From Parvularcula sp. IMCC14364 (GTDB taxonomy: Bacteria > Pseudomonadota > Alphaproteobacteria > Caulobacterales > Parvularculaceae), in assembly GCF_030758415.1 (NCBI RefSeq), contig NZ_CP132334.1:3050001-3114000 (forward strand): a stretch of DNA of 64,000 nt, in the 5' to 3' direction. Shown piece by piece: positions 1 to 64,000 of this stretch (the stretch's first letter is position 1; every line of letters begins with the position of its first letter). The position numbers were made by a program, and so were the translations under genes. The notes under the pieces are model-generated. The model was not told the origin of the DNA and did no database searches. It saw only the letters and a list, made by a program, of their open reading frames with translations.

Positions 1-1935
1 TCCGGACACAACATCCTGATAGCTGCTGCCTTCATCATCATACTTGTCGAGCAGGCGTCCCATCAGGTCGCGCGCCAGTTCTGCACGGTCACGGCCATAG
101 ACAATCATGTCATTGGACATGTCACCAATCATGACCCGGGGGTCGATCCCCCAGCCACCAGAGGCGCGCATATCGTCAGCATCATTACCAAAAGCAAGAC
201 CCGGCTCAAGCGAGCGCTCAAGATGCGCCTTACGTTGTGCAGGGTCATCCATTTCAGGCGCATAGCCGAAAATGATTGCCCAGTCGTCATAAGGTCCGGG
301 GCGCGTATTGGTATAGTCACCCTGTGTCATGCCAAGTGGCGCGACATTAAGGGCAGGATAGTCCATCACAGAGCCTGCTATGATACCATTTGTGACAGAC
401 GCATCATGCACTTCTCGTGGCCCATGCAGGATACTCGCCTTCATATTGTGATTAAGCCCGAGCGTATGCCCGACTTCATGCAGGATAAGATAGTAGAGAC
501 CCTGATCAACCAACTCACTTTGTTCAGTAGCCGTCATGCCGTCGCGCATGGCAGCCATACTGGCAAACATCAAGTTTTGCTGCAGCACATGCCCGAATTC
601 ACAGTTCCGGTCGTCATGAGAATGAGACGGAAACATTGAAGCATTTGCCTCAGTGTCAAAAAGGCTGGTGAAGAAGAGGCGGTTCGTCAGGAACACATAT
701 TCCAGCATGATGTCTGCGGCCAGAATTTCACCTGTGCGCGGATTGGTAAAGCTTGGCCCATACCCGCCAAATGGTGGAATAGGAGAGGATGTCCAGCGCA
801 ACACATTATAGCGGACGTCACCGGCATCCCAGTCTGCATCATCAGGCTGCACCTTGACTTCAACAGCATTGGAGAATCCGGCTTTCTCGAAAGCTTCGTT
901 CCAGGCCAGAGTGGCATCACGGATAGTATCGCGATACTCCTCAGGCGTTGTATTTTCAATCCACCATGTGATTGGCTTAACCGGATCAGAAACAGCCGCA
1001 TCAGGGTCCTGCTTCTCGAGGCGCCAGCGATTAACAAGATCACGATACGGTGTAGATGATGGGTCCGTCAGGTCTGTCACCCGATCCAGGAAATAGCCCA
1101 CGCGATAATCGTCGAAACGCGGCACGAACCCTTCTTCCGGCATCGCCAGAATGGAATGCTGTACCTTGATAGTGACCGCACGAGCATCGGTTACGGCCTC
1201 GCTGCCAAAGGCAATCGGCGCCGGATTTGTGTACACATAATCCACGACGACATCGAGATTTTCGGGGTAGTTGCGGATGTCATCATATTTCGTACGATCG
1301 CTGGCAAGGCCGCCCAGAGAAAAACTGAATGGCGGCGCTTCGGGATTTGGAGACGGTTTTACTTGATGCAGATCCTCTGAAAGGAACAGACCATCAGCCT
1401 TGACCAGATAGCTGGCAGGCGCCGCATCATCACCTTCAACGGCTTCAGTTTCAGCATCCACATCCACGACAGACAGGATGGCGTCAGAGATGTTTGCATC
1501 TGCCGCACGGGAAAGCTCATTCTCCGGATCGAAATAGAAAGACGTATTTCTTTCGACAACTTCGATGGAATTGTAGTGTTTCTCGAAGCTGATGATACGC
1601 TGGTCGCGATAAGCGCCCTTGAATGTGCCTGCCGACAAGACCCCATTTTCCGTATGGGAATAGACGATGAACTCTTCACCAAGCTGATCCTCGGAAATCT
1701 CCATGTAGAGTGAACCATCCTCAGGATCCTGATAGAGTGGAAAAATCCCCACTATGACATCGAAATCTTCTGTAAATTCCTCAATAGTTTCAGCATCGTC
1801 TTCTTCATCGTCCTCATCATCCTGCGCCAGGGCAGGTGCCGCGGTAGCAAGAAGCAGTGAGAATGACCCCAAAGCAGCCATAAACCAGGCATGATTGGAA
1901 GACAGCAATAGCTGTTCAAGGCGTGAATTGCGCAT
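1..1935 (-). CDS. Exported zinc-dependent metalloprotease (DUF5117/DUF4953 type), 3' end beyond window
   Basis: The reading frame starts at ATG 1935 and stays open to base 1 (645 codons), so the C-terminus lies outside the window. The N-terminus has a basic start, a hydrophobic stretch and an Ala-x-Ala-type site (APALAQ), consistent with Sec export, followed by a very acidic linker (QDDEDDEEDD). The zinc site is HEVGHTLGLNHN at about residue 486, the HExxHxxGxxH metzincin-like motif. The order of an N-terminal DUF5117-like region and a DUF4953-like catalytic region matches the large zinc-dependent metalloproteases of marine bacteria. It probably cleaves proteins in the periplasm or outside the cell. 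The substrate is unknown. It is transcribed divergently from the ABC exporter to its right. Confidence 0.85.
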   Translation of the reverse strand, partial: MRNSRLEQLLLSSNHAWFMAALGSFSLLLATAAPALAQDDEDDEEDDAETIEEFTEDFDVIVGIFPLYQDPEDGSLYMEISEDQLGEEFIVYSHTENGVLSAGTFKGAYRDQRIISFEKHYNSIEVVERNTSFYFDPENELSRAADANISDAILSVVDVDAETEAVEGDDAAPASYLVKADGLFLSEDLHQVKPSPNPEAPPFSFSLGGLASDRTKYDDIRNYPENLDVVVDYVYTNPAPIAFGSEAVTDARAVTIKVQHSILAMPEEGFVPRFDDYRVGYFLDRVTDLTDPSSTPYRDLVNRWRLEKQDPDAAVSDPVKPITWWIENTTPEEYRDTIRDATLAWNEAFEKAGFSNAVEVKVQPDDADWDAGDVRYNVLRWTSSPIPPFGGYGPSFTNPRTGEILAADIMLEYVFLTNRLFFTSLFDTEANASMFPSHSHDDRNCEFGHVLQQNLMFASMAAMRDGMTATEQSELVDQGLYYLILHEVGHTLGLNHNMKASILHGPREVHDASVTNGIIAGSVMDYPALNVAPLGMTQGDYTNTRPGPYDDWAIIFGYAPEMDDPAQRKAHLERSLEPGLAFGNDADDMRASGGWGIDPRVMIGDMSNDMIVYGRDRAELARDLMGRLLDKYDDEGSSYQDVVSG

Positions 1936-2368
1936 GGAAGAACCCCTCGTTACGACCCATTTTGCAACGACAATGCCGATTATGGCCAAAAGTGGCAAGG
2001 CAATATGAAGCCCATGACTGATTGGTAAGGTAAGGATTACCCCCTGGCGGGAGGCATGCAGAAGGCCCCAAAGGCAAGCGTCAAACGATATATGCCACAC
2101 TCAGCGACGATAATCAGGCGCATTGGGTATTGACATCAAGGCACAAATGTTCTATATTTGTTCTTATATTTGATTGCAATATTGAAAGGTAGAAGCCGTA
2201 AGTCTTGGTCAACATTGTGGCAGATCCTGATGTAAGCATCCCCGGTGCGTACCGCCCTCTCCACGTTACTGTACACACGAACCTATGCCTTCGGGATTGC
2301 GCTGACTGACAGCCACGCTGTTCCTCAACAGAATTCTCGCATATACGCCGGCTTGAGGAGACTTCCCT
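1936..2368. other. Intergenic region between divergent protease and ABC exporter genes
   Basis: This 433-base gap carries no convincing gene. Short frames in it are overlapped by, or antisense to, the exporter start. It holds the regulatory DNA for two divergent genes, including a near-consensus promoter described separately at 2130-2158. No tRNA, SRP RNA or riboswitch pattern was recognised. Confidence 0.5.
2130..2158 (+). promoter_or_regulatory. Near-consensus sigma70-type promoter
   Basis: TTGACA (2130-2135) is followed after exactly 17 bases by TATATT (2153-2158). This is a six-of-six -35 and five-of-six -10 match at ideal spacing. It points toward the ABC exporter gene, whose start lies about 205 bases downstream of the expected transcription start, so the leader would be long. 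Confidence 0.6.
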
Positions 2369-4264
2369 ATGTCAGACACATCATCACAGACCTCCGGCCG
2401 CGGCGCTGGCGCAGGCTTCATGGCGGAGCTCAACCGCGACAAGGAACACCGTGACAAATCCGGTTCCCTCAAGCCATTAAGCCGGTTATGGCCTTTCGTG
2501 GCACGCTACCCCGGCAAAATTGCCATTTTCCTGTTTTTCCTTGTCGTTGCTGCTTTTCTCAGCCTTGCCCTGCCATCGGCGGCACGCCTGCTGGTAGATT
2601 GCGGTTTTGGCGATAACACCGCGGCACTTTCCTATTGCAAGAACTTTGCATTGGGCGACCCCGCCGCCATCAGTTCCTATTTTCGGCTGGCGGTAATTCT
2701 CGCGATACTTGTCGGCCTTACCAGCGCGCTGCGGTTTTATTATGTTAGTGTACTTGGTCAGCGCGTCATTACAGATTTGCGACGCGCCGTTTATGACCAT
2801 CTTCTTTCGCTGAGCCCGACTTTCTATGAGCGCATCCGAACCGGGGAAGTCCTCTCCCGCCTGACAACAGATACCACGCTGATTGAAACAGTGATCGGGT
2901 CGTCCGTTTCATTTGCGCTGCGCTCTATCGCGACAACCCTCGGCGCCCTTATTCTGATGTTGCTTGTCAGCTGGAAACTGACGCTGATGGTGATTGCCAT
3001 CGGTCCGGTTGTAGTGTTGCCCGCTATCTTTCTGGGACGCCGCATCCAGCGGCTCTCCCGCGACAGTCAGGACCGGCTTGCGGATGCTTCTGCCAGAGCG
3101 GGAGAAAGCCTTGGCGCCATTCAGACCGTTCAAGCCTTCACAAGAGAAAATGATGAGCGCGCCGCTTTCGGCGACACGGCCGAGAGCACTTTCACAGCAA
3201 ACCGTGCCCGGCTCCTGGCGCGAAGTTTCATGACGGCGGTGATTTTCTCTGGCGGCCTCGTCGCGATGATTTTTATCTTCTGGTATGGCGCAACCGAAGT
3301 GACAAAAGGGAACATCAGCGCAGGAGAAATTCTTCAGTTTTCGATGCTCGCCTTCTTTGCCGTCTCCGGGGCAGGGTTTCTGACCGAAACCTGGGCTGAG
3401 TTTCTCCGTGCTGCCGGGGCCACTGAACGCCTGATGGAATTACTTGACGAGACACCGGATATTGCCGCCCCGCCTGAGGCAAGAACGCTTGGCAAGACGC
3501 ATGGTGAAGTCCGATTTGACAATATCAGTTTTGCGTATCCCTCTCGCGCCAGTGATAGCGTCCTCGATAGCGTCTCGTTTACGGTTGCACCTGGCGAAAC
3601 TGTCGCACTGGTGGGGCCGTCCGGCGCCGGCAAAAGTACAATTTTTCAACTCCTTTTGCGGTTTTATGACCCCACCTCCGGCATCATCAGCATTGATACC
3701 ATTCCATATAGAGAACTATCACCCGACAGCATACGCCAGCAATTCGCGATTGTTCAGCAGGCAACGCCCCTCTTCTCAGGCTCTGCAATGGAAAACATCC
3801 GTTATGGGCGCATAGAAGCGACAGATGATGAGGTTATTGCAGCAGCAAAAGCCGCCTATGCTGATCAATTTATTCGCCGTCTGCCTGATGGATATAATAC
3901 TGACCTGGGCGAGCGCGCGACCACCCTCTCCGGCGGCCAGCGCCAACGCATTGCCATAGCCCGCGCCATATTGCGCAATGCTCCTGTGCTTTTGCTGGAT
4001 GAAGCTACCAGTGCGCTGGATGCAGAAAGCGAGCAGGCAGTTCAACGCGCCTTCACCGAAATTTCACGCGACAGGACAACGCTCGTTATCGCCCACCGCC
4101 TTGCCACAGTCCTTTCCGCCGACAGAATTATCGTCATGAATGAGGGCTGTATTGTGGAAGAGGGAACTCATACGGAACTGGTTGCACAAAATGGTCTGTA
4201 TGCGCGTCTTGCGCGCCTCCAGTTCGATCAGGCGCGTGAAACAGAGGCTGCCCTTAGCGGATAA
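2369..4264 (+). CDS. ABC exporter, fused membrane and ATPase domains (MsbA-like)
   Basis: This 631-residue half-transporter starts at ATG 2369, eight bases after a GAGGAG ribosome site. An N-terminal six-helix type I exporter domain (about residues 50-340) is followed by an ATP-binding domain. The ATPase has Walker A GPSGAGKST at about residue 416, signature LSGGQRQRIAIARA at about 520, Walker B VLLLDEATSALD and an H-loop (IAHRL). Two such chains would form a homodimer in the inner membrane. Family members export lipids, lipid A precursors, peptides or drugs, and the sequence does not settle which. A 50-residue hydrophilic N-terminal extension precedes the first helix. Similar proteins are often annotated as ATP-binding cassette protein, MsbA/LmrA type. 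It stands alone with no obvious operon partner. Confidence 0.88.
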   Translation: MSDTSSQTSGRGAGAGFMAELNRDKEHRDKSGSLKPLSRLWPFVARYPGKIAIFLFFLVVAAFLSLALPSAARLLVDCGFGDNTAALSYCKNFALGDPAAISSYFRLAVILAILVGLTSALRFYYVSVLGQRVITDLRRAVYDHLLSLSPTFYERIRTGEVLSRLTTDTTLIETVIGSSVSFALRSIATTLGALILMLLVSWKLTLMVIAIGPVVVLPAIFLGRRIQRLSRDSQDRLADASARAGESLGAIQTVQAFTRENDERAAFGDTAESTFTANRARLLARSFMTAVIFSGGLVAMIFIFWYGATEVTKGNISAGEILQFSMLAFFAVSGAGFLTETWAEFLRAAGATERLMELLDETPDIAAPPEARTLGKTHGEVRFDNISFAYPSRASDSVLDSVSFTVAPGETVALVGPSGAGKSTIFQLLLRFYDPTSGIISIDTIPYRELSPDSIRQQFAIVQQATPLFSGSAMENIRYGRIEATDDEVIAAAKAAYADQFIRRLPDGYNTDLGERATTLSGGQRQRIAIARAILRNAPVLLLDEATSALDAESEQAVQRAFTEISRDRTTLVIAHRLATVLSADRIIVMNEGCIVEEGTHTELVAQNGLYARLARLQFDQARETEAALSG

Positions 4265-4295
4265 AATGATCTTCTGGTCAGGACTTCGTCCAAAC

Positions 4296-6236
4296 CTAAA
4301 GTGCTGGCCCCAGATGCTCACGCACAAAGGCATCAAGCAGCTTTAACGTCTCCAACCGCGTTTCGCTGGAGGACAGATAGTGATCCTCACCGCGCAACCA
4401 AACTAGCCTGACGTTTTTGTCCTCACGCCGCAGGGCGCGTTCCATGATTTCACTCTGGCGTATGGGCACAACTGTGTCATCACGCCCATGGATAAGTAAG
4501 ACCGGTGCCATAAAGGAGGCGGCATGGTTTGCAGGTGATATCTGGTCCAGCTTTTCGCGCTCCTCTCTACGATCACCGATCACCGCCTGCCAGTAGGAAT
4601 ATACCCAGTGATCGCGCCCGCGGTCCCGGCGCTCGTCATCCAGCATACGCGGCAAATCACTGACAGGCGCTATGGCCGCAACACACTGGTAAAGATCGGG
4701 CGTGAACGCGCCTCCGGCCAAAGCCGAGTAACCTCCATAGCTTGCGCCAATGATACAAACTCTCTCCGGGTCAACATATCCGCCGCGGATCAATGCCTGC
4801 ACGCCATCAGTAACATCATCCTGCATTTTAAGGCCCCATTCACCGCGCCCGGCCAGAAGAAAATCTACGCCAAAACCATCAGAACCGCGAAAATTTGGTT
4901 GCAGAACGAGATAACCGCGACTGGCAAAATACTGTGCCATCCAGTCAAAGCGGACGCTATCGTAAGCTTCGGGCCCGCCATGTGGCATGACGATCAACGG
5001 CATCTGTTGCCGTTCTTCCGGTGTACGATTCAAAGGCCACGTCAAAATGGACGGGATCGTCAGGCCATCACGCGCTTTATATTCAATCACATCAGCGGGT
5101 GCGACAAATTCCTGCGTTATCTTCGGTCGCGCGCCCAAGGTGCGCTTTAGCTCATTATTTACGCGATCATACAGATAATATTCACCAGAACTGCCACCAC
5201 CAGTCACGAAAATCAAAAAGGTATCGAACTCCTCTCCCCATCCCATGAAGTAAACAGCGCTGTCTGCAAATGTATTCTGAACACGCTGCATTGCCTGAGT
5301 GAGATCTGCATCGTAGAAATCATAGGAAGGACGCATGCCGCCGTATTCAACACCATAAACAATGCGATTGGCGTCAGTGATGACGCGCTCAACACTTGCA
5401 TCTTCACGGACAAAAATTTCTGGCGAAAAGTTGCCATCAAAGCTGAGTTCATAGAGGGCGTCATAGCCATTGCGGCTTTTACCAATCACGATCAGGGCAG
5501 ACTTGTCCTGCTTGACACCTACAACTGAAAACGGAACGAACTCAGACTCAGTTTCATAAACCAGTTCCCAATCACGCCCCGGTCTGGTCCAAAGCTTATA
5601 CTCGTTTCGCCGATTATCATAATCTTCGCGTGCGAGGATTTTACCATTCTGGTCAACAAACCAGTCAATCGTCGTGCTTCGCCCACGCACAAAATTTCTT
5701 GATCGCCCGTTATCGAGATCAACTTTCAAAAGGCTATAAATAGGATCACCGCCGCCACGCATATAGGCAGGCATAAAAACACGGTCTTCTCCAGCAACAT
5801 GCCCGACAATTTTTCCAAGACCGGATTGCGCCGGATATAACTCGTCATTAGTCCGCAACAGCTGAACAAAATCCTGCTTTTCCAGATTGACTGAGAAAGC
5901 TGCCGAATAATCAAACCTGCCCCCATATGCACGAGTAGCTTCTGAAGCGCCTACAATAGCATATCTGTCATTTGCAAAGCGAACATAACGCGCATTTGTA
6001 TTATCCGTATTCACGGCCATAATAGTCCCCTCACCCAACTTGAAGACACTCATCAGGTCAATACCGTCAACATTGGCGAGATAAGCCAGCTTTTCTCCGT
6101 CAGGTGAGATCGACACATCACTGATGAAAGGCAGTTCACCATATGCTTCAATCGGCGGTAATGCTGCAGCATTTCCAGTAGCTAGCACGATAGCTGCAAT
6201 CAAAACTGAACGTATATTGCCCATTATAAACCCCAT
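4296..6236 (-). CDS. S9 family serine peptidase (dipeptidyl/acylaminoacyl peptidase type), exported
   Basis: The product has 646 residues. The first ATG (6236) is preceded by GAAGGGT, and a signal peptide ends near GNAAA. The N-terminal two thirds is a WD-like beta-propeller region that filters substrates. The C-terminal third is the alpha/beta-hydrolase domain (prolyl oligopeptidase, PF00326). The nucleophile is Ser499 in GASYGGYS, the acid lies in HGRDDTVVP and the histidine in GEDHYLS. HGGPEAYD supplies the oxyanion HGGP motif. It is predicted to cut dipeptides or acylated residues from peptides in the periplasm. It is divergent from the TPR/TolB-like gene at 6349, so the two share a 112-base control region. 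Confidence 0.9.
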   Translation of the reverse strand: MGFIMGNIRSVLIAAIVLATGNAAALPPIEAYGELPFISDVSISPDGEKLAYLANVDGIDLMSVFKLGEGTIMAVNTDNTNARYVRFANDRYAIVGASEATRAYGGRFDYSAAFSVNLEKQDFVQLLRTNDELYPAQSGLGKIVGHVAGEDRVFMPAYMRGGGDPIYSLLKVDLDNGRSRNFVRGRSTTIDWFVDQNGKILAREDYDNRRNEYKLWTRPGRDWELVYETESEFVPFSVVGVKQDKSALIVIGKSRNGYDALYELSFDGNFSPEIFVREDASVERVITDANRIVYGVEYGGMRPSYDFYDADLTQAMQRVQNTFADSAVYFMGWGEEFDTFLIFVTGGGSSGEYYLYDRVNNELKRTLGARPKITQEFVAPADVIEYKARDGLTIPSILTWPLNRTPEERQQMPLIVMPHGGPEAYDSVRFDWMAQYFASRGYLVLQPNFRGSDGFGVDFLLAGRGEWGLKMQDDVTDGVQALIRGGYVDPERVCIIGASYGGYSALAGGAFTPDLYQCVAAIAPVSDLPRMLDDERRDRGRDHWVYSYWQAVIGDRREEREKLDQISPANHAASFMAPVLLIHGRDDTVVPIRQSEIMERALRREDKNVRLVWLRGEDHYLSSSETRLETLKLLDAFVREHLGPAL

Positions 6237-6348
6237 ATTGACCCTTCATTTAGGCAGGCTAGCACCATCAAGATTGAAAGAAAACCGGGTAGGTAGCAAT
6301 GCCTTGCCCCACGCACCATTGACGGGATAACATAACACCCATGGAAAA

Positions 6349-8223
6349 ATGCTAGCTGCTCTTTCAGACAGACCCATCACCCGGGTGATCGTCATTTACC
6401 TGATGGTCGCGTGGATTATCATGCAGATTGCCGAAGTGATGGTACCTGCGTTGAATATGCCAGACTGGGTAAATTCAGCGATGGTCCTGCTGTTGATCAC
6501 CTTTTTTCCTGTGGTGCTGCTCATAAACTGGAGCTTCTGGTCCAAAGCATCCACGGACAGCTCCAAGGACGCCAAAGACAGCAAAAAAACCTTCAAGTTT
6601 GATTACGTCATCTATGGAGCGGCTGGCATTGTCATGATTCTGATCGGCACCGATCTGATGACAAAGGATCGGCGGATCGGTGAAACCAGCCAGAAGCAGT
6701 TAGTAGAGAATGCCTACAGAACAGTCCCGCCCGGGGAAGCGGCTACAGCTGATGATGGGCACTTTCATGGCACAGATGATATCTCAATCGCCGTGTTACC
6801 GTTCACAGATCTGAGCCAAAATAAGGATCAGGGGTATTTTGCCGATGGCATCGCTGAGGAACTTCTAAACACCCTTTTCCGATTGGATGGTCTGCGTGTC
6901 GCAGGGCGCACATCCTCTTTCGCGATGAAAGCTTCTGCCGCCAATCCTGAGATGATCGGCGCCTCGTTAAATGTTGACCACATCCTGACCGGATCAATCC
7001 GGGAGCAAGAAGGGCGATTTCGTATCTCAGTCCAGCTCATTGAGATCTCGGATGGATACGTATTGTGGTCTGAGAGCTATAACGAAGTATCTGAGAACAT
7101 CTTTGACGTACAGGAGAAGATTGCGCGGTCAATTTCAGATGAACTGGAGATCATCCTGCACAATAAGGACGGTACGCGTCTGGTAGAAACACCCACAATG
7201 AGTGCGGCAGCTTATGCGCTTTATCTTCAGGGACATGCCGCAAGCATACCGCGGGTTGGGGATGCCTTGCCAAAAGCAGTCACGTTCTATGAGGCAGCAT
7301 TAGAGGAAGACCCTGAATTCGCCCGCGCCTGGGCAGCCCTTGCGGAAGCTTACATGCAGATGCCGACTTATCGCGATGTGAATCTGGAAGAACATTGGAT
7401 CAAGGCAGAAACAAGCGCCCTGCGCGCCATCAGCATTGATCCTGATCTTGCTGATGGACACGCCATACTAGGAGCTGTGTATATGCAGCAGCGCAAATAT
7501 GTGCTGATGCAGGAAAGCCTCAACCGCGCTATCGCGCTGGATCCGAAGAATGTGGAAATTATTCATTACTATGCCCTTGGCCTGCTGCAAGTAGGGCGCC
7601 TTGATGAGGCGCAAAAGTATTTTGAGCGCATTGTGGTGCTGGACCCCAAATTCCCTTACGGTCTCAACGGCTTGGCTTATTTCAACATTATGAAGAATAA
7701 TCTTGACCGGGGTGAGAACCTTGCCCGTCAGGCCCTGATGCTGGGCTTTTTGCCTGCGAACGTGATGCTGGGTGAAGCTGCGGCGATTCGCGGCGATACG
7801 GAGCGGGCTCAACGATTGATCGGGCCGATATTCAAACTTGGCGTTATCAGAGAATTTTCTGCCGAGGAAATTGATACTTTGCTTGCTGGCTCTCTAAGTC
7901 AGGACACTGCCATAAAACAAGAGGCATTGGACATCATTGACCAGCATTTAAGCAGCGGCAAACCCCTCAAGGAAGGCTTAATCCCCTATTTTCTCGTCAG
8001 GCTGGGAGAGACCGAGAAGGCATTCGATGTTTTCCAAAAGATCAATTCGCTCTGGAACGAGATATCCCTGGGCAATATATGGTCAAGCTACGGAGCAGGC
8101 GCCCGCCAGCATCCTGCATTCAAACCATTTGCCCGTGACATTGGTCTGGTGACCTATTGGGACGAATTTGGATGGCCTGACCAATGCGCGCGCATCAGCG
8201 AAACAGATTTCAACTGTACCTGA
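6349..8223 (+). CDS. Membrane-anchored TolB-like/TPR protein
   Basis: This is a 624-residue protein. ATG 6349 is chosen because the earlier ATG at 6341 runs into a stop after four codons. Residues 1-60 hold two hydrophobic segments (VIVIYLMVAWIIMQIAEV and a second one), with a third near residue 90. A TolB-like/FlgO-like domain follows at about 145-270, opening with ISIAVLPFTDLS and DQGYFADGIAEELLN. The rest is a series of tetratricopeptide repeats (about 285-480). The same layout is common in alphaproteobacteria, often with an adenylate cyclase or winged-helix domain in place of the N-terminal helices. It probably acts as a scaffold or sensor at the inner membrane, but its function is not known. 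The final residues carry two cysteines (DQCARISETDFNCT). Confidence 0.8.
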   Translation: MLAALSDRPITRVIVIYLMVAWIIMQIAEVMVPALNMPDWVNSAMVLLLITFFPVVLLINWSFWSKASTDSSKDAKDSKKTFKFDYVIYGAAGIVMILIGTDLMTKDRRIGETSQKQLVENAYRTVPPGEAATADDGHFHGTDDISIAVLPFTDLSQNKDQGYFADGIAEELLNTLFRLDGLRVAGRTSSFAMKASAANPEMIGASLNVDHILTGSIREQEGRFRISVQLIEISDGYVLWSESYNEVSENIFDVQEKIARSISDELEIILHNKDGTRLVETPTMSAAAYALYLQGHAASIPRVGDALPKAVTFYEAALEEDPEFARAWAALAEAYMQMPTYRDVNLEEHWIKAETSALRAISIDPDLADGHAILGAVYMQQRKYVLMQESLNRAIALDPKNVEIIHYYALGLLQVGRLDEAQKYFERIVVLDPKFPYGLNGLAYFNIMKNNLDRGENLARQALMLGFLPANVMLGEAAAIRGDTERAQRLIGPIFKLGVIREFSAEEIDTLLAGSLSQDTAIKQEALDIIDQHLSSGKPLKEGLIPYFLVRLGETEKAFDVFQKINSLWNEISLGNIWSSYGAGARQHPAFKPFARDIGLVTYWDEFGWPDQCARISETDFNCT

Positions 8224-8232
8224 ACTACGGGA

Positions 8233-10353
8233 TCACTTGTGGCTGACGGGGTCCGCATCCCGCAGTCCCCAGAGATGAAGGGCGTATGCGTAAAGATGTG
8301 CACGCTCCTCCAGTTGCTCAAAACGCGCTGCAGACCCGCCATGACCAGCCGACATATTCATCCGGAGCAGGAAAGGTCCACCCGTTGCCTCGTCCCGAAG
8401 ACGCGCAATCCATTTGGCCATTTCCCAATAAGTAACGCGATAATCTGTCAGTCCGCCGGTCGCGAGAATGGGCGGATAGTCGCGGGACTTTTGTATATTC
8501 TCGTAAGGAGAATAGTCCCTAATCCACCTATACCCTTCAGGGTCGTGAATGGGGTCGCCCCATTCTGGCCATTCCGGCGGCGTCAAAGGCAAGCTTTCAT
8601 CAGAAATTGTATTCAGCACATCAACGAATGGAACAGCAGCAAGCACACCAGCAAACAGGTCAGGTCGCAAATTTACTGACGCGCCAACCAGTAATCCGCC
8701 AGCTGATCCGCCATAAGCGACGATGCGGCCCGCAGAGGTATAGTCTTTCTCTACAAGGCTTTCTGCACAGCACACAAAATCTGTGAAACTGTTCATCTTC
8801 TTGCTCAGCTTGCCATCAAGATACCATTGCTGTCCTTTGGCTGAACCACCGCGTATATGGGCAAGCGCGTAAATCGCCCCCCGGTCCACCATGGAAAGCA
8901 CATTGGGGGAGAACCCATCATCAATATATGCGCCGTATGATCCGTACCCATACAGCAGAACAGGGGCAGAGCCATTCAATGGTGTCTCTTTTAGCCGCAA
9001 GGTAACCATCGGAATCCCTGAACCATCCTGCGCAACAGCATCATGGCGCTCGACTACATACAGTTCCGGGTTGTGCCCACTGGGCACTTCGCGTCGTTTA
9101 CGCAAACGGCGCGCACCAGTTTTCATGTCATAATCGATCGTCTCTGTAGGCCGGGACATGCTTTCGTAATAGAACCGAAGCGTATCCGTTTCATACTCAC
9201 GCCCCTGGGAATACCAGACGCTATATGCCGACTCATCAAACGCAATCTCTTCCTCATGCCCGTCATAGTGACCGACCACAATCCGAGGGCGGGCATTTTT
9301 GCGCTCGAGGCGCACCGTATAATCTTTGAAATTCGTGAAATCGCTGATCAACGTACCTGCCTGATAGGGAATAACATCTTCCCAGTTTTCACGCTCTGGC
9401 GCACTGAGCAGCGTACGCATCATCTTGAAATCAACCGCACCATCCCGGTTTGTTCTGATATAGAACCAGTCCTGATAATGATCGATATAATATTCTTCTC
9501 CCTTTTTTCTCGGGGCAAGAACAACCGGCCTTGAAAAGGGCGCATTTGCGGGAATGAAAAGTGTCTCCGTTGTTACCTGGTCTCCAATATGAATGATAAT
9601 ATAGACACCGCTTGTGGTTTTCCCCACACTGAGAAACATACCAGTGTCTGTCTCTTCGTAGACAAGTTCGTCTTCTTGCGGGTGTGTGCCCAAAACATGG
9701 CGCTTAACGCGTCTTGGGCGCTGGTTATCATCCCGTTCAATATAGAAGAAACTGCCTGAATCAGCAGCCCACACAGCCTCGCCATCAGTATTTGCAATCG
9801 GACCGTCAAGAATCTGGTCTGTGTCCGCATCCCTTACTTGCAACGTATAATATTCTGAACCAAGTCGATCAGCGCCGCAGACAATATACCTATGGTTTGG
9901 CGAACTCTCGACACACCCTATCGAAAAGAACTCACTGTCTCCAGCTTCGGCATCGCCATCAAACAGGACCTTCTCAGCGCCACCATCACGATCTGAACGC
10001 ATGTAAACAGGGTAATTGCCCCCCTGTCGAAATTTGGTGTAATAAGCATACGGCCCATCAGGCGTTGGCACCGATGCATCATCCTCCTTAATCCGCCCAC
10101 GCATTTCTGCGACAAGCTGCTGACGAAGCTCCTCAAGGTTACCCGTCATAGATTCATAGTAATTATTCTCCGCCTCCAGGTGCTGATAGATATCTGGCTT
10201 CAGAACCGACGGGTCCCGAAGCACCTCTTGCCAGTTCTCATCTTTCATCCAGGCATAATTATCGATACGCTTCTCACCATGCTGAATAATTTCAACTGGT
10301 TCCTTGCGCGCAGCAGGCGCGTTGATTGGGGAGGATAAATCTGGTTTTTTCAT
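8233..10353 (-). CDS. ptrB: Oligopeptidase B-like S9A serine peptidase
   Basis: The 706-residue protein has no signal peptide and is probably cytoplasmic. The N-terminal propeller (about 60-420) precedes the catalytic alpha/beta-hydrolase domain. Catalytic Ser lies in YGGSAGGLLVGA, Asp in TGGLTDYRV and His in SAGHGGSA. These contexts and the opening phrase RIDNYAWMKDENW match oligopeptidase B, which cleaves short peptides after Lys or Arg. Its 3' end lies nine bases from the convergent TPR gene. Together with the peptidase at 4296 it gives two S9 enzymes within 6 kb, one exported and one internal, fitting sequential peptide breakdown. The exact cleavage preference is inferred from family resemblance. 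Confidence 0.88.
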   Translation of the reverse strand: MKKPDLSSPINAPAARKEPVEIIQHGEKRIDNYAWMKDENWQEVLRDPSVLKPDIYQHLEAENNYYESMTGNLEELRQQLVAEMRGRIKEDDASVPTPDGPYAYYTKFRQGGNYPVYMRSDRDGGAEKVLFDGDAEAGDSEFFSIGCVESSPNHRYIVCGADRLGSEYYTLQVRDADTDQILDGPIANTDGEAVWAADSGSFFYIERDDNQRPRRVKRHVLGTHPQEDELVYEETDTGMFLSVGKTTSGVYIIIHIGDQVTTETLFIPANAPFSRPVVLAPRKKGEEYYIDHYQDWFYIRTNRDGAVDFKMMRTLLSAPERENWEDVIPYQAGTLISDFTNFKDYTVRLERKNARPRIVVGHYDGHEEEIAFDESAYSVWYSQGREYETDTLRFYYESMSRPTETIDYDMKTGARRLRKRREVPSGHNPELYVVERHDAVAQDGSGIPMVTLRLKETPLNGSAPVLLYGYGSYGAYIDDGFSPNVLSMVDRGAIYALAHIRGGSAKGQQWYLDGKLSKKMNSFTDFVCCAESLVEKDYTSAGRIVAYGGSAGGLLVGASVNLRPDLFAGVLAAVPFVDVLNTISDESLPLTPPEWPEWGDPIHDPEGYRWIRDYSPYENIQKSRDYPPILATGGLTDYRVTYWEMAKWIARLRDEATGGPFLLRMNMSAGHGGSAARFEQLEERAHLYAYALHLWGLRDADPVSHK

Positions 10354-10499
10354 CGTCGTGATTGTTCGTGACTGGCTGGAAATTCAACAATAGCAATATC
10401 AGGTCATCTGACCCAGCTCCATGGCAAAATATGATTTCGCCTCTAGCCGCTAATACAGACCATATTCTGCTTTATCGTTTTAAGGTCAAAAAGAAACCA

Positions 10500-10573
10500 T
10501 GGAGCGGGTAACGGGAATCGAACCCGTAACTTAAGCTTGGGAAGCTCGCGTGATACCTTTTCACCATACCCGC
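10500..10573 (-). tRNA. tRNA-Gly (anticodon CCC)
   Basis: A complete 74-base cloverleaf is encoded on the minus strand with CCA in the DNA. The acceptor arm is GCGGGTA/TACCCGC, the D arm GTGA/TCAC, the T arm ACGGG-TTCGATT-CCCGT. The anticodon loop is TTCCCAA, giving CCC, which reads GGG glycine codons. The anticodon stem CGAGC/GCTTA has a G-U pair and an unpaired C-A at position 27-43, which is unusual but tolerable. A T-rich tract follows the CCA end and may serve as terminator. Confidence 0.93.
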
Positions 10574-10585
10574 CCTAGAAGACAA

Positions 10586-10615
10586 CTTATGGGCCTTGAC
10601 GGGCTGATGCGTCAA
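10586..10615 (-). promoter_or_regulatory. Probable tRNA-Gly promoter
   Basis: Reading the minus strand, TTGACG (10615-10610) and CATAAG (10591-10586) are 18 bases apart. They lie just upstream of the tRNA, leaving a leader of about five bases. The -35 matches five of six and the -10 four of six consensus positions. Confidence 0.45.
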
Positions 10616-10757
10616 GAATTCCTGTATTCCGGGATCACGACGAGTTTACCCGGGATAGCGGATACACCGTTTGCAACCGCGCCCGGTTGCTTTAGTCTTT
10701 GCCAACAACAGCGTCCGGCCAGACGGGCGACCAAGGCAGACAAGGCAGGGCAGAGAC

Positions 10758-11690
10758 ATGGCTGACGGGACGGCAATCAACAAATGGAGCGATCCGGATT
10801 TCACGGCTGATGGCACGCGGCGCGCAGCTGTGGGCTTGAAACAGCTTGAGACGCTCTGGTTCAACACCGGAACCTTGTGCAATATCGAATGCGTCAATTG
10901 CTATATTGAAAGCTCGCCAACCAATGACCGACTTGTCTATCTGACGCCGGAAGACGTGGCCCCCTATCTTGCGGAAGCCAGGCAGATGGGGACACAGGAA
11001 ATTGGCTTCACCGGCGGCGAGCCAATGATGAACAAGGATATTATTCGCATCCTTGAAATGACTCTGGAACACGGCTTTCAGACGCTGGTGTTGACCAATG
11101 CAATGAAACCGTTGATGCGCCCACGCGTACAGGAAGGCCTGCTTGACCTGAAAGAGCGCTTTGGCAGTCAGCTGACACTGCGCATCAGCCTCGATCATTA
11201 TTCAAAGGAACTGCACGAGAAAGAGCGTGGCAAAGACACTTATCAACCCGCTCTGGACGGGATGCAGTGGCTGGCAGAGAACGGCTTTACCATGACTGCA
11301 GCGGGGCGCACCTGCTGGGGCGAGGATGAGTCCGAAGCCCGGCAGGGGTATAAAAAGGTGTTCGATTCCATTGGCGTACAGATTGATGTAACTGACCCGG
11401 AAGCGCTTGTCTTGTTTCCAGAAATGAATGATGGGGGAGACCCGCCGGAAATTACTGTAGAATGCTGGGGCATACTGAACAAGAAGCCATCAGACATTAT
11501 GTGTGCAACATCACGCATGGTCGTGCGACACAAAGGGGCCGGACGGGCAGAAGTGCAGGCCTGCACGCTTTTAGCTTATGACCAGCAGTTCAACCTTGGC
11601 GGCTCTCTTGAAGAGGCATCCCAGCCTGTAAAACTGAACCATCCCCATTGCGCAACATTCTGTGTACTGGGCGGCGGCTCTTGCTCCTGA
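10758..11690 (+). CDS. Radical SAM protein of unknown substrate, Cys-rich C-terminus
   Basis: ATG 10758 gives 310 residues. An upstream in-frame TTG would add 29 residues of unconvincing sequence that overlaps the tRNA promoter side. The radical SAM cluster motif is CNIECVNC with cysteines 41, 45 and 48 (CX3CX2C), followed by the SAM-binding GGEP motif (GFTGGEPMM). Further cysteines lie in ECWG, IMCATS, QACTLL, HCATFC and the final GGGSCS, enough to bind one auxiliary iron-sulfur cluster as in SPASM or twitch proteins. The family resembles MoaA/PqqE-like enzymes, but I do not recognise a named member. The gene ends seven bases before a DUF938 methyltransferase start, so the two are almost certainly co-translated. 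Substrate and product are unknown. Confidence 0.85.
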   Translation: MADGTAINKWSDPDFTADGTRRAAVGLKQLETLWFNTGTLCNIECVNCYIESSPTNDRLVYLTPEDVAPYLAEARQMGTQEIGFTGGEPMMNKDIIRILEMTLEHGFQTLVLTNAMKPLMRPRVQEGLLDLKERFGSQLTLRISLDHYSKELHEKERGKDTYQPALDGMQWLAENGFTMTAAGRTCWGEDESEARQGYKKVFDSIGVQIDVTDPEALVLFPEMNDGGDPPEITVECWGILNKKPSDIMCATSRMVVRHKGAGRAEVQACTLLAYDQQFNLGGSLEEASQPVKLNHPHCATFCVLGGGSCS

Positions 11691-11697
11691 CGAATTG

Positions 11698-12375
11698 ATG
11701 GCCGAGGACTATCAGAAAGATCATGCCGGCAAGGAGCTGGCATTGGAAGCGCGGGCAAGCGAAGCCGAGCGCCTCTCATCTCCTTCCGTTGCGCGTAATC
11801 GCGATGCCATTCGTGATGTCTTCTGTGATCACATGCCGGATATGGGCACAGTGCTGGAAATCGGTTCTGGTACCGGCGAACACGCCGTACATATCTCTCG
11901 CAGACTGCCTGACCTTACCTGGACCCCCTCCGACCCTGATGCGGCATCACGGCGCAGTATTATTGCGTGGGCAGATTATTTGAACCTTACCAATGTTCAC
12001 GCGCCCCTTGACCTGGATGTGGCACACGCCGACTGGTTCAAGCGGCCAGACATTCCAACACCACTGATCGGGATGATGTCTGTCAACATGATCCATATTG
12101 CCCCGTTTGAAGCCGCCGAGGGTCTGTTCGCGGGGGCTGGTGCCTTGCTCCAGAAAGAGGGACGATTATTCCTTTATGGTCCTTTCCTGAGGGAGGGAAA
12201 GACGGCACCCTCTAACCACGCATTTGACGAAAGTCTGAGGTCACGGGACCCCCGCTGGGGCGTGCGTGACCTCGACCGGGATATATTGCCGCTAGCGCGC
12301 AGGGCCGGATTGTCCTTGCAAAAAGTCATCCAGATGCCCGCCAACAACCTCGCTGTTATCTTCTCCAGGGAGTGA
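11698..12375 (+). CDS. DUF938 (METTL26-like) SAM-dependent methyltransferase
   Basis: Starting at ATG 11698 the product has 225 residues. Upstream in-frame codons belong to the radical SAM gene. A class I methyltransferase fold is indicated by motif I VLEIGSGTGEHAV, then an acidic loop (PSDPD) and the SVNMIHIAPFEA segment typical of DUF938. The family is also found in animals as METTL26, where its substrate is not established. It follows the radical SAM gene by seven bases, so the pair may act on one substrate, one enzyme by radical chemistry and the other by methyl transfer. That joint role is inference from spacing only. The phrase LYGPFLREG and the C-terminal ANNLAVIF are family features. 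Confidence 0.87.
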   Translation: MAEDYQKDHAGKELALEARASEAERLSSPSVARNRDAIRDVFCDHMPDMGTVLEIGSGTGEHAVHISRRLPDLTWTPSDPDAASRRSIIAWADYLNLTNVHAPLDLDVAHADWFKRPDIPTPLIGMMSVNMIHIAPFEAAEGLFAGAGALLQKEGRLFLYGPFLREGKTAPSNHAFDESLRSRDPRWGVRDLDRDILPLARRAGLSLQKVIQMPANNLAVIFSRE

Positions 12376-12475
12376 TTGCAGTGAAGTCCGTGTTTTGACA
12401 TTCGGTCGGCACGGCCTCAGATTAAGGATATATCGGGGCAAAGGCCGGCAGAATAGTTATTACAGGAGTTTCAAC

Positions 12476-12952
12476 ATGAAAATCAGCTTTCAGATTATGG
12501 CGGGCATTGCAAGTTTAGCCTTGCTAGCTGGCAGCCACAGCATGGCGACGGAACCTGAGGACAGTCCATATAACGCAGATCTTGCAGAAAAATTGGGGGC
12601 GGATGAATATGGGATGCGTTCATATGTGTTCGTCACTTTATTGACTGGCCCAGCCGAGATAACTGACGCAGACGAACGCAACGCGCTGTTTCGGGGGCAC
12701 TTTTCCAATATGGCGAAGTTGGCGGAGGACGGAAAACTGGTTCTGGCGGGTCCCTTCATTGAAGGAGAGCCAAAGCGTGGGCTTTTCATCTTTGATGTCA
12801 AGACGGTTGAAGAAGCTCAGTCACTGGTGGAAACCGATCCTGCTGTGGCGGCAGGCATCTTCAAAGCTGAGTACACGAAGTATTACGGGTCGGCTGCCTT
12901 GAAAATGATCAACGATATTCACGGCACAATTCAGAAAACAAAAATTGAATAA
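12476..12952 (+). CDS. Exported YciI-domain protein
   Basis: ATG 12476 is preceded by CAGGAG seven bases upstream. The 158-residue product begins with a signal peptide (hydrophobic AGIASLALLAGSHSMA). Residues 50-145 form a YCII-like domain with the conserved pattern RGHFSNMAKLAEDGKLVLAG and PFIEG, including the His that forms the His-Asp pair in this family. Export is unusual for YciI proteins, which are mostly cytoplasmic and of unclear enzymatic function. It lies about 100 bases after the DUF938 gene on the same strand and might be a third cistron, but the gap allows its own promoter. Confidence 0.78.
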   Translation: MKISFQIMAGIASLALLAGSHSMATEPEDSPYNADLAEKLGADEYGMRSYVFVTLLTGPAEITDADERNALFRGHFSNMAKLAEDGKLVLAGPFIEGEPKRGLFIFDVKTVEEAQSLVETDPAVAAGIFKAEYTKYYGSAALKMINDIHGTIQKTKIE

Positions 12953-12963
12953 GCATTGTGCTT

Positions 12964-14022
12964 TCAATCAAGTCCTGCATGTCTCTCAAAAAATTCATCA
13001 CGCAGGCTGACCGTTGATTCAACACCGAGTTTTTCATAATTTCTGTTCAGCCATTGACGGGCAGAAGTGCGACCACGGTCACGCAGAGACTTCAGAAAAG
13101 TCCAGTCCGTATTATACTTGGTAGCCACTGACAGGTCCTGCAAATACTGGTCCGCGCGGATATTGTGAAACAGTATGTCCACATATGAGTCACGATACTC
13201 TTCCTTCAGCATATCCTTCCGGATAAGTTTCTGAACGAATGACACCGCCCGCATCTCTTTCAGGAGAGATGAGTTGAAAGAAATTTCGTTAACGCGGTTA
13301 TGGATTTCCGCGGCTGTCTTTGGAATTTCCTGACGCTCTATCGGGTTCAGCATCACAACCAATACGTCGCGGCTTTCCCGATCATAAAATAAAGGCCAGA
13401 GCGGCGGATTACCGGTAAAGCCGCCATCCCAGTAGTGCTCGCCGTCAATCTCAACAGCCTGATAAAGGTTGGGCAGACAAGCGGAAGCCATGACAACGTC
13501 AGCCGTGACCTCTTCACGACTGAAAACCTTCACTTTGCTGCTGCGCACATTAGTTGCAGATATATATAGCTTGGAAGTATTGCCCTCATGCAGTTTTTCA
13601 AAATTCACATGTCGCTCAAGAATATCCTTGAGCGGATTGATGTTCATAGGGTTGAACTGGTACGGAGAAACGGCCTGTGTGAATGTCCCCATCATCATGT
13701 AATGAGACCATTCCTTTATGTCCTGCAGATGCGGGTACATATCATAAATGACTTCAGGCAGAAACTGATCCCAACTGAGTTAGGTTTTGCCAATATCTTC
13801 CCAGAAATTGTGCAGGCACTGGCGCGCCTGTTCAGGCCCGCCCAGCGTCATTCCGTAGCACATGATCGTGGCGTTCATCGCGCCTGCCGAAGCGGCTGTG
13901 ATACTGGAGAATTCGACACGGCCATCTTCCAGCAGGTAGTCAAGCACACCCCAGGCGAAGGCGCCATGGGCGCCGCCCCCTTGCAGGGCAATATCCAGTC
14001 GTTTTGTATTTGACTTGGTCAT
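12964..14022 (-). pseudogene. Patatin-like phospholipase interrupted by an in-frame TAA
   Basis: ATG 14022 opens a patatin domain with the oxyanion loop GGGAHGAFAWG and nucleophile segment TAASAGAMNA. After FWEDIGKT a TAA stop (13782-13780) interrupts. The same frame then continues without shift (LSWDQFLPEVIYD, then MYPHLQ) to base 12964, and this second part holds the catalytic aspartate in DGGFTGNPP. Read through, the protein would be about 352 residues, a normal length for bacterial patatin/DUF3734-type lipases. A single base change (for example CAA to TAA) explains the break. The catalytic Ser and Asp lie on opposite sides of the stop, so neither half should be active alone. The gene starts 17 bases after bdhA and is probably co-transcribed. 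A sequencing error or readthrough are alternatives. Confidence 0.8.
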
Positions 14023-14038
14023 GCCACCTTGTCCTGAC

Positions 14039-14824
14039 TTATTGAGCGACCCAGCCGCCATCGATATTGATAGAAGCACCATTGGCACCAGCGCCAGCCT
14101 CCGAGCACAGATAAACAATCAGTCCATTTAACTGGTCATAGGTAATAAAGCGCTTGGTTGGCTGTGCTTTCAGCATAACATTATTCTTGACTTCTTCTTC
14201 CGTCATGCCACGCGCCTTTGCCGTATCTGTTATCTGTCCCGCGACCAAGGGCGTTTCAACATAGCCGGGACAAATAGCGTTGCAGGTTATACCATATTCG
14301 GCAACCTCAAGCGCTACGGTCTTGGTCAGACCGATGATACCGTGCTTTGCCGCCACGTAAGCTGACTTAAAAGGGGAAGCAACCAATCCGTGAACTGAGG
14401 CAAGGTTTATTATGCGCCCGGAGCCCTGTGATTTCATGATTGGAACAGAGTGTTTGATTGTATGGAATGCTGATGAAAGGTTTATGGCAATAATAGCATC
14501 CCACTTGTCATCAGGAAATTCATCAATAGGCGAAACTTTCTGTATACCAGCGTTATTCACAAGAATATCAATGCTGCCAAATGTCTCCTTTGCCTCACTG
14601 ACCAGCGCAGCGATCTCAGCTGGCTTCGTCATATCGGCCCCATTGTAAATTGCCTTTACGCCATGCTGTTCAAGCTGCAGGCGATTTTTCTCAATCTCGT
14701 CAGCATCGCCAAAGCCATTCATGACAATGTTAGCGCCTTGGGCAGCAAGCCCTTGCGCAAAACCAAGCCCAATGCCGGAAGTTGAGCCTGTGATGATAGC
14801 GTTTTTGCCCTGAAGCATGCTCAT
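14039..14824 (-). CDS. bdhA: D-3-hydroxybutyrate dehydrogenase
   Basis: ATG 14824 follows AGGAG at good distance and gives 261 residues, the usual length. It is a short-chain dehydrogenase with the NAD-binding pattern GSTSGIGLG, the NNAG motif and the catalytic Ser/Tyr/Lys in LASVHGLVASPFKSAYVAAKHG. C-terminal features (NAICPGYVETPLV and INIDGGWVAQ) are those of 3-hydroxybutyrate dehydrogenase. It oxidises 3-hydroxybutyrate to acetoacetate, using the monomer released from PHB. The window also contains the PHB depolymerase gene (41616), so both ends of the mobilisation route are present. The broken patatin gene lies directly downstream. Confidence 0.92.
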   Translation of the reverse strand: MSMLQGKNAIITGSTSGIGLGFAQGLAAQGANIVMNGFGDADEIEKNRLQLEQHGVKAIYNGADMTKPAEIAALVSEAKETFGSIDILVNNAGIQKVSPIDEFPDDKWDAIIAINLSSAFHTIKHSVPIMKSQGSGRIINLASVHGLVASPFKSAYVAAKHGIIGLTKTVALEVAEYGITCNAICPGYVETPLVAGQITDTAKARGMTEEEVKNNVMLKAQPTKRFITYDQLNGLIVYLCSEAGAGANGASINIDGGWVAQ

Positions 14825-15146
14825 ATGAAAAACTCCTGTGGTGGTACCTTCAAAATTAGGCAACGGGACTTGCTTTGCCCGATTGCGTGGCGGCTAATGA
14901 ACCATTGGCGATAAAGCACGGGCAGAGATTGGGGCCAACACCTTGTTGCCACATTTTTACGCCGCCGCAGCTCCCATACTCTGGTTATTCAAAATTAGAC
15001 TGTAAAAACAGATGGGTACGGCCTCACGCCTTCGTGACCTGCAGGATCATTTTTCGCAATCATTGGCCACATTTGAACCCTTTAATCGATCATGCGTTTT
15101 GAAAGCGCTACGAACCAGAAAGGGATATATCCCGAGGAGTTTTGAC

Positions 15147-15485
15147 ATGATGAATTTGAAAACAACCGCTGCCATCGCTGCCATGAGTTTACTGGCAGTA
15201 GGCTGTACGCAGTCAGGCAATATAGAACGTAATGCTGCTGGCGGTGCTGCTGCTGGCGCACTGGTTGGCGCTATCATCGGCAACAATGTTGGTGATGGTG
15301 ATGCTGAAACCGGTGCAGCGATCGGTGCCGTTGTCGGCGGTGCCGCTGGTGCACAGCGTGGGCGTGAGATGGATCAGCGCCAGCAAGGCCAGCAACAGCT
15401 CTATTTCGACCAACGTGCTCAGCGTTATTACTATGTCGATCAGTATGGAAACACGTACTGGCAGAATGGCGAGCGCCGCTCATAA
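15147..15485 (+). CDS. Glycine-zipper lipoprotein
   Basis: The 112-residue product starts at ATG 15147 after CGAGGAG. The lipobox LLAVGC places the lipidated cysteine at about residue 20. Residues 30-75 form a glycine-zipper region (GGAAAGALVGAIIGNNVG and GAAIGAVVGGAAGA), a membrane-associating motif shared with SlyB/OmpA-associated small lipoproteins. The C-terminus is Gln/Tyr-rich (YFDQRAQRYYYVDQYGN). It is probably an outer membrane lipoprotein with a structural or stress role. A terminator hairpin follows the stop codon. Confidence 0.82.
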   Translation: MMNLKTTAAIAAMSLLAVGCTQSGNIERNAAGGAAAGALVGAIIGNNVGDGDAETGAAIGAVVGGAAGAQRGREMDQRQQGQQQLYFDQRAQRYYYVDQYGNTYWQNGERRS

Positions 15486-15509
15486 TTGAGCGACACCACT
15501 AAACTTTCA

Positions 15510-15535
15510 GCACTCCTCCTGCCTTGGAGGCGTGC
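15510..15535. terminator. Bidirectional hairpin terminator
   Basis: GCAC-T-CCTCC pairs with GGAGG-C-GTGC around a six-base loop, with a T-rich stretch after it on the plus strand. It lies between two convergent genes (15485 and 15538), so it may serve both. Confidence 0.55.
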
Positions 15536-15537
15536 TC

Positions 15538-15948
15538 TTATTTGAGAAGGCCTTTCAGAGCAGGCACAGAGTTTATAGCCTGCGCCATCACATCAGGCCC
15601 TGCTTTCTCAGAAATGAAGTCCTTGACGACCGGCATCATGTCTTTGGCTTGATCCATTGACAGGCCGGTTTCCTTGAATGCAGCCATTGCGGCCATGGCG
15701 TCGCCGGCTTTGTTGCCGCCGAGAATGCCACCCATTTTGCCCATGATGCCGCCAAGACCGCCCGTGGCGCCTGGCTCAAACTGACCAGCAAGCTCTGCTG
15801 CGCCCGGAATTTTTTCAAACAGGCTGCCCACAGCAGATGGGTCACCTTCCTTGTTTAGAAAGCCCATGACAACGCCAACAGCCTGTCGGGCCATGCTTTC
15901 ATCAATACCGACCTTGCTGGCAATTTGCTGGATAAGCTGGTCAATCAT
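15538..15948 (-). CDS. DUF2780/DUF2267-like small protein
   Basis: The product has 136 residues and no clear signal peptide. The N-terminal half (MIDQLIQQIASKVGIDESMARQAVGVVMGFL) is an amphipathic helical region typical of DUF2780-type proteins. A Gly/Met-rich middle follows (GATGGLGGIMGKMGGILGG), then a second helical part that ends in SVPALKGLLK. The biochemical role is unknown. It is convergent with the glycine-zipper lipoprotein gene. Confidence 0.7.
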   Translation of the reverse strand: MIDQLIQQIASKVGIDESMARQAVGVVMGFLNKEGDPSAVGSLFEKIPGAAELAGQFEPGATGGLGGIMGKMGGILGGNKAGDAMAAMAAFKETGLSMDQAKDMMPVVKDFISEKAGPDVMAQAINSVPALKGLLK

Positions 15949-15982
15949 GTGAGAGATCCTTTCCTCTTTTTCACAAGGCCTT

Positions 15983-17386
15983 TTACAGAAGTTTCCCGGG
16001 ATTCATAATGCCTTTCGGGTCCAGTGCATTTTTGATTGCCCTCATCATGGCGAGTTCTGTTTCAGATTTGCGTATTTTCAACTCATCGCGCTTGAAAATA
16101 CCAATGCCGTGCTCGGCAGAAATAGAACCATCCAGACTGGCGACAATGTCATGTATTTCAAGTTGCATCTTGGGCCTCGCCGCTTCGAAATCGCTCTGCG
16201 CGGCATCAGACGGACCCAGCACATCATAGTGAATATTGCCATCCCCCATATGACCAAAAGCAATGACCCTTGACGCAGGTTGCTGCGCAGCAACAACTTC
16301 ATCAGCACTCTGAAGGAAGTTTGGAATATAGTGAATTGGAACGGAAATATCGCATTTGACGGCACTCGCCGGGTCTTGGGCCATTGCCGGTGCAGCGTGA
16401 TGGCGAAGTGCCCATAGCCGCTCTGCCTGCATTTCATTTTCGGCAATAGTTGCATCAAGGATCATGTTTTTTCCATGCGCCTCCGCAAGGGCGGATTCAA
16501 TCCCGCTTCTGAGTTGACCTTCCTGTCCGGTAGAAAACTCCATCAGCACATACCAAGGCGTGATAGTTTCCAGTGGAGATTTGAGGCCATCAAAATGTTG
16601 GCTAACCAGCGTCATGAGCGGCTGAGACATCAACTCGAAACTTGAAGCCAGTCCGCCTGTCTGGCCTTGCATAAAGTTGAGTAGATCCACAGCGCATTGT
16701 GGGCTTTTCAGGGCCGCGAAAGCGGTGACTGTTTCACGCGGGCGTGGATAGATTTTCAGCGTTGCGGCAGTCACAATACCCAGAGTACCTTCTCCTCCCA
16801 CAAGAAGGTGTTTCACATCGTACCCTGTATTGTCCTTGCGTAAAGCAGTGAGACCGTTCCAGATTTCACCATTTGGCAAGACAGCTTCAATACCGAGCAC
16901 GAGGTCACGCATATTGCCGTAGCGAATGACATTCACTCCTCCAGCATTGGTAGAGACAACGCCACCAATTTGACAGGTGCCTTCCGAACCGATTGATAAT
17001 GGAAATAGTCTGTCTACTTCCTTTGCAGTATTCTGCGCCTCTGCCAGTGTCACACCCGCTTCCAACGTCATCGCATTGTTCAGGGGTGATACGTCCCGGA
17101 CCTTTCGCATACGCTTCAGAGTAATCAGAATTTGCCCTTGAGGCATCTGACCGCCGACAAGACCGGTATTTCCGCCTTGGGGCGTGATACCTATGCTGTG
17201 TTCGTGGCAATATCGGACAATAGCAGAAACTTCCTCAGTTGTGCCTGGGGCCAGCAACAGAGGTGATTGCCCCGGCCACTTCTTGCGCCATTCGGTCAGA
17301 TGCGCCTGGCTGACGCTTGCTGGAATAACGGCTTTCTCGCCTGCGATACTTTCAAGCGCACATAGATGATGTTGTGCTATGGCCAT
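15983..17386 (-). CDS. FAD-linked 2-hydroxyacid dehydrogenase (D-2-hydroxyglutarate/D-lactate type)
   Basis: This 467-residue protein has an N-terminal FAD_binding_4 (PCMH) domain with PQGGNTGLVGGQMP and GSEGTCQIGGVVSTNAGG. The C-terminal FAD-oxidase domain contains FGHMGDGNIHYDV and EHGIGIFKRDEL. The HMGDGN and EHGIG motifs are those of D-2-hydroxyglutarate and D-lactate dehydrogenases (GlcD/Dld family). It probably oxidises a D-2-hydroxyacid and passes electrons to an ETF or the quinone pool. Exact substrate cannot be read from sequence. It lies about 34 bases downstream of the DUF2780-like gene's start on the same strand order and shows no further operon partner. Confidence 0.87.
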   Translation of the reverse strand: MAIAQHHLCALESIAGEKAVIPASVSQAHLTEWRKKWPGQSPLLLAPGTTEEVSAIVRYCHEHSIGITPQGGNTGLVGGQMPQGQILITLKRMRKVRDVSPLNNAMTLEAGVTLAEAQNTAKEVDRLFPLSIGSEGTCQIGGVVSTNAGGVNVIRYGNMRDLVLGIEAVLPNGEIWNGLTALRKDNTGYDVKHLLVGGEGTLGIVTAATLKIYPRPRETVTAFAALKSPQCAVDLLNFMQGQTGGLASSFELMSQPLMTLVSQHFDGLKSPLETITPWYVLMEFSTGQEGQLRSGIESALAEAHGKNMILDATIAENEMQAERLWALRHHAAPAMAQDPASAVKCDISVPIHYIPNFLQSADEVVAAQQPASRVIAFGHMGDGNIHYDVLGPSDAAQSDFEAARPKMQLEIHDIVASLDGSISAEHGIGIFKRDELKIRKSETELAMMRAIKNALDPKGIMNPGKLL

Positions 17387-17462
17387 CTGCTCTCCACGGA
17401 ACTATACGCTACCATTAAAACTTTCCGTTTGGGAATGACTTATACGAAAACATGAATTGGTT

Positions 17463-18371
17463 TTACTCTGACAGACGCTCTTTCCTCTTGAAACTGATGA
17501 GAAAACGATCAGTCTTGCGCCTTACCTCCGGATCAAAGACAGGTTTGGTATAATCATCCTCCGGATTACGCAGAACATCACTTTGTTTGTAGACACCAAG
17601 GCCGGCCTGTTCAGCCAAAGCAATAATGACAGCCGGATCGATTCTGTGCGTCGTGCCACCGCTAATCTCTGGTGTGCCGGGTGCAGCAGCATGATCAAGA
17701 ATGATCAGCTGCCCGTTGGGCGTGAGCATCTCTTTTACTCTGGTGAAGGTTTCCAGCGGGTCCCCGAAGCCTTCCGGCTTGTTATCTGGTTGAAACCACA
17801 GTTCATGTGGCCCTAGAATCCAGGTGATAATTTGAGCTGTCTCGGAAGATATCGGCACCTCGTCAAAGTCTGACTTCAATACACGCACATTCGGCAAGCG
17901 ATTTCCCGCGAGCCGGTTGGTCACGGCGTCGCCGAGGAAATTATCAAACTCCTCAGGGTTATGCATATAGACGGCGCCAGCGGGGCGTACCGCGCGTGAG
18001 AAAAGTTCCGTATAGTACCCATCCCCTGCTTCGAGCTCCAAAACAGTCCAGCCACGTTGCAAGCCGATAAACTCCATGACCTCCAGCGGCTTACGCAGCG
18101 CATCAAGCTGACGATCTGCCTGAGGTCTGTCTTCAGCAGCCAGAATAGCCGCATAGTCCGGCCTGTTCGCACGCGCCGCCGGACTGAGACTATCATTTGC
18201 ATCTATTGCAGCGTTATCATCTAGGCCGAGGGTGTTCTCAGCCCCATCGGCGGCAGACCCTCCTGGCTGTGCGACGCCGGTAGCCTTTTCCGACATATCG
18301 GAACCACTTTTTTCTGCCGTACATGCCGCCGCCAGTACGAACAGCAGACCTGATGCTATCAGCTTCTTCAT
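17463..18371 (-). CDS. Lipoprotein with class I methyltransferase fold
   Basis: The 302-residue product begins MKKLIASGLLFVLAAACTA, a lipoprotein signal with lipidation at the Cys of AAAC. A 60-residue low-complexity linker precedes a methyltransferase-like domain. Motif I reads VLELEAGDGYYTELFSRAV, and later segments (LTPNGQLIILDHAAAPG and RIDPAVIIALAEQAGL) fit the fold. SAM is not expected in the periplasm, so an exported domain of this type may have lost or changed activity. Similar exported proteins are widespread in alphaproteobacteria and carry only a generic methyltransferase label. It lies alone on the minus strand between the dehydrogenase and tsaC. Confidence 0.8.
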   Translation of the reverse strand: MKKLIASGLLFVLAAACTAEKSGSDMSEKATGVAQPGGSAADGAENTLGLDDNAAIDANDSLSPAARANRPDYAAILAAEDRPQADRQLDALRKPLEVMEFIGLQRGWTVLELEAGDGYYTELFSRAVRPAGAVYMHNPEEFDNFLGDAVTNRLAGNRLPNVRVLKSDFDEVPISSETAQIITWILGPHELWFQPDNKPEGFGDPLETFTRVKEMLTPNGQLIILDHAAAPGTPEISGGTTHRIDPAVIIALAEQAGLGVYKQSDVLRNPEDDYTKPVFDPEVRRKTDRFLISFKRKERLSE

Positions 18372-18432
18372 GGGATCACTCCTGTGTTTGCGGTAAAATA
18401 AGTTCGTCTGGAAATTTCTTCAACGGCTTATA

Positions 18433-19401
18433 TCACGGCCTTGGCGCTGCAGCCCGACGCAGCCTGTCATTGATCGCAAGCCCAAGACCGCACTCAGGGA
18501 TCCGGGCAACTGCAATCCGCCGGCCTGGTTCATCAAGTTCATGCAATAACCTGAAAAGGTTTGCAGCCGCCTCAGTCAGGTCGGCCTGTTCGCTCAGATT
18601 TTCTGTGGGCACAGTACCATCTGATGGCGGTCCAAAGCCCAGAAATAACTCGCCCACCTCTGGCGCATCCGCATCCAGTCGCAACTGCGCGTTTGGCGCA
18701 TAATGGCTCTGCAACATTCCCGGCGCCTGAATGTCGGTCATATCAGGTTGATCCAGTGTGACGCTAAGGGATGTCTCTATATCCTCTATGGGGATACCTC
18801 CCGGGCGGAGCAGAAAGAGCCGGTCGTCTTCGACCTTGATAATGGTGGACTCTACGCCGACGATACAAGGTCCATCATCAAGTATCAGGTCCACCTTGCC
18901 ATGCAGCGTCTTCGCCACATGATCTGCCCGGGTTGGACTGATCCTACCGGAGCGATTGGCGCTGGGTGCCGCAAAAGGGCGCCCGAGATGATGCAATATA
19001 GCGCGCGCCGGTTCTGCTTTCGGAAATCGCACGGCAACCGTTTCAAGGCCGGCAGAGACCAGATGCGACAGGGTAGTGTCAGACCGTCGTGGCAGAACAA
19101 GCGTAAGTGGTCCCGGCCAGAATGCTGCGGCCAGCTTTGCCGCCAGCGGTGGGACTTCTGCCCAAAGCCTCGCCATTTCCACGCTATCAACGTGTATTAT
19201 CAGCGGATTGAACGATGGTCGCCCCTTGGCCTCGAAGATACGGGCAACGGCACGATCATTCGTGGCATCCGCCGCAAGGCCATAGACCGTCTCGGTCGGC
19301 ACCACGGCAAGACCGCCCTGCGCCAGCAATTTTGCCGTTTCTCGGGCGGTATCAGGTGTATATGGCATTATCTGTGTCATTCGTCGTTTTTCATGGGCCA
19401 T
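18433..19401 (-). CDS. tsaC: L-threonylcarbamoyladenylate synthase (Sua5 type)
   Basis: This is a YrdC-domain enzyme that makes threonylcarbamoyl-AMP from threonine, bicarbonate and ATP, the first step of the t6A37 modification in ANN-reading tRNAs. The conserved opening is VVPTETVYGLAADA, then KGRPSFNPLIIH and SANRSGRISPT. At 322 residues it is the long Sua5 form with the C-terminal Sua5 domain (about 205-320, beginning near PGMLQSHYAP). The start is uncertain. ATG 19401 is used, and in-frame ATGs at 19380 and 19368 are also possible because no strong ribosome site is seen. It is divergent from the acyl-CoA dehydrogenase gene. Confidence 0.9.
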   Translation of the reverse strand: MAHEKRRMTQIMPYTPDTARETAKLLAQGGLAVVPTETVYGLAADATNDRAVARIFEAKGRPSFNPLIIHVDSVEMARLWAEVPPLAAKLAAAFWPGPLTLVLPRRSDTTLSHLVSAGLETVAVRFPKAEPARAILHHLGRPFAAPSANRSGRISPTRADHVAKTLHGKVDLILDDGPCIVGVESTIIKVEDDRLFLLRPGGIPIEDIETSLSVTLDQPDMTDIQAPGMLQSHYAPNAQLRLDADAPEVGELFLGFGPPSDGTVPTENLSEQADLTEAAANLFRLLHELDEPGRRIAVARIPECGLGLAINDRLRRAAAPRP

Positions 19402-19471
19402 CACTGCACTGGGCGCTACAAAAATGTATCATGCCACGCCATATAGAGAGCAAGATTGAAGGAGCGACCAG

Positions 19472-21271
19472 ATGACATACGCAACGCCCGTCCGCGATAT
19501 ACAGTTTGTACTGAACCACATGGTTGGGTTCGAAGCCGTGAAGGAAACCGGCAAGTTCGACGACCTGAATGATGACCTTGTAGAAGCTGTGCTGTCCGAA
19601 GCCGGTAAACTGGCAGATAATGTTATTGCCCCGATGAACTGGCCACAGGATCAGCAGGGCGCCAAACTTGAGAATGGTGTCGTTCGTACGCCTGACGGGT
19701 TCAAGGAGGCGTATCAGCAATATGTGGAAGGCGGCTGGAACGCTCTTGCCTTTCCTGAGGACGTCGGTGGACAAGGATTGCCGCAATCCCTCGCCCTCAC
19801 CGTCTCTGACGCGCTTTTTTCCGCCTGCATAACCTGGTCACTCTGCACAACGCTGACAACCGGTGCCGTCAAGGCGCTGCTGGCTTTTGGGACAGATGAG
19901 CAGAAAGAGCTTTATCTGCCGAAAATGGTTTCTGGTAAATGGACGGGCACCATGAACCTGACAGAACCACACGCAGGCTCCGATCTTTCCAGCCTGCGGA
20001 CGAAAGCAGAACCTGTAGGGGATGGCCAGTACAAGATCAGCGGCAACAAGATTTATATCTCCTTCGGAGAGCACGATATGGCTGAGAATATCTGCCATCT
20101 TGTGCTGGCAAGACTGCCTGATGCACCAGAGGGCACTCGTGGGATCTCAATGTTCCTTGTGCCGAAGTTTCATGTGAACCCTGACGGGTCACTCGGCAGT
20201 CGAAATGATGTTAAGTGCACAGGGCTTGAGGAAAAACTCGGCCAACATGGTGGCCCCACATGTTCCATGGCTTATGGCGAAGCGGGTGAATGTTACGGCA
20301 CGCTTGTCGGTACGGAGAATGAAGGCCTGAAGAACATGTTTGTCATGATGAATGCAGCGCGCATTGATGTCGGGCAGCAAGGGGCTTCAATTTCAGAGCG
20401 CGCTTTTCAGGCAGCGCTCTCGTTCGCGCAAGAACGCAAACAGGGATGTGCTTTTGGGGTTAAATCCGGTGACCCGGTAGACATCTATCAGCATCCTGAT
20501 GTGCGTCGTAATCTTTACACTATGCGCGCACTGACAGATGCTTCCCGCGCACTGTGCTATGCGGCCATGGTATCGCATGACTTGTCCAAACATGCACCTG
20601 ATGAAAACGCCAGAAAAATCGCCAAGGAGCGAGAAGAACTGCTAACACCGATTGCGAAGTCTTTTGCGACTGACAGAGCCAATGAAGTGACCTCGATTGG
20701 CGTACAGGTTCATGGTGGTATGGGCTTTGTTGAAGAAACCGGCGCAGCCCAGCATATGCGAGATATCCGTATCGCTACGATCTATGAAGGTACTAACGGT
20801 ATTCAGGCAATTGATCTGATTGGCCGCAAGCTCGGCATGGGCGGCGGCAAACTGGCGCGCGACTTCATTGCGGAATTACGTGAAGGTGTATCAGCACTGG
20901 AAAGTGCGTCGCACCCGGATCTGCAAGCAATCAGCCGGCGCCTTGGCATTGCGGCTAACTCCCTTGAGATGACGACAAACTGGATGATTGAGGCAATGGC
21001 GCGTGACCCACAAGACGCTCTTGCCGGTGCTACGCCGTATCAGGATCAATTCGGATATGTGGCAGGTGCGCACTATCTTGCCCGCGGCGCTTTGGCCGCC
21101 GCAGAACTGATTGAGCAGGGTGACGGCGACAAGGCATATTATGAAACCAAAATCGCTATCGCCAGGTTCTATGCGGATAATCTTTTGCCACGAGCAGAGG
21201 GATTGATACCAGCAGCGACCGCCGGAGCAGAAACTGTCGCCACAATGGAGCCCGACCTGCTTGCCAGTTGA
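19472..21271 (+). CDS. Acyl-CoA dehydrogenase, DmdC/FadE5-like long form
   Basis: The 599-residue enzyme is longer than classical acyl-CoA dehydrogenases. It has an N-terminal AcdN segment, the FAD-binding core (LTEPHAGSDLSSL, then IHGGMGF-type VQVHGGMGFVEETG) and an extra C-terminal domain of the acetyl-CoA-dehydrogenase-C type (about 470-590). IYEGTNGIQAIDLIGRKL holds the catalytic glutamate region. This architecture is shared with 3-methylmercaptopropionyl-CoA dehydrogenase (DmdC) and broad-range FadE proteins. It introduces the first double bond in an acyl-CoA and donates electrons to ETF. The substrate is not resolved from sequence, and no DMSP pathway partner is nearby. Confidence 0.9.
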   Translation: MTYATPVRDIQFVLNHMVGFEAVKETGKFDDLNDDLVEAVLSEAGKLADNVIAPMNWPQDQQGAKLENGVVRTPDGFKEAYQQYVEGGWNALAFPEDVGGQGLPQSLALTVSDALFSACITWSLCTTLTTGAVKALLAFGTDEQKELYLPKMVSGKWTGTMNLTEPHAGSDLSSLRTKAEPVGDGQYKISGNKIYISFGEHDMAENICHLVLARLPDAPEGTRGISMFLVPKFHVNPDGSLGSRNDVKCTGLEEKLGQHGGPTCSMAYGEAGECYGTLVGTENEGLKNMFVMMNAARIDVGQQGASISERAFQAALSFAQERKQGCAFGVKSGDPVDIYQHPDVRRNLYTMRALTDASRALCYAAMVSHDLSKHAPDENARKIAKEREELLTPIAKSFATDRANEVTSIGVQVHGGMGFVEETGAAQHMRDIRIATIYEGTNGIQAIDLIGRKLGMGGGKLARDFIAELREGVSALESASHPDLQAISRRLGIAANSLEMTTNWMIEAMARDPQDALAGATPYQDQFGYVAGAHYLARGALAAAELIEQGDGDKAYYETKIAIARFYADNLLPRAEGLIPAATAGAETVATMEPDLLAS

Positions 21272-21280
21272 TGAACTGTC

Positions 21281-22342
21281 TCAGCCCGATTCCTTGTTAA
21301 GCAGTTTCTGTTTGCGGTCTAACCCCCAGCGATAACCGGACAGAGACCCGGCTTTGCTGACAATGCGGTGGCACGGAATAATCACAGCCAGTTTATTGGC
21401 ACCGCAAGCAGTCGCAACAGCGCGGACAGCGCTGGGTTTGCCGATTTCCGCAGCAATATCGCTATAACTTTGCGTTGATCCAGATGGGACATGCATAAGC
21501 GCGCGCCAGACCTGTTCCTGGAAAGCAGTGCCACGAACATCAAGCGGCATCGAGGGGGAGGACGCGGGCGCATCTATAACAGCAAGCGTTTCGCTCACCC
21601 ATTGCTCATAGGGGGAACCTGGCTCTGCTTTTGTCAGGTTGGCCCCAGGGAAACGGCCCTGCAATTCAGCCAACAGGGTTGCATTGCTCTTGCCGAACTG
21701 CACCGCACAGATGCCCTTGTCAGTCGCTGCGACCAATGTGCGCCCGAGCCAGCTCTTCGCCAGCGTATAGCGAATATCCTCTCCCTTGCCCTGATTAAGT
21801 GCCTGGCGGGGAGGCATGCCAAGCCGGGATTGTGCCTGTGCATACATTCTGGAAGGGGAAGTGAACCCTGCGTCATAGATGGCATCTGTCACCCGGTCTT
21901 GCCGGGCGAGAGCAGATCGCAGTCGCCTTGCCCGCAGGCTATCTGCATATTGCCTAGGGGTTACACCCAGATGCCTTTTGAACAACCGGTGTAGATGGTG
22001 AGCACTCATGCCAACAGCCGTGCTCAAAGCTGCCAAGGTTGGAGGTGATTTAGCTTCAGCGATTATTTTTGCCGCAGCGGCAACAGTCGATGCCTGACGC
22101 TCAAGCAGAGAGGGAGCATCGGGCTTGCAGCGTCGACACGGGCGGAAGCCAGAAGCGCGCGCGGCACCACGTGAAGCATAAAACTCAACATTCTCCCGAT
22201 TTGGCGTGCGGGCCGGGCAACCTGGGCGGCAATAGATGCCTGTTGTTTTAACAGCAATCCAGAAGGCACCCTCAGCTTGCTTATTGCGTGTTACAAATGC
22301 CTGCCAGCGCATTTCATCACAATCGAATCTACTGCCATTCAT
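21281..22342 (-). CDS. ada: Ada: methylphosphotriester/O6-methylguanine repair protein and transcription activator
   Basis: All three parts of Ada are present in 353 residues. The N-terminal zinc domain has Cys38, Cys42, Cys69 and Cys72 (YCRPGCPARTP and PCRRCKPD), the same numbering as E. coli Ada. An AraC-type helix-turn-helix (about 85-185) follows. The C-terminal methyltransferase domain carries the acceptor cysteine in IIPCHRIVS (about residue 324). It removes methyl groups from phosphotriesters and O6-methylguanine irreversibly and, once methylated, activates its own regulon. It is convergent with the acyl-CoA dehydrogenase gene, nine bases apart. No alkB follows it. Confidence 0.95.
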   Translation of the reverse strand: MNGSRFDCDEMRWQAFVTRNKQAEGAFWIAVKTTGIYCRPGCPARTPNRENVEFYASRGAARASGFRPCRRCKPDAPSLLERQASTVAAAAKIIAEAKSPPTLAALSTAVGMSAHHLHRLFKRHLGVTPRQYADSLRARRLRSALARQDRVTDAIYDAGFTSPSRMYAQAQSRLGMPPRQALNQGKGEDIRYTLAKSWLGRTLVAATDKGICAVQFGKSNATLLAELQGRFPGANLTKAEPGSPYEQWVSETLAVIDAPASSPSMPLDVRGTAFQEQVWRALMHVPSGSTQSYSDIAAEIGKPSAVRAVATACGANKLAVIIPCHRIVSKAGSLSGYRWGLDRKQKLLNKESG

Positions 22343-22452
22343 ATGCCGTAATTATCCTGCATCGTACCGCCTTAATTGCCGCATTACAGCACTCTATAAT
22401 GGCTCATTGCTTCCCGGTTTTTGCTTTCAAAACTGCAAAAGCTTAAAATTCG

Positions 22453-22466
22453 GGGTAAATTTACCC
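22453..22466. promoter_or_regulatory. Perfect 14-bp palindrome, operator candidate
   Basis: GGGTAAATTTACCC is a perfect two-fold symmetric site between the divergent ada and PGPGW-like genes, about 110 bases from each start. It has the size of a dimeric regulator operator. No regulator is encoded beside it other than Ada, whose known sites are not of this type. Confidence 0.35.
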
Positions 22467-22579
22467 TGCTAGGTGCAGTTAACCAGCCGTTGTGGGTTTT
22501 GTGATATTGTCAATCAAGCCGCCAGTGATATATCAATGTTTTGGGTTAATGGCTGAGGTGAAAGGAAAGTCTGTCGGCG

Positions 22580-22834
22580 ATGCTCGCGATTTTTCATCAG
22601 ATAATGGGAAGTGTGCTGGTCGTGGCCGGTATCGTTGTCCTACCCCTTCCTATCCCGCTTGGGTTGTTGATGCTGGTGATTGGCCTGGCCTTACTGGCAC
22701 CGTACATCATTCCGGTACAAAATCTGGTACGCTCCCTGCGCCGAAAGAATACCAAGCTCAATAATCAACTGGTTCGCTGGCGCGAAAAGTTTCCGCCGGT
22801 CATCCAGAAAACCATTGATCGCACTCATCCTTAA
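22580..22834 (+). CDS. Small membrane protein, PGPGW-like
   Basis: This 84-residue protein contains a helical hairpin made of SVLVVAGIVVLPLPIPLGLLMLVIGLALLAP, with a proline-rich turn (PLPIP) between the helices. That resembles the PGPGW transmembrane family (PF09656). A basic, soluble tail follows (VRSLRRKNTKLNNQLVRWREKF). The start at ATG 22580 has only a weak ribosome site (AAAGGAAAG about 12 bases upstream). It sits 75 bases before a lipoprotein hydrolase gene and may be in one transcript with it. Function unknown. Confidence 0.65.
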   Translation: MLAIFHQIMGSVLVVAGIVVLPLPIPLGLLMLVIGLALLAPYIIPVQNLVRSLRRKNTKLNNQLVRWREKFPPVIQKTIDRTHP

Positions 22835-22909
22835 GTCGCAAATAGCTTGCGCAGCCGTCCGGTTTTGGCTTTGCTAAAGAGCATAAATCGAAGCCGGATA
22901 ACATCTCCC

Positions 22910-23773
22910 ATGAACAAAATACTTCTACTGCCACTGCTGTTGCTTTTGCATGCCTGCACGGTACAAACCATTTTTGACAATCTCGGCCCGAAAGATCGCG
23001 AATCTCGTGTTGCTAACCGCAACATTTCATTCGGCCCCCTGAGTGAGCAAGCGCTGGACATCTATGTCCCACTGGAGAGCACAGGTAAGGACCCTGTACT
23101 GATGTTCATTTATGGCGGTTCATGGAAAAACGGTGACAAGGATGGATACGACTTTGTCGGTCGCGCTTTTGCAGCTCGCGGCTTTATCACAGTGATTGCA
23201 GATTATCGAAAAGTGCCCGAGGTTGTTTTCCCGACATTTGTCGAAGATGGCGCACTGGCAGTGAAATGGATTTCAGAAAACATCACTGACTGGAATGGGG
23301 ACCCGTCCCGAATTTATCTGGTCGGTCACTCTGCTGGAGCCTATAATGCCGTGATGCTGGGGCTTGATCCACAGTATTTAGCTACTGTTGGTCTCGATTC
23401 CGACACTGTAGACGGCGTTGCCGGAATTGCCGGCCCTTATGACTTCTTTCCCTATGATGTGGCGGCAACGATAGATGCCTTCGGTCATATCCAGGACCCT
23501 GACATTACACAGCCAATCAATCTTGCAACACCTGACGCACCACCAATGCTGTTAGTTATGGGTACGGATGATACAGTTGTCTTTCCACGTAACATCCCTG
23601 CCTTGGAAAAGGCACTGCAGGAAAATAGCATACGCGTGGAAACAAGGCTTTACGAAGGGCTTGACCACATTGAGCCTGTCACCGCTTTATCGGTAACCTT
23701 TCGCAAAAAAGCCCCGGTGCTGGATGACATCACCGGGTTCTTCATAAACATTGATGAGACAATGACGAAGTAA
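22910..23773 (+). CDS. Lipoprotein alpha/beta-hydrolase (carboxylesterase-like)
   Basis: ATG 22910 gives a 287-residue lipoprotein (MNKILLLPLLLLLHAC, lipidated at the Cys), so an upstream in-frame start is rejected. The hydrolase fold shows an oxyanion segment FIYGGSWKNGDK (YGG in place of the usual HGG), nucleophile in VGHSAGAYNAVML, acid in MGTDDTVV and His in GLDHIEPV. It belongs to the BD-FAE/esterase-lipase group that cleaves carboxylic esters. It is presumably anchored in the outer membrane facing the periplasm. Substrate unknown. The gene ends 80 bases from the convergent autotransporter. Confidence 0.82.
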   Translation: MNKILLLPLLLLLHACTVQTIFDNLGPKDRESRVANRNISFGPLSEQALDIYVPLESTGKDPVLMFIYGGSWKNGDKDGYDFVGRAFAARGFITVIADYRKVPEVVFPTFVEDGALAVKWISENITDWNGDPSRIYLVGHSAGAYNAVMLGLDPQYLATVGLDSDTVDGVAGIAGPYDFFPYDVAATIDAFGHIQDPDITQPINLATPDAPPMLLVMGTDDTVVFPRNIPALEKALQENSIRVETRLYEGLDHIEPVTALSVTFRKKAPVLDDITGFFINIDETMTK

Positions 23774-23855
23774 GGTCGCGATTTTATAACCCGGTACAGC
23801 CTGCTTTCAGTAAGCTTGCAGACTAGAGATTAAAATTGCCAGAACCTAAAACAAT

Positions 23856-26800
23856 CTACCATTTCAGGCCAACGCCAGCCCGCAGTATGAATACGTCAGT
23901 TGTGTCACCAAACGTACCTGATGCACCGATATGGACTTTGGCATATTCATTTTCATAGGCGACGTCTGCACCAACAATTGCAGCACCATCTTCAGGCTCT
24001 GATAACAACGTAAAGCTTTCACCGCCACTTTCATAAGTGTAGGTAGCTTCAATATCGTCATCAACCAGTTCCTGTGACCAGGCTAACGTAAACTGAGGAT
24101 GGATTGTACCTGGTATACCGGTGTCATAAGCGTTCGGCTCTATCTCGAATACCTTACCGGCTTTCACACCAATATTGGTTCTCAAACTATCCGCCTCCCG
24201 ATCAGCAACCACGAGATTGATACCCTGCCCACCAGTCTCGGTATATCCATCTTCTTCGAGTGAGAGATAATCAAGGCTTGCAAACGGCTCTACCGCATAC
24301 CCTCTCATCGTTGTTTCGTACGAAACGCGGCCACTGGCAGCGATTTGCGTACCCTCCCACTCAGCATCTGCGCGCCGCCGAACACCTCCGATGATAACAT
24401 TCCGCTCAGAATCGCTATCGGCCCACGAGTACTCAGCACGGGCATCAAATTGCAGCTTGCCCATGGAAGCAGCACCGTAAGCACCCAAACCATAGGTTAC
24501 ACGATTGAAGGGAAAATCTTCGCCGGTTTGCTCATCGTAACGCGCGGACGAGAAAGACGCACTGAGGCCAATGGCATCAATCGTATCGTTCAAGCTTGCA
24601 TCAACGCCAGCAGCGATAGCAAAACCGCCACCATCAAATCCATTGGAAGCCTCATCCTCGTCCCGGTTTACAAAATATGTTTCCTCTTGAAGCCAGAACG
24701 TACGGCCATATTCACCACTATTGCGCGCCATATCAAGACGTTGCGTGATGATGCTGGTAACTGAATTGGTCTGTGCACGCGCGTAAGCAAGCGGCGCATC
24801 CAGTGGCCCGGCCACGAGCTGGCCAAAGGCTTCCTGGAATTCTTCCTGCGTAGACAGATTGAAAATCAACACGCCAAGATCAAGGTCACGATTCAAAGCA
24901 TCAATTGTAGGGTCGAGCGCTGGCGCCAGGCCAGCAGAAATACCAATTTCTTCTGTAGTCTTTCTGTTAACCGAAAGGACAAGATCATTTGTGCCGTCAG
25001 GATTATCAAGGCTGAAATTGAAAAGGAAGGGTATATCAGCACTACTCTGGAGGTTACTGTTCAGATCCGCAATATCTGCATCAAGTGTACCAGCAGATAT
25101 AATATCAAATGTATTCACATTCGCAGACGGCACACCACCGAGAAAAATCGGTTTAATCGTAGCGCCTGTATCAAAGCTCGCAAGACCGGCGACATCAAGT
25201 ATCGTTGAACCAAGCCCTTGGTCAGAGATTGCTATACCTAGAGTGGAGGTTGCGTCTACAAATAGCGAAGATATTCCAATTAAATCAGCGTTATTGATAT
25301 TCAGCACGGAATCTGTTGCCACATTTACACTCAAGACACCATCTGCATCATTCAAAGTCCCATTAAATGTGGATTGGTCAGAAAGGTTGAGTACATCAGC
25401 ACCGACACCAAAAAATGCATCCCCTATGACTGAAGCATTAGATAGAGTAAGATTGTCATCTCCATCACCAAAATGGATATCACCCTCAATTGAGGCTAAT
25501 AGAGACAAATCGACTAAATCATTCCCAGCACCAAGAAACAGATTCCCAGCAGTAGAGCCTGCATCAGCTATATATACATCATCACCAAACCCTGTAAAGA
25601 CATCACCAATTACATTTCCAAAAGCCGCACGATCAGCTAAGCTGCCATCAAAGTCACCGGGTGTTGTGTTCGTAATTGTAACACCACCAGTATTGTTTGA
25701 AAAATCGATTGCGATGGTACTGACTGGAATGTCTGTATCTAAATTTGTTCTGCTTAAATCATCCAATGAACGCGCCGCCACAACACCACTGTTGGTAAAA
25801 GCAGCCACAGAACCACTGGTGTCTCTTACCCCAACAACTTCGCCGTTATCACCTGTAATAATCGTATTGATAATACCAGTATTAACAATGGATTCTAGAG
25901 TCGAAGCACCTTCGATCAGTAATCCCACCACTGAGAATGGGATATTGTCAGATGTCCCAAAAGACTGAGCCTCTATTATGCCACTATTGAAAAAAGTCTG
26001 AACACTACTATCGCGAATCAGAAGAGTTGTAGCATCCCCCTCCTGACCAAAACTACGCATCGTTCCATCATTACGAATACCACCGTTAATGGTAGCTGAG
26101 TCTATGAGGACCGCCAGAGCTTCAAGACCACCGTATATAGTTTCGTTATTGAGAACACCTCTGTTAATCAACCCAAACACACCATAAGAATCTGGGTCCG
26201 CAAGGGCGGATGTGTCTACAGCACCAACCGTCGCTCCGGTTATTCGCAAGGCAGGGCTGGCACCAAAAGTCGTAATACCTGCACTAGGTGGATTCACTAC
26301 CGGATCTTCACCCTCCTCCGCTTCTCGAAGTTGCCCGCTAGGAACGGGACCATCAATCAAAACACCGCCTGAGATGTCACCATTAATGTCAATCCCAGCG
26401 CCACCCTGCTGAGCTAACTGAGCTTCATTATCATTATCTTCTACATCATCGGCGTCCGGTATAATGTCGGTATAACCCGTAACACGCATTGCGCCGCCAA
26501 ACACGAAAGCACCGTCCAAGGCTCCATTAATAAGAATACCTGTGCTGCCGGCACCGACAACATTGATACTGCTTGTTGATCCCACCACAAATGCGCCAGT
26601 CATATCGCCAGAAACTGCTATCGCCTGTGAATCTCGCCCTGTGATTGTGAAGTCACCATCAATTTGTGTTGTGCCGACCAAATCTCCTGCTATTCGAAAG
26701 CCTGCCGACGCATCTCCAAAAACGGTAATATTACTGGTTGAGGTTAAAATAATATCCCCTGTAAACAAGCCACCTTGCGCAACCAGCACAGCGACGCGAT

Positions 26801-27239
26801 TATCATTATAATCAGGAAGCAGATCGCTATCCGGATCTCCCTCGCTTTGCGCGTCACTTTGTTCCATCGTTATCGTGCCGGAGTTGGTGAACCCGCCTGA
26901 GAACCCAGCGCCGAGCAGTACGCCGACGCTATCGTCGGACGCATTAACAGCGATCGTACCGTTATTTGTAAACGTGTTGTCTGAGTCGACGGAAACTGCC
27001 GTTCCCTCGTCTACCGTGACCGTACCGTCGAGTATAACATCTGCTGCTGCGCCGTCATCGGCTGTGGATGTATTGATCGGAGTCGTTCTGTCTCCACTCT
27101 CTGTCACCTGCGCCTGTGCTGTGATGAACATCGCCGGAATAGTAAAACTTGCCCCACAAAGAAGTGCGATGCGAAGGGCGCGTGCTGTGCCATTTTTTTT
27201 AGAAATCATTCCTGCTGACTGGTGACGGACTGTGGTCAT
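23856..27239 (-). CDS. Autotransporter (type Va secretion) with beta-helical passenger
   Basis: The 1127-residue product has an extended signal peptide (basic start KKNGTARALRIALLCGASF, cleavage near TAQAQ). Residues 50-800 form a passenger rich in Gly, Asn, Thr, Ile and Asp with recurring phrases such as FTNNGTIAVN, FTNSGTIT, GIDINGDISGG and ILINGALDGAF, the signature of a right-handed beta-helix. The last 280 residues are the outer membrane barrel. It starts after an ARAQTNSVTSIITQRLDMAR linker helix and ends in the aromatic GVGLKW. It is probably displayed or released at the cell surface for adhesion or another surface role. No enzymatic motif was seen in the passenger. Long frames on the opposite strand are composition artefacts. 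Confidence 0.88.
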   Translation of the reverse strand: MTTVRHQSAGMISKKNGTARALRIALLCGASFTIPAMFITAQAQVTESGDRTTPINTSTADDGAAADVILDGTVTVDEGTAVSVDSDNTFTNNGTIAVNASDDSVGVLLGAGFSGGFTNSGTITMEQSDAQSEGDPDSDLLPDYNDNRVAVLVAQGGLFTGDIILTSTSNITVFGDASAGFRIAGDLVGTTQIDGDFTITGRDSQAIAVSGDMTGAFVVGSTSSINVVGAGSTGILINGALDGAFVFGGAMRVTGYTDIIPDADDVEDNDNEAQLAQQGGAGIDINGDISGGVLIDGPVPSGQLREAEEGEDPVVNPPSAGITTFGASPALRITGATVGAVDTSALADPDSYGVFGLINRGVLNNETIYGGLEALAVLIDSATINGGIRNDGTMRSFGQEGDATTLLIRDSSVQTFFNSGIIEAQSFGTSDNIPFSVVGLLIEGASTLESIVNTGIINTIITGDNGEVVGVRDTSGSVAAFTNSGVVAARSLDDLSRTNLDTDIPVSTIAIDFSNNTGGVTITNTTPGDFDGSLADRAAFGNVIGDVFTGFGDDVYIADAGSTAGNLFLGAGNDLVDLSLLASIEGDIHFGDGDDNLTLSNASVIGDAFFGVGADVLNLSDQSTFNGTLNDADGVLSVNVATDSVLNINNADLIGISSLFVDATSTLGIAISDQGLGSTILDVAGLASFDTGATIKPIFLGGVPSANVNTFDIISAGTLDADIADLNSNLQSSADIPFLFNFSLDNPDGTNDLVLSVNRKTTEEIGISAGLAPALDPTIDALNRDLDLGVLIFNLSTQEEFQEAFGQLVAGPLDAPLAYARAQTNSVTSIITQRLDMARNSGEYGRTFWLQEETYFVNRDEDEASNGFDGGGFAIAAGVDASLNDTIDAIGLSASFSSARYDEQTGEDFPFNRVTYGLGAYGAASMGKLQFDARAEYSWADSDSERNVIIGGVRRRADAEWEGTQIAASGRVSYETTMRGYAVEPFASLDYLSLEEDGYTETGGQGINLVVADREADSLRTNIGVKAGKVFEIEPNAYDTGIPGTIHPQFTLAWSQELVDDDIEATYTYESGGESFTLLSEPEDGAAIVGADVAYENEYAKVHIGASGTFGDTTDVFILRAGVGLKW

Positions 27240-27447
27240 CAGATACTCCCGTTAATGCTCTCAGAGGTGCTGTCGAACTTTACGACAGATTAAAGAGGCC
27301 CTGAAACAAACATCAGTCCCCTCACCCCACCATTCATTGGACGCAAAATTACGTCAGGTCTGTCTCGCCCAGAAAAGCGCATTATGCAAGTGGTTAACCG
27401 ACTGTTAAACCACACCTTACGTAACTGTCAGGCCGGGTTAACGGCCG

Positions 27448-28620
27448 CTATTGAGGCGAAACTTTCAATACTTTGCCGCCAGATTTGTCTGTCAGCACGT
27501 ATAAAAAGCCGTCAGGGCCAACCCTGACATCCCGTACACGCTTCCCAAGTTCGCCGAGATACTCCTGCTGAGCCCCAAACATACCGTTCTGGAGGTCAAT
27601 ATGGCGAACATGCTCATGCGCCAGCGCGCCAATGAAAAGATCACCCTCCCAATCAGGAAATTTATCGCCGCGATAGATGGCAAAACCCGAAGGCGCAATG
27701 GATGGCTCATAATGCACAACTGACTGCTCCATGCCCTCCAACTGGGAAAAAGGCGTAATTTGCGCACCAGAGTAATCAATACAGTAGCAGATCACCGGCC
27801 ACCCGTAATTTTTACCCTTCCCGATGATGTTTACCTCATCACCACCGCGCGGCCCATGCTCATGCGCGTACACAATGTTGCTTTGCGCATCATAAATCAG
27901 ACCTTGTGGGTTACGGTGCCCGTATGACCAGACCTCAGGGAGAGCCCCGCTTGTACCCACGAAAGGGTTATCCGCCGGTACAGACCCGTCGTCATTGAGC
28001 CTTACAATTTTGCCGAAATGATTATCCAGCTTCTGCGCCTGATCCCGATGGCGGTATCCGTCGCCGGTGGTCAGCAGGAGTGTCCCGTCAGCCAGAAAAG
28101 CAATGCGCCCACCGTAATGCGCTGACGTGGTGCGCCATGACTCGCCAGTGAATATCACCTCAAAGTTCTCAAGCGCCCCACTTTCGGCATCAGGCACATA
28201 ACGCGCCCGGGCAAGGCGCAGCGTATTTCTGCGTCCTTCTGCATGCGCATAAGAGAGGTAGATAAAGCCATTTTCCGCAAAATCAGGATGTAACGCGATA
28301 TCAAACAAACCCGCCTGACTGCTATAGTGCACCTCGGGGATGCCCGAAACGGGCGCCTGAACCAACTCACCGTCACGGATGACGCGCACACGGCCGGCTT
28401 TTTCCGCGACCAGCATGTCGCCATCCGGCAAAAACGCCATCGCAGCGGCCGTCTCAAGGCCGCCAGCTATCTCTGTTATCTCATAGGTAACGGGTGCCGC
28501 CGGCGCATCCCCAATTTCCTGGCTGAGCCGATCTGTTTCGGCGAGGGCGGAAAACCCTGCACAAGCGACAGAGAGACCACTGACAAGCGCGATGGCCGAT
28601 TTTGTGAGATGGTTTTTCAT
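27448..28620 (-). CDS. PQQ-type soluble aldose/sorbosone sugar dehydrogenase
   Basis: The 390-residue exported protein has a signal peptide ending near SALAE. It is a six-bladed propeller of the glucose/sorbosone dehydrogenase family (GSDH, PF07995), related to E. coli YliI. Conserved segments are LLTTGDGYRHRDQAQKLDNHFGKIVRLNDDG, YGHRNPQGL and HEHGPRGGDEVN. It would oxidise aldoses to lactones in the periplasm with PQQ. No PQQ synthesis genes are in this window, so the cofactor must come from elsewhere in the genome or from outside. It is divergent from the small membrane protein gene at 28737. Confidence 0.88.
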   Translation of the reverse strand: MKNHLTKSAIALVSGLSVACAGFSALAETDRLSQEIGDAPAAPVTYEITEIAGGLETAAAMAFLPDGDMLVAEKAGRVRVIRDGELVQAPVSGIPEVHYSSQAGLFDIALHPDFAENGFIYLSYAHAEGRRNTLRLARARYVPDAESGALENFEVIFTGESWRTTSAHYGGRIAFLADGTLLLTTGDGYRHRDQAQKLDNHFGKIVRLNDDGSVPADNPFVGTSGALPEVWSYGHRNPQGLIYDAQSNIVYAHEHGPRGGDEVNIIGKGKNYGWPVICYCIDYSGAQITPFSQLEGMEQSVVHYEPSIAPSGFAIYRGDKFPDWEGDLFIGALAHEHVRHIDLQNGMFGAQQEYLGELGKRVRDVRVGPDGFLYVLTDKSGGKVLKVSPQ

Positions 28621-28736
28621 AAACCCCGCCTTTGAGTTCCTGATTGCGTTCTACTATTGGTTTAACCTGCACAATGACTTAGCATGTGGCCAGAAAAAAG
28701 CGATGGCTGTCAAAGCGGTTGAAGGGGTCCAGTATT

Positions 28737-29180
28737 ATGAGATTTTTCGGGAATATGTTTGCCTGGCTGATTGCTGGCGGCATTGGCTATGTGCTGGCGA
28801 GCAGCTTTTCAACACAGTTTGTTTTACAGGACCTAGCCGCGCTTGGCGCACCAATTACTGTTGAACAGAGAGTGTCCTCAACGTGGTCAGACATTTTAGG
28901 GGCATGGCAGTATTTTGTTGTAGTCCTTGCTGCTTTTGCAGTTGGTTTTTTTATCGCATCGCTTGTTAAAGCCTATATCCCATTCCTGGCCAGAGTCGCT
29001 TATCCCGTAGCGGGCGCTGCGGCTATTGCTGCTGCACTGAGTTTGATGAAGATAAACTTCGGTATCATCCCCGTCATCGGTGCGCAGACAGACCTCGGCT
29101 TTTTGTTTCAGGTCTTTGCCGGCGGACTGGGCGGTCTTGCCTTTGAAGCATTACGACCCAAAAAAGATGCGTCATCATAA
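28737..29180 (+). CDS. Hypothetical integral membrane protein
   Basis: ATG 28737 follows GAAGGGG and gives 147 residues. A GTG at 28686 would add 17 basic residues but has no ribosome site. Four hydrophobic segments are visible: FGNMFAWLIAGGIGYVLASS, YFVVVLAAFAVGFFIASLV, a Gly/Ala-rich third and GFLFQVFAGGLGGLAFEAL. The tail is basic. I do not recognise the family. It lies 38 bases before the Sel1-repeat gene, and both precede the M20 peptidase gene in the same direction, so a three-gene transcript is possible. Confidence 0.7.
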   Translation: MRFFGNMFAWLIAGGIGYVLASSFSTQFVLQDLAALGAPITVEQRVSSTWSDILGAWQYFVVVLAAFAVGFFIASLVKAYIPFLARVAYPVAGAAAIAAALSLMKINFGIIPVIGAQTDLGFLFQVFAGGLGGLAFEALRPKKDASS

Positions 29181-29218
29181 AAGTAATTTACGGATAAACA
29201 GCAGAAGAGGGAACAATC

Positions 29219-29770
29219 ATGTCGGCGAGTAGAGTAATGCTCATGATGACAAGCGTATTTCTGTTTTGTCTGCCAGCCTTTGCTGCACCATCACACGCCC
29301 AATCGAACAGCGACTATCCGGCCGCGGCCTTTGCTGCCGGCCGCAAGGCTTTTGCAGAAGAACGCTTTGCCGAAGCCTATCGCCTGTTCGAGGAAGCATG
29401 TGCTGGCGGACAACCAGGCGGCTGCTTCAACTTCGCCCTTATGGTCGATTATGGCATTGCTACAAATCCGGACCCCACGCGCGCGCGCGCATATTACCGC
29501 CAGGCTTGCGATGGCGAGATACCCTCCGGCTGCCGGTATCTTGGGGCGCGATTGCGTGAAAACGAGCCTAAAGATCCGGAACTGGCGGTCTATTACTTTG
29601 AAACATCCTGCCAGCTTGGTGATGCAGAAGGATGCTTCCTGGCTGGCTACCTGCATCGAAGAGGTGAGGGAACATATCAAGATGAAGGCGCTGCCCTGGA
29701 TTTTTTCATCAAGGCTTGCGAGCGCAACTACCAGTTGGCCTGCGATGAGCTTGGTCCGAGACTGAGATAA
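29219..29770 (+). CDS. Exported cysteine-rich Sel1-repeat protein
   Basis: The 183-residue product has a signal peptide (MLMMTSVFLFCLPAFA, cleavage near SHAQ). It carries about four Sel1-like helical repeats. Each has a cysteine pair about eight residues apart (ACAGGQPGGC, ACDGEIPSGC, SCQLGDAEGC, ACERNYQLAC), the pattern of Helicobacter Hcp cysteine-rich proteins, in which the pairs form disulfides in the periplasm. It is probably a protein-interaction module in the envelope. It ends 21 bases before the M20 peptidase start. Confidence 0.82.
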   Translation: MSASRVMLMMTSVFLFCLPAFAAPSHAQSNSDYPAAAFAAGRKAFAEERFAEAYRLFEEACAGGQPGGCFNFALMVDYGIATNPDPTRARAYYRQACDGEIPSGCRYLGARLRENEPKDPELAVYYFETSCQLGDAEGCFLAGYLHRRGEGTYQDEGAALDFFIKACERNYQLACDELGPRLR

Positions 29771-29791
29771 CAAACAACAAGGGTCAAAATC

Positions 29792-31294
29792 ATGCGGAAA
29801 GTATTGACCGGCGCAGTCATCATGCTGGCAGTCATGGCCCTGATCATTGGCATCATGCTTGTGCGCACCTTCACTTATGGTGATGGCGTCAGTGCAGATA
29901 GTGAACAGGTCAACTTGCCTGACGTACCCGCCATAAATGTTGAGCAGGCAGCACAACATTTGGCTGAAGCGATACAGTTCAAAACGATTACGCTTATGGC
30001 AGGCGATCCGCGCCCGGGGCAGGAAGGCCCGTGGCTAGCCTTGCATGAGTGGCTGACAGAAACTTATCCTGCTGACCACAATGTGATGACACGCGAAATT
30101 GTGCCAGGCGGCCTCACTTTGCTCTACACGTGGCAGGGCAGCAACCCTGACCTCGATCCACTGCTCCTGATGGCTCATCAGGATGTTGTGCCGGTGAATA
30201 TCGGCACAGAGAAGGACTGGACAGGTCAACCGTTCAGCGGAGAGATCATAGATGGCTATATCTATGGCCGCGGTGCGATTGATGACAAAGGCTCTCTTGT
30301 TGCGCTGATGGAAGCGGCGGACGGTCTGACTCGCGACGGTTTTACGCCACAACGGACGATACATTTTCTGTTTGGTCACGATGAGGAAGTATCCGGCAGT
30401 GGTGCTGAAGCAGCCATATCCCTGTTGCAAGCTCGCGGTGTAAAGCCCGTCATGGCGCTGGATGAGGGGGCGCTTGTCATTGACAAGTCTCCACTCACCG
30501 GCAAGCCCATGGCCTTTATCGGCATCGCCGAAAAAGGGTATCTGAGCGTTGAGATTGCAGCCCTTGGTCGCGGCGGTCACTCATCCACACCACCGCGTGA
30601 CAGTGCTGCGGTGCGCCTTGCGCGGGCCGTGGTTGCGCTAGACGAAAACCAGTTGCCCGCTGACTTTTCAAAACCGCCCGTCTCCGATCTGTTCCAGACA
30701 GCGGCACCCGATTTACCATTCCAGACGCGCATGGCGCTGGCAAATTTATGGCTCTTTGGTGGGCAAGTCGAGAAACAGATGGCTGTCTCGCCCAGCGCAA
30801 ATGCCATGATCCGCACTACCACGGCACCAACCATGCTCACAGGGTCCGCAAAAGAAAATGTACTTGCACAGCGCGCGACCGCTGTTGTTAATTTCCGCAT
30901 ACACCCGAATGATACCGCGGAGAGTATTGTGGCTCACATCAAAGATGTGACGCAGGACATACCCGGCATAGAAGTAAGGCCGCTTACGGATGGCATAGAC
31001 AGCACCAGCGCGCCTGCTGTTTCTCCAACAGACAACCGTGCCTATGCTGTCCTGTCCAGCGTTGCGACCAATGTTTCTGGTGGCGCGCCGGTAGCTCCCT
31101 TTCTCGTTCTGGGCGCAACAGACGCACGCTATGCCACGGCGATCACCGATAATGTCTACCGTTTTGCCCCGATGGTCATGAAAGCGGAAGATCTGGCAGG
31201 GTTTCACGGCACGAATGAACGTATCTCGATTGAAAATATGGGCCAGCTTGTTCGCGGGTACAGCCAGATCATCCTGGCAATGGACGCTCCCTGA
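29792..31294 (+). CDS. Membrane-anchored M20 family metallopeptidase (carboxypeptidase S-like)
   Basis: This is a 500-residue protein. One N-terminal hydrophobic segment (TGAVIMLAVMALIIGIML) anchors or exports it. The M20 catalytic domain shows LLLMAHQDVVPV (zinc His), GRGAIDDKGSL (bridging Asp) and FGHDEEVSGSGA (catalytic Glu). An inserted dimerisation domain (about 245-390) precedes the final metal His in GFHGTNERI. The pattern matches carboxypeptidase S/PM20D1-type enzymes that cleave peptides or N-acyl amino acids. It adds to the peptide-degrading capacity of the region. Confidence 0.9.
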   Translation: MRKVLTGAVIMLAVMALIIGIMLVRTFTYGDGVSADSEQVNLPDVPAINVEQAAQHLAEAIQFKTITLMAGDPRPGQEGPWLALHEWLTETYPADHNVMTREIVPGGLTLLYTWQGSNPDLDPLLLMAHQDVVPVNIGTEKDWTGQPFSGEIIDGYIYGRGAIDDKGSLVALMEAADGLTRDGFTPQRTIHFLFGHDEEVSGSGAEAAISLLQARGVKPVMALDEGALVIDKSPLTGKPMAFIGIAEKGYLSVEIAALGRGGHSSTPPRDSAAVRLARAVVALDENQLPADFSKPPVSDLFQTAAPDLPFQTRMALANLWLFGGQVEKQMAVSPSANAMIRTTTAPTMLTGSAKENVLAQRATAVVNFRIHPNDTAESIVAHIKDVTQDIPGIEVRPLTDGIDSTSAPAVSPTDNRAYAVLSSVATNVSGGAPVAPFLVLGATDARYATAITDNVYRFAPMVMKAEDLAGFHGTNERISIENMGQLVRGYSQIILAMDAP

Positions 31295-31303
31295 AAGACT
31301 GGC

Positions 31304-34300
31304 TCAATCTGACATTGCGATCAGGCTGGCATTGCCGCCAGCTGCTGTGGTATTATTTGAGACAGTTTTCTCCTCCACAAAGCGCGTTAGATAGAGCGGC
31401 CCGCCAGCTTTGGGACCAGTACCGGAAAGGCCCATACCGCCAAAAGGCTGTACACCAACAATCGCCCCGATCGTATTTCGATTGATATAGATATTGCCCG
31501 CATGAATGCGTGGCACAACATAATCAGCAAGCGTCTCCAGACGCGAATGTAACCCGAATGTCAGGCCATACCCGGTGTTATTGATCGCCTTGATCACATT
31601 ATCAAGTTCACTGGCACGCCAGCGACAGACATGCAGGATTGGCCCGAAAGCCTCTGACTGCAGATCATCAAACGATGATAACTCAAAAATATGCGGTGGC
31701 ACGAAATATCCATTTGGTTCTGTCGGCAGATCGCCAGCCCAGACCAACCGGGCCTTTTCTTTCATGCTGGCAATATGCGCGTTGAGGTTCGCTTGCGCCT
31801 CCTGGTCAATCACCGGCCCCACATCGGTTGCCTGCACGCCCGGATCACCAAGGCGCAACTCTTCTGCCGCCCCGATGATCATCTCCAGCATCCGGTCTGC
31901 GACATCTTCCTGCAGGAAGAGAAGCCGCAAGGCAGAACAACGCTGCCCCGCAGAGCGAAACGCGGACATGGCCACATCGTCCGCCACCTGTTCGGGCAGG
32001 GCTGTTGAATCAACAATCATGGCGTTTATGCCGCCTGTTTCTGCAATCAGGGGCACGATGGGCCCCTCCTTGGCAGCAAGCGTTCTGTTGATATTGCGCG
32101 CCGTTTGCGTGGACCCCGTGAAAACCACGCCTGAAACAGCCGGATGTTCAACAAGCTTGCGCCCGATTTCACCATCACCGATTGCCAGATTGCACACGCC
32201 ATCGGGAAGACCTGCTTCTTTCAGTAAAGTCATGGCGGCATGGGCAATCAGCGGTGTCTGCTCAGCTGGCTTGGCGACAACTGTGTTGCCACAGGCAAGC
32301 GCTGCCGTGATTTGGCCAAGGAAAATGGCTAGAGGAAAATTCCATGGTGAAATGCACACGAATACACCGCGCGGCACAACATGCCTAGTATTTGCTTCAC
32401 CTACCGGACCAGGCAACCCGGCATGCGCACCAAAGAGTTGCTCTGCTTCTACCGCATAATAATGGCAGAAATCCACCGCTTCCCGAATTTCAGCCAGGGC
32501 ATCATCCATCGTCTTGCCGGCCTCTGCGGTCAGGAGGGACATCAGCCTGTCGCGGTTTGCTTCCAGAAGGTGAGCAAACCGGCGCAAAATCCCGGCACGG
32601 TCTTTGACGGGTGTCGCAGACCAGCTGACAAGAGCTGCTTTCGCGGCGGCAAAGACTTTATCTGTCTGCATCTGACCAAGGCTGGCAGCTGACCCGAGCG
32701 ATACGCCTGTCGCGGGATTGATGATCTCATCCTGCCGCGTGTCGGCGCTGAACAAAGGGCCTCCATTGACAACCGATGATACGGAAAGATCGCTTACCGA
32801 CTGACTAACTGCTGCCGAAAGCGCCTGAAGATGCGGCGCGTAGCCAAGCTCCGCCCCCTTGGAATTCGGGCGATCTTCAAACATCTGCGCGGGCAGGCGG
32901 ATCAGTTTCTGCCGGGCGCTACCTTCACGATAGATCAATTCGCTCAACTCATCCTGCGGTGAGCGCAGTAATTCATCCATGGAAACCTTGTCGTCTGCAA
33001 CTTGAGCGACAAATGAAGAATTGGCTGAGTTTTCCAGAAGACGCCGCACAAGATAGGCCAGCAAATCCTTGTACCCCCCGACAGGTGCATAGATTCGGGC
33101 AGGCACACCCTCGATTGTCATTTCAAGATTATAAAGGGCTTCGCCCATGCCATGCAGACGCTGAAACTCATATCCTTGCGTATCGCCAGCCATTTCCAGA
33201 ATGCTGGCCAGCGTGTGTGCATTATGTGTGGCGAATTGTGGGAACAAGCGCGGGCGCGCCGCCAGCAACTTGCAGGCGCAATCCAGATAGCACAAATCGG
33301 TCGCAGCTTTTTTGGTGAAAACCGGGAAACCTTCGAGACCGCGCTCCTGGGCGCGTTTTATCTCAGTATCCCAATAAGCGCCCTTGACCAAGCGCACCAT
33401 GAAACGGCGTCGCAGTTTCTGCGACAGTTTATCGACCCACTCGATCACTTCCGGGGCACGCTTTTGATATGCCTGAATGGCAAGCCCGAACCCGTCCCAA
33501 CCGGCAAGTGACGTATCGCTGGCAACAGCTTCAAAAACCATCAATGACAGTTCAAGTCGGTCTGCTTCCTCGGCATCCACTGTAAAATTCAGATCGTGGG
33601 TTTTGGCCTGCTGCGCCAGTTTCAGAAGTTTTGGCACCAGTTCAGCCATGACCCGCTTCTGCTGGCGCAACTCATAGCGCGGATGGATCGCGGACAACTT
33701 GACCGAAAGGCCCGGGCGGTCAGGCAGGGCCGTATCCCGAGTGCGCGCATCTTCACCGATGGCAGACAGAGCTTCCTCGTAAGCCTGATAATATTTTTCG
33801 GCATCTGCACTTGTGCGGGCACCTTCCCCCAACATGTCGAAGGAGAAGCGAAAGCCTTTTGCCCGCTCTTTTTGGGCCCGGCGCAAGCCCTCCCCGATCG
33901 TCTGGCCCAGTACGAAGTGATGGCCAAGGAACTGCATGGCCTGCCGGGTGCCTGTGCGGATGACCGGCATTCCCAGACGCTTGGTCATTTTTTTCAGAAT
34001 GGCCGCAGGCGTCTGACCCGGCTGCATGACCCAGGATGACATGCCGATGCCCCAGCTTGCGGCCTGAATGAGCCAGCTTTCATCACCATCAAGATCATCC
34101 CAGTCACCGTCGGATAATTTTTCCTCAATCAGTCTGTTCTGGGTAACGGCATCAGGAACGCGCAGCAGTGCCTCTGCCAGCACCATCAAGGCAAGGCCTT
34201 CTCTCGTGGACAGAGAGTATTCCTGCATGAACTCTTCAAGCCCTGCACCACCGCCAGCGATAGACTTGTCACGGATACCTGCCACAAATCGCTCGGCCCG

Positions 34301-34417
34301 CTTTCTGATGCTCTGGTCCAGCTCTTCGCTGAACTGGTTACGCTCAAGCAGATCTTCCACGACCCGGGTTTCATCAGGCGCATAGTCGGCGCAAAAAGGT
34401 GGATGCATCTCAGCCAT
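31304..34417 (-). CDS. putA: Bifunctional proline dehydrogenase / glutamate-semialdehyde dehydrogenase
   Basis: PutA converts proline to glutamate in two steps, passing electrons to the quinone pool and NAD. At 1037 residues it is the short form, without the N-terminal ribbon-helix-helix of E. coli PutA, so it should not repress its own gene. The FAD-linked proline dehydrogenase barrel lies at about 150-480 (RLVKGAYWDTEIKRAQ, THNAHTLASI). The aldehyde dehydrogenase part (about 560-1010) has VFTGSTQTARNINR and the catalytic Cys in GQRCSALR near residue 827. The gene is divergent from an amino acid:cation symporter gene, a sensible partner for amino acid use. Confidence 0.96.
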   Translation of the reverse strand: MAEMHPPFCADYAPDETRVVEDLLERNQFSEELDQSIRKRAERFVAGIRDKSIAGGGAGLEEFMQEYSLSTREGLALMVLAEALLRVPDAVTQNRLIEEKLSDGDWDDLDGDESWLIQAASWGIGMSSWVMQPGQTPAAILKKMTKRLGMPVIRTGTRQAMQFLGHHFVLGQTIGEGLRRAQKERAKGFRFSFDMLGEGARTSADAEKYYQAYEEALSAIGEDARTRDTALPDRPGLSVKLSAIHPRYELRQQKRVMAELVPKLLKLAQQAKTHDLNFTVDAEEADRLELSLMVFEAVASDTSLAGWDGFGLAIQAYQKRAPEVIEWVDKLSQKLRRRFMVRLVKGAYWDTEIKRAQERGLEGFPVFTKKAATDLCYLDCACKLLAARPRLFPQFATHNAHTLASILEMAGDTQGYEFQRLHGMGEALYNLEMTIEGVPARIYAPVGGYKDLLAYLVRRLLENSANSSFVAQVADDKVSMDELLRSPQDELSELIYREGSARQKLIRLPAQMFEDRPNSKGAELGYAPHLQALSAAVSQSVSDLSVSSVVNGGPLFSADTRQDEIINPATGVSLGSAASLGQMQTDKVFAAAKAALVSWSATPVKDRAGILRRFAHLLEANRDRLMSLLTAEAGKTMDDALAEIREAVDFCHYYAVEAEQLFGAHAGLPGPVGEANTRHVVPRGVFVCISPWNFPLAIFLGQITAALACGNTVVAKPAEQTPLIAHAAMTLLKEAGLPDGVCNLAIGDGEIGRKLVEHPAVSGVVFTGSTQTARNINRTLAAKEGPIVPLIAETGGINAMIVDSTALPEQVADDVAMSAFRSAGQRCSALRLLFLQEDVADRMLEMIIGAAEELRLGDPGVQATDVGPVIDQEAQANLNAHIASMKEKARLVWAGDLPTEPNGYFVPPHIFELSSFDDLQSEAFGPILHVCRWRASELDNVIKAINNTGYGLTFGLHSRLETLADYVVPRIHAGNIYINRNTIGAIVGVQPFGGMGLSGTGPKAGGPLYLTRFVEEKTVSNNTTAAGGNASLIAMSD

Positions 34418-34644
34418 TTATGTTTCCCTGATCATTTTGCTGCAGCTTATAGAACAATGACATTATTTCCTCATCCGTTTAGTTGAAGAGCCAGCACACG
34501 TCATGTTTTGTGTGAAAACTGGATCCTCCGATCACGCTGTTCTCGTCCTGCTTGCCGCCTTTCGCTTCACAGCGATCTACGCAACATAGTAGGTCAACCG
34601 ACAGGCAGGCCCATAGATTATGTGATTTTCCCGCAAAAACAGCA

Positions 34645-34680
34645 CCTTATGCCCGCCAGACCAGGCCCATAAGTTTTTTC
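34645..34680 (+). repeat. Imperfect inverted repeat followed by T-tract
   Basis: CTTATG (34646-34651) and CATAAG (34668-34673) flank a 16-base spacer, and TTTTTT follows directly. The stem is only six base pairs, so terminator function is weak. The arms match those of the perfect repeat at 34752, which suggests a shared binding site instead. Confidence 0.3.
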
Positions 34681-34751
34681 ACCGCCTTCCTCATGCAGGC
34701 ACCCGCACTGACCCACGCAGTTGTGGCGAGCAAGGTTCAAACTGGACACAT

Positions 34752-34770
34752 CCTTATGGCCCGCATAAGG
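34752..34770. promoter_or_regulatory. Inverted repeat, operator candidate upstream of symporter gene
   Basis: CCTTATG-GCCCG-CATAAGG is a perfect 7-bp inverted repeat with a five-base spacer, 36 bases before the symporter start and in the region shared with putA. The position fits a regulator acting on one or both genes. No adjacent regulator gene is present. Confidence 0.4.
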
Positions 34771-34805
34771 TCGTCCATTGGTTTTCCATTTAAGAGGGCG
34801 ATGAC

Positions 34806-36230
34806 ATGGATATTGAAGGTCTTATTGGCTGGGTGAATGCGCAGGTCTGGGGCATCCCGATGCTCAGCTTGCTGTTGCTGACCGGGCTCTATCTCACCAT
34901 TGGCCTGCGCTTCATGTCCATCATTCGTATTCCCTACGCATTCGGGCAACTGTTCCGCAAACGCTCCGGGCAGGCAGAGGGTGATGTATCCCCTTTTGGG
35001 GCCCTGATGACGGCTCTTTCTTCAACCATCGGCACGGGCAACATCGGCGGCGTTGCCGCAGCCATTGCCATTGGCGGCCCTGGCGCGGTTTTCTGGATGT
35101 GGATGACGGCGGTTCTCGGGACAGCGACCAAATATTCCGAAGGTGTGCTGGCGGTGAAGTTCCGCGAGACCGACGCAAACGGCAACCATGTGGGCGGGCC
35201 GATGTATTACATCAAGAACGGCCTTGGCTCGAAATGGGTCTGGCTGGGCGGCGTTTTCGCGACATTTGGGGTGCTGGCCTCGTGGGGAACCGGCGCTTAT
35301 ATTCAATCCAATGCTGTCGCCGATACACTGAACAGCACCTATAAAATTCCTCATCTCCTCACTGGCGTTGTGCTGGCGGCAGGGGCCGCGGCGGTAATCC
35401 TTGGCGGGATCAAACGGATTGCCAGCGTTGCTTCCAAGCTGGTGCCATTTATGGCCCTTGCATATATTTCTGCCGGCCTGATCGTGCTCGTGATCAAGAT
35501 TGATGCCATACCGGCAGCGTTCGGCATGATCTTCGCCGGTGCCTTCGGCATGACCGAAGCAACAACGGGTATCTCTATCGGCCTGTTGATGCTAGCGATG
35601 CAAAAGGGTGTGGCCCGCGGCATTTTCTCAAATGAGGCCGGACAGGGCTCTGCCCCGATTGCCCATGCGGCAGCCAAGAACAAAGACCCTGTAAACCAGG
35701 GCATCGTCGCCATGCTCGGCACGGTGATTGATACGCTGATCGTTTGCACAATTACTGCGCTTGTCATTCTGACATCTGGTGCCGTTGCACCCCAATGCCT
35801 GCCGACACCAGAAAGTGTCGAGCAATTACTGGCCGGGGTTCAGGCTGCTGGTTGCGATACCAGCGCGCCCCTGACGGCGGCAGCCTTTGAGGCGGTGCTG
35901 ACCGGCATTGGTGCGCATATCGTCTCGATCGGTCTTGTCTTTTTCGCGTTCACGACCATTCTCGGCTGGAGCTATTATGGCGAGCGATGTGCTGCGTATC
36001 TGTTCGGAGAGAAAATTATCCTGCCGTTCAAGCTGAGCTGGGTCGTGATGGTCCTGCTGGGGTCAGCCGTGCTGATGCTGGAAGGTGAAGTGACAAATAT
36101 CGTGAACCTTGCCTGGCTTGCTGCAGACACCCTGACCGGCCTGATGGCAACACCAAACCTGATCGCATTGCTCCTGCTGTCGCCGTTGGTGTTCAAGCTG
36201 ACGAAGGAATATTTCGCGAAAATGAAATAG
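34806..36230 (+). CDS. Alanine/glycine:cation symporter family protein (AGCS)
   Basis: The 474-residue inner membrane protein has about ten hydrophobic helices. The AGCS/AlsT signature appears in ALMTALSSTIGTGNIGGVA and in GPGAVFWMWMTA, and the C-terminal part includes FSNEAGQGSAPIAHAAA. Family members take up alanine or glycine with sodium or protons. The neighbouring divergent putA suggests a role in amino acid uptake for catabolism. A strong hairpin terminator follows the gene. Confidence 0.9.
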   Translation: MDIEGLIGWVNAQVWGIPMLSLLLLTGLYLTIGLRFMSIIRIPYAFGQLFRKRSGQAEGDVSPFGALMTALSSTIGTGNIGGVAAAIAIGGPGAVFWMWMTAVLGTATKYSEGVLAVKFRETDANGNHVGGPMYYIKNGLGSKWVWLGGVFATFGVLASWGTGAYIQSNAVADTLNSTYKIPHLLTGVVLAAGAAAVILGGIKRIASVASKLVPFMALAYISAGLIVLVIKIDAIPAAFGMIFAGAFGMTEATTGISIGLLMLAMQKGVARGIFSNEAGQGSAPIAHAAAKNKDPVNQGIVAMLGTVIDTLIVCTITALVILTSGAVAPQCLPTPESVEQLLAGVQAAGCDTSAPLTAAAFEAVLTGIGAHIVSIGLVFFAFTTILGWSYYGERCAAYLFGEKIILPFKLSWVVMVLLGSAVLMLEGEVTNIVNLAWLAADTLTGLMATPNLIALLLLSPLVFKLTKEYFAKMK

Positions 36231-36255
36231 GACCAATGTCAGAAACATTGCCTCG

Positions 36256-36283
36256 AAACAGCCCTATTTTAGGGCTGTTTTCA
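36256..36283 (+). terminator. Intrinsic terminator after symporter gene
   Basis: AAACAGCCCT pairs perfectly with AGGGCTGTTT around a five-base ATTTT loop, with the T run at the end of the stem. It lies 26 bases after the stop codon. Confidence 0.75.
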
Positions 36284-36356
36284 GCCTGACTTCGCTGGTA
36301 GATTTCTTTTTACAATTAGTCATGCAACCGGTCTCGATGTGCCGGGTTAGGCTGTT

Positions 36357-36947
36357 ATGAAACTGCGGTCTTTGTTCCTGGGGGGGATCGGGCTGGTCTT
36401 GCTGACCTGCACAGGGTGCAGTTCCATGCCAGGCTCAATGGAGAAGAGCCGAGACCGGGTGAAAGAACTGACGCCGGATCGGGTCGAAGTTGCCGTTGAT
36501 CGCCGTGACATGCGCCGCGCCGCAGAGTCCCCGCTCTACGACTTCAACATCAAGCGTGACGAAATACCCAAACCGCTTGCCAGTATTGAAAACGTCTATG
36601 CACCACCAGAAGAGCCTTCCTGCCTGAACATGAAGGCAGAGGTCGCGCTGCTCTCCGCCGTGCTTGGCCCTGACACGGTCATCAATGCTGATGGCGAAGA
36701 GGAAAATGTCCTGACACTAGATCCAAGTGGCGCAATCGAATCTGCGGTGACATCCCTGATTCCATTCAATGACATCATCAGGCATCTTTCAGGTGCCAAT
36801 GGTCACAAAAAGAAAATTGCCCAGGCCTATTTCAAAGGCCAGATGCGGCGCGCCTATCTGAAAGGCTGGGCGGCCGAACATGGCTGTGCCATACCCAAGC
36901 CCACGATCAAGCCGCCAAGAACCGGCGAAACCGGGCCAAAATCCTGA
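36357..36947 (+). CDS. Hypothetical lipoprotein
   Basis: The 196-residue product has a lipoprotein signal with lipobox LTCTGC (lipidation near residue 21). The mature part is charged, with MEKSRDRVKELTPDRVEVAVDRRDMRRAAESPLYDFN, a central AEVALLSAVLGPD segment and a basic C-terminal region (HKKKIAQAYFKGQMRRAYLKGW). Two cysteines (SCLN and HGCAIP) may form a disulfide. I do not recognise a named domain. It lies 11 bases upstream of the asparaginase gene and is probably co-transcribed with it. Confidence 0.75.
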   Translation: MKLRSLFLGGIGLVLLTCTGCSSMPGSMEKSRDRVKELTPDRVEVAVDRRDMRRAAESPLYDFNIKRDEIPKPLASIENVYAPPEEPSCLNMKAEVALLSAVLGPDTVINADGEEENVLTLDPSGAIESAVTSLIPFNDIIRHLSGANGHKKKIAQAYFKGQMRRAYLKGWAAEHGCAIPKPTIKPPRTGETGPKS

Positions 36948-36958
36948 GGGGACACCAG

Positions 36959-37936
36959 ATGAAAAAAATAAATGCTGTTACAGTCGCGTCGACACTGGCC
37001 ATGGCCTTTTCCACGACTCTTGCGGCGGTATCGCCTGCCACTGCCGAAACCTGTGACGCGCAAGAGACCTTTGGCGTGATCATTCATGGCGGCACGGCCA
37101 AGGCAGGAAATGTACCCGAAGCACGCCTCAGCTTTATGCGCGAAATTCTGACCGATGCCAGAGCCGATCTCAAGCGCGGCGCAGAGGCGCTGGACGTGGT
37201 TGAAGCACTGGTTGCAACCATGGAAGATTCCGGTCTGTTCAACGCTGGCAAGGCCGCAATCAACAATGCGGGTGGCTTTGTGGAAACAGACGCTTCCATC
37301 ATGGACGGGAAAACAATGAAGGCCGGGTCTGTCGCCTCACTTAAACTGGTCCGCAATCCGATCCGGGCAGCCCGGCTTGTCATGGATGAAACACGTCACG
37401 TCATGATGGTGGGAGATCGCGGTGAAGCGGCAGTTAATGACCTTGGGGCAGAAAAGGTGACGGCGGATTATTTCGTTAATAATGCGCATCATGATGAACC
37501 GGAAAAACACGGCACCGTTGGCGCGGCAGTCCTCGACCGATGCGGCAATCTCGCGGCTGGCACATCGACCGGCGGGTATGACGCAAAAATTCCGGGCCGC
37601 GTTGGTGACAGCCCGGTCATTGGTGCAGGCACTTATGCCAAGAACGGTATCATGGCGGCGTCAGCTACAGGACATGGCGAATTCTTCATCCGCTTTACAG
37701 CAACACGCGCCATCGCGGCACGGATGGAATATGGCAACGCATCCGTGACGGATGCAGCACAGGCGACTATCGATGAAATGGCGGCAGCTGGTGAAGATGG
37801 TGCCGGCCGTGGTGGCCTTATTGCTATCGACACCGAAGGTAATTTTGCGATGCCATTTTCCTCTGACGGCATGGTCCGCGGTATCGCCAGTAACACGCAG
37901 GCGCCGGTGGCAGGCGCCTTCGATGAAATGGAATAG
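36959..37936 (+). CDS. Exported isoaspartyl peptidase / plant-type L-asparaginase
   Basis: The 325-residue protein has a signal peptide ending near ATAET. It is an N-terminal-nucleophile hydrolase of the asparaginase 2 family (PF01112). The precursor cleaves itself before the threonine in KHGTVGAAVLDRCGN, and the glycine-rich ASTGG-type loop is present as GTSTGGYDAKIPGRVGDSPVIGAG. It hydrolyses beta-aspartyl peptides and asparagine. Export would place the activity in the periplasm, consistent with use of peptide nitrogen. It is convergent with the DUF3291 gene, seven bases apart. Confidence 0.9.
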   Translation: MKKINAVTVASTLAMAFSTTLAAVSPATAETCDAQETFGVIIHGGTAKAGNVPEARLSFMREILTDARADLKRGAEALDVVEALVATMEDSGLFNAGKAAINNAGGFVETDASIMDGKTMKAGSVASLKLVRNPIRAARLVMDETRHVMMVGDRGEAAVNDLGAEKVTADYFVNNAHHDEPEKHGTVGAAVLDRCGNLAAGTSTGGYDAKIPGRVGDSPVIGAGTYAKNGIMAASATGHGEFFIRFTATRAIAARMEYGNASVTDAAQATIDEMAAAGEDGAGRGGLIAIDTEGNFAMPFSSDGMVRGIASNTQAPVAGAFDEME

Positions 37937-37943
37937 ACACGCG

Positions 37944-38396
37944 CTAGGTTGATGCTGGCGGAAAACTATTCGCAAAGGTAAAGGCAGCAGGGCCTGGTCC
38001 TTGCCGGTCTATCATATCGAGCTTTCCTGTACTTTCTTCAAGCGAAGGTATATGCCCCCGTGGCACCCACCATAATGCCATATGCGCCCTGGCAGGCTTT
38101 GGAAACCACTCGCTTTTTCGCCGCACAAAGACAGCGTGCCCGGTGCGATAGACAAATGCTCTGAGGCTTTCCATATCCTCCCAAACGCTCAGGTTTATCA
38201 GCGTACCGTCACCATAAGGATCAAAGCTCTGCGTACCCGGCCCATCATCATCCTTCAAACGCCAGACAAAACCGGGACTTGCTTCGGCAAAAGCGTTCAC
38301 AGCTTCAATGGCATTGGCAAAGCCTGCCATACGGTCATCATCCATCTCAAATAAGGGCGCGGCGATATTGATCTGTGCAAGATGGAAAGCGCTCAT
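37944..38396 (-). CDS. DUF3291 domain protein
   Basis: The 150-residue protein fits DUF3291, an antibiotic-biosynthesis-monooxygenase-like (ABM) fold. Typical segments are HLAQINIAAPLFEMDDDRMAGF, INLSVWEDMESLRAFVYRTGH and the C-terminal ALWWVPRGHIPSLEE. No biochemical role is established for the family. Its ATG overlaps the stop codon of the upstream DUF3667 gene by four bases (ATGA), so the two are translationally coupled. Confidence 0.85.
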   Translation of the reverse strand: MSAFHLAQINIAAPLFEMDDDRMAGFANAIEAVNAFAEASPGFVWRLKDDDGPGTQSFDPYGDGTLINLSVWEDMESLRAFVYRTGHAVFVRRKSEWFPKPARAHMALWWVPRGHIPSLEESTGKLDMIDRQGPGPAAFTFANSFPPAST

Positions 38397-39439
38397 GTGG
38401 TATCCCTGATCGCGATGATGGAGACGGTCATCAGGGACGCAAACATGACGATGGCATAAACAAGGAAAACAAATATGGAGGCTGAAAAGGTTTTCACCCA
38501 GCCACGTTTGAAGGCACCCTTCAACGTCAGAAGATAATAGACGAACAGAACCATCACAAAGACCAGTGACACGATGCTGCCAGGCAGCAGTGAGGCGGCA
38601 AATACAGCCACGATCAGGGCCAGAAACATGACGGCATGAACATTCAGTGACAGGATGAGGTGATCGTAAACCAGTGCATCCTTGCCACGCACAAAGACCA
38701 GACCCAGCACCGCCATCAATGGCGCCATTACAAACATCAGCCTTGGCAGCCAGCTGTTGAGCGCAATATTGAAGGGCTTGGGATTCAGGGCAACCTCATT
38801 GATCCTGTCCGCTATGGACGAGACTTGCTGAGCGACGGCAACGTCCTCTTCATCTGTCTCGTCTGCATCTGACAGAACACGCTCATTGATGAAGTTGACA
38901 AAAATTTCGGCTTCTTTTGCAGTGTACTCAGCTTCTGACGCCCTGGTCAGGAACAGGAAGTCAAAGTTGACCGTCTGTATTTCCCCGGATTCTGTCTCGA
39001 ACATGGCAGCTATCTGCCCGGCATCTTCGGTGGGGTCGGCAAGGCGCGGTTTCAATGTCAAAAAGTACGTATCGGTCAGGGCCATGATTGTGAAAAACAC
39101 AAAACTGATGACCAGAAAAAAGCGGATCGGCGGCGTGAATACGGAGCGTCTGCCGTCTCCATATTCACGCACATAATGCCCCGGCCTTGCAATCATCGCC
39201 CCGAGTGTTCGGAAGAATTTTGAATCGATCGAAAATACGCCAGTCAGCGTCTCACCTCCAAGCGACAGGATGCTGCGTCGGCAGTCATCATTTTTCTGGC
39301 CGCAATTATAGCAGAATGTGCCGACGACATCTGCCCCGCAGGCAAAACAATCCGACGGCAGGTCGGCTTTGCCTGCCTTGTTACGGTCAAGCGCCGTCTC
39401 GGTGACGGCCCCGTCTTCCAGGACATCAGTTTCTGACAT
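38393..39439 (-). CDS. DUF3667 membrane protein with N-terminal zinc ribbon
   Basis: The 348-residue product starts with a soluble segment holding a four-cysteine ribbon (CFACGADVVGTFCYNCGQK). This leads into FRTLGAMIARPGHYVREYGDGRRSVFTPPIRFFLVISFVFF, the DUF3667 core. Five or so transmembrane segments follow, with a charged periplasmic or cytoplasmic loop (DADETDEEDVAV) between the first and second. The function is unknown. It is translationally coupled to the DUF3291 gene. Confidence 0.82.
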   Translation of the reverse strand: MSETDVLEDGAVTETALDRNKAGKADLPSDCFACGADVVGTFCYNCGQKNDDCRRSILSLGGETLTGVFSIDSKFFRTLGAMIARPGHYVREYGDGRRSVFTPPIRFFLVISFVFFTIMALTDTYFLTLKPRLADPTEDAGQIAAMFETESGEIQTVNFDFLFLTRASEAEYTAKEAEIFVNFINERVLSDADETDEEDVAVAQQVSSIADRINEVALNPKPFNIALNSWLPRLMFVMAPLMAVLGLVFVRGKDALVYDHLILSLNVHAVMFLALIVAVFAASLLPGSIVSLVFVMVLFVYYLLTLKGAFKRGWVKTFSASIFVFLVYAIVMFASLMTVSIIAIRDTT

Positions 39440-39513
39440 CGTTACCCCTCATCAGAACATAGCCCCATAATCGCACATCCGGGCCTGCGCTGAAAGACGC
39501 ATTGCCCCAATAG

Positions 39514-40566
<1,053 letters not shown>

Positions 40567-40591
40567 TATCAGGTAATCGCATGGAATGCAG

Positions 40592-40620
40592 AAGGCCGGT
40601 CGGTGACCGGCCTTTTTTTG
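40592..40620 (+). terminator. Intrinsic terminator of mdh
   Basis: AAGGCCGGTC pairs perfectly with GACCGGCCTT around a three-base loop, followed by a run of T. It begins 26 bases after the mdh stop codon. Confidence 0.85.
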
Positions 40621-40712
40621 TGCTCATCCATTTGTGATGACCGGTGTGGGGATGTGAGTATGCAACTCACCTCTGCTCGCATAGTACATGCACAAATTTG
40701 TGGAGTTGACCT

Positions 40713-41303
40713 ATGCGCCTAAAATTCATGCTTTCTCTTATCGCAGGCTTTATCCTGATTTTTTCAGGTACTGCTGCCTTGTCCGGCGAAATGGATAAAC
40801 TTGGCCCGGCTGTCGGTGATGCCCTGCCACATGATCTCAGCGTAAACAGTCAACCAGCCTACAGTGAGCTGACAGGAGAAAAAGGTGCGGTAATCTTCTT
40901 TGTACGCTCTATCAGTTGGTGCCCATATTGTAAAAATCAGGTCATCAATATTTCTTCCAACGCGGCAGAATTTGAGGCGCGGGGCCGCTCTCTCATCTAT
41001 ATCAGTTACGATGCGGCGGCAGATCAGGCACAGTTCAGGACCAGCAAGAACCTGAACGGCACATTTGTGTCTGACACCAATTCAGAAATCATTGATGCCT
41101 TCGGTTTGCGCAACACTGATTACGACGAAGAACACTTTGCCCATGGCGCACCGCATCCGGCAATTTTCTTTGTCAGCCCTGACGGCGTCATCCAGGCAAA
41201 ACTCTACGAGGAAGACTATCTTGAGAATCGTCGTTCTTATCAGAACAGGCCCGCTCTCGACATAATTCTGGAAACGGCTGATGATATTGGCGCTGCCGGG
41301 TAG
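40713..41303 (+). CDS. Exported peroxiredoxin-like (AhpC/TSA) thioredoxin-fold protein
   Basis: The 196-residue protein begins with a signal peptide (LMLSLIAGFILIFSGTAALSG-like hydrophobic core). A thioredoxin fold of the AhpC/TSA or redoxin type follows. The active segment is FFVRSISWCPYCKNQ, giving a CxxC pair (WCPYC), more like a thiol-disulfide oxidoreductase than a one-cysteine peroxiredoxin. The later segments FVSDTNSEIIDAFGLRN and PAIFFVSPDGVIQ fit the fold. It is probably periplasmic, reducing disulfides or peroxides. A terminator lies after it, so it is monocistronic. Confidence 0.83.
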   Translation: MRLKFMLSLIAGFILIFSGTAALSGEMDKLGPAVGDALPHDLSVNSQPAYSELTGEKGAVIFFVRSISWCPYCKNQVINISSNAAEFEARGRSLIYISYDAAADQAQFRTSKNLNGTFVSDTNSEIIDAFGLRNTDYDEEHFAHGAPHPAIFFVSPDGVIQAKLYEEDYLENRRSYQNRPALDIILETADDIGAAG

Positions 41304-41332
41304 GCAAAACCCCGGAACGAGCGAAAAATAAT

Positions 41333-41373
41333 AAACCCGCGAAATCCGGTGGATCCGACTTCGCGGGTTTTTA
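41333..41373 (+). terminator. Intrinsic terminator after the peroxiredoxin-like gene
   Basis: AAACCCGCGAA pairs with TTCGCGGGTTT (41360-41370), with a 16-base loop that itself contains a small repeat, and a T-rich end. Confidence 0.75.
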
Positions 41374-41466
41374 CTATGCCGACCATCCGTGGGGTGGGGG
41401 GAAGGGGTCAGGATGGTGGCTATACTGACGCAACCATATCCCGATAAATTGATTTTAGTCGCACAT

Positions 41467-41481
41467 GCAACTCATAGTTGC
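41467..41481. promoter_or_regulatory. Inverted repeat upstream of phaZ
   Basis: GCAACT-CAT-AGTTGC is a perfect six-base inverted repeat with a three-base spacer, about 135 bases before the phaZ start. It has the form of a dimeric regulator site. Confidence 0.35.
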
Positions 41482-41521
41482 TTCTGCTATCTACCAGAGG
41501 CCTCAACAGCCCTAACTTTTT

Positions 41522-41530
41522 TGCACTGCA
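41522..41530. promoter_or_regulatory. TGC-N3-GCA element, possible PhaR-type site
   Basis: TGCACTGCA lies 86 bases before phaZ. TGC-N3-GCA cores have been described for the PHB regulator PhaR in Rhodobacter and Paracoccus. The match is short, and no phaR gene is in the window, so this is a suggestion only. Confidence 0.3.
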
Positions 41531-41615
41531 CACTAGGTATTTTTAAGAAAGTTACATATATTATGCAACTCGAAGTAGTGTAATCAGGCAGGCTGACCTG
41601 CCGCAGCGGGGCTCC

Positions 41616-42932
41616 ATGTTATATACAGCGTATGAAATGAGCCGGAATGCAATGCGCCCCTGGCGGGCAGCTGCGCAGGCCGGAGCTGACTTTTGGCAAT
41701 CTCCCTATAATCTTGCCAAAGACAGCTGGCTAGGGCGCAATGCGTCAGCCTCGCTTGCAGTATTTGACAGCATAACACGTCATTACGCCAAGCCTGAATG
41801 GCGACTGGATTTTACAGAAATCAAGGGCCACAGCGTGCCCGTCACAGTAGAGACTGAGCTGACCAAAGATTTCGGCTCGCTGCTGCACTTTCGCCGAGAC
41901 CCCGAGGCCCTGAAGAAGGCAAAAGGCGCAAAGGCAGCGCCTGACCCACGCGTATTGATTGTTGCACCCATGTCCGGTCATTTTGCAACTTTGTTGCGCG
42001 GCACCGTGGAAGCGATGCTGCCCGAGCATGAAGTTTATATCACTGACTGGTCAGATGCGCGCAATGTGCCCATCACGTCCGGTAATTTCGATCTTAACCA
42101 CTATATCGACTACCTGATGGAATTCATCAGCACCATTGGTCCTGGCGCGCACACCATGGCCGTGTGCCAGCCAGGCCCGGCATTGCTCGCTGCGATCGCC
42201 GTCATGAGTGAGCAGGATCATCCTGATCTGCCGGCCACAATGACCTTTATGGGCAGCCCAATTGATGCGCGCAAATCCCCTACCGTGACCAACCAGCTCG
42301 CGGAGCAGCGGTCTTTCGAATGGTTCGAAAGCAACATGATCCAGACCGTCCCGGCACCCTATGCCGGTATTTTCCGCCGGGTTTATCCTGGCTTCCTGCA
42401 ATTATTCAGTTTCATGTCGATGAATTCTGAACGCCACATGCAAGCGCATCATGATTATTTCAATCATCTGGTTCAGGGAGACGGGGATAACGCCGAGAAG
42501 CACCGCACATTCTATGACGAATACCTCTCTGTATGTGACATGACATCGGAATTCTATCTGCAAACAATCCGCGAAGTCTTTCAGGAATACACCCTGGCGC
42601 AAGGCGCGTTTCGCCATCACGGTAATCTGGTTGATCCCAGCAAAGTCACGCGTGTGGGCCTCATGACTGTTGAGGGTGAACTGGATGATATTTCCGGTAT
42701 TGGCCAGACGCAGGCAGCGCATACGATCTGCACAGGTATTCCTGACGACATGAAGCAGGACTACGTTCAGCCGGGCGTTGGCCATTACGGCGTTTTCAAC
42801 GGATCGCGATGGCGCACGGAAATTCAGCCACGTCTGCGCGATTTCATTTTGAAAAACCATGATGCAGCACTTGAAAAGAAAGTGCAGGCAGGCCGCACTG
42901 CAAATCATCTGAAACTCGTTAAGAGCGACTGA
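41616..42932 (+). CDS. phaZ: Intracellular polyhydroxyalkanoate depolymerase
   Basis: The 438-residue cytoplasmic enzyme breaks down native PHB granules. It matches the PhaZ1-type intracellular depolymerases from the opening MLYTAYEMSRNAMRPWRAAA onward. The nucleophile is Cys184 in MAVCQPGPALLAA, the position taken by Cys183 in the Ralstonia enzyme. The acid lies in VEGELDDISGIGQT and His in PGVGHYGVFNGSRW. The start ATG 41616 has only a modest ribosome site. With bdhA at 14039 the cell can convert stored polymer to acetoacetate. The gene is followed after 60 bases by polA, with a GC hairpin between them. Confidence 0.94.
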   Translation: MLYTAYEMSRNAMRPWRAAAQAGADFWQSPYNLAKDSWLGRNASASLAVFDSITRHYAKPEWRLDFTEIKGHSVPVTVETELTKDFGSLLHFRRDPEALKKAKGAKAAPDPRVLIVAPMSGHFATLLRGTVEAMLPEHEVYITDWSDARNVPITSGNFDLNHYIDYLMEFISTIGPGAHTMAVCQPGPALLAAIAVMSEQDHPDLPATMTFMGSPIDARKSPTVTNQLAEQRSFEWFESNMIQTVPAPYAGIFRRVYPGFLQLFSFMSMNSERHMQAHHDYFNHLVQGDGDNAEKHRTFYDEYLSVCDMTSEFYLQTIREVFQEYTLAQGAFRHHGNLVDPSKVTRVGLMTVEGELDDISGIGQTQAAHTICTGIPDDMKQDYVQPGVGHYGVFNGSRWRTEIQPRLRDFILKNHDAALEKKVQAGRTANHLKLVKSD

Positions 42933-42939
42933 TTGCCCC

Positions 42940-42955
42940 GGCCCACGGCTGGGCC
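42940..42955 (+). other. GC-rich hairpin between phaZ and polA
   Basis: GGCCCA pairs with TGGGCC around a four-base loop directly after the phaZ stop. No T run follows, so it is not a standard terminator. It may protect the phaZ mRNA end or act as a weak pause. Confidence 0.3.
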
Positions 42956-42992
42956 TAGGGTACGGTAAAACACTACCGGTCCGGGGTTCTGC

Positions 42993-45785
42993 ATGTCCAA
43001 AAAACTCAAAAAGGGTGATCGTCTGTATCTGGTCGATGGCTCTTCATATATTTTTCGCGCCTATCACGCTCTGCCACCACTGACCCGCAAATCGGACGGG
43101 ATGCCCGTCGGGGCCGTATCCGGGTTTTGCAACATGCTGTGGAAATTGCTCGCAGATGTGAATGATGACGCCGTGAAAGAGATGGGCACCCCTACACATT
43201 TCGCCGTTATCCTCGATCATTCCTCGCACTCATTCAGAAATGATCTCTATAGTGAGTACAAAGCCAATCGGGATGAACCACCGGAGGACCTGCGCCCACA
43301 GTTCAGCCTCATCCGGGATGCTGTGCGAGCATTTGGGCTGCCTTGTATTGAGATGGAGGGATATGAAGCAGATGATCTGATTGCGACCTATGCTGTTGAA
43401 GCTGACAAGGCTGGCGCAGAAACAGTTATCATCTCCTCCGACAAGGACCTGATGCAACTCATCACCGATCATACGACCATGTATGACACCATGAAATCGC
43501 GTAAAATCGGACGCGCCGAAGTCGTTGAAAAATTTGGTGTTGGTCCGGAAAAGATGATCGACCTTCAGGCGCTGACCGGAGATTCGGTTGATAATATACC
43601 GGGCGTTCCCGGCATTGGGCCTAAAACGGCAGCGCAGTTGCTTGATGAATATGAAACGCTGGAAACACTGCTAGAGCAGGCTGGCGGTATCAAACAGAAG
43701 AAACGCCGCGAGAACCTTATTGAATTTGCCGAAGATGCGCGCATGTCCAAGGAACTTGTCACGCTCAAAACCGACGTACCGAATGTTGAGCCAGCAGGCG
43801 GGTTTGCTGTCACGCCTATGCCGCATGACCAGCTCGTCGCTTTTCTTGAGCAGATGGAATTCACGACACTGACAAAGCGGGTGCGCGCCGCTGGCGGAAG
43901 CAAGGCACCTGTTGCCGCCGCGGCGCCAGTTACCAATCAAGGCGTTATTGATACCAGTTCATACCAGACAGTTTATACACTGAAAGAAGTTGAGGAGTGG
44001 GTTGCCAAAGCACATGCGCGCGGCGTTGTCGCAGTTGATACAGAAACAACAGGTCTAGATGCCATGTCAGTGCGGCTCGTCGGCCTGTGCCTTGCCACCG
44101 CGCCCGGCGATGCCTGTTACATACCCCTGACCCACGGTGCAGGTGACCTCGATCTCAGCGATCCGGACGCCGCAAAGCAACTGGATACACAAGAAGTGCT
44201 GGAGATCTTAAAGCCCATGCTGGAAGACACCTCCGTTCTCAAGGTGGGCCAGAATTTCAAATATGACCTCCTCATTTTCCAGCGCTATGGCGTCAATGTC
44301 AGCACAGTCGATGACACCATGCTTATTTCCTATGCAGTTGAGTGTGGATTGAACAAGCACGGGATGGATGAACTTTCCAAAAAACATCTGGGCCATGAGT
44401 GCATTAGTTTTTCATCCCTTGCCGGTACCGGCAAAAAGCAGAAAACCTTTGACCAGATCCCGATTGCTGACGCTGCAAAATATGCGGCAGAAGATGCGGA
44501 CATCACCTTGCGCCTTTACCAACGACTGGCCCCGCGCCTTGTCGCAGCGGGCAAGAAAACCATGTATGAGACGCTGGAGCGGCCTATGGTGCAGGTGATC
44601 GCCGGCATGGAGCGTGAAGGGGTTAAGGTCGACAGGGAAGTGCTCTCACGTCTCTCGGGCCAGTTCGCACAGCGCATGGCACAACATGAAGCCAGCGCTC
44701 ATGGCCTGGCCGGTGAGAATTTCAACCTTGGCAGCCCGAAGCAGATTTCCGAAATTCTGTTCGACAAGATGGGCCTTGAGGGCGGTAAGAAAACCAAAAC
44801 CGGCGCCTGGTCAACCAGCGCGGATGTTCTGGATGGACTGGCCGCACAAGGAATTGAAGTTGCCCAGGAAATACATAATTGGCGGCAACTATCCAAACTA
44901 AAAGGTACTTATACGGATACTTTACCGGGCAGGATAAATAATGAGACAGGCCGTGTGCACACATCGTATTCTCTCGCGGCAACACCGACCGGACGCCTTT
45001 CATCAAACGACCCTAATCTCCAGAATATACCGATCCGGACTGAGGACGGGCGCAAGATCCGCACAGCGTTTATTGCAGATGAAGGAAATGTTCTGATCTC
45101 TGCAGATTACAGTCAGATTGAGTTACGTCTGCTGGCACATATCGCCAATCTTGATTCACTGAAGCAGGCGTTCGCTGATGGTATAGATATTCATGCCATG
45201 ACAGCTTCTGAAATGTTCGGGGTGCCAATCAAGGGTATGGACCCGATGGTCAGGCGACGGGCCAAAGCTATCAATTTCGGGATAATCTACGGCATTTCGG
45301 CCTTTGGCCTAGCAAACCAGTTGGGCATTTCTCGCGGGGAGGCCAAAGACTACATTGACAGCTATTTCGAGAAATTTCCCGGCATCAAACAATATATGGA
45401 TACGACTATCGCCAGCGCGAAAGAGCAGGGATTCGTGGAAACTGTATTTGGGCGGCGCACGCATATTCCTAATTTCAAAATACCAGCCCAGCGTGGTTAT
45501 GCCGAGCGACAGGCGATCAATGCGCCGATACAAGGCTCAGCTGCGGATGTGATCCGTCGTGCCATGATCCGTATGCCGCAAGCTATCCAATCCAACGGTT
45601 TGTCTGCCCGGATGTTGCTTCAGGTACACGATGAACTGATATTCGAGTGCCCAAAATCGGAAGCAAAGAAAACCTGCGCTCTTGTCAAAGAGGTCATGGA
45701 AGCCGCCGCAATGCCAGCTGCTAAAATTGACGTGCCGCTGGTCGTTGAAACAGGTGTTGGCCAGAACTGGGACGAAGCGCATTAA
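42993..45785 (+). CDS. polA: DNA polymerase I
   Basis: The 930-residue enzyme fills gaps and removes RNA primers. The 5'-3' exonuclease domain occupies about 10-290 (YEADDLIATYA, SSDKDLMQL, GDSVDNIPGVPGIGPKTA). The 3'-5' proofreading domain starts near 330 with AVDTETTGLD at about 348, and its acidic residues are intact, so proofreading is predicted to be active. The polymerase domain has motif A ISADYSQIELRLLAH near 704, motif B RRRAKAINFGIIYGISAFG and motif C VHDELIFECP near 879. It is convergent with glsA, twelve bases apart. Confidence 0.97.
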   Translation: MSKKLKKGDRLYLVDGSSYIFRAYHALPPLTRKSDGMPVGAVSGFCNMLWKLLADVNDDAVKEMGTPTHFAVILDHSSHSFRNDLYSEYKANRDEPPEDLRPQFSLIRDAVRAFGLPCIEMEGYEADDLIATYAVEADKAGAETVIISSDKDLMQLITDHTTMYDTMKSRKIGRAEVVEKFGVGPEKMIDLQALTGDSVDNIPGVPGIGPKTAAQLLDEYETLETLLEQAGGIKQKKRRENLIEFAEDARMSKELVTLKTDVPNVEPAGGFAVTPMPHDQLVAFLEQMEFTTLTKRVRAAGGSKAPVAAAAPVTNQGVIDTSSYQTVYTLKEVEEWVAKAHARGVVAVDTETTGLDAMSVRLVGLCLATAPGDACYIPLTHGAGDLDLSDPDAAKQLDTQEVLEILKPMLEDTSVLKVGQNFKYDLLIFQRYGVNVSTVDDTMLISYAVECGLNKHGMDELSKKHLGHECISFSSLAGTGKKQKTFDQIPIADAAKYAAEDADITLRLYQRLAPRLVAAGKKTMYETLERPMVQVIAGMEREGVKVDREVLSRLSGQFAQRMAQHEASAHGLAGENFNLGSPKQISEILFDKMGLEGGKKTKTGAWSTSADVLDGLAAQGIEVAQEIHNWRQLSKLKGTYTDTLPGRINNETGRVHTSYSLAATPTGRLSSNDPNLQNIPIRTEDGRKIRTAFIADEGNVLISADYSQIELRLLAHIANLDSLKQAFADGIDIHAMTASEMFGVPIKGMDPMVRRRAKAINFGIIYGISAFGLANQLGISRGEAKDYIDSYFEKFPGIKQYMDTTIASAKEQGFVETVFGRRTHIPNFKIPAQRGYAERQAINAPIQGSAADVIRRAMIRMPQAIQSNGLSARMLLQVHDELIFECPKSEAKKTCALVKEVMEAAAMPAAKIDVPLVVETGVGQNWDEAH

Positions 45786-45797
45786 GGACAGAAACTG

Positions 45798-46718
45798 TCA
45801 GAACAGGTTTAGACTGGTCTTTTCACTGAACAACTCAAGGGCCAGAGTGCCCGCGAGAGAATTTCCTGCCTTGTTCAAGGCCGGGGACCAGACCGCAACG
45901 GCACAGACACCCGGCACGATTGCCAAAATGCCGCCACCCACACCGGATTTCCCCGGCAGCCCGACATGAAATGCAAAATCACCGCTCATATCATAGTGAC
46001 CACAGGTCATCATCAATGCGTTGATGCGATTAACATGTGCATGCGTGGCCACTTGCTCGCCTGAAACAGGGTCCACACCGTCATTTGCGAGGTAAAGCCC
46101 GGCACGGGCTAGTTCCGTGCAAGTCATTTCAAGAGCACACTGACAAAAATATGCCTGCAAGACTTCTTCGGGGTCATTTTTCAGGACACCAAAACTCTTC
46201 ATGAAATATGCAAGGCTGCGATTTCGATTGCCCCATAGGGCTTCTGATCTGGCAACTTCATCATCAACCCGCACACGCCCAGAGCAGGAAAGTTTTCTGG
46301 CAAGGTCAAGGATCAGGTCCGCACCACTTTGCCGGTTACAGTGAGTAATGATCGTATCAGTCACGACAATAGCGCCAGCATTGATAAATGGATTACGCGG
46401 AATCCCACCTTCCTGCTCAAGCTGGACAATAGAGTTGAACGCACTGCCGGATGGCTCTCGCCCCACGCGCTCAAAGAGGTTTTCGTTCTCAAAACCCAGC
46501 GCAAGTGTCAGGGTCAGGACTTTTGAAATTGATTGTATGGAAAAGGGCTCTGTGGCATTTCCGGCGGTAAAAATCTCACCATCTGTTGTGACCACGGCCA
46601 TACCGAAGGCTTTCGGATCAGCCTCAGAGAGTGCTGGTATATAATTGGCAACCTTGCCATTTCCAAGCTCGGGCTGAATCTCTTGTCGGATTTCGTTGAG
46701 TATCTTTTGCCATTTCAT
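45798..46718 (-). CDS. glsA: Glutaminase A
   Basis: The 306-residue enzyme hydrolyses glutamine to glutamate and ammonia. It is a serine-dependent beta-lactamase-like glutaminase with the Ser-x-x-Lys pair Ser63/Lys66 in PFSIQSISKVLTL. It also has NPFINAGAIV and the C-terminal LPGKSGVGGGILAIVPG. The length is normal for the bacterial glutaminase family. With asparaginase, PutA and the symporter nearby it supports amino acid catabolism. It lies 31 bases downstream of the DUF3445 gene on the same strand and may share its transcript. Confidence 0.95.
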   Translation of the reverse strand: MKWQKILNEIRQEIQPELGNGKVANYIPALSEADPKAFGMAVVTTDGEIFTAGNATEPFSIQSISKVLTLTLALGFENENLFERVGREPSGSAFNSIVQLEQEGGIPRNPFINAGAIVVTDTIITHCNRQSGADLILDLARKLSCSGRVRVDDEVARSEALWGNRNRSLAYFMKSFGVLKNDPEEVLQAYFCQCALEMTCTELARAGLYLANDGVDPVSGEQVATHAHVNRINALMMTCGHYDMSGDFAFHVGLPGKSGVGGGILAIVPGVCAVAVWSPALNKAGNSLAGTLALELFSEKTSLNLF

Positions 46719-46749
46719 ATCTGGCTGGTGACAGAGCGAGCTGTAAAAA

Positions 46750-47649
46750 TCAACCGGGCATCATCAGCCTTTTCAGCTCGTGGATGATTGGGCCCACAGC
46801 CTGTGCCAGGCCTTTGTATGAGATCTCCTCTGGAGTCATTTCTTCCAACTGACGCATCAAGCCAGCGGCAAGGTGCTTTGCCTTCGGATTTTCCGCAAGG
46901 GCGGACAAGCTGTCTGTGTGAATCCGAATGCTAAAAAGCACTGCACCGCTTTTTGGCAGCCGTCTCAGCGTCTGGCGCTCCACACGAATAAAAAGGTGAT
47001 CCACAGGACTGTCCCCTGATTGCAACCAGTCCGCATGACTATGCGGCGCCGGGCGATGCAGTTCCGGCCCTTCATCAAGCGACCAATTCTGACGCCAGAG
47101 GATTTTTCCCGGCAGTAGCCGATCGAAAACAAGATTCACTTTCCGGGCAAGCACTTGTGCATAACCTGGCACTGGTGCGTGCACCTGCTCGAGCGGTTTG
47201 CCTATTTTATCAGCCAAACGCCACGAAGATGGAAAGCACAGACATGCGGCAGAAAGGACATGGCTTTCGTCAGCCTGCTGGATAATACAGAAATCTTCCT
47301 GAACAAGACGCCCTGCCAAGGTGAGCGGTGCGTCATCAAAATCTCCCAGACGATAAGTCTGGCCTGTTGGCTTGATGCTTACTTCACCTTCCTTATACGT
47401 ATAAATATCAGGGAAGTTCTGTGATAAATGCTGTACAAGAACGTCAAGGACTTCGTGCTCTGCATCATGAGCGCCGGGCAAGCTCAAGTAAACATCTTCC
47501 CGATTTTTACTTAAAAGCGCTGCCTTCCGGGCAAGCTGTACGGGGAGTTTATCATCAATTTCTATCCAGTCTTCAGGCGTACAAAGGTGCAGGCCCATCG
47601 TAAAGGGGCGCGCACTGCCATCATATGGTGTGTAGCGAAAATCATTCAT
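46750..47649 (-). CDS. DUF3445 family protein (heme-dependent oxidative N-demethylase-like)
   Basis: This 299-residue protein fits DUF3445. Typical parts are MGLHLCTPEDWIEIDDKLPVQLARKAALL at the N-terminus, VLSAACLCFPSSWRLADKIGKPL in the middle and HLFIRVERQTLRRLPKSGAVLFSIRIH toward the end. One member of the family was described as a heme-dependent oxidative N-demethylase of methylamines, with a His ligand. Whether that activity holds here is not known. A role in using methylated amines would fit the amino acid and nitrogen focus of neighbouring genes. It is followed on the same strand by glsA. Confidence 0.83.
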   Translation of the reverse strand: MNDFRYTPYDGSARPFTMGLHLCTPEDWIEIDDKLPVQLARKAALLSKNREDVYLSLPGAHDAEHEVLDVLVQHLSQNFPDIYTYKEGEVSIKPTGQTYRLGDFDDAPLTLAGRLVQEDFCIIQQADESHVLSAACLCFPSSWRLADKIGKPLEQVHAPVPGYAQVLARKVNLVFDRLLPGKILWRQNWSLDEGPELHRPAPHSHADWLQSGDSPVDHLFIRVERQTLRRLPKSGAVLFSIRIHTDSLSALAENPKAKHLAAGLMRQLEEMTPEEISYKGLAQAVGPIIHELKRLMMPG

Positions 47650-47724
47650 CCAGGCAGTTTAGAGGAGCCAGAAGAAAAATGCAGCCAGCCGACTCTTGCC
47701 AACACAATACATGGAGCAGATTGC

Positions 47725-48627
47725 CTATCCCCATGGCCCCTTTGCATGCTCAGGCTGGGGCTGATAGCCGCTCTGCCCCATCTGGCTCGCCATAGCCTGC
47801 AATCGCTCAATGCGGTTCTGGGTGCTGGGATGGGTCGAGAAAAGGTTATCTGCGCGCTGGCCATGCAGTGGATTGATAATCATCATCTGGCCGGTCGCCG
47901 GATGACGCTCTGCAGTCTCATTGACTACCCGGGCAGCGCCGTTGGAGATTTTCGCCAGGGCAGAAGCAAGCCATAGTGGCTGACCACAAATTTCTGCGCC
48001 CATTTTGTCAGCTTCATACTCCCGTGTCCGGCTGATCGCCATCTGCACAAGGCTTGCTGCCAGCGGCGCAAGAAGCATGATGGCAATCGCACCGATCAAC
48101 CCACCATTATCGCGGTTGCCCCCAAAGAAAATGGCGAAATTTGCCAATGCGGTGATCGCACCGGCAATGGTCGCTGTAATTGTCATGGTGAGTGTATCGC
48201 GGCTTTTAACGTGCGCAAGCTCATGCGCCATGACGCCGGAAATCTCTTCCTCGCTTAATATACGCAGGAGACCGGTTGTTGCAGCGACAGCCGCATTGTC
48301 CGGGTTGCGACCTGTCGCGAAAGCGTTCGGTTGATCGTTCTCGATCACATAGATCTTTGGCTGCGGCATGTTAGCACGCGCAGCCAATGCCGATGTCAGC
48401 TCAGCATAGCGGCGAATGGCCCCTGAAGATGTCTGAGGGTCGACCTCTTGCGCCTTGTACATGCGCAGAACGATCTTGTCGGCGTTCCAGTAGCTGAACA
48501 GGTTCATCCCGCCAGCAAAAAGCAACGCCAGCATCATGCCGCCCTTCCCCCCAATCATGGCACCGATAATACCAAATAAAGCCGTCAATGCGGCCATCAG
48601 AATGCCGGTCTTGATTACCGAACTCAT
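47725..48627 (-). CDS. htpX: Membrane zinc protease HtpX
   Basis: The 300-residue M48 protease of the inner membrane degrades misfolded membrane proteins. Two N-terminal hydrophobic segments precede the catalytic motif [14 protein letters not shown] (HExxH). Two more helices follow ([21 protein letters not shown] and [19 protein letters not shown]). The third ligand region is [15 protein letters not shown], and the C-terminus carries [14 protein letters not shown]. These match HtpX closely. It usually responds to heat or envelope stress; no such promoter was identified here. Confidence 0.95.
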
Positions 48628-48699
48628 TTGTTTTCTGCTCCGTCAGGATTACCTATTGTATAAGAGATAATTTAGACAAACCGGTTTTCAATATCGCTC

Positions 48700-48951
48700 A
48701 TGACAGATAACAAAAATGACACGCAAGACAGCATGACAGACACACCCTGCACAGCGGACGGCATTCCGCTCGTGGTGAATGGGGAACGCTTGAGTGATAT
48801 AGCCATTCAGGCCCTGCGAGAGGCAAGGGACCGTAAAAACCAGGAAACCAGCATCAGCCAAGGTCGGCCTAGAGAAATCAATGGCCCTAAAGGTATGGAG
48901 CCCACCCGTTATGGCGACTGGGAACGAGACGGACGGGTGATAGATTTCTAG
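48700..48951 (+). CDS. DUF1674 (SDHAF4-like) succinate dehydrogenase assembly factor
   Basis: The 83-residue protein ends with the family signature REINGPKGMEPTRYGDWERDGRVIDF. Homologues in alphaproteobacteria and mitochondria (SDHAF4/Sdh8) bind the flavinylated SdhA subunit before complex assembly. The N-terminal half is variable. It is transcribed between htpX and infB, divergent from htpX and convergent with infB, whose stop is 35 bases away. Role by homology. Confidence 0.88.
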   Translation: MTDNKNDTQDSMTDTPCTADGIPLVVNGERLSDIAIQALREARDRKNQETSISQGRPREINGPKGMEPTRYGDWERDGRVIDF

Positions 48952-48985
48952 CCAACCACCCGCTTGATAGTAACGAAACCCTGTA

Positions 48986-51577
48986 TCAGAGGGTGCGCTC
49001 TTTTTTCTCGACGGCAAAACACTCGATGATGTCGCCAGACTTCATGTCATCATAATTGGCGAAGCTCATGCCGCATTCCTGCCCCATAGGCACTTCCTGC
49101 ACATCATCCTTGAAGCGCTTGAGCTGGGAGAGTTCTCCTTCATGGATGACAACATCATCCCGGATGAGGCGCACCTTGGCGCCGCGGCGGACCATGCCCT
49201 CGACCACGCGGCAACCTGCAACCTTGCCAAATTTGGAGATGTTGAACACTTCCAGAATTTCTGCATTGCCGAGGAAGGTCTCGGTAATCTCCGGATCCAG
49301 CATCCCTGAAAGAGCGCCTTTAAGGTCATCCAGCAGATCGTAGATGATTGAGTAATAGCGAATCTCTACATTCGATTTCTCAGCTTCACCCCGCGCCTGC
49401 TTGTTAGCTCTCACATTGAAGCCGATCACTGGTGCATTGGATGCTTCTGCAAGAATAACATCACTCTCCGAAATACCGCCCACGCCGGTATGTAGCACTC
49501 TGACGCGCACTTCATCAGTGGACATCTTTTCAAGCGCGCCGACAATCGCTTCAACAGATCCCTGAACATCTGCCTTGATAACAACCGGCAGCTCCTTGAT
49601 TTCTGCGTCTTTCAGCTGCGACATCATCAATTCGAGAGATGTGCCAGATGACTTGGCGTTGGATTTTTCACGACGCTGCCGCTGGCGGAATTCAGCCACT
49701 TCACGCGCACGCGCCTCAGAATCAACCACCACAAACTGGTCACCGGGCTCTGGCACGCCATTAAGACCGAGAATCTCAACCGGCATGGAAGGCTCAGCCC
49801 CCTTGATCTGCTGGCCCTTATCATTGATCAGGGCACGCACCTTACCCCATTCTGCACCACAAACAAGAATATCACCGCGCTTGAGTGTGCCGCGACGCAC
49901 AAGAAGTGTCGCTACAGGACCGCGCCCTTTATCAAGCTGGGCTTCAACGACAGCACCATCTGCCGGGCGATCAGGATTGGCCTTGAGTTCTAGCAGCTCT
50001 GACTGGAGAACGATGGCTTCCTGCAAGCCGTCAAGATTGATCTTCTCAAGAGCGGAAACTTCCACATCCTGAACTTCACCCCCCATACCTTCCACCTGCA
50101 GTTCGTACTGTAGAAGGTCTGTACGCACCTTGTTAGCATCAGCCTGAGGTCGGTCAATCTTGTTGATGGCAACAATGATAGGTACTTCGGCTGCCTTGGC
50201 GTGGCTGATTGCCTCAACTGTCTGGGGCATGACAGAATCATCTGCGGCCACAACAATAATGACAATGTCAGTGACCTTTGCGCCACGCGCACGCATCTGT
50301 GTAAAGGCTGCGTGGCCTGGAGTATCCAGGAAAGTAATCCTCTGCCCGCTGTCAATTTCAATCTGATAGGCACCGATATGCTGGGTGATACCACCCGCCT
50401 CACCGGCAACAACATCAGTTTGACGCAGCGCATCGAGAAGTGATGTCTTGCCGTGATCCACGTGGCCCATAATAGTGACCACGGGAGGACGTGGATGCAT
50501 ATCCTCTTCCCGGTCAGCATCGCCTTCCAGGCCTTCTTCAACATCAGCTTCGGAAACACGCTTCACTGTGTGGCCAAGATCTTCAACGACCAACTGAGCC
50601 GTGTCTGCATCAAGAATGGCATTTGCCGTCACCATCTGACCCTGCTTCATCAGCTCCTTGACGAGGTCAACGGCACGCATTGCCATGCGCTGCGCCAGGT
50701 CCTGCACAGTAATGGTTTCAGGCACGATAACTTCACGCGCCTGCTTGGATCCATCGGAACCACGTGTCTGGCGGGCCTGCTTTTCCCGTTCACGCGCCCG
50801 GCGCACGGATGCCAGAGAGCGCTGCCGCTCCTCGTCATCAAGCGCGTTGGCGATGGTCAGCTTACCGGTGCGTCGACGATTTTCCTTTGGCTTCGCCTGA
50901 GTACGGCTCTCATTGTCAAAGTTACGCTTTGTCTTGATACGCCCGCCAAGCTCAGCAAGCGGATTATCCGCGTCTTTCTCGAAGCTGCGGCCTTCTTTTT
51001 CTTTCGGCTCTTCGCGGCCCTTGGGGCGTGAATCTGTTTTAGAGGCATTGCGCTTTTTGCGCTCTTCCTCTTCGCGCTCGAGTGACTCACGTGCTTCAGC
51101 TTCAGCTTTGGCTCTTGCCTCTGCTTCGCGGCTACGCTTTTCCTCTTCCTCAGCGACACGCTTGCGCTCTGCTTCAAGTTTTTCGCGCTCTTCGCTCTCG
51201 CGTTTTTCACGCGCAGCGCGCTCAGCTTCTTCTCGCTGGCGTTTTTCCTGCTCCTGAACCTTTGCAGCCTTCAAGGCAACCTCAATGCGCTTCTTCTCTG
51301 TGTCAGAGAGCGTGCGCAAAACCTTGCCATCTTTCTTTGGATCCACTGCAGGAGCAGCAGGTTTGGGTGCCGGCTTTTCAACAACCGGCTTGACCTCTTT
51401 CGGCGCAGGCGCTGCACCAATTTTGGGCGCAATTGTGCGTCTTTTCTTGGTCTCGACAACGACCGTCTTCGAGCGCCCATGCGAAAAGCTCTGCTTCACA
51501 GAACCTGTTTCTGTTTTACGCAGGGTCAGCGGCTTCCGCTTCGGCTTTGACGTTTCGTCTTTTGTTTCTTCGCTCAT
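48986..51577 (-). CDS. infB: Translation initiation factor IF-2
   Basis: ATG 51577 follows GGAGA at proper distance and yields 863 residues. An upstream in-frame start would add 19 residues without a ribosome site. The N-terminal part has an IF2-associated segment and a long Lys/Glu/Arg coiled-coil (about 80-240). An IF2_N domain then precedes the GTPase domain: G1 [10 protein letters not shown]3 DTPGHAAF and G4 NKID. The C-terminal domains end in [12 protein letters not shown]. It delivers fMet-tRNA to the 30S subunit. The gene is last in this block. The usual downstream genes rbfA and truB are not here, since a convergent gene follows. Confidence 0.97.
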
Positions 51578-51673
51578 CAAGTCTCCAGCTACCCGACATG
51601 CGGGCAGACTTTCCAAATTAGAGGTGAAGGACATAGCGCCCCTGCCGGGCAGGGTCTACAGCGCTTCACCGTT

Positions 51674-52384
51674 TTATTCGGGGTTTCCCCCATGTTCTTC
51701 ATACGCAGGCAAGAAGCCTGCGAGCCGTTCAACTTCCTTCAGGAAGGTACTCAGCGCTTTTTTTCGCTTCAGGCCAATATGCACGGAATTCGTGCTCCCA
51801 AGGGCCTGATCCAGTTGCATCCCGGAAAAACTGCTCACAACCGTGCAAGCTCCAGGCATAGCCGAAATGATCTTCAGGATCTTGTCGCGACCATCCGCTG
51901 CACTGTCAGATGCGTGGATATAGGCAACAAAGTCCGATTTTTTAAGCCCTTCCTTCACTTTTTCAAAGCCCATCACCAGATTACCAGATCGCCGCTCTAG
52001 ACCGAGAGCGTTGAGCGCTCTTTTTTCCAGCCCGGCCCGGATCAAATCCACAAGCCCGTCAGCCCCTTCGATCACTTTAGCCTGTCCGCGAAAGCTGCGC
52101 GAAAAAGCATTGGCTTTGACGGCCTGCCGGACGGCCACTTCACTGGCTGTTGTCCAGGCACCACGCCCCGGCAATTTGCCTGCAAGGTCCGGCACCACGT
52201 GATCGTCCGGTCCGAGCACAAACCTTATACACTGTGCAGTGGGCGAAAGTGCCTCGCCACTGGCAATGCACTTCCTGTCATTGTGACGCCCTTTGGCCGG
52301 TCGTGCGATGGTATCAGGCGTTTTCAGTCGCGGCCTCCTCTTCTGCTGCCCTGGCATCAAGGTCAGCCTGCGTTTCCCAGCCAA
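51674..52384 (-). CDS. ylxR: YlxR (DUF448) RNA-binding protein with L7Ae-like C-terminus
   Basis: The product has 236 residues. The YlxR motif is RHNDRKCIASGEAL and continues to KLPGRGAWTT (GRGAY/W signature). The C-terminal half (about 120-215) resembles a ribosomal L7Ae-type RNA-binding domain, an arrangement common in alphaproteobacteria. The 5' end overlaps the nusA 3' end by 71 bases when the most upstream start (52384) is used. ATG 52357 is an alternative that still overlaps. It lies between nusA and infB as in most bacteria and is likely co-transcribed with them. Confidence 0.88.
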   Translation of the reverse strand: MAGKRRLTLMPGQQKRRPRLKTPDTIARPAKGRHNDRKCIASGEALSPTAQCIRFVLGPDDHVVPDLAGKLPGRGAWTTASEVAVRQAVKANAFSRSFRGQAKVIEGADGLVDLIRAGLEKRALNALGLERRSGNLVMGFEKVKEGLKKSDFVAYIHASDSAADGRDKILKIISAMPGACTVVSSFSGMQLDQALGSTNSVHIGLKRKKALSTFLKEVERLAGFLPAYEEHGGNPE

Positions 52385-53912
52385 CAGCCCGTCGCGCCTT
52401 GTTGATCAACTCTTCTGCAGCATCAGGCTTGATACGGAACTCTTCGAGCATACCTTCGTAGTGCTTTTTCTCGCCATTAACATGCTCGGTCCAGCCCGTG
52501 AGGTCATCCGAGGCACAGCCCGCGAGGTCTTCAACGCTCTTAACGCCTTCTTCGGCAAGCGCGATGACCATTTTCGCGCTCAGCCCGTCCATGTGGTAGA
52601 GATCGTCCTCCACCCCAAGCTCAAGACGTTTTTCGTTCAACTGCTGCGCTTCCTTGTCGAGGAATTCATTGGCCCGGGCCTGGAGCTCCTCTGCGGTTTC
52701 TTCGTCGAAGCCTTCGATGACAGCAATTTCTCCCAGATCCACATAGGCAAGTTCCTCAATCCGTGAGAAACCCTCCGAAACCAGAAGGCCAGCAATAATA
52801 TCATCCACGTCCAACGCTTCCATGAAACGCTCGGAGCGGACAGCATATTCCTTCTGTCGTTTGGCGGATTCTTCTTCTTCCGTCATGATGTCGATTTCAA
52901 AACCGGAAAGCTGCGACGCCAACCGGACATTCTGCCCACGCCGACCGATGGCAAGTGACAACTGCTCATCCGGCACCACAACTTCGATACGCTCGGACTC
53001 TTCATCAAGCACAACCTTGCTGACTTCCGCAGGCGCCAGGGCATTCACAATAAATGTCGCAATGTCATCAGACCACGGCACAATATCAATTTTCTCGCCG
53101 CCGAGTTCATTCACGACCGCTTGTACACGGCTACCACGCATACCAACACAGGCACCAACAGGATCAATCGATCCGTCATGAGACATGACGCCGATTTTAG
53201 CCCGGCTCCCGGGATCTCTTGCGACTGCCTTGATCTCGATCACACGATCATAGACTTCTGGCACTTCCTGTTCAAACAGGCGCGCCATAAATTGTGGGTG
53301 TGTACGTGAGAGAAAAATCTGTGGGCCTCGCTGCTCACGGCGTACATCTGCAATATAGCTGCGGATACGATCACCCTGCCGAACGGCCTCGCGCGGCAGT
53401 TGCTGATCCCGGCGCAGAACAGCCTCAGAGCGACCAAGGTCAACAACCACATGACCGTATTCTATACGCTTCACGATACCGCTGATGATTTCCCCAACCC
53501 GGTCTTTATACTCTTCATACTGACGCTCACGTTCAGCATCTCGCACCTTCTGTGTGATGACTTGCTTGGCGCTGGACGCATCCTTGTGCCCAAACTCAAC
53601 TGGCGGCAAAGGGTCTGAAAGGAAGTCACCGACTTCCGCTTCAGGATTACGTGCCGTCGCATCTGACAGCAAAATTTCTGCTGACTCGTTCTCGACCTCT
53701 TCAACCACTTCCATCAAACGCCACAGGCGTGTTTCGCCAGTATCTGGATTGATCTCCACCTTGATATTCGTCTCGTGCCCGTAATGCGAGCGCGCTGCGC
53801 GCGCCATCGCATCCTCCAGTGCTTCGACAACGATTGCCTTATCAATGGATTTTTCGCGGGCAACAGCCTCAGCGATTTGAATCAGTTCGAGCCTGTTGTG
53901 GCTAACGGCCAT
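52314..53912 (-). CDS. nusA: Transcription termination/antitermination factor NusA
   Basis: The 532-residue RNA polymerase cofactor contains the N-terminal polymerase-binding domain (1-125) and an S1 domain (about 135-200, GEIISGIVKRIEYGHVVVDLG). Two KH domains (about 230-345) follow, with GACVGMRGSRVQAVVNELGGEKIDIV and AIGRRGQNVRLASQL. Two C-terminal helix-hairpin-helix acidic repeats (about 365-500) complete it. The ATG at 53912 is preceded by GGAG. It sits between rimP and ylxR in the standard order. In E. coli this operon is autoregulated by NusA at terminators upstream of rimP, which bears on the hairpin seen at 54519. Confidence 0.97.
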   Translation of the reverse strand: MAVSHNRLELIQIAEAVAREKSIDKAIVVEALEDAMARAARSHYGHETNIKVEINPDTGETRLWRLMEVVEEVENESAEILLSDATARNPEAEVGDFLSDPLPPVEFGHKDASSAKQVITQKVRDAERERQYEEYKDRVGEIISGIVKRIEYGHVVVDLGRSEAVLRRDQQLPREAVRQGDRIRSYIADVRREQRGPQIFLSRTHPQFMARLFEQEVPEVYDRVIEIKAVARDPGSRAKIGVMSHDGSIDPVGACVGMRGSRVQAVVNELGGEKIDIVPWSDDIATFIVNALAPAEVSKVVLDEESERIEVVVPDEQLSLAIGRRGQNVRLASQLSGFEIDIMTEEEESAKRQKEYAVRSERFMEALDVDDIIAGLLVSEGFSRIEELAYVDLGEIAVIEGFDEETAEELQARANEFLDKEAQQLNEKRLELGVEDDLYHMDGLSAKMVIALAEEGVKSVEDLAGCASDDLTGWTEHVNGEKKHYEGMLEEFRIKPDAAEELINKARRAVGWETQADLDARAAEEEAATENA

Positions 53913-53979
53913 TTTTAGTCTCCATGGTGATTAACTCCCTTAATCATTCCTGTATGCATTTTATTTCGCGCCCCGGACG

Positions 53980-54501
53980 TCAGTTATTTTCGCTGGCCGC
54001 TTCACTCTCTTTTGCAGCCCTCAGAGAATCCCGTACCAGATCATCCGTCAGGACCAGTTTTGCCTCATCAAGAAGGGAGAAGGGGATCAACGCCGTCTCT
54101 TCCTCACCCTCAAGATCAATACAGATACTATCTTCTTCAACACCGGCAAGAATGCCGCGAAATCTCTTGCGCCCCTCGATCATCTGGCGCAACTGAAGCT
54201 TGGCTTCATATCCTTCCCAGCGCTCAAAATCGATCAAGCGCGTGAGCGGACGATCAATGCCTGGCGAGGATACTTCAAGAACATATTCCCCACTGATCGG
54301 ATCAGCCAGTTCCAGCACAGGCGACAAGGCACGAGACAGGCTGGCACATTCCTCGGCTGTCATCGTACCGTCTGGCCGTTCTGCCATGACCTGTAAGGTC
54401 TGCTTGCCCGAACCGGTAAGGCGCACGCGCACAAGCTCAAAGCCCTCTGCCTCTGCGACAGGCTCTACAAGAGCTACCAGTTTCTCCGTCAGGTGATCCA
54501 A
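53980..54501 (-). CDS. rimP: Ribosome maturation factor RimP
   Basis: The 173-residue protein assists 30S subunit maturation. It shows the family features LVEPVAEAEGFELVRVRLTGSGKQTLQVMAERPDG, then CASLSRALSPVLE and YVLEVSSPGIDRPL. The start codon is TTG at 54501, preceded by AAGGA. No ATG or GTG in this frame lies near the conserved N-terminus. A GC hairpin with eight T residues ends only 18 bases before the start, so the ribosome site follows a terminator directly. Confidence 0.93.
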   Translation of the reverse strand: MDHLTEKLVALVEPVAEAEGFELVRVRLTGSGKQTLQVMAERPDGTMTAEECASLSRALSPVLELADPISGEYVLEVSSPGIDRPLTRLIDFERWEGYEAKLQLRQMIEGRKRFRGILAGVEEDSICIDLEGEEETALIPFSLLDEAKLVLTDDLVRDSLRAAKESEAASENN

Positions 54502-54518
54502 AAGGTGTTCCTTGGTGA

Positions 54519-54547
54519 CAAAAAAAACGGCTCAGCTTTCGCTGGCC
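54519..54547 (-). terminator. Hairpin terminator or attenuator just before rimP
   Basis: On the minus strand GGC-CAGC pairs with GCTG-A-GCC around a GAAA tetraloop, with one bulged A, followed by G and eight T (54527-54520). It lies after trmB and 18 bases before the rimP start. It could end trmB transcription or, since too little space remains for a promoter behind it, attenuate the rimP-nusA-infB operon. Confidence 0.65.
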
Positions 54548-54604
54548 GCTTCCGATTATCTCGAAATGCTATTAGATGCCATAAAGCACAGTTTCATGTG
54601 TCTG

Positions 54605-55318
54605 TCAGCTATTTTCTTGCCTTTCCGAACAGGGCATGCGGCAGAAACTGAGATAGGTTGGCAACCTGCCCTCGCGGATAGCCTTTGCCTCATAGCGAGT
54701 CTGTGGCCAATCCGACGGCGGGTGTGTCCAGTCTTCTTTTTTTAGCGCCGTCCAGAGGAAATCCTGTGACTTCCTGTTATGAGCTTGCACCTGCATCAAC
54801 GACCAGCGGATATAGTCAGGAATATCGGATGCAATACGCATCTCTGAGCCGGGCCTTAGCAGGCGTGCTGCCTCTGCCAGTACCAACGGAGAAACAATCC
54901 GGCGTTTGTAGTGCTTCTTTTTCGGCCAGGGGTCAGGGTGCAGAATGAAGAGGCGCGACAAAAGTCCCGTCGGCAGTTTTTGTAAAAGGTCACGCGCATC
55001 ACCGTGCAATATACGCACATTCTGCAGGCCTTGTTCGTCAATCTGCGTAAGCAATTTTGCCACACCATTGATGAACGGTTCCGCTCCGATCATCAAAACA
55101 TCAGGGTTTCGCGCCGCGTGCCAGGCAAGATGTTCTCCTCCGCCAAAACCGATTTCAAGCCAGACGGGGCGAGATACTGCTGCTGCATCTTCGATAATTG
55201 CTTCTGTCACAGCTACCCGGGGCAGCAACGTCTCCATGAGCTGCTGCTGGCGCAGCTTTAGGGGACGATCCTGACGGCGCCCGAACAATCTGTAATCAGG
55301 AAATGCCTTATCTGACAT
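54605..55318 (-). CDS. trmB: tRNA (guanine-46-N7)-methyltransferase
   Basis: The 237-residue enzyme methylates G46 in the variable loop of tRNAs. The SAM site is WLEIGFGGGEHLAWHA. The characteristic TrmB segment is LFILHPDPWPKKKHYKRRIV, and the N-terminal FGRRQDRPLKLRQQQL is typical for alphaproteobacteria. The C-terminal TRYEAKAIREGR is also a TrmB feature. It sits downstream of metK with a small plus-strand gene between them, so read-through from metK is uncertain. Confidence 0.94.
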   Translation of the reverse strand: MSDKAFPDYRLFGRRQDRPLKLRQQQLMETLLPRVAVTEAIIEDAAAVSRPVWLEIGFGGGEHLAWHAARNPDVLMIGAEPFINGVAKLLTQIDEQGLQNVRILHGDARDLLQKLPTGLLSRLFILHPDPWPKKKHYKRRIVSPLVLAEAARLLRPGSEMRIASDIPDYIRWSLMQVQAHNRKSQDFLWTALKKEDWTHPPSDWPQTRYEAKAIREGRLPTYLSFCRMPCSERQENS

Positions 55319-55400
55319 CTTAATTCTCGGTTCCCTGAGTTTAATCAGACTTTTACGTCGTCAGGTTAAAATCAAAACTCATATCTGGGTAGAAACAGCC

Positions 55401-55697
55401 ATGAAGAAAATACTGACTATTGTTGGATTCTTTGCCGTGACCGGGTTTGCAAGACTGTTCCTTGCAGGCGTCGCCGGGAGCTTCTTACTGTTTTCAGGTG
55501 GCAGCACAAGCGTATCGACGCCAAAAGCACCGCCCAAAACCATACAGGTTAACGCAGACACGCCAGCCAGAGATTGCGACACTTTTCTGGATAATGTGCC
55601 CGAACAGACAGATAACACCGTCACTGTTTACCGGCCTGGAAACGACGCGCAAAGACGCGCCGCACTGCTTCATCACGGCTGCAAGACTGGCGATTAG
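55401..55697 (+). CDS. Possible small secreted or membrane protein
   Basis: The 98-residue frame begins [26 protein letters not shown], which looks like a signal peptide or single membrane helix. The rest is short and hydrophilic with two cysteines (DCDTFLD and HHGCKTGD) that could pair. It is on the opposite strand to its neighbours, and its TAG overlaps the metK TAA. The ribosome site is weak. No family is recognised. A competing antisense frame looks less protein-like. I consider it a plausible but unproven gene. Confidence 0.4.
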
Positions 55698-56860
55698 ATC
55701 GCTGACTTCAGCGCATCAACCAGATCAGTTTTTTCCCAGGAGAAACCGCCGTCAGCGTCAGGCGTACGGCCAAAATGTCCGTAAGCTGCCGTGCGTTCGT
55801 AAATAGGCTGGTTAAGAGCCAGGTGCTCGCGGATGCCGCGCGGCGTGAGGTTCATGACCTGAGGCAAAATATCTGCCAGACGATCTTCCGGCACCTCACC
55901 TGTGCCATACGTATCCACATAAATAGACAGCGGGTGTGAAACACCAATCGCATAGGAAAGCTGTATCAGGCAGCGCCGGGCAAGACCGGCAGCAACAACA
56001 TTCTTTGCAAGATAGCGCGAAGCATATGCCGCAGACCGGTCAACCTTGGTCGGATCCTTGCCTGAAAAAGCACCACCGCCATGCGGGGCCGCACCACCAT
56101 AAGTGTCGACGATGATTTTACGTCCTGTCAGGCCAGCATCACCATCCGGGCCACCGATGACAAACAGACCTGTTGGGTTCACGTAGAACTCTTCTTCCGG
56201 ACACATCCAGCCTTCTGGCAAAACTTCTTCAACGAAAGGACGGACAAGCTCCTTGATGTCAGACTGTGACAGGCCTTCAGTATGCTGTGTAGACACAACA
56301 ACCGAAGTTGCCCCTACGGGACGACCATTTTCATATTGAAGCGTCACCTGGCTTTTTGCATCTGGCGCAAATTCAGGGCGCAGGCCAGCATGGCGCGCCT
56401 CAGCCAGGGCTTTGACTATGCTGTGAGAATAGGCGATGGGCGCTGGCATCAGTTCAGGTGTTTCATCAACAGCATAGCCGAACATGATACCCTGATCGCC
56501 GGCACCTTCATCCTTGTCCCCCGCAGCATCAACGCCCATGGCAATTTCCGCTGACTGTCCGTGCACAAAGCAGGATATTTCTGCATTCTGCCAGTGAAAA
56601 CCTTCCTGCTCATAACCGATCGACTTGATCGCCTGTCTCGCCGTGTCGATCATCTCTTCGCTGGTCACTTCTTCACGGGCCCGAACTTCGCCTGCCAGAA
56701 CAACCCGGTTAGTGGTGGTCAACGTCTCGACTGCCACGCGCGCCTGACTGTCTTTGCGCAGGAAAAGGTCAACGATTGCGTCTGATATCCGGTCGGAAAC
56801 CTTGTCAGGATGGCCTTCGGAAACACTTTCGGATGTAAAGAGATAATTACTGGATGACAT
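55694..56860 (-). CDS. metK: S-adenosylmethionine synthase
   Basis: The 388-residue enzyme makes SAM from methionine and ATP. Signature regions are [28 protein letters not shown] and [19 protein letters not shown], all intact. The ATG at 56860 follows CTTGAAGGTGG. Its 143-base leader has no recognisable SAM-II, SAM-V or SAH riboswitch, but carries a short AT-rich inverted repeat next to the ribosome site. SAM made here serves the many SAM enzymes of the region (trmB, miaB, DUF938, radical SAM). Confidence 0.97.
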
Positions 56861-56878
56861 GGCGACCCACCTTCAAGG

Positions 56879-56898
56879 ATATAAAGAAAAGTTTATAT
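56879..56898. repeat. AT-rich inverted repeat in the metK leader
   Basis: ATATAAA and TTTATAT arms flank six bases, about 20 bases before the metK start codon and beside its ribosome site. As RNA it could form a weak hairpin that affects translation. Confidence 0.3.
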
Positions 56899-57003
56899 GT
56901 TCGGGCGCTGACATAGCGAAAGGCATCTCAAATGTCCACGGCAAAGCCATCCAAGTTGCACGCTGGGTCTGAAATTCATGCTGTTATGAATTAAGGCAAA
57001 TGT

Positions 57004-57435
57004 TCAGGCCCGATGGGTCTCCGCCAATGCCTTGATCAGATCCAGCAGTTTGCGGCGTACCGTAACGTCCTGAATTTGAGAGAAGGACTTACACAGCTGC
57101 ACCCCCTCAGGTGTAGAGAGAAGCTCCATAAACTCACTTGCAGACGTGTCTTCTGCTGAATCTTCAGCAAATCCGGCCACAGCAATTTCATCTTCCTGAC
57201 CAAAGTCATCGTAGAAAAACTGGACCGGTACATTAAGCACTTTTGATATCTGGAACAACCGGCTCGCTCCAACGCGATTAATACCTTTTTCGTATTTCTG
57301 AACTTGCTGGAATGTCAGGCTCAAGGCATCGGCCAGCTTATCCTGACTCATGCCCACCATCATACGACGCAAGCGCACCCGGCTGCCTACGTGTACGTCA
57401 ATGGGGTGAGGCGCCTTTCGGCTCGCTTCACTCAT
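57004..57435 (-). CDS. XRE-family helix-turn-helix regulator
   Basis: ATG 57435 gives 143 residues. Upstream in-frame codons lack a ribosome site. The Cro/C1-type HTH (about 13-68) reads VGSRVRLRRMMVGMSQDKLADALSLTFQQVQKYEKG, then VGASRLFQISKVLNVPVQFFYDD. The acidic middle (EDSAEDTSASEFMELL) leads to a helical C-terminus. This regulator between lnt and metK is conserved in alphaproteobacteria, though its targets are not generally known. The lnt stop lies on the far side at 57523. Confidence 0.88.
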   Translation of the reverse strand: MSEASRKAPHPIDVHVGSRVRLRRMMVGMSQDKLADALSLTFQQVQKYEKGINRVGASRLFQISKVLNVPVQFFYDDFGQEDEIAVAGFAEDSAEDTSASEFMELLSTPEGVQLCKSFSQIQDVTVRRKLLDLIKALAETHRA

Positions 57436-57522
57436 AACCACCTGCTGTGCAATTTCTTCCCTGTAATGGTCACTACATAACGGAGATTGTGACTTTTGCA
57501 AGTAATTGCTTATAGCAACAGG

Positions 57523-59235
57523 TCAAGCGCTATTGACTTGTTTTGCCGCCAGCCGATACCGGAGAACGACACCGCAGAGAATGAGGATCATCAGAAAATA
57601 GGGAATATCACCCAGCCGGTCATAAAGGGTACGTCCCGTCGCTTGCGGCAGGCGCGAAAAAACAGTGCCGCTTTCCTGCAACGGTATTCTGTCCAGAATT
57701 CTGCCTGCCGGACCAATTATGGCGGAAATGCCCGTATTGGCAGAGCGCACCATAGGCAAACCGGTCTCAATTGACCGGAGCCGCGCCTGAGCGAGATGCT
57801 GTTTCGGCCCCACACTGTCCCCAAACCACGCATCATTTGTCACGGTTACCATCCAGTCAGGGCGCTGACCTTCAGGATACATCCGACCAGGAAAAATAGT
57901 CTCATAGCAGATCACAGGTGCCATGAGTGTTTTGCCGATGTTCAGAACCGATGGCCCGTTGCCGCGCGAAAGACCGTTATTCAGGGGCACGAGCTTGTCG
58001 ATGCCAAGCGCCCTGAACAGTCCTATGAGCGGGACATATTCACCAAAAGGCGCCAGATGATGCTTGTCATACGAATTGACAATCATCCGGCGGCGCGTCT
58101 CCATGCCCAGCTCCTGAAGCTGGCTGCGTGCCAGATTATCTGGCACCGGCATGTCGCGAATGACATGCAAGCTGTTATAGAAACGCTCTGTATCCGGATT
58201 TTTTTGCTCTATCCGGATCGCCCCGGACACCAGCACAGCATTCACCGGCAGCGCCTCTTGCAACAGATCGAGCGCTGTCTGATCTCTCTGGAAATAATCG
58301 TAGGCTGCATTCTCGGGCCAGATAATGTAGAGTTCTTCATCCGGTTCCAGCCTCTCCAGCGCTTCCCCTCCACTAAGATTAAAAGCAGCCAGAAAATTCT
58401 GCGGAAACAAGGCAGGATTGATCTTGTCTGCCTGCGCAACATTGGGTTGCACCACCTGCACCTTGATATCCGGGTGATACACCACTGGATTGAGGGCCAG
58501 CCGCGTGATGCCGAAAATGAGCATGACCGAAAAACCCGCGGCAACAATGGCTATGGGGCGAAAGCTCACCTGCACGGACAGATGTTGATAGTCAGATTCT
58601 GATCCAGACCTGCCGACACTCAAGGCCGGCAGGACAGCCAGCATCAGGACGAGCACACCCAGGCCATAAGGACCGATCCAGGCCGCAGGCTGCGCCAGAG
58701 CAGGCACGCCCGCAAAGGCCTGTCCGGTCAGATTCCAGGGCAGACCGGTCAGAACATGTCCGCGTGCGTATTCAGCGATTGACCAAAGCACGACCAGCAC
58801 CAGAACGCGCGTCCAGTCATCCGTCCAGAACTGCCGCATCACAAGCGCCGCAGCGCCATAGAAAAGAGCAATAAAGCCCGCAAGGCCAGCCACGCCTGCA
58901 AATCCCATTACCAGCAGAAGAACGGCCTGGGAACTGTCTGAAGCCGTGTGTACGAATGAAAATGCCATCCAGTACAGGCTCAGATACAAATATCCGAAGG
59001 CAAACCACCAGCCTAGCATGAAACTGACCCGGCGCACACTTGGCGCTCTGCCGGCGGCATCCATCAGCCAGACAAATCCGCTGAAACCAACAACCAGCAG
59101 CGGCAGAAGATAATATGGCGCCATTGTTAATGCCGTCAGCACCCCCAAAAGGAACGCCAGGCCATATCTGCGCCAGCCAGATAGTCCGGCGCTAAAAGCA
59201 TGCGCTGAAATCAGAAGACTGCGGAGCTTGCTCAT
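57523..59235 (-). CDS. lnt: Apolipoprotein N-acyltransferase
   Basis: The 570-residue inner membrane enzyme adds the third acyl chain to lipoproteins. It has about eight hydrophobic segments in the first 230 residues and a C-terminal nitrilase domain. The catalytic triad is visible as Glu in LYIIWPENAAYDYF, Lys in NSYDKHHLAPFGEYVPL and Cys in MAPVICYETIFPG. Lipoproteins in this window (15147, 17463, 22910, 36357) would be its substrates. It lies nine bases after corC on the same strand. Confidence 0.95.
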   Translation of the reverse strand: MSKLRSLLISAHAFSAGLSGWRRYGLAFLLGVLTALTMAPYYLLPLLVVGFSGFVWLMDAAGRAPSVRRVSFMLGWWFAFGYLYLSLYWMAFSFVHTASDSSQAVLLLVMGFAGVAGLAGFIALFYGAAALVMRQFWTDDWTRVLVLVVLWSIAEYARGHVLTGLPWNLTGQAFAGVPALAQPAAWIGPYGLGVLVLMLAVLPALSVGRSGSESDYQHLSVQVSFRPIAIVAAGFSVMLIFGITRLALNPVVYHPDIKVQVVQPNVAQADKINPALFPQNFLAAFNLSGGEALERLEPDEELYIIWPENAAYDYFQRDQTALDLLQEALPVNAVLVSGAIRIEQKNPDTERFYNSLHVIRDMPVPDNLARSQLQELGMETRRRMIVNSYDKHHLAPFGEYVPLIGLFRALGIDKLVPLNNGLSRGNGPSVLNIGKTLMAPVICYETIFPGRMYPEGQRPDWMVTVTNDAWFGDSVGPKQHLAQARLRSIETGLPMVRSANTGISAIIGPAGRILDRIPLQESGTVFSRLPQATGRTLYDRLGDIPYFLMILILCGVVLRYRLAAKQVNSA

Positions 59236-59244
59236 GCGGTCAGG

Positions 59245-60231
59245 TTACCTGTCTGAGAGAATTTCTTCAGAAACGCTTGTTGGCTCGGCAAGCCGTGCGA
59301 TTTCATCTGCGGTCAGCTTGCGAAACTTTATCTTTCTGATCCGCCGCGGGTCTGCCTCCAATACCTCAAACTCGATACCCGCTTCATGCCGCAGCACTTC
59401 GCCGCGCAAGGGAACCCGGCCCGCCAGGCTGAATACCAGTCCGCCGAGCGTATCGACCTCATCACCGTCAATTTTCACGGTTATGCCAATTGCCTCCTCA
59501 AGCTCCTGCATTGGCAGGCGTGCATTGGCTTCCCAGACGTTGGCAGAGAGTGATTTCAGGAAACTGGCACCTTCTTCATCATGCTCATCCTGAATATCGC
59601 CGACGATTTCTTCGACAAGATCTTCAATCGTCACAAGGCCATCAGTGCCACCAAATTCATCTATCACGAGCGCCATGTGGATACGATTTGCCTGCATCCT
59701 GAGCAACAGATCGGTAATTGGCATCGACGGCGGAACATAGAGAAGTTTCCGTACCAGTTTTTCAAGTATTGGCTGAGATGTGCTCGATGCATTTGGTTTC
59801 GGATCCGCAAGGATACCTACCAAATCTCGGATATGCACAATTCCGATTGGATCATCCAGATCGCCCCTGAAAACAGGGAGGCGTGAATGGCCAGCTTCAG
59901 AAAAGACTCTCAGAAGGTCGTTGAGCAGGATATTTTCCTCCACCGAGATAATGTCGGCGCGCGGTATCATGACATCCACTACTTGCTTCGAGTCAAAAGC
60001 GATAACGCGTTCAATCATTTCCCGGCGCGAGTCCGTAACGGCATCGGTTCCGTTTCGCGTATCCGTCACTAGCCCATTTGCATGACTGCCATTGCTAAGA
60101 AGGCCTCGCAACTTGGACATGACCCCTGGCGCACGCTCAACAGTTGTCAGATTTTCCTGAATATCATCGTCAGTATTTTCAACGTCCAACTCAGTGGTGG
60201 TGCCGTTTGGCCTGGCCCCGTCAGCCATCAA
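59245..60231 (-). CDS. CorC/HlyC-like CBS-domain protein
   Basis: The 328-residue soluble protein has paired CBS domains (about 90-210; MIPRADIISVEENI and LDDPIGIVHIRDLVGIL). They are followed by a CorC/HlyC transporter-associated domain (about 245-315) that begins near ANARLPMQELEEAIGI. The membrane DUF21 domain of larger relatives is absent. E. coli CorC is linked to magnesium and cobalt efflux, and the same function here is an inference. Its ATG overlaps the ybeY stop by four bases. Confidence 0.9.
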   Translation of the reverse strand: MMADGARPNGTTTELDVENTDDDIQENLTTVERAPGVMSKLRGLLSNGSHANGLVTDTRNGTDAVTDSRREMIERVIAFDSKQVVDVMIPRADIISVEENILLNDLLRVFSEAGHSRLPVFRGDLDDPIGIVHIRDLVGILADPKPNASSTSQPILEKLVRKLLYVPPSMPITDLLLRMQANRIHMALVIDEFGGTDGLVTIEDLVEEIVGDIQDEHDEEGASFLKSLSANVWEANARLPMQELEEAIGITVKIDGDEVDTLGGLVFSLAGRVPLRGEVLRHEAGIEFEVLEADPRRIRKIKFRKLTADEIARLAEPTSVSEEILSDR

Positions 60232-60734
60232 TTTTCTCCATTTTCACTGTAGGGATCGGTAATACCCATGCCTGACAGTATTTTCGTTTCCAGCTTTTCC
60301 ATAATCTCGGCATCCTGATCCTCTTCATGATCATAACCGAATATGTGTAAAATCCCGTGCACTATCAGATGTGCTGTATGATCTTGCAAGCTGATGGCTT
60401 TGCCCTCAGCCTCTTTAATGCATGTCTCATAAGCCAGCACGATATCGCCCAGGTGATGCAAATGTGTTTCCGGCAGTCCCGGCATCCTCGGCCCGGACGG
60501 AAAGGAGAGCACATTGGTTGGCTGTCCTTTACTGCGATAGTCTCTGTTGAGGGCGCTGATTTCCGCATCGCCGGTAAACAGCACTGCAATAGTTCCCGGT
60601 GATAGGTTATGTAAATCAGATTCTGTTACGGTATCAAAACATTTCTGCACCGTCGTGCCAAGATCAGGCCAGGCCGGTTCATCCCGGACGATATCAGGCA
60701 CAAGCTGTTGAGGGTTTTTTACCTCAAGCGTCAC
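60228..60734 (-). CDS. ybeY: Endoribonuclease YbeY (rRNA maturation)
   Basis: YbeY is a zinc RNase needed for 16S rRNA 3'-end maturation and 70S quality control. The metal site is HLIVHGILHIFGYDHEEDQDAEIM (HGxLHxxGYDH). GTG 60734 is preferred (168 residues, starting with the conserved VTLEVKNPQQ), because the first ATG at 60791 would overlap phoH by 68 bases and add a poorly conserved stretch. The gene is coupled to phoH upstream and corC downstream. Confidence 0.93.
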   Translation of the reverse strand: MTLEVKNPQQLVPDIVRDEPAWPDLGTTVQKCFDTVTESDLHNLSPGTIAVLFTGDAEISALNRDYRSKGQPTNVLSFPSGPRMPGLPETHLHHLGDIVLAYETCIKEAEGKAISLQDHTAHLIVHGILHIFGYDHEEDQDAEIMEKLETKILSGMGITDPYSENGEN

Positions 60735-61770
60735 TCTTTTTATCCACTTTTGAGTGGTTCTTGGCGTGTCGGCTTTTGTCGCGGGCATCATATGCCTTCA
60801 CCACTCGTGCCACCAGAGCATGGCGCACCACGTCTTCGGGCTTGAACCTGATTGTCTGGACGCCTTCTACGTTTTTCAGAAGGCTAAGAGCATCTGCCAG
60901 TCCCGACGGCTCACTGACAGGCAGGTCAGTCTGTGATGGGTCACCGGTGACCACCATACGCGAGCCCTCACCCAGTCTGGTCAGAAACATTTTCATTTGT
61001 GAGATACTGGCGTTTTGCCCTTCATCAAGAATGACGGCCGCACGGGAAAGAGTCCGCCCCCGCATAAAAGCAAGCGGTGCTATTTCGATATCACCTGAAG
61101 CAATACGCCGGTCGACAAAATCGGTATGCAGCACATCATAGAGGGAGTCATAAAGAGGGCGTAGGAAAGGATCCACTTTCTCTTTCATATCTCCCGGCAG
61201 AAAACCGATCCGCTCACCAGCCTCCAGCGCCGGCCTCGACAGGATGATACGCTCGACTTCTCCTCGCAGCAGCATGTGAGCGGCATGAACGACAGCCAGA
61301 TAGGTTTTGCCAGTCCCTGCCGGACCGACCCCAAAAACGAGCTCACTATCTTGCAAGGCGTTCAGGTAAGCAGCCTGAGTAGCTGAGCGAGGACTGACAG
61401 ATCGTTTTGGTAGCGAAAGCGTTACTGATTTTCCTGCTGTTAAAGAGGATGACGGCGCAGACAGTGCCGTAAGACGGATTGCCGCATCCACGTCACCTGG
61501 CGTTATGGTTCTGCCCTGCTGTAATTGAGAATACAGCCGCATCAGGACCTCACGTGCGTACCCGCATGCATCCTGCGTGCCCGTCAGAACCAGCCTGTTT
61601 CCCCGGGCATCAATGCGCACATCCAGCTGCTGTTCCAACAGCAAAAGGTTGGTATCAGTTACACCACACAGCTCCTTTACGAGCGCATTGTCGTCAAAGT
61701 CGAGCGTCTCTGTCACCTGATCTGTAGCTCCGGCTAAAGTGCCCGCCACCCGTTTCACCTTGCGCGGCAT
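60724..61770 (-). CDS. PhoH-family ATPase (YbeZ)
   Basis: The 348-residue protein has an N-terminal KH-like region (LDVRIDARGNRLVLTGTQDAC) and the PhoH ATPase core. Walker A is VGPAGTGKTYLAV at about 150 and Walker B is AVILDEGQNAS. It is thought to work with YbeY in RNA metabolism. Its ATG overlaps the miaB stop by one base (TGATG), a tight coupling. A Lys/Asp/His-rich tail (KNHSKVDKKSDA) closes it. Confidence 0.93.
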   Translation of the reverse strand: MPRKVKRVAGTLAGATDQVTETLDFDDNALVKELCGVTDTNLLLLEQQLDVRIDARGNRLVLTGTQDACGYAREVLMRLYSQLQQGRTITPGDVDAAIRLTALSAPSSSLTAGKSVTLSLPKRSVSPRSATQAAYLNALQDSELVFGVGPAGTGKTYLAVVHAAHMLLRGEVERIILSRPALEAGERIGFLPGDMKEKVDPFLRPLYDSLYDVLHTDFVDRRIASGDIEIAPLAFMRGRTLSRAAVILDEGQNASISQMKMFLTRLGEGSRMVVTGDPSQTDLPVSEPSGLADALSLLKNVEGVQTIRFKPEDVVRHALVARVVKAYDARDKSRHAKNHSKVDKKSDA

Positions 61771-63170
61771 CAGGTGGAAATCCTGTCATCAAGAGCCTGT
61801 GCGGAAAGGGAGTTGCTTAAAGTATCAACAATCCTGAGGTCAACGATCTGTCCCAGCAGCCGCTCGGGCAGATCTGCATGTACAGCCTGCAGATAGGGAG
61901 AACGCCCCACAAGCTGGCCTGGATTACGCCCTTTTTTCTCAAGCAGTACCGGTAATACCTTGCCAACCTGCGCCTTGTTGAAGTCTTGCTTTTGCTGCTC
62001 CAGCAGGGCCTGCAGCCGCGCCAGCCGCTCTGTTTTCAGGGGTTCTGCAACTTGCTTGGCCATACTAGCCCCAGGCGTGCCAGGACGACGGGAATACTTG
62101 AACGAGAAGGCTGAGGCATACCCCACCGCTTCAACGATCTGCATTGTCGCCTCAAAATCGTCATCTCCTTCGCCAGGGAAGCCGACAATGAAATCACCAG
62201 AAATGGCAATGTCAGGTCGTGCTTTCCGGATTTCCTCTATCTGCCGGACATAATGGTCTGCGGTATGGCCACGGTTCATGGCTTTCAGGATTTTGTCAGA
62301 CCCAGCCTGAACGGGCAGGTGGAGATATGGCATCAGTTTGGGCTCTTCGCCCAGAGCGGCCATGAGACCATGATCCATGTCCCGAGGGTGAGATGTCGTG
62401 AAGCGAATACGCTCAATACCATCAATCCTGGCCAGATGCCGAACAAGTTCACCAAGGCCCCAGCCGTCTCCGGCTGTGCCCGCTGGTGGCGCGCTGTGCC
62501 AGGCATTGACGTTCTGCCCGAGCAGGGTCACCTCACGCAGACCGTTGGCTGCCAGCATCCGCACTTCTGCAGTTATCGCATCTACCGGGCGCGATACTTC
62601 TTCGCCCCGCGTATAGGGCACAACACAGAAGGTACAGAACTTGTCGCAACCTTCCTGTATCGTTACGAAGGCGGAATAACCCTCTATTTCCCTGTCGGTT
62701 GACAATGTGTCGAATTTTTCTTCAACGGCGAAGTCTGTTTCCAGCACATCACCATTTTCCCGGCTCGCCCTGGCGATCATCTCCGGCAAGCGATGATATG
62801 TCTGTGGCCCGAACACCATGTCGACGATGGGCGCGCGCGCTGTGATCTCAGCGCCCTCGGCCTGCGCAACACAACCAGCAACAGCCACTTTCATCTCACC
62901 GCCGGATTGCTCTTTTCTTTCCTTGTTCTTCTTAATTCGCCCCAGATCTGAATAGACTTTCTCTGCTGCCTTCTCCCTGATGTGACATGTATTCAAAATC
63001 ACGAGATCGGCATCTTCCGGCTCAGCCGTCTGTGTGTATCCTAATGGCTTCAGCAATCCGGCCATACGCTCTGAGTCATAGACATTCATCTGACAGCCGT
63101 ATGTTTTAATGAACAGCTTCTTTGTCTGTTCACTGGCCTGGCCACTCGTTGTTTCGGTCTCACTCTTCAT
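61770..63170 (-). CDS. miaB: tRNA-2-methylthio-N6-dimethylallyladenosine synthase
   Basis: ATG 63170 gives 466 residues. The 18 codons upstream are not typical and are excluded. MiaB adds a methylthio group to i6A37 in tRNAs. The N-terminal cluster domain starts with [16 protein letters not shown], and the radical SAM motif is [19 protein letters not shown]. The C-terminal TRAM domain begins near [27 protein letters not shown]. The three N-terminal and three SAM-cluster cysteines are intact. Confidence 0.96.
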
Positions 63171-63275
63171 CTGATCAATCCAGCAAAAGCAGAACGCGCT
63201 TCTATTCGCTCGACGGGCTTTCACGCAAGCCTAATCCGGCATTTTACTATTGACAATCATTCTTAATTGGCGCAT

Positions 63276-63506
63276 ATGAGAATCATGATCATTTGCGTTT
63301 GCCGCCGTCTTAATACCAAGAAAGTGGAAACCGCCATCAAGGCAGGGGCAACAACACCTGCCTGTGTGCTCGCCCATCACGGAACGAGATTTAATTGCGG
63401 CAAATGTCGCCCTGAAATCTGTAACATGCTGAGCAAAACGTCGATCCCGGAAAGTTCTCTTACTGAAGGCCAGCAACCAGAGCCTGTCATGATGGCAGCC
63501 GAGTAG
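63276..63506 (+). CDS. bfd: Bacterioferritin-associated ferredoxin
   Basis: The 76-residue protein has the four cysteine ligands of a [2Fe-2S] cluster as in Bfd: Cys7, Cys9, Cys41 and Cys44 (ICVCRRLN and FNCGKCRPEI). Bfd reduces the iron core of bacterioferritin so iron can leave. ATG 63276 is used, though ATG 63285 is also possible. The upstream stretch TTGACAATCATTCTTAA (63250) is AT-rich and might hold an iron-responsive site, but I cannot assign it. The partner bfr follows 100 bases on, which supports the call. Confidence 0.92.
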   Translation: MRIMIICVCRRLNTKKVETAIKAGATTPACVLAHHGTRFNCGKCRPEICNMLSKTSIPESSLTEGQQPEPVMMAAE

Positions 63507-63609
63507 ATTAGGTTTTTGCGCTAGTGCGAGGCACTTGCACGGAAAATAGTGGCCCTGCTGACTAACCATCGCTATTTCAATTTATCATAACAGAGTTTGA
63601 GGAATGCAC

Positions 63610-64000
63610 ATGAAAGGCGACGCAAAGGTTATCGAGTTTCTGAACAAGGCACTCAAGAACGAGCTGACAGCCATCAATCAGTATTTTCTGCATGCGCGTA
63701 TGCTGAAGGACTGGGGAGTGTCGGAATTTGCTGAAAAGGAATACAAAGAGTCCATTGAAGAGATGGAGCACGCCGACTGGCTGATTGATCGTATTCTGTT
63801 TCTGGAAGGACTGCCCAACCTGCAGGATCTCGGAAAACTTCGCATCGGCGAAGACGTGAAAGAGATTCTGGAATGCGACCTGCAACTGGAGCATGATGCT
63901 ATCCTTCTTCTGCGCGATGCGATCGAGTATTGCGAAGAACAAAGAGATTATGTGTCACGCGATCTTTTCGGCAAAATTCTGCATAATGAGGAAGAACATG
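63610..64000 (+). CDS. bfr: Bacterioferritin, truncated by the window edge
   Basis: The first 130 codons are present. GAGGA precedes ATG 63610 by seven bases; ATG 63604 is too close to it. The ferroxidase ligands Glu18 ([10 protein letters not shown]), Glu51 and His54 and the heme axial Met52 (EEMEHADW) match E. coli bacterioferritin numbering exactly. It stores iron as a 24-mer cage, with bfd directly upstream for release. The rest of the gene lies beyond the window. Confidence 0.96.

Follow-up and report, generated by a model that had tools for sequence, protein, structure and literature searches.

A widespread radical SAM protein family that may stand in for ArsS in arsenosugar synthesis

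The window, the whole stretch of 64,000 nucleotides from Parvularcula sp. IMCC14364 that was analysed, encodes a radical SAM protein (P0001) of a widespread uncharacterised family, which probably takes the place of ArsS, the enzyme that couples arsenic with a sugar in arsenosugar synthesis, in adding a 5'-deoxyadenosyl radical to methylated arsenic. Genes of this family are linked to, and co-occur with, other genes of arsenosugar synthesis, their products conserve a set of cysteines, and they share accessory genes with known ArsS clusters. What appears to be new here is the enzyme family and its breadth, the type of reaction and the pathway being already known, and no paper on the family was found among the matches listed from the open literature, as judged by title and the start of the abstract. 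The preliminary description of this DNA had taken the pathway to be undescribed, which is not wholly the case, because the remaining genes of the pathway already bear names from arsenosugar synthesis.

The locus

Open reading frames, Pfam scores and a gap of seven bases between the first two genes bear out the arrangement first described, in which a radical SAM gene is followed by genes for a DUF938 methyltransferase and for an exported YciI protein (Table 1), export being suggested by a start that looks by eye like a signal peptide. The YciI gene begins after a further 100 bases, and it also neighbours the P0001 homologue in two close relatives (L002 and L003, or 2 of 37 relatives). Scans of the locus for promoters and terminators gave nothing informative.

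Table 1. Features of the locus (positions in the window) and genes of arsenosugar synthesis elsewhere in the same genome (positions on its contig, C1)
Feature	Position	Strand	Extent	Family score or remark
Radical SAM gene (P0001)	10758-11690	+	310 aa; ATG 10758, stop 11690	PF04055, 70.7 bits (cut-off 29.5)
DUF938 (METTL26-type) methyltransferase gene (P0002)	11698-12375	+	225 aa	PF06080, 219.5 bits (gathering cut-off 27)
YciI-domain gene	12476-12952	+	158 aa	PF03795, 34.7 bits (gathering cut-off 24)
tRNA-Gly (anticodon CCC)	10500-10573	-		Upstream of radical SAM gene; 5' edge of unit
TIGR04283	C1:2740027-2740713			198.9 bits, over cut-off
TIGR04282	C1:2739419-2739982			160.8 bits, over cut-off
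MTAP	C1:1459182-1459895			309 bits, over cut-off
ArsM	C1:1292418-1293407			NF008823, 178.8 bits, below cut-off 263

Gene neighbourhoods of P0001 homologues

Stretches around P0001 homologues were compared in 37 relatives (L002-L038, with the fragments L039 and L040 excluded), some of these stretches being short where contigs end. Clustering and family scans identified as recurring neighbours the arsenosugar biosynthesis glycosyltransferases TIGR04283 and TIGR04282 (in 25 and 23 relatives, respectively), an MTAP-type phosphorylase (22), an ArsM-like methyltransferase (11), a low-molecular-weight phosphatase of the arsenate-reductase kind (6) and a PHO4 transporter (5). The scanned neighbour glycosyltransferases scored just below their curated cut-offs (158 versus 182 and 121 versus 134 bits), and the scanned examples of ArsM and arsenate reductase were likewise below the cut-offs of their models. 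At least two of TIGR04283, TIGR04282, MTAP and ArsM were present in the fetched stretch of 25 relatives, and one or more of the pathway genes that were looked for in that of 28; the fetched stretches of the other nine, which include the three relatives closest to the window, contained none, and this counts against the proposed role. A further 36 loci of the class were compared, a non-random 36 of 84 matches that were for the most part the highest-ranking ones, a few others being included for a nearby glycosyltransferase. Seven of them likewise had at least two of the four genes. The other way, 28 had no pathway gene beside P0001, often having housekeeping genes there, and this too counts against the proposed role. 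Such housekeeping neighbours (ApaG, a Cys/Met-metabolism PLP enzyme, TrkH, GTP cyclohydrolase I, Hsp33 and dCTP deaminase) recurred at as many as 21 of 40 loci.

The linkage to the same pathway genes recurs, with differing gene orders, in Alphaproteobacteria, in Gammaproteobacteria-type orders and in Elusimicrobia, as these are labelled in their records. At five loci (L021, L033, L034, L037 and L145) an ArsM gene adjoins the P0001 homologue on the same strand. Eight such ArsM proteins, including that of the window's genome, contain the motifs NC(V)(I/F)NL and CL(G/S/A)GA and a terminal CC, and an annotated cyanobacterial ArsM shows matching cysteines (NCLFNI, CLSGA and CC). Cysteines of this kind in ArsM bind arsenic.

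Co-occurrence across the class

Among 289 genomes of the class, P0001 was found in 83 (E<=1e-20), TIGR04283 in 106 (E<=1e-30) and TIGR04282 in 104 (E<=1e-20). TIGR04283 was present in 79 of the 83 genomes with P0001 versus 27 of the 206 without it (Fisher P ~6e-42), and TIGR04282 in 78 of 83 versus 26 of 206 (P ~4e-41), neither value being corrected for kinship. ArsS was found in two of the 289 genomes (E<=1e-40), both of which are without P0001, a number too small to show exclusion. Two observations count against the proposed role: 23 genomes contain both glycosyltransferases without P0001, 21 of these being without ArsS as well, and P0001 lies within 10 kb of TIGR04283 in 10 of the 79 genomes that have both, the two being farther apart or on different contigs in the remaining 69. 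These distances use one TIGR04283 place per genome, and second places, examined by eye, add no near case.

The 21 genomes with neither P0001 nor ArsS (e.g., G028, G057 and G107) are drawn from 101 that carry both glycosyltransferases, and loci were fetched for 19 of them (L087-L102 and L104-L106). The glycosyltransferase pair often has an APH-type kinase beside it, at 17 of 23 such loci. Another genome, G095, has two copies of P0001 (C12:111347 and C26:8665), one of which is beside a glycosyltransferase pair whose TIGR04283 protein shares 47% identity with its counterpart in the ArsS cluster of Acinetobacter.

The type of ArsM encoded in the window's genome was found in six of the 289 genomes (E<=1e-50), and all six contain P0001. 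When a wider model of the ArsM family was used (E<=1e-25), 25 of 80 P0001-containing genomes had a match versus 5 of 80 without it (P ~7e-5); several of the 25 matches are partial, covering ~90-110 model positions. The positives in this count are 80 of the 83 genomes with P0001 (G099, G228 and G276 are excluded), and the 80 negatives were hand-picked and include all 23 genomes that have the glycosyltransferase pair without P0001. Among the five genomes that have ArsM without P0001, two (G124 and G208) carry the glycosyltransferase pair, which is a further count against the proposed role.

The arsenic reading is weakest where ArsM is concerned: at E<=1e-25, no ArsM-family protein was found in 55 of the 80 tested genomes with P0001, so that something other than arsenic may at times be the acceptor. 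These genomes may belong to cells that take up methylated arsenic, have a diverged methyltransferase or use another acceptor. It is conceivable, although we regard it as rather unlikely, that the same series of adenosylation, phosphorolysis and glycosyl transfer usually acts on sulfur, selenium, phosphorus or carbon, and on arsenic only where ArsM is present. Clusters from records labelled Rhizobiaceae group (e.g., L007 and L008) and Porticoccaceae (e.g., L018 and L022), in which MTAP and glycosyltransferases are found with no ArsM in the fetched stretch, are consistent with such an acceptor, as is the phosphonate-type ABC transporter of a Roseomonas cluster. However, ArsM is enriched in genomes with P0001 and adjoins its gene at five loci, the window's own genome has an ArsM, related glycosyltransferases serve ArsS, and methylated arsenic could also be imported, all of which argues against a usual acceptor other than arsenic.

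Arsenosugar genes in the genome of the window

The genome that contains the window is a single contig of 3,417,277 bases, with the P0001 gene at C1:3060758. It encodes the core steps of the pathway, but in scattered form, the genes for ArsM, MTAP and the glycosyltransferase pair being far from the radical SAM gene (Table 1). Over 330 aa, its ArsM shares 64% identity with the methyltransferase encoded in the Acinetobacter ArsS cluster, its MTAP may simply be a housekeeping copy, and no ArsS was found in it at E<=1e-40. Near position 2,741,000 of the contig, two adjacent open reading frames (L079:9893-10279 and 10304-11014) look like one interrupted radical SAM gene (CEHGCVYC), relatives of which neighbour 18 of 23 glycosyltransferase-pair loci; one member of this group was checked by Pfam.

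Genes shared with ArsS clusters

Annotated ArsS loci contain differing subsets of TIGR04283, TIGR04282, MTAP, a DUF547 protein, a TVP38/FAD protein, a methyltransferase and a phosphate transporter, and an ArsS cluster on an Acinetobacter plasmid has nearly all of the arsenosugar set, including every one of these seven. On a Roseomonas plasmid, a P0001 homologue that is annotated merely as 'radical SAM protein' has as neighbours TIGR04282, DUF547 and another radical SAM gene, which encodes 459 aa. This second gene is also part of an ArsS cluster in Cupriavidus (L149), where its product is 56% identical, and it is present near ArsS on plasmids of Burkholderia glumae. In addition, the MTAP of an ArsS-containing genome (G014) is 61% identical to the MTAP encoded beside P0001 in L007.

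A tree of 61 TIGR04283 proteins, in which some long branches are unsure, placed ArsS-linked and P0001-linked proteins together in starred clades (L103 with L147, and L150 with L145, L119, L149 and L130). From these mixed clades, it seems that glycosyltransferase lineages have swapped radical SAM partners on more than one occasion. The ArsS-linked proteins required five label changes on the tree, no fewer than shuffled labels did (mean 4.9), while the P0001-linked and the dispersed proteins were each clustered; L039 was grouped with the dispersed proteins, although the cluster of which it is a fragment is a linked one.

The second radical SAM protein (L147:7592-8971 and L149:11461-12729), which recurs beside P0001-type and ArsS genes, is a possible further tailoring enzyme. 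A distant P0001-like frame (~34% identity, in two pieces) that carries no gene annotation is also present on plasmid pHP-187 of Marinobacter adhaerens (L148:8001-8892).

Conserved cysteines and predicted fold

In addition to the radical SAM core motif (CxxxCxxC, here C41-x3-C45-x2-C48), P0001 contains six C-terminal cysteines spaced x12, x19, x28, x3 and x6. Conservation was assessed in an alignment of 84 rows, 83 of them informative (L023, reduced to one residue, is an empty row), from which L028, of over 340 aa, was excluded; a separate alignment (A1) has 35 rows and is without L002, L023 and L026. The three core cysteines together with C236, C249 and C269 are cysteine in all 83 informative rows, and C298, C302 and C309 in 82, the remaining row (L026) being cut short, whereas C186 is cysteine in 21 rows. 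The preliminary description, which called P0001 an uncharacterised radical SAM enzyme with extra cysteines at about 298, 302 and 309, thus had these positions exactly, the extra cysteines are invariant in the alignment, contrary to one of the two outcomes by which that description would have been refuted, and the full C-terminal set is larger by three. SPASM radical SAM proteins have a seven-cysteine motif; P0001 is without it, and no SPASM family was among its Pfam matches at E<=1.

The AlphaFold model of P0001 has a pLDDT of 91.3, with low values at residues 307-310 and with the segment 301-310, which includes C302 and C309, placed at low confidence. The best aligned solved folds are tied, and comprise SuiB (Z 19.9, rmsd 3.2, 236 aligned, model residues 26-300), BlsE (Z 19.5, rmsd 3.7, 244 aligned) and SkfB (Z 19.5, rmsd 9.2, 242 aligned). 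SuiB and SkfB carry auxiliary clusters. ArsS was not among the solved-fold matches listed for the model, which is no evidence either way, and a search of solved structures by sequence returned mostly generic radical SAM matches for P0001 and for an ArsS alike. Because two of the three tied folds are peptide maturases, P0001 might be considered a peptide maturase or another auxiliary-cluster enzyme that is unrelated to arsenosugars and owes its linkages to common descent, but it is hard to reconcile this reading with a linkage to the same genes that recurs in different orders across Alphaproteobacteria, Gammaproteobacteria-type orders and Elusimicrobia, and we consider it improbable.

DUF938 as a neighbour

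The radical SAM and DUF938 genes had been proposed to form a coupled pair whose products modify one molecule. Their seven-base spacing is consistent with this proposal, and so are the presence of DUF938 near the P0001 homologue in three of the 37 relatives (adjoining it in two, L002 and L003, and at a distance of ~430-500 bases in L004) and a mild excess of DUF938 in genomes of the class that contain P0001 (39 of 83 versus 43 of 206). However, the radical SAM proteins of these three relatives are 87-95% identical to that of the window, so that the two genes are near each other in close kin only, none of the 36 further loci of the class has DUF938 near P0001, and 44 of the 83 genomes with P0001 have no DUF938 at E<=1e-20. 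Of the 39 genomes that have both genes, the window's own is the only one to carry them on the same contig no more than 20 kb apart, although broken assemblies could hide neighbours in this count. Adjacency is thus rare, an outcome that the preliminary description had itself named as a refutation of its proposal, the idea of a conserved pair is rejected, and it is very unlikely that the two proteins modify one molecule.

P0002 is a clear member of PF06080, yet the partnership of its gene with the radical SAM gene is not conserved; the DUF938 gene is probably a lineage-specific neighbour, perhaps one that is co-transcribed with the radical SAM gene, and most likely no more than a neighbour. A sequence search of solved structures with DUF938 gave weak matches only (E 0.039 or worse). 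The broader notion of a radical enzyme and a methyltransferase acting on one molecule may still hold, but the likely methyltransferase is the ArsM encoded elsewhere in the genome and not DUF938. Replacement of a missing ArsM by DUF938 is likewise rejected, as the genome of the window has an ArsM.

Proposed pathway and its implications

A review (PMC12159101), which cites Cheng 2021 on ArsS for this point, describes a radical SAM enzyme as adenosylating arsenic in oxo-arsenosugar synthesis. By analogy, we infer the reaction, substrate and order of steps for P0001. In the proposed pathway, ArsM would methylate arsenite, and P0001 would cleave SAM on its CxxxCxxC cluster to yield a 5'-deoxyadenosyl radical that adds to trivalent dimethylarsenic, giving 5'-deoxy-5'-dimethylarsinoyl-adenosine. 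The invariant C-terminal cysteines may hold an auxiliary iron-sulfur cluster, arsenic, or both. The MTAP-type phosphorylase would then take off adenine to leave a ribose 1-phosphate that carries the arsenic, after which the TIGR04282/TIGR04283 pair would pass the sugar on and so finish the arsenosugar, with the DUF938 and YciI proteins as presumed bystanders.

If this proposal is correct, the capacity to form arsenosugars is far more common in the class than counts of ArsS suggest (83 versus 2 of 289 genomes), a further enzyme family forms As-C bonds, and the findings bear on the origin of arsenosugars and arsenolipids. The family also allows one to ask whether species that lack ArsM make another product. 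One speculative extension, to which we give a low probability, is that there is a widespread radical route to sugars that are adenosylated and then phosphorolysed, which would use a non-arsenic acceptor in ArsM-less bacteria and of which ArsS-type synthesis would be one specialised branch.

Comparison with known systems

P0001 resembles ArsS in its CxxxCxxC core, comparable length and several C-terminal cysteines, and its partners come from the same set (TIGR04283, TIGR04282, MTAP, ArsM, PHO4, DUF547 and the TVP38/FAD protein). It differs in that P0001 scores 62.9 bits over residues 28-181 on the ArsS model TIGR04167, far below the curated cut-off of 300, and homology is seen for residues 25-210 alone, where a profile comparison (probability 98.5, E 1.7e-15) detects the radical SAM core that the two have in common. 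The C-terminal layout is HC-x3-C-x6-C in P0001 versus HC-x2-C-x7-C in five of six ArsS rows, the other one being truncated, with the same overall span, and P0001 has an extra invariant cysteine, C236. The C-terminal likeness was dropped as proof of homology, because column-shuffled controls score as high (13.4 for P0001 versus ArsS; maximum 20.3 and mean 11.5 in 100 shuffles). P0001 is therefore not in the ArsS family as modelled, and its ArsS-like role is argued from genomic evidence; in the class, it is also far the commoner of the two.

The best NCBIfam score of P0001 is to the Rv1681 family (NF049973; 96.1 bits over residues 32-208), but this is far below the cut-off of 380, and to our knowledge that family has no known function. 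A third point of reference is the radical SAM enzyme that forms the As-C bond in arsinothricin synthesis, ArsL. Compared by its reaction, as given in the review (PMC12159101), that enzyme also uses radical SAM chemistry to make an As-C bond, but the group that it transfers is 3-amino-3-carboxypropyl, whereas P0001 would transfer the 5'-deoxyadenosyl group.
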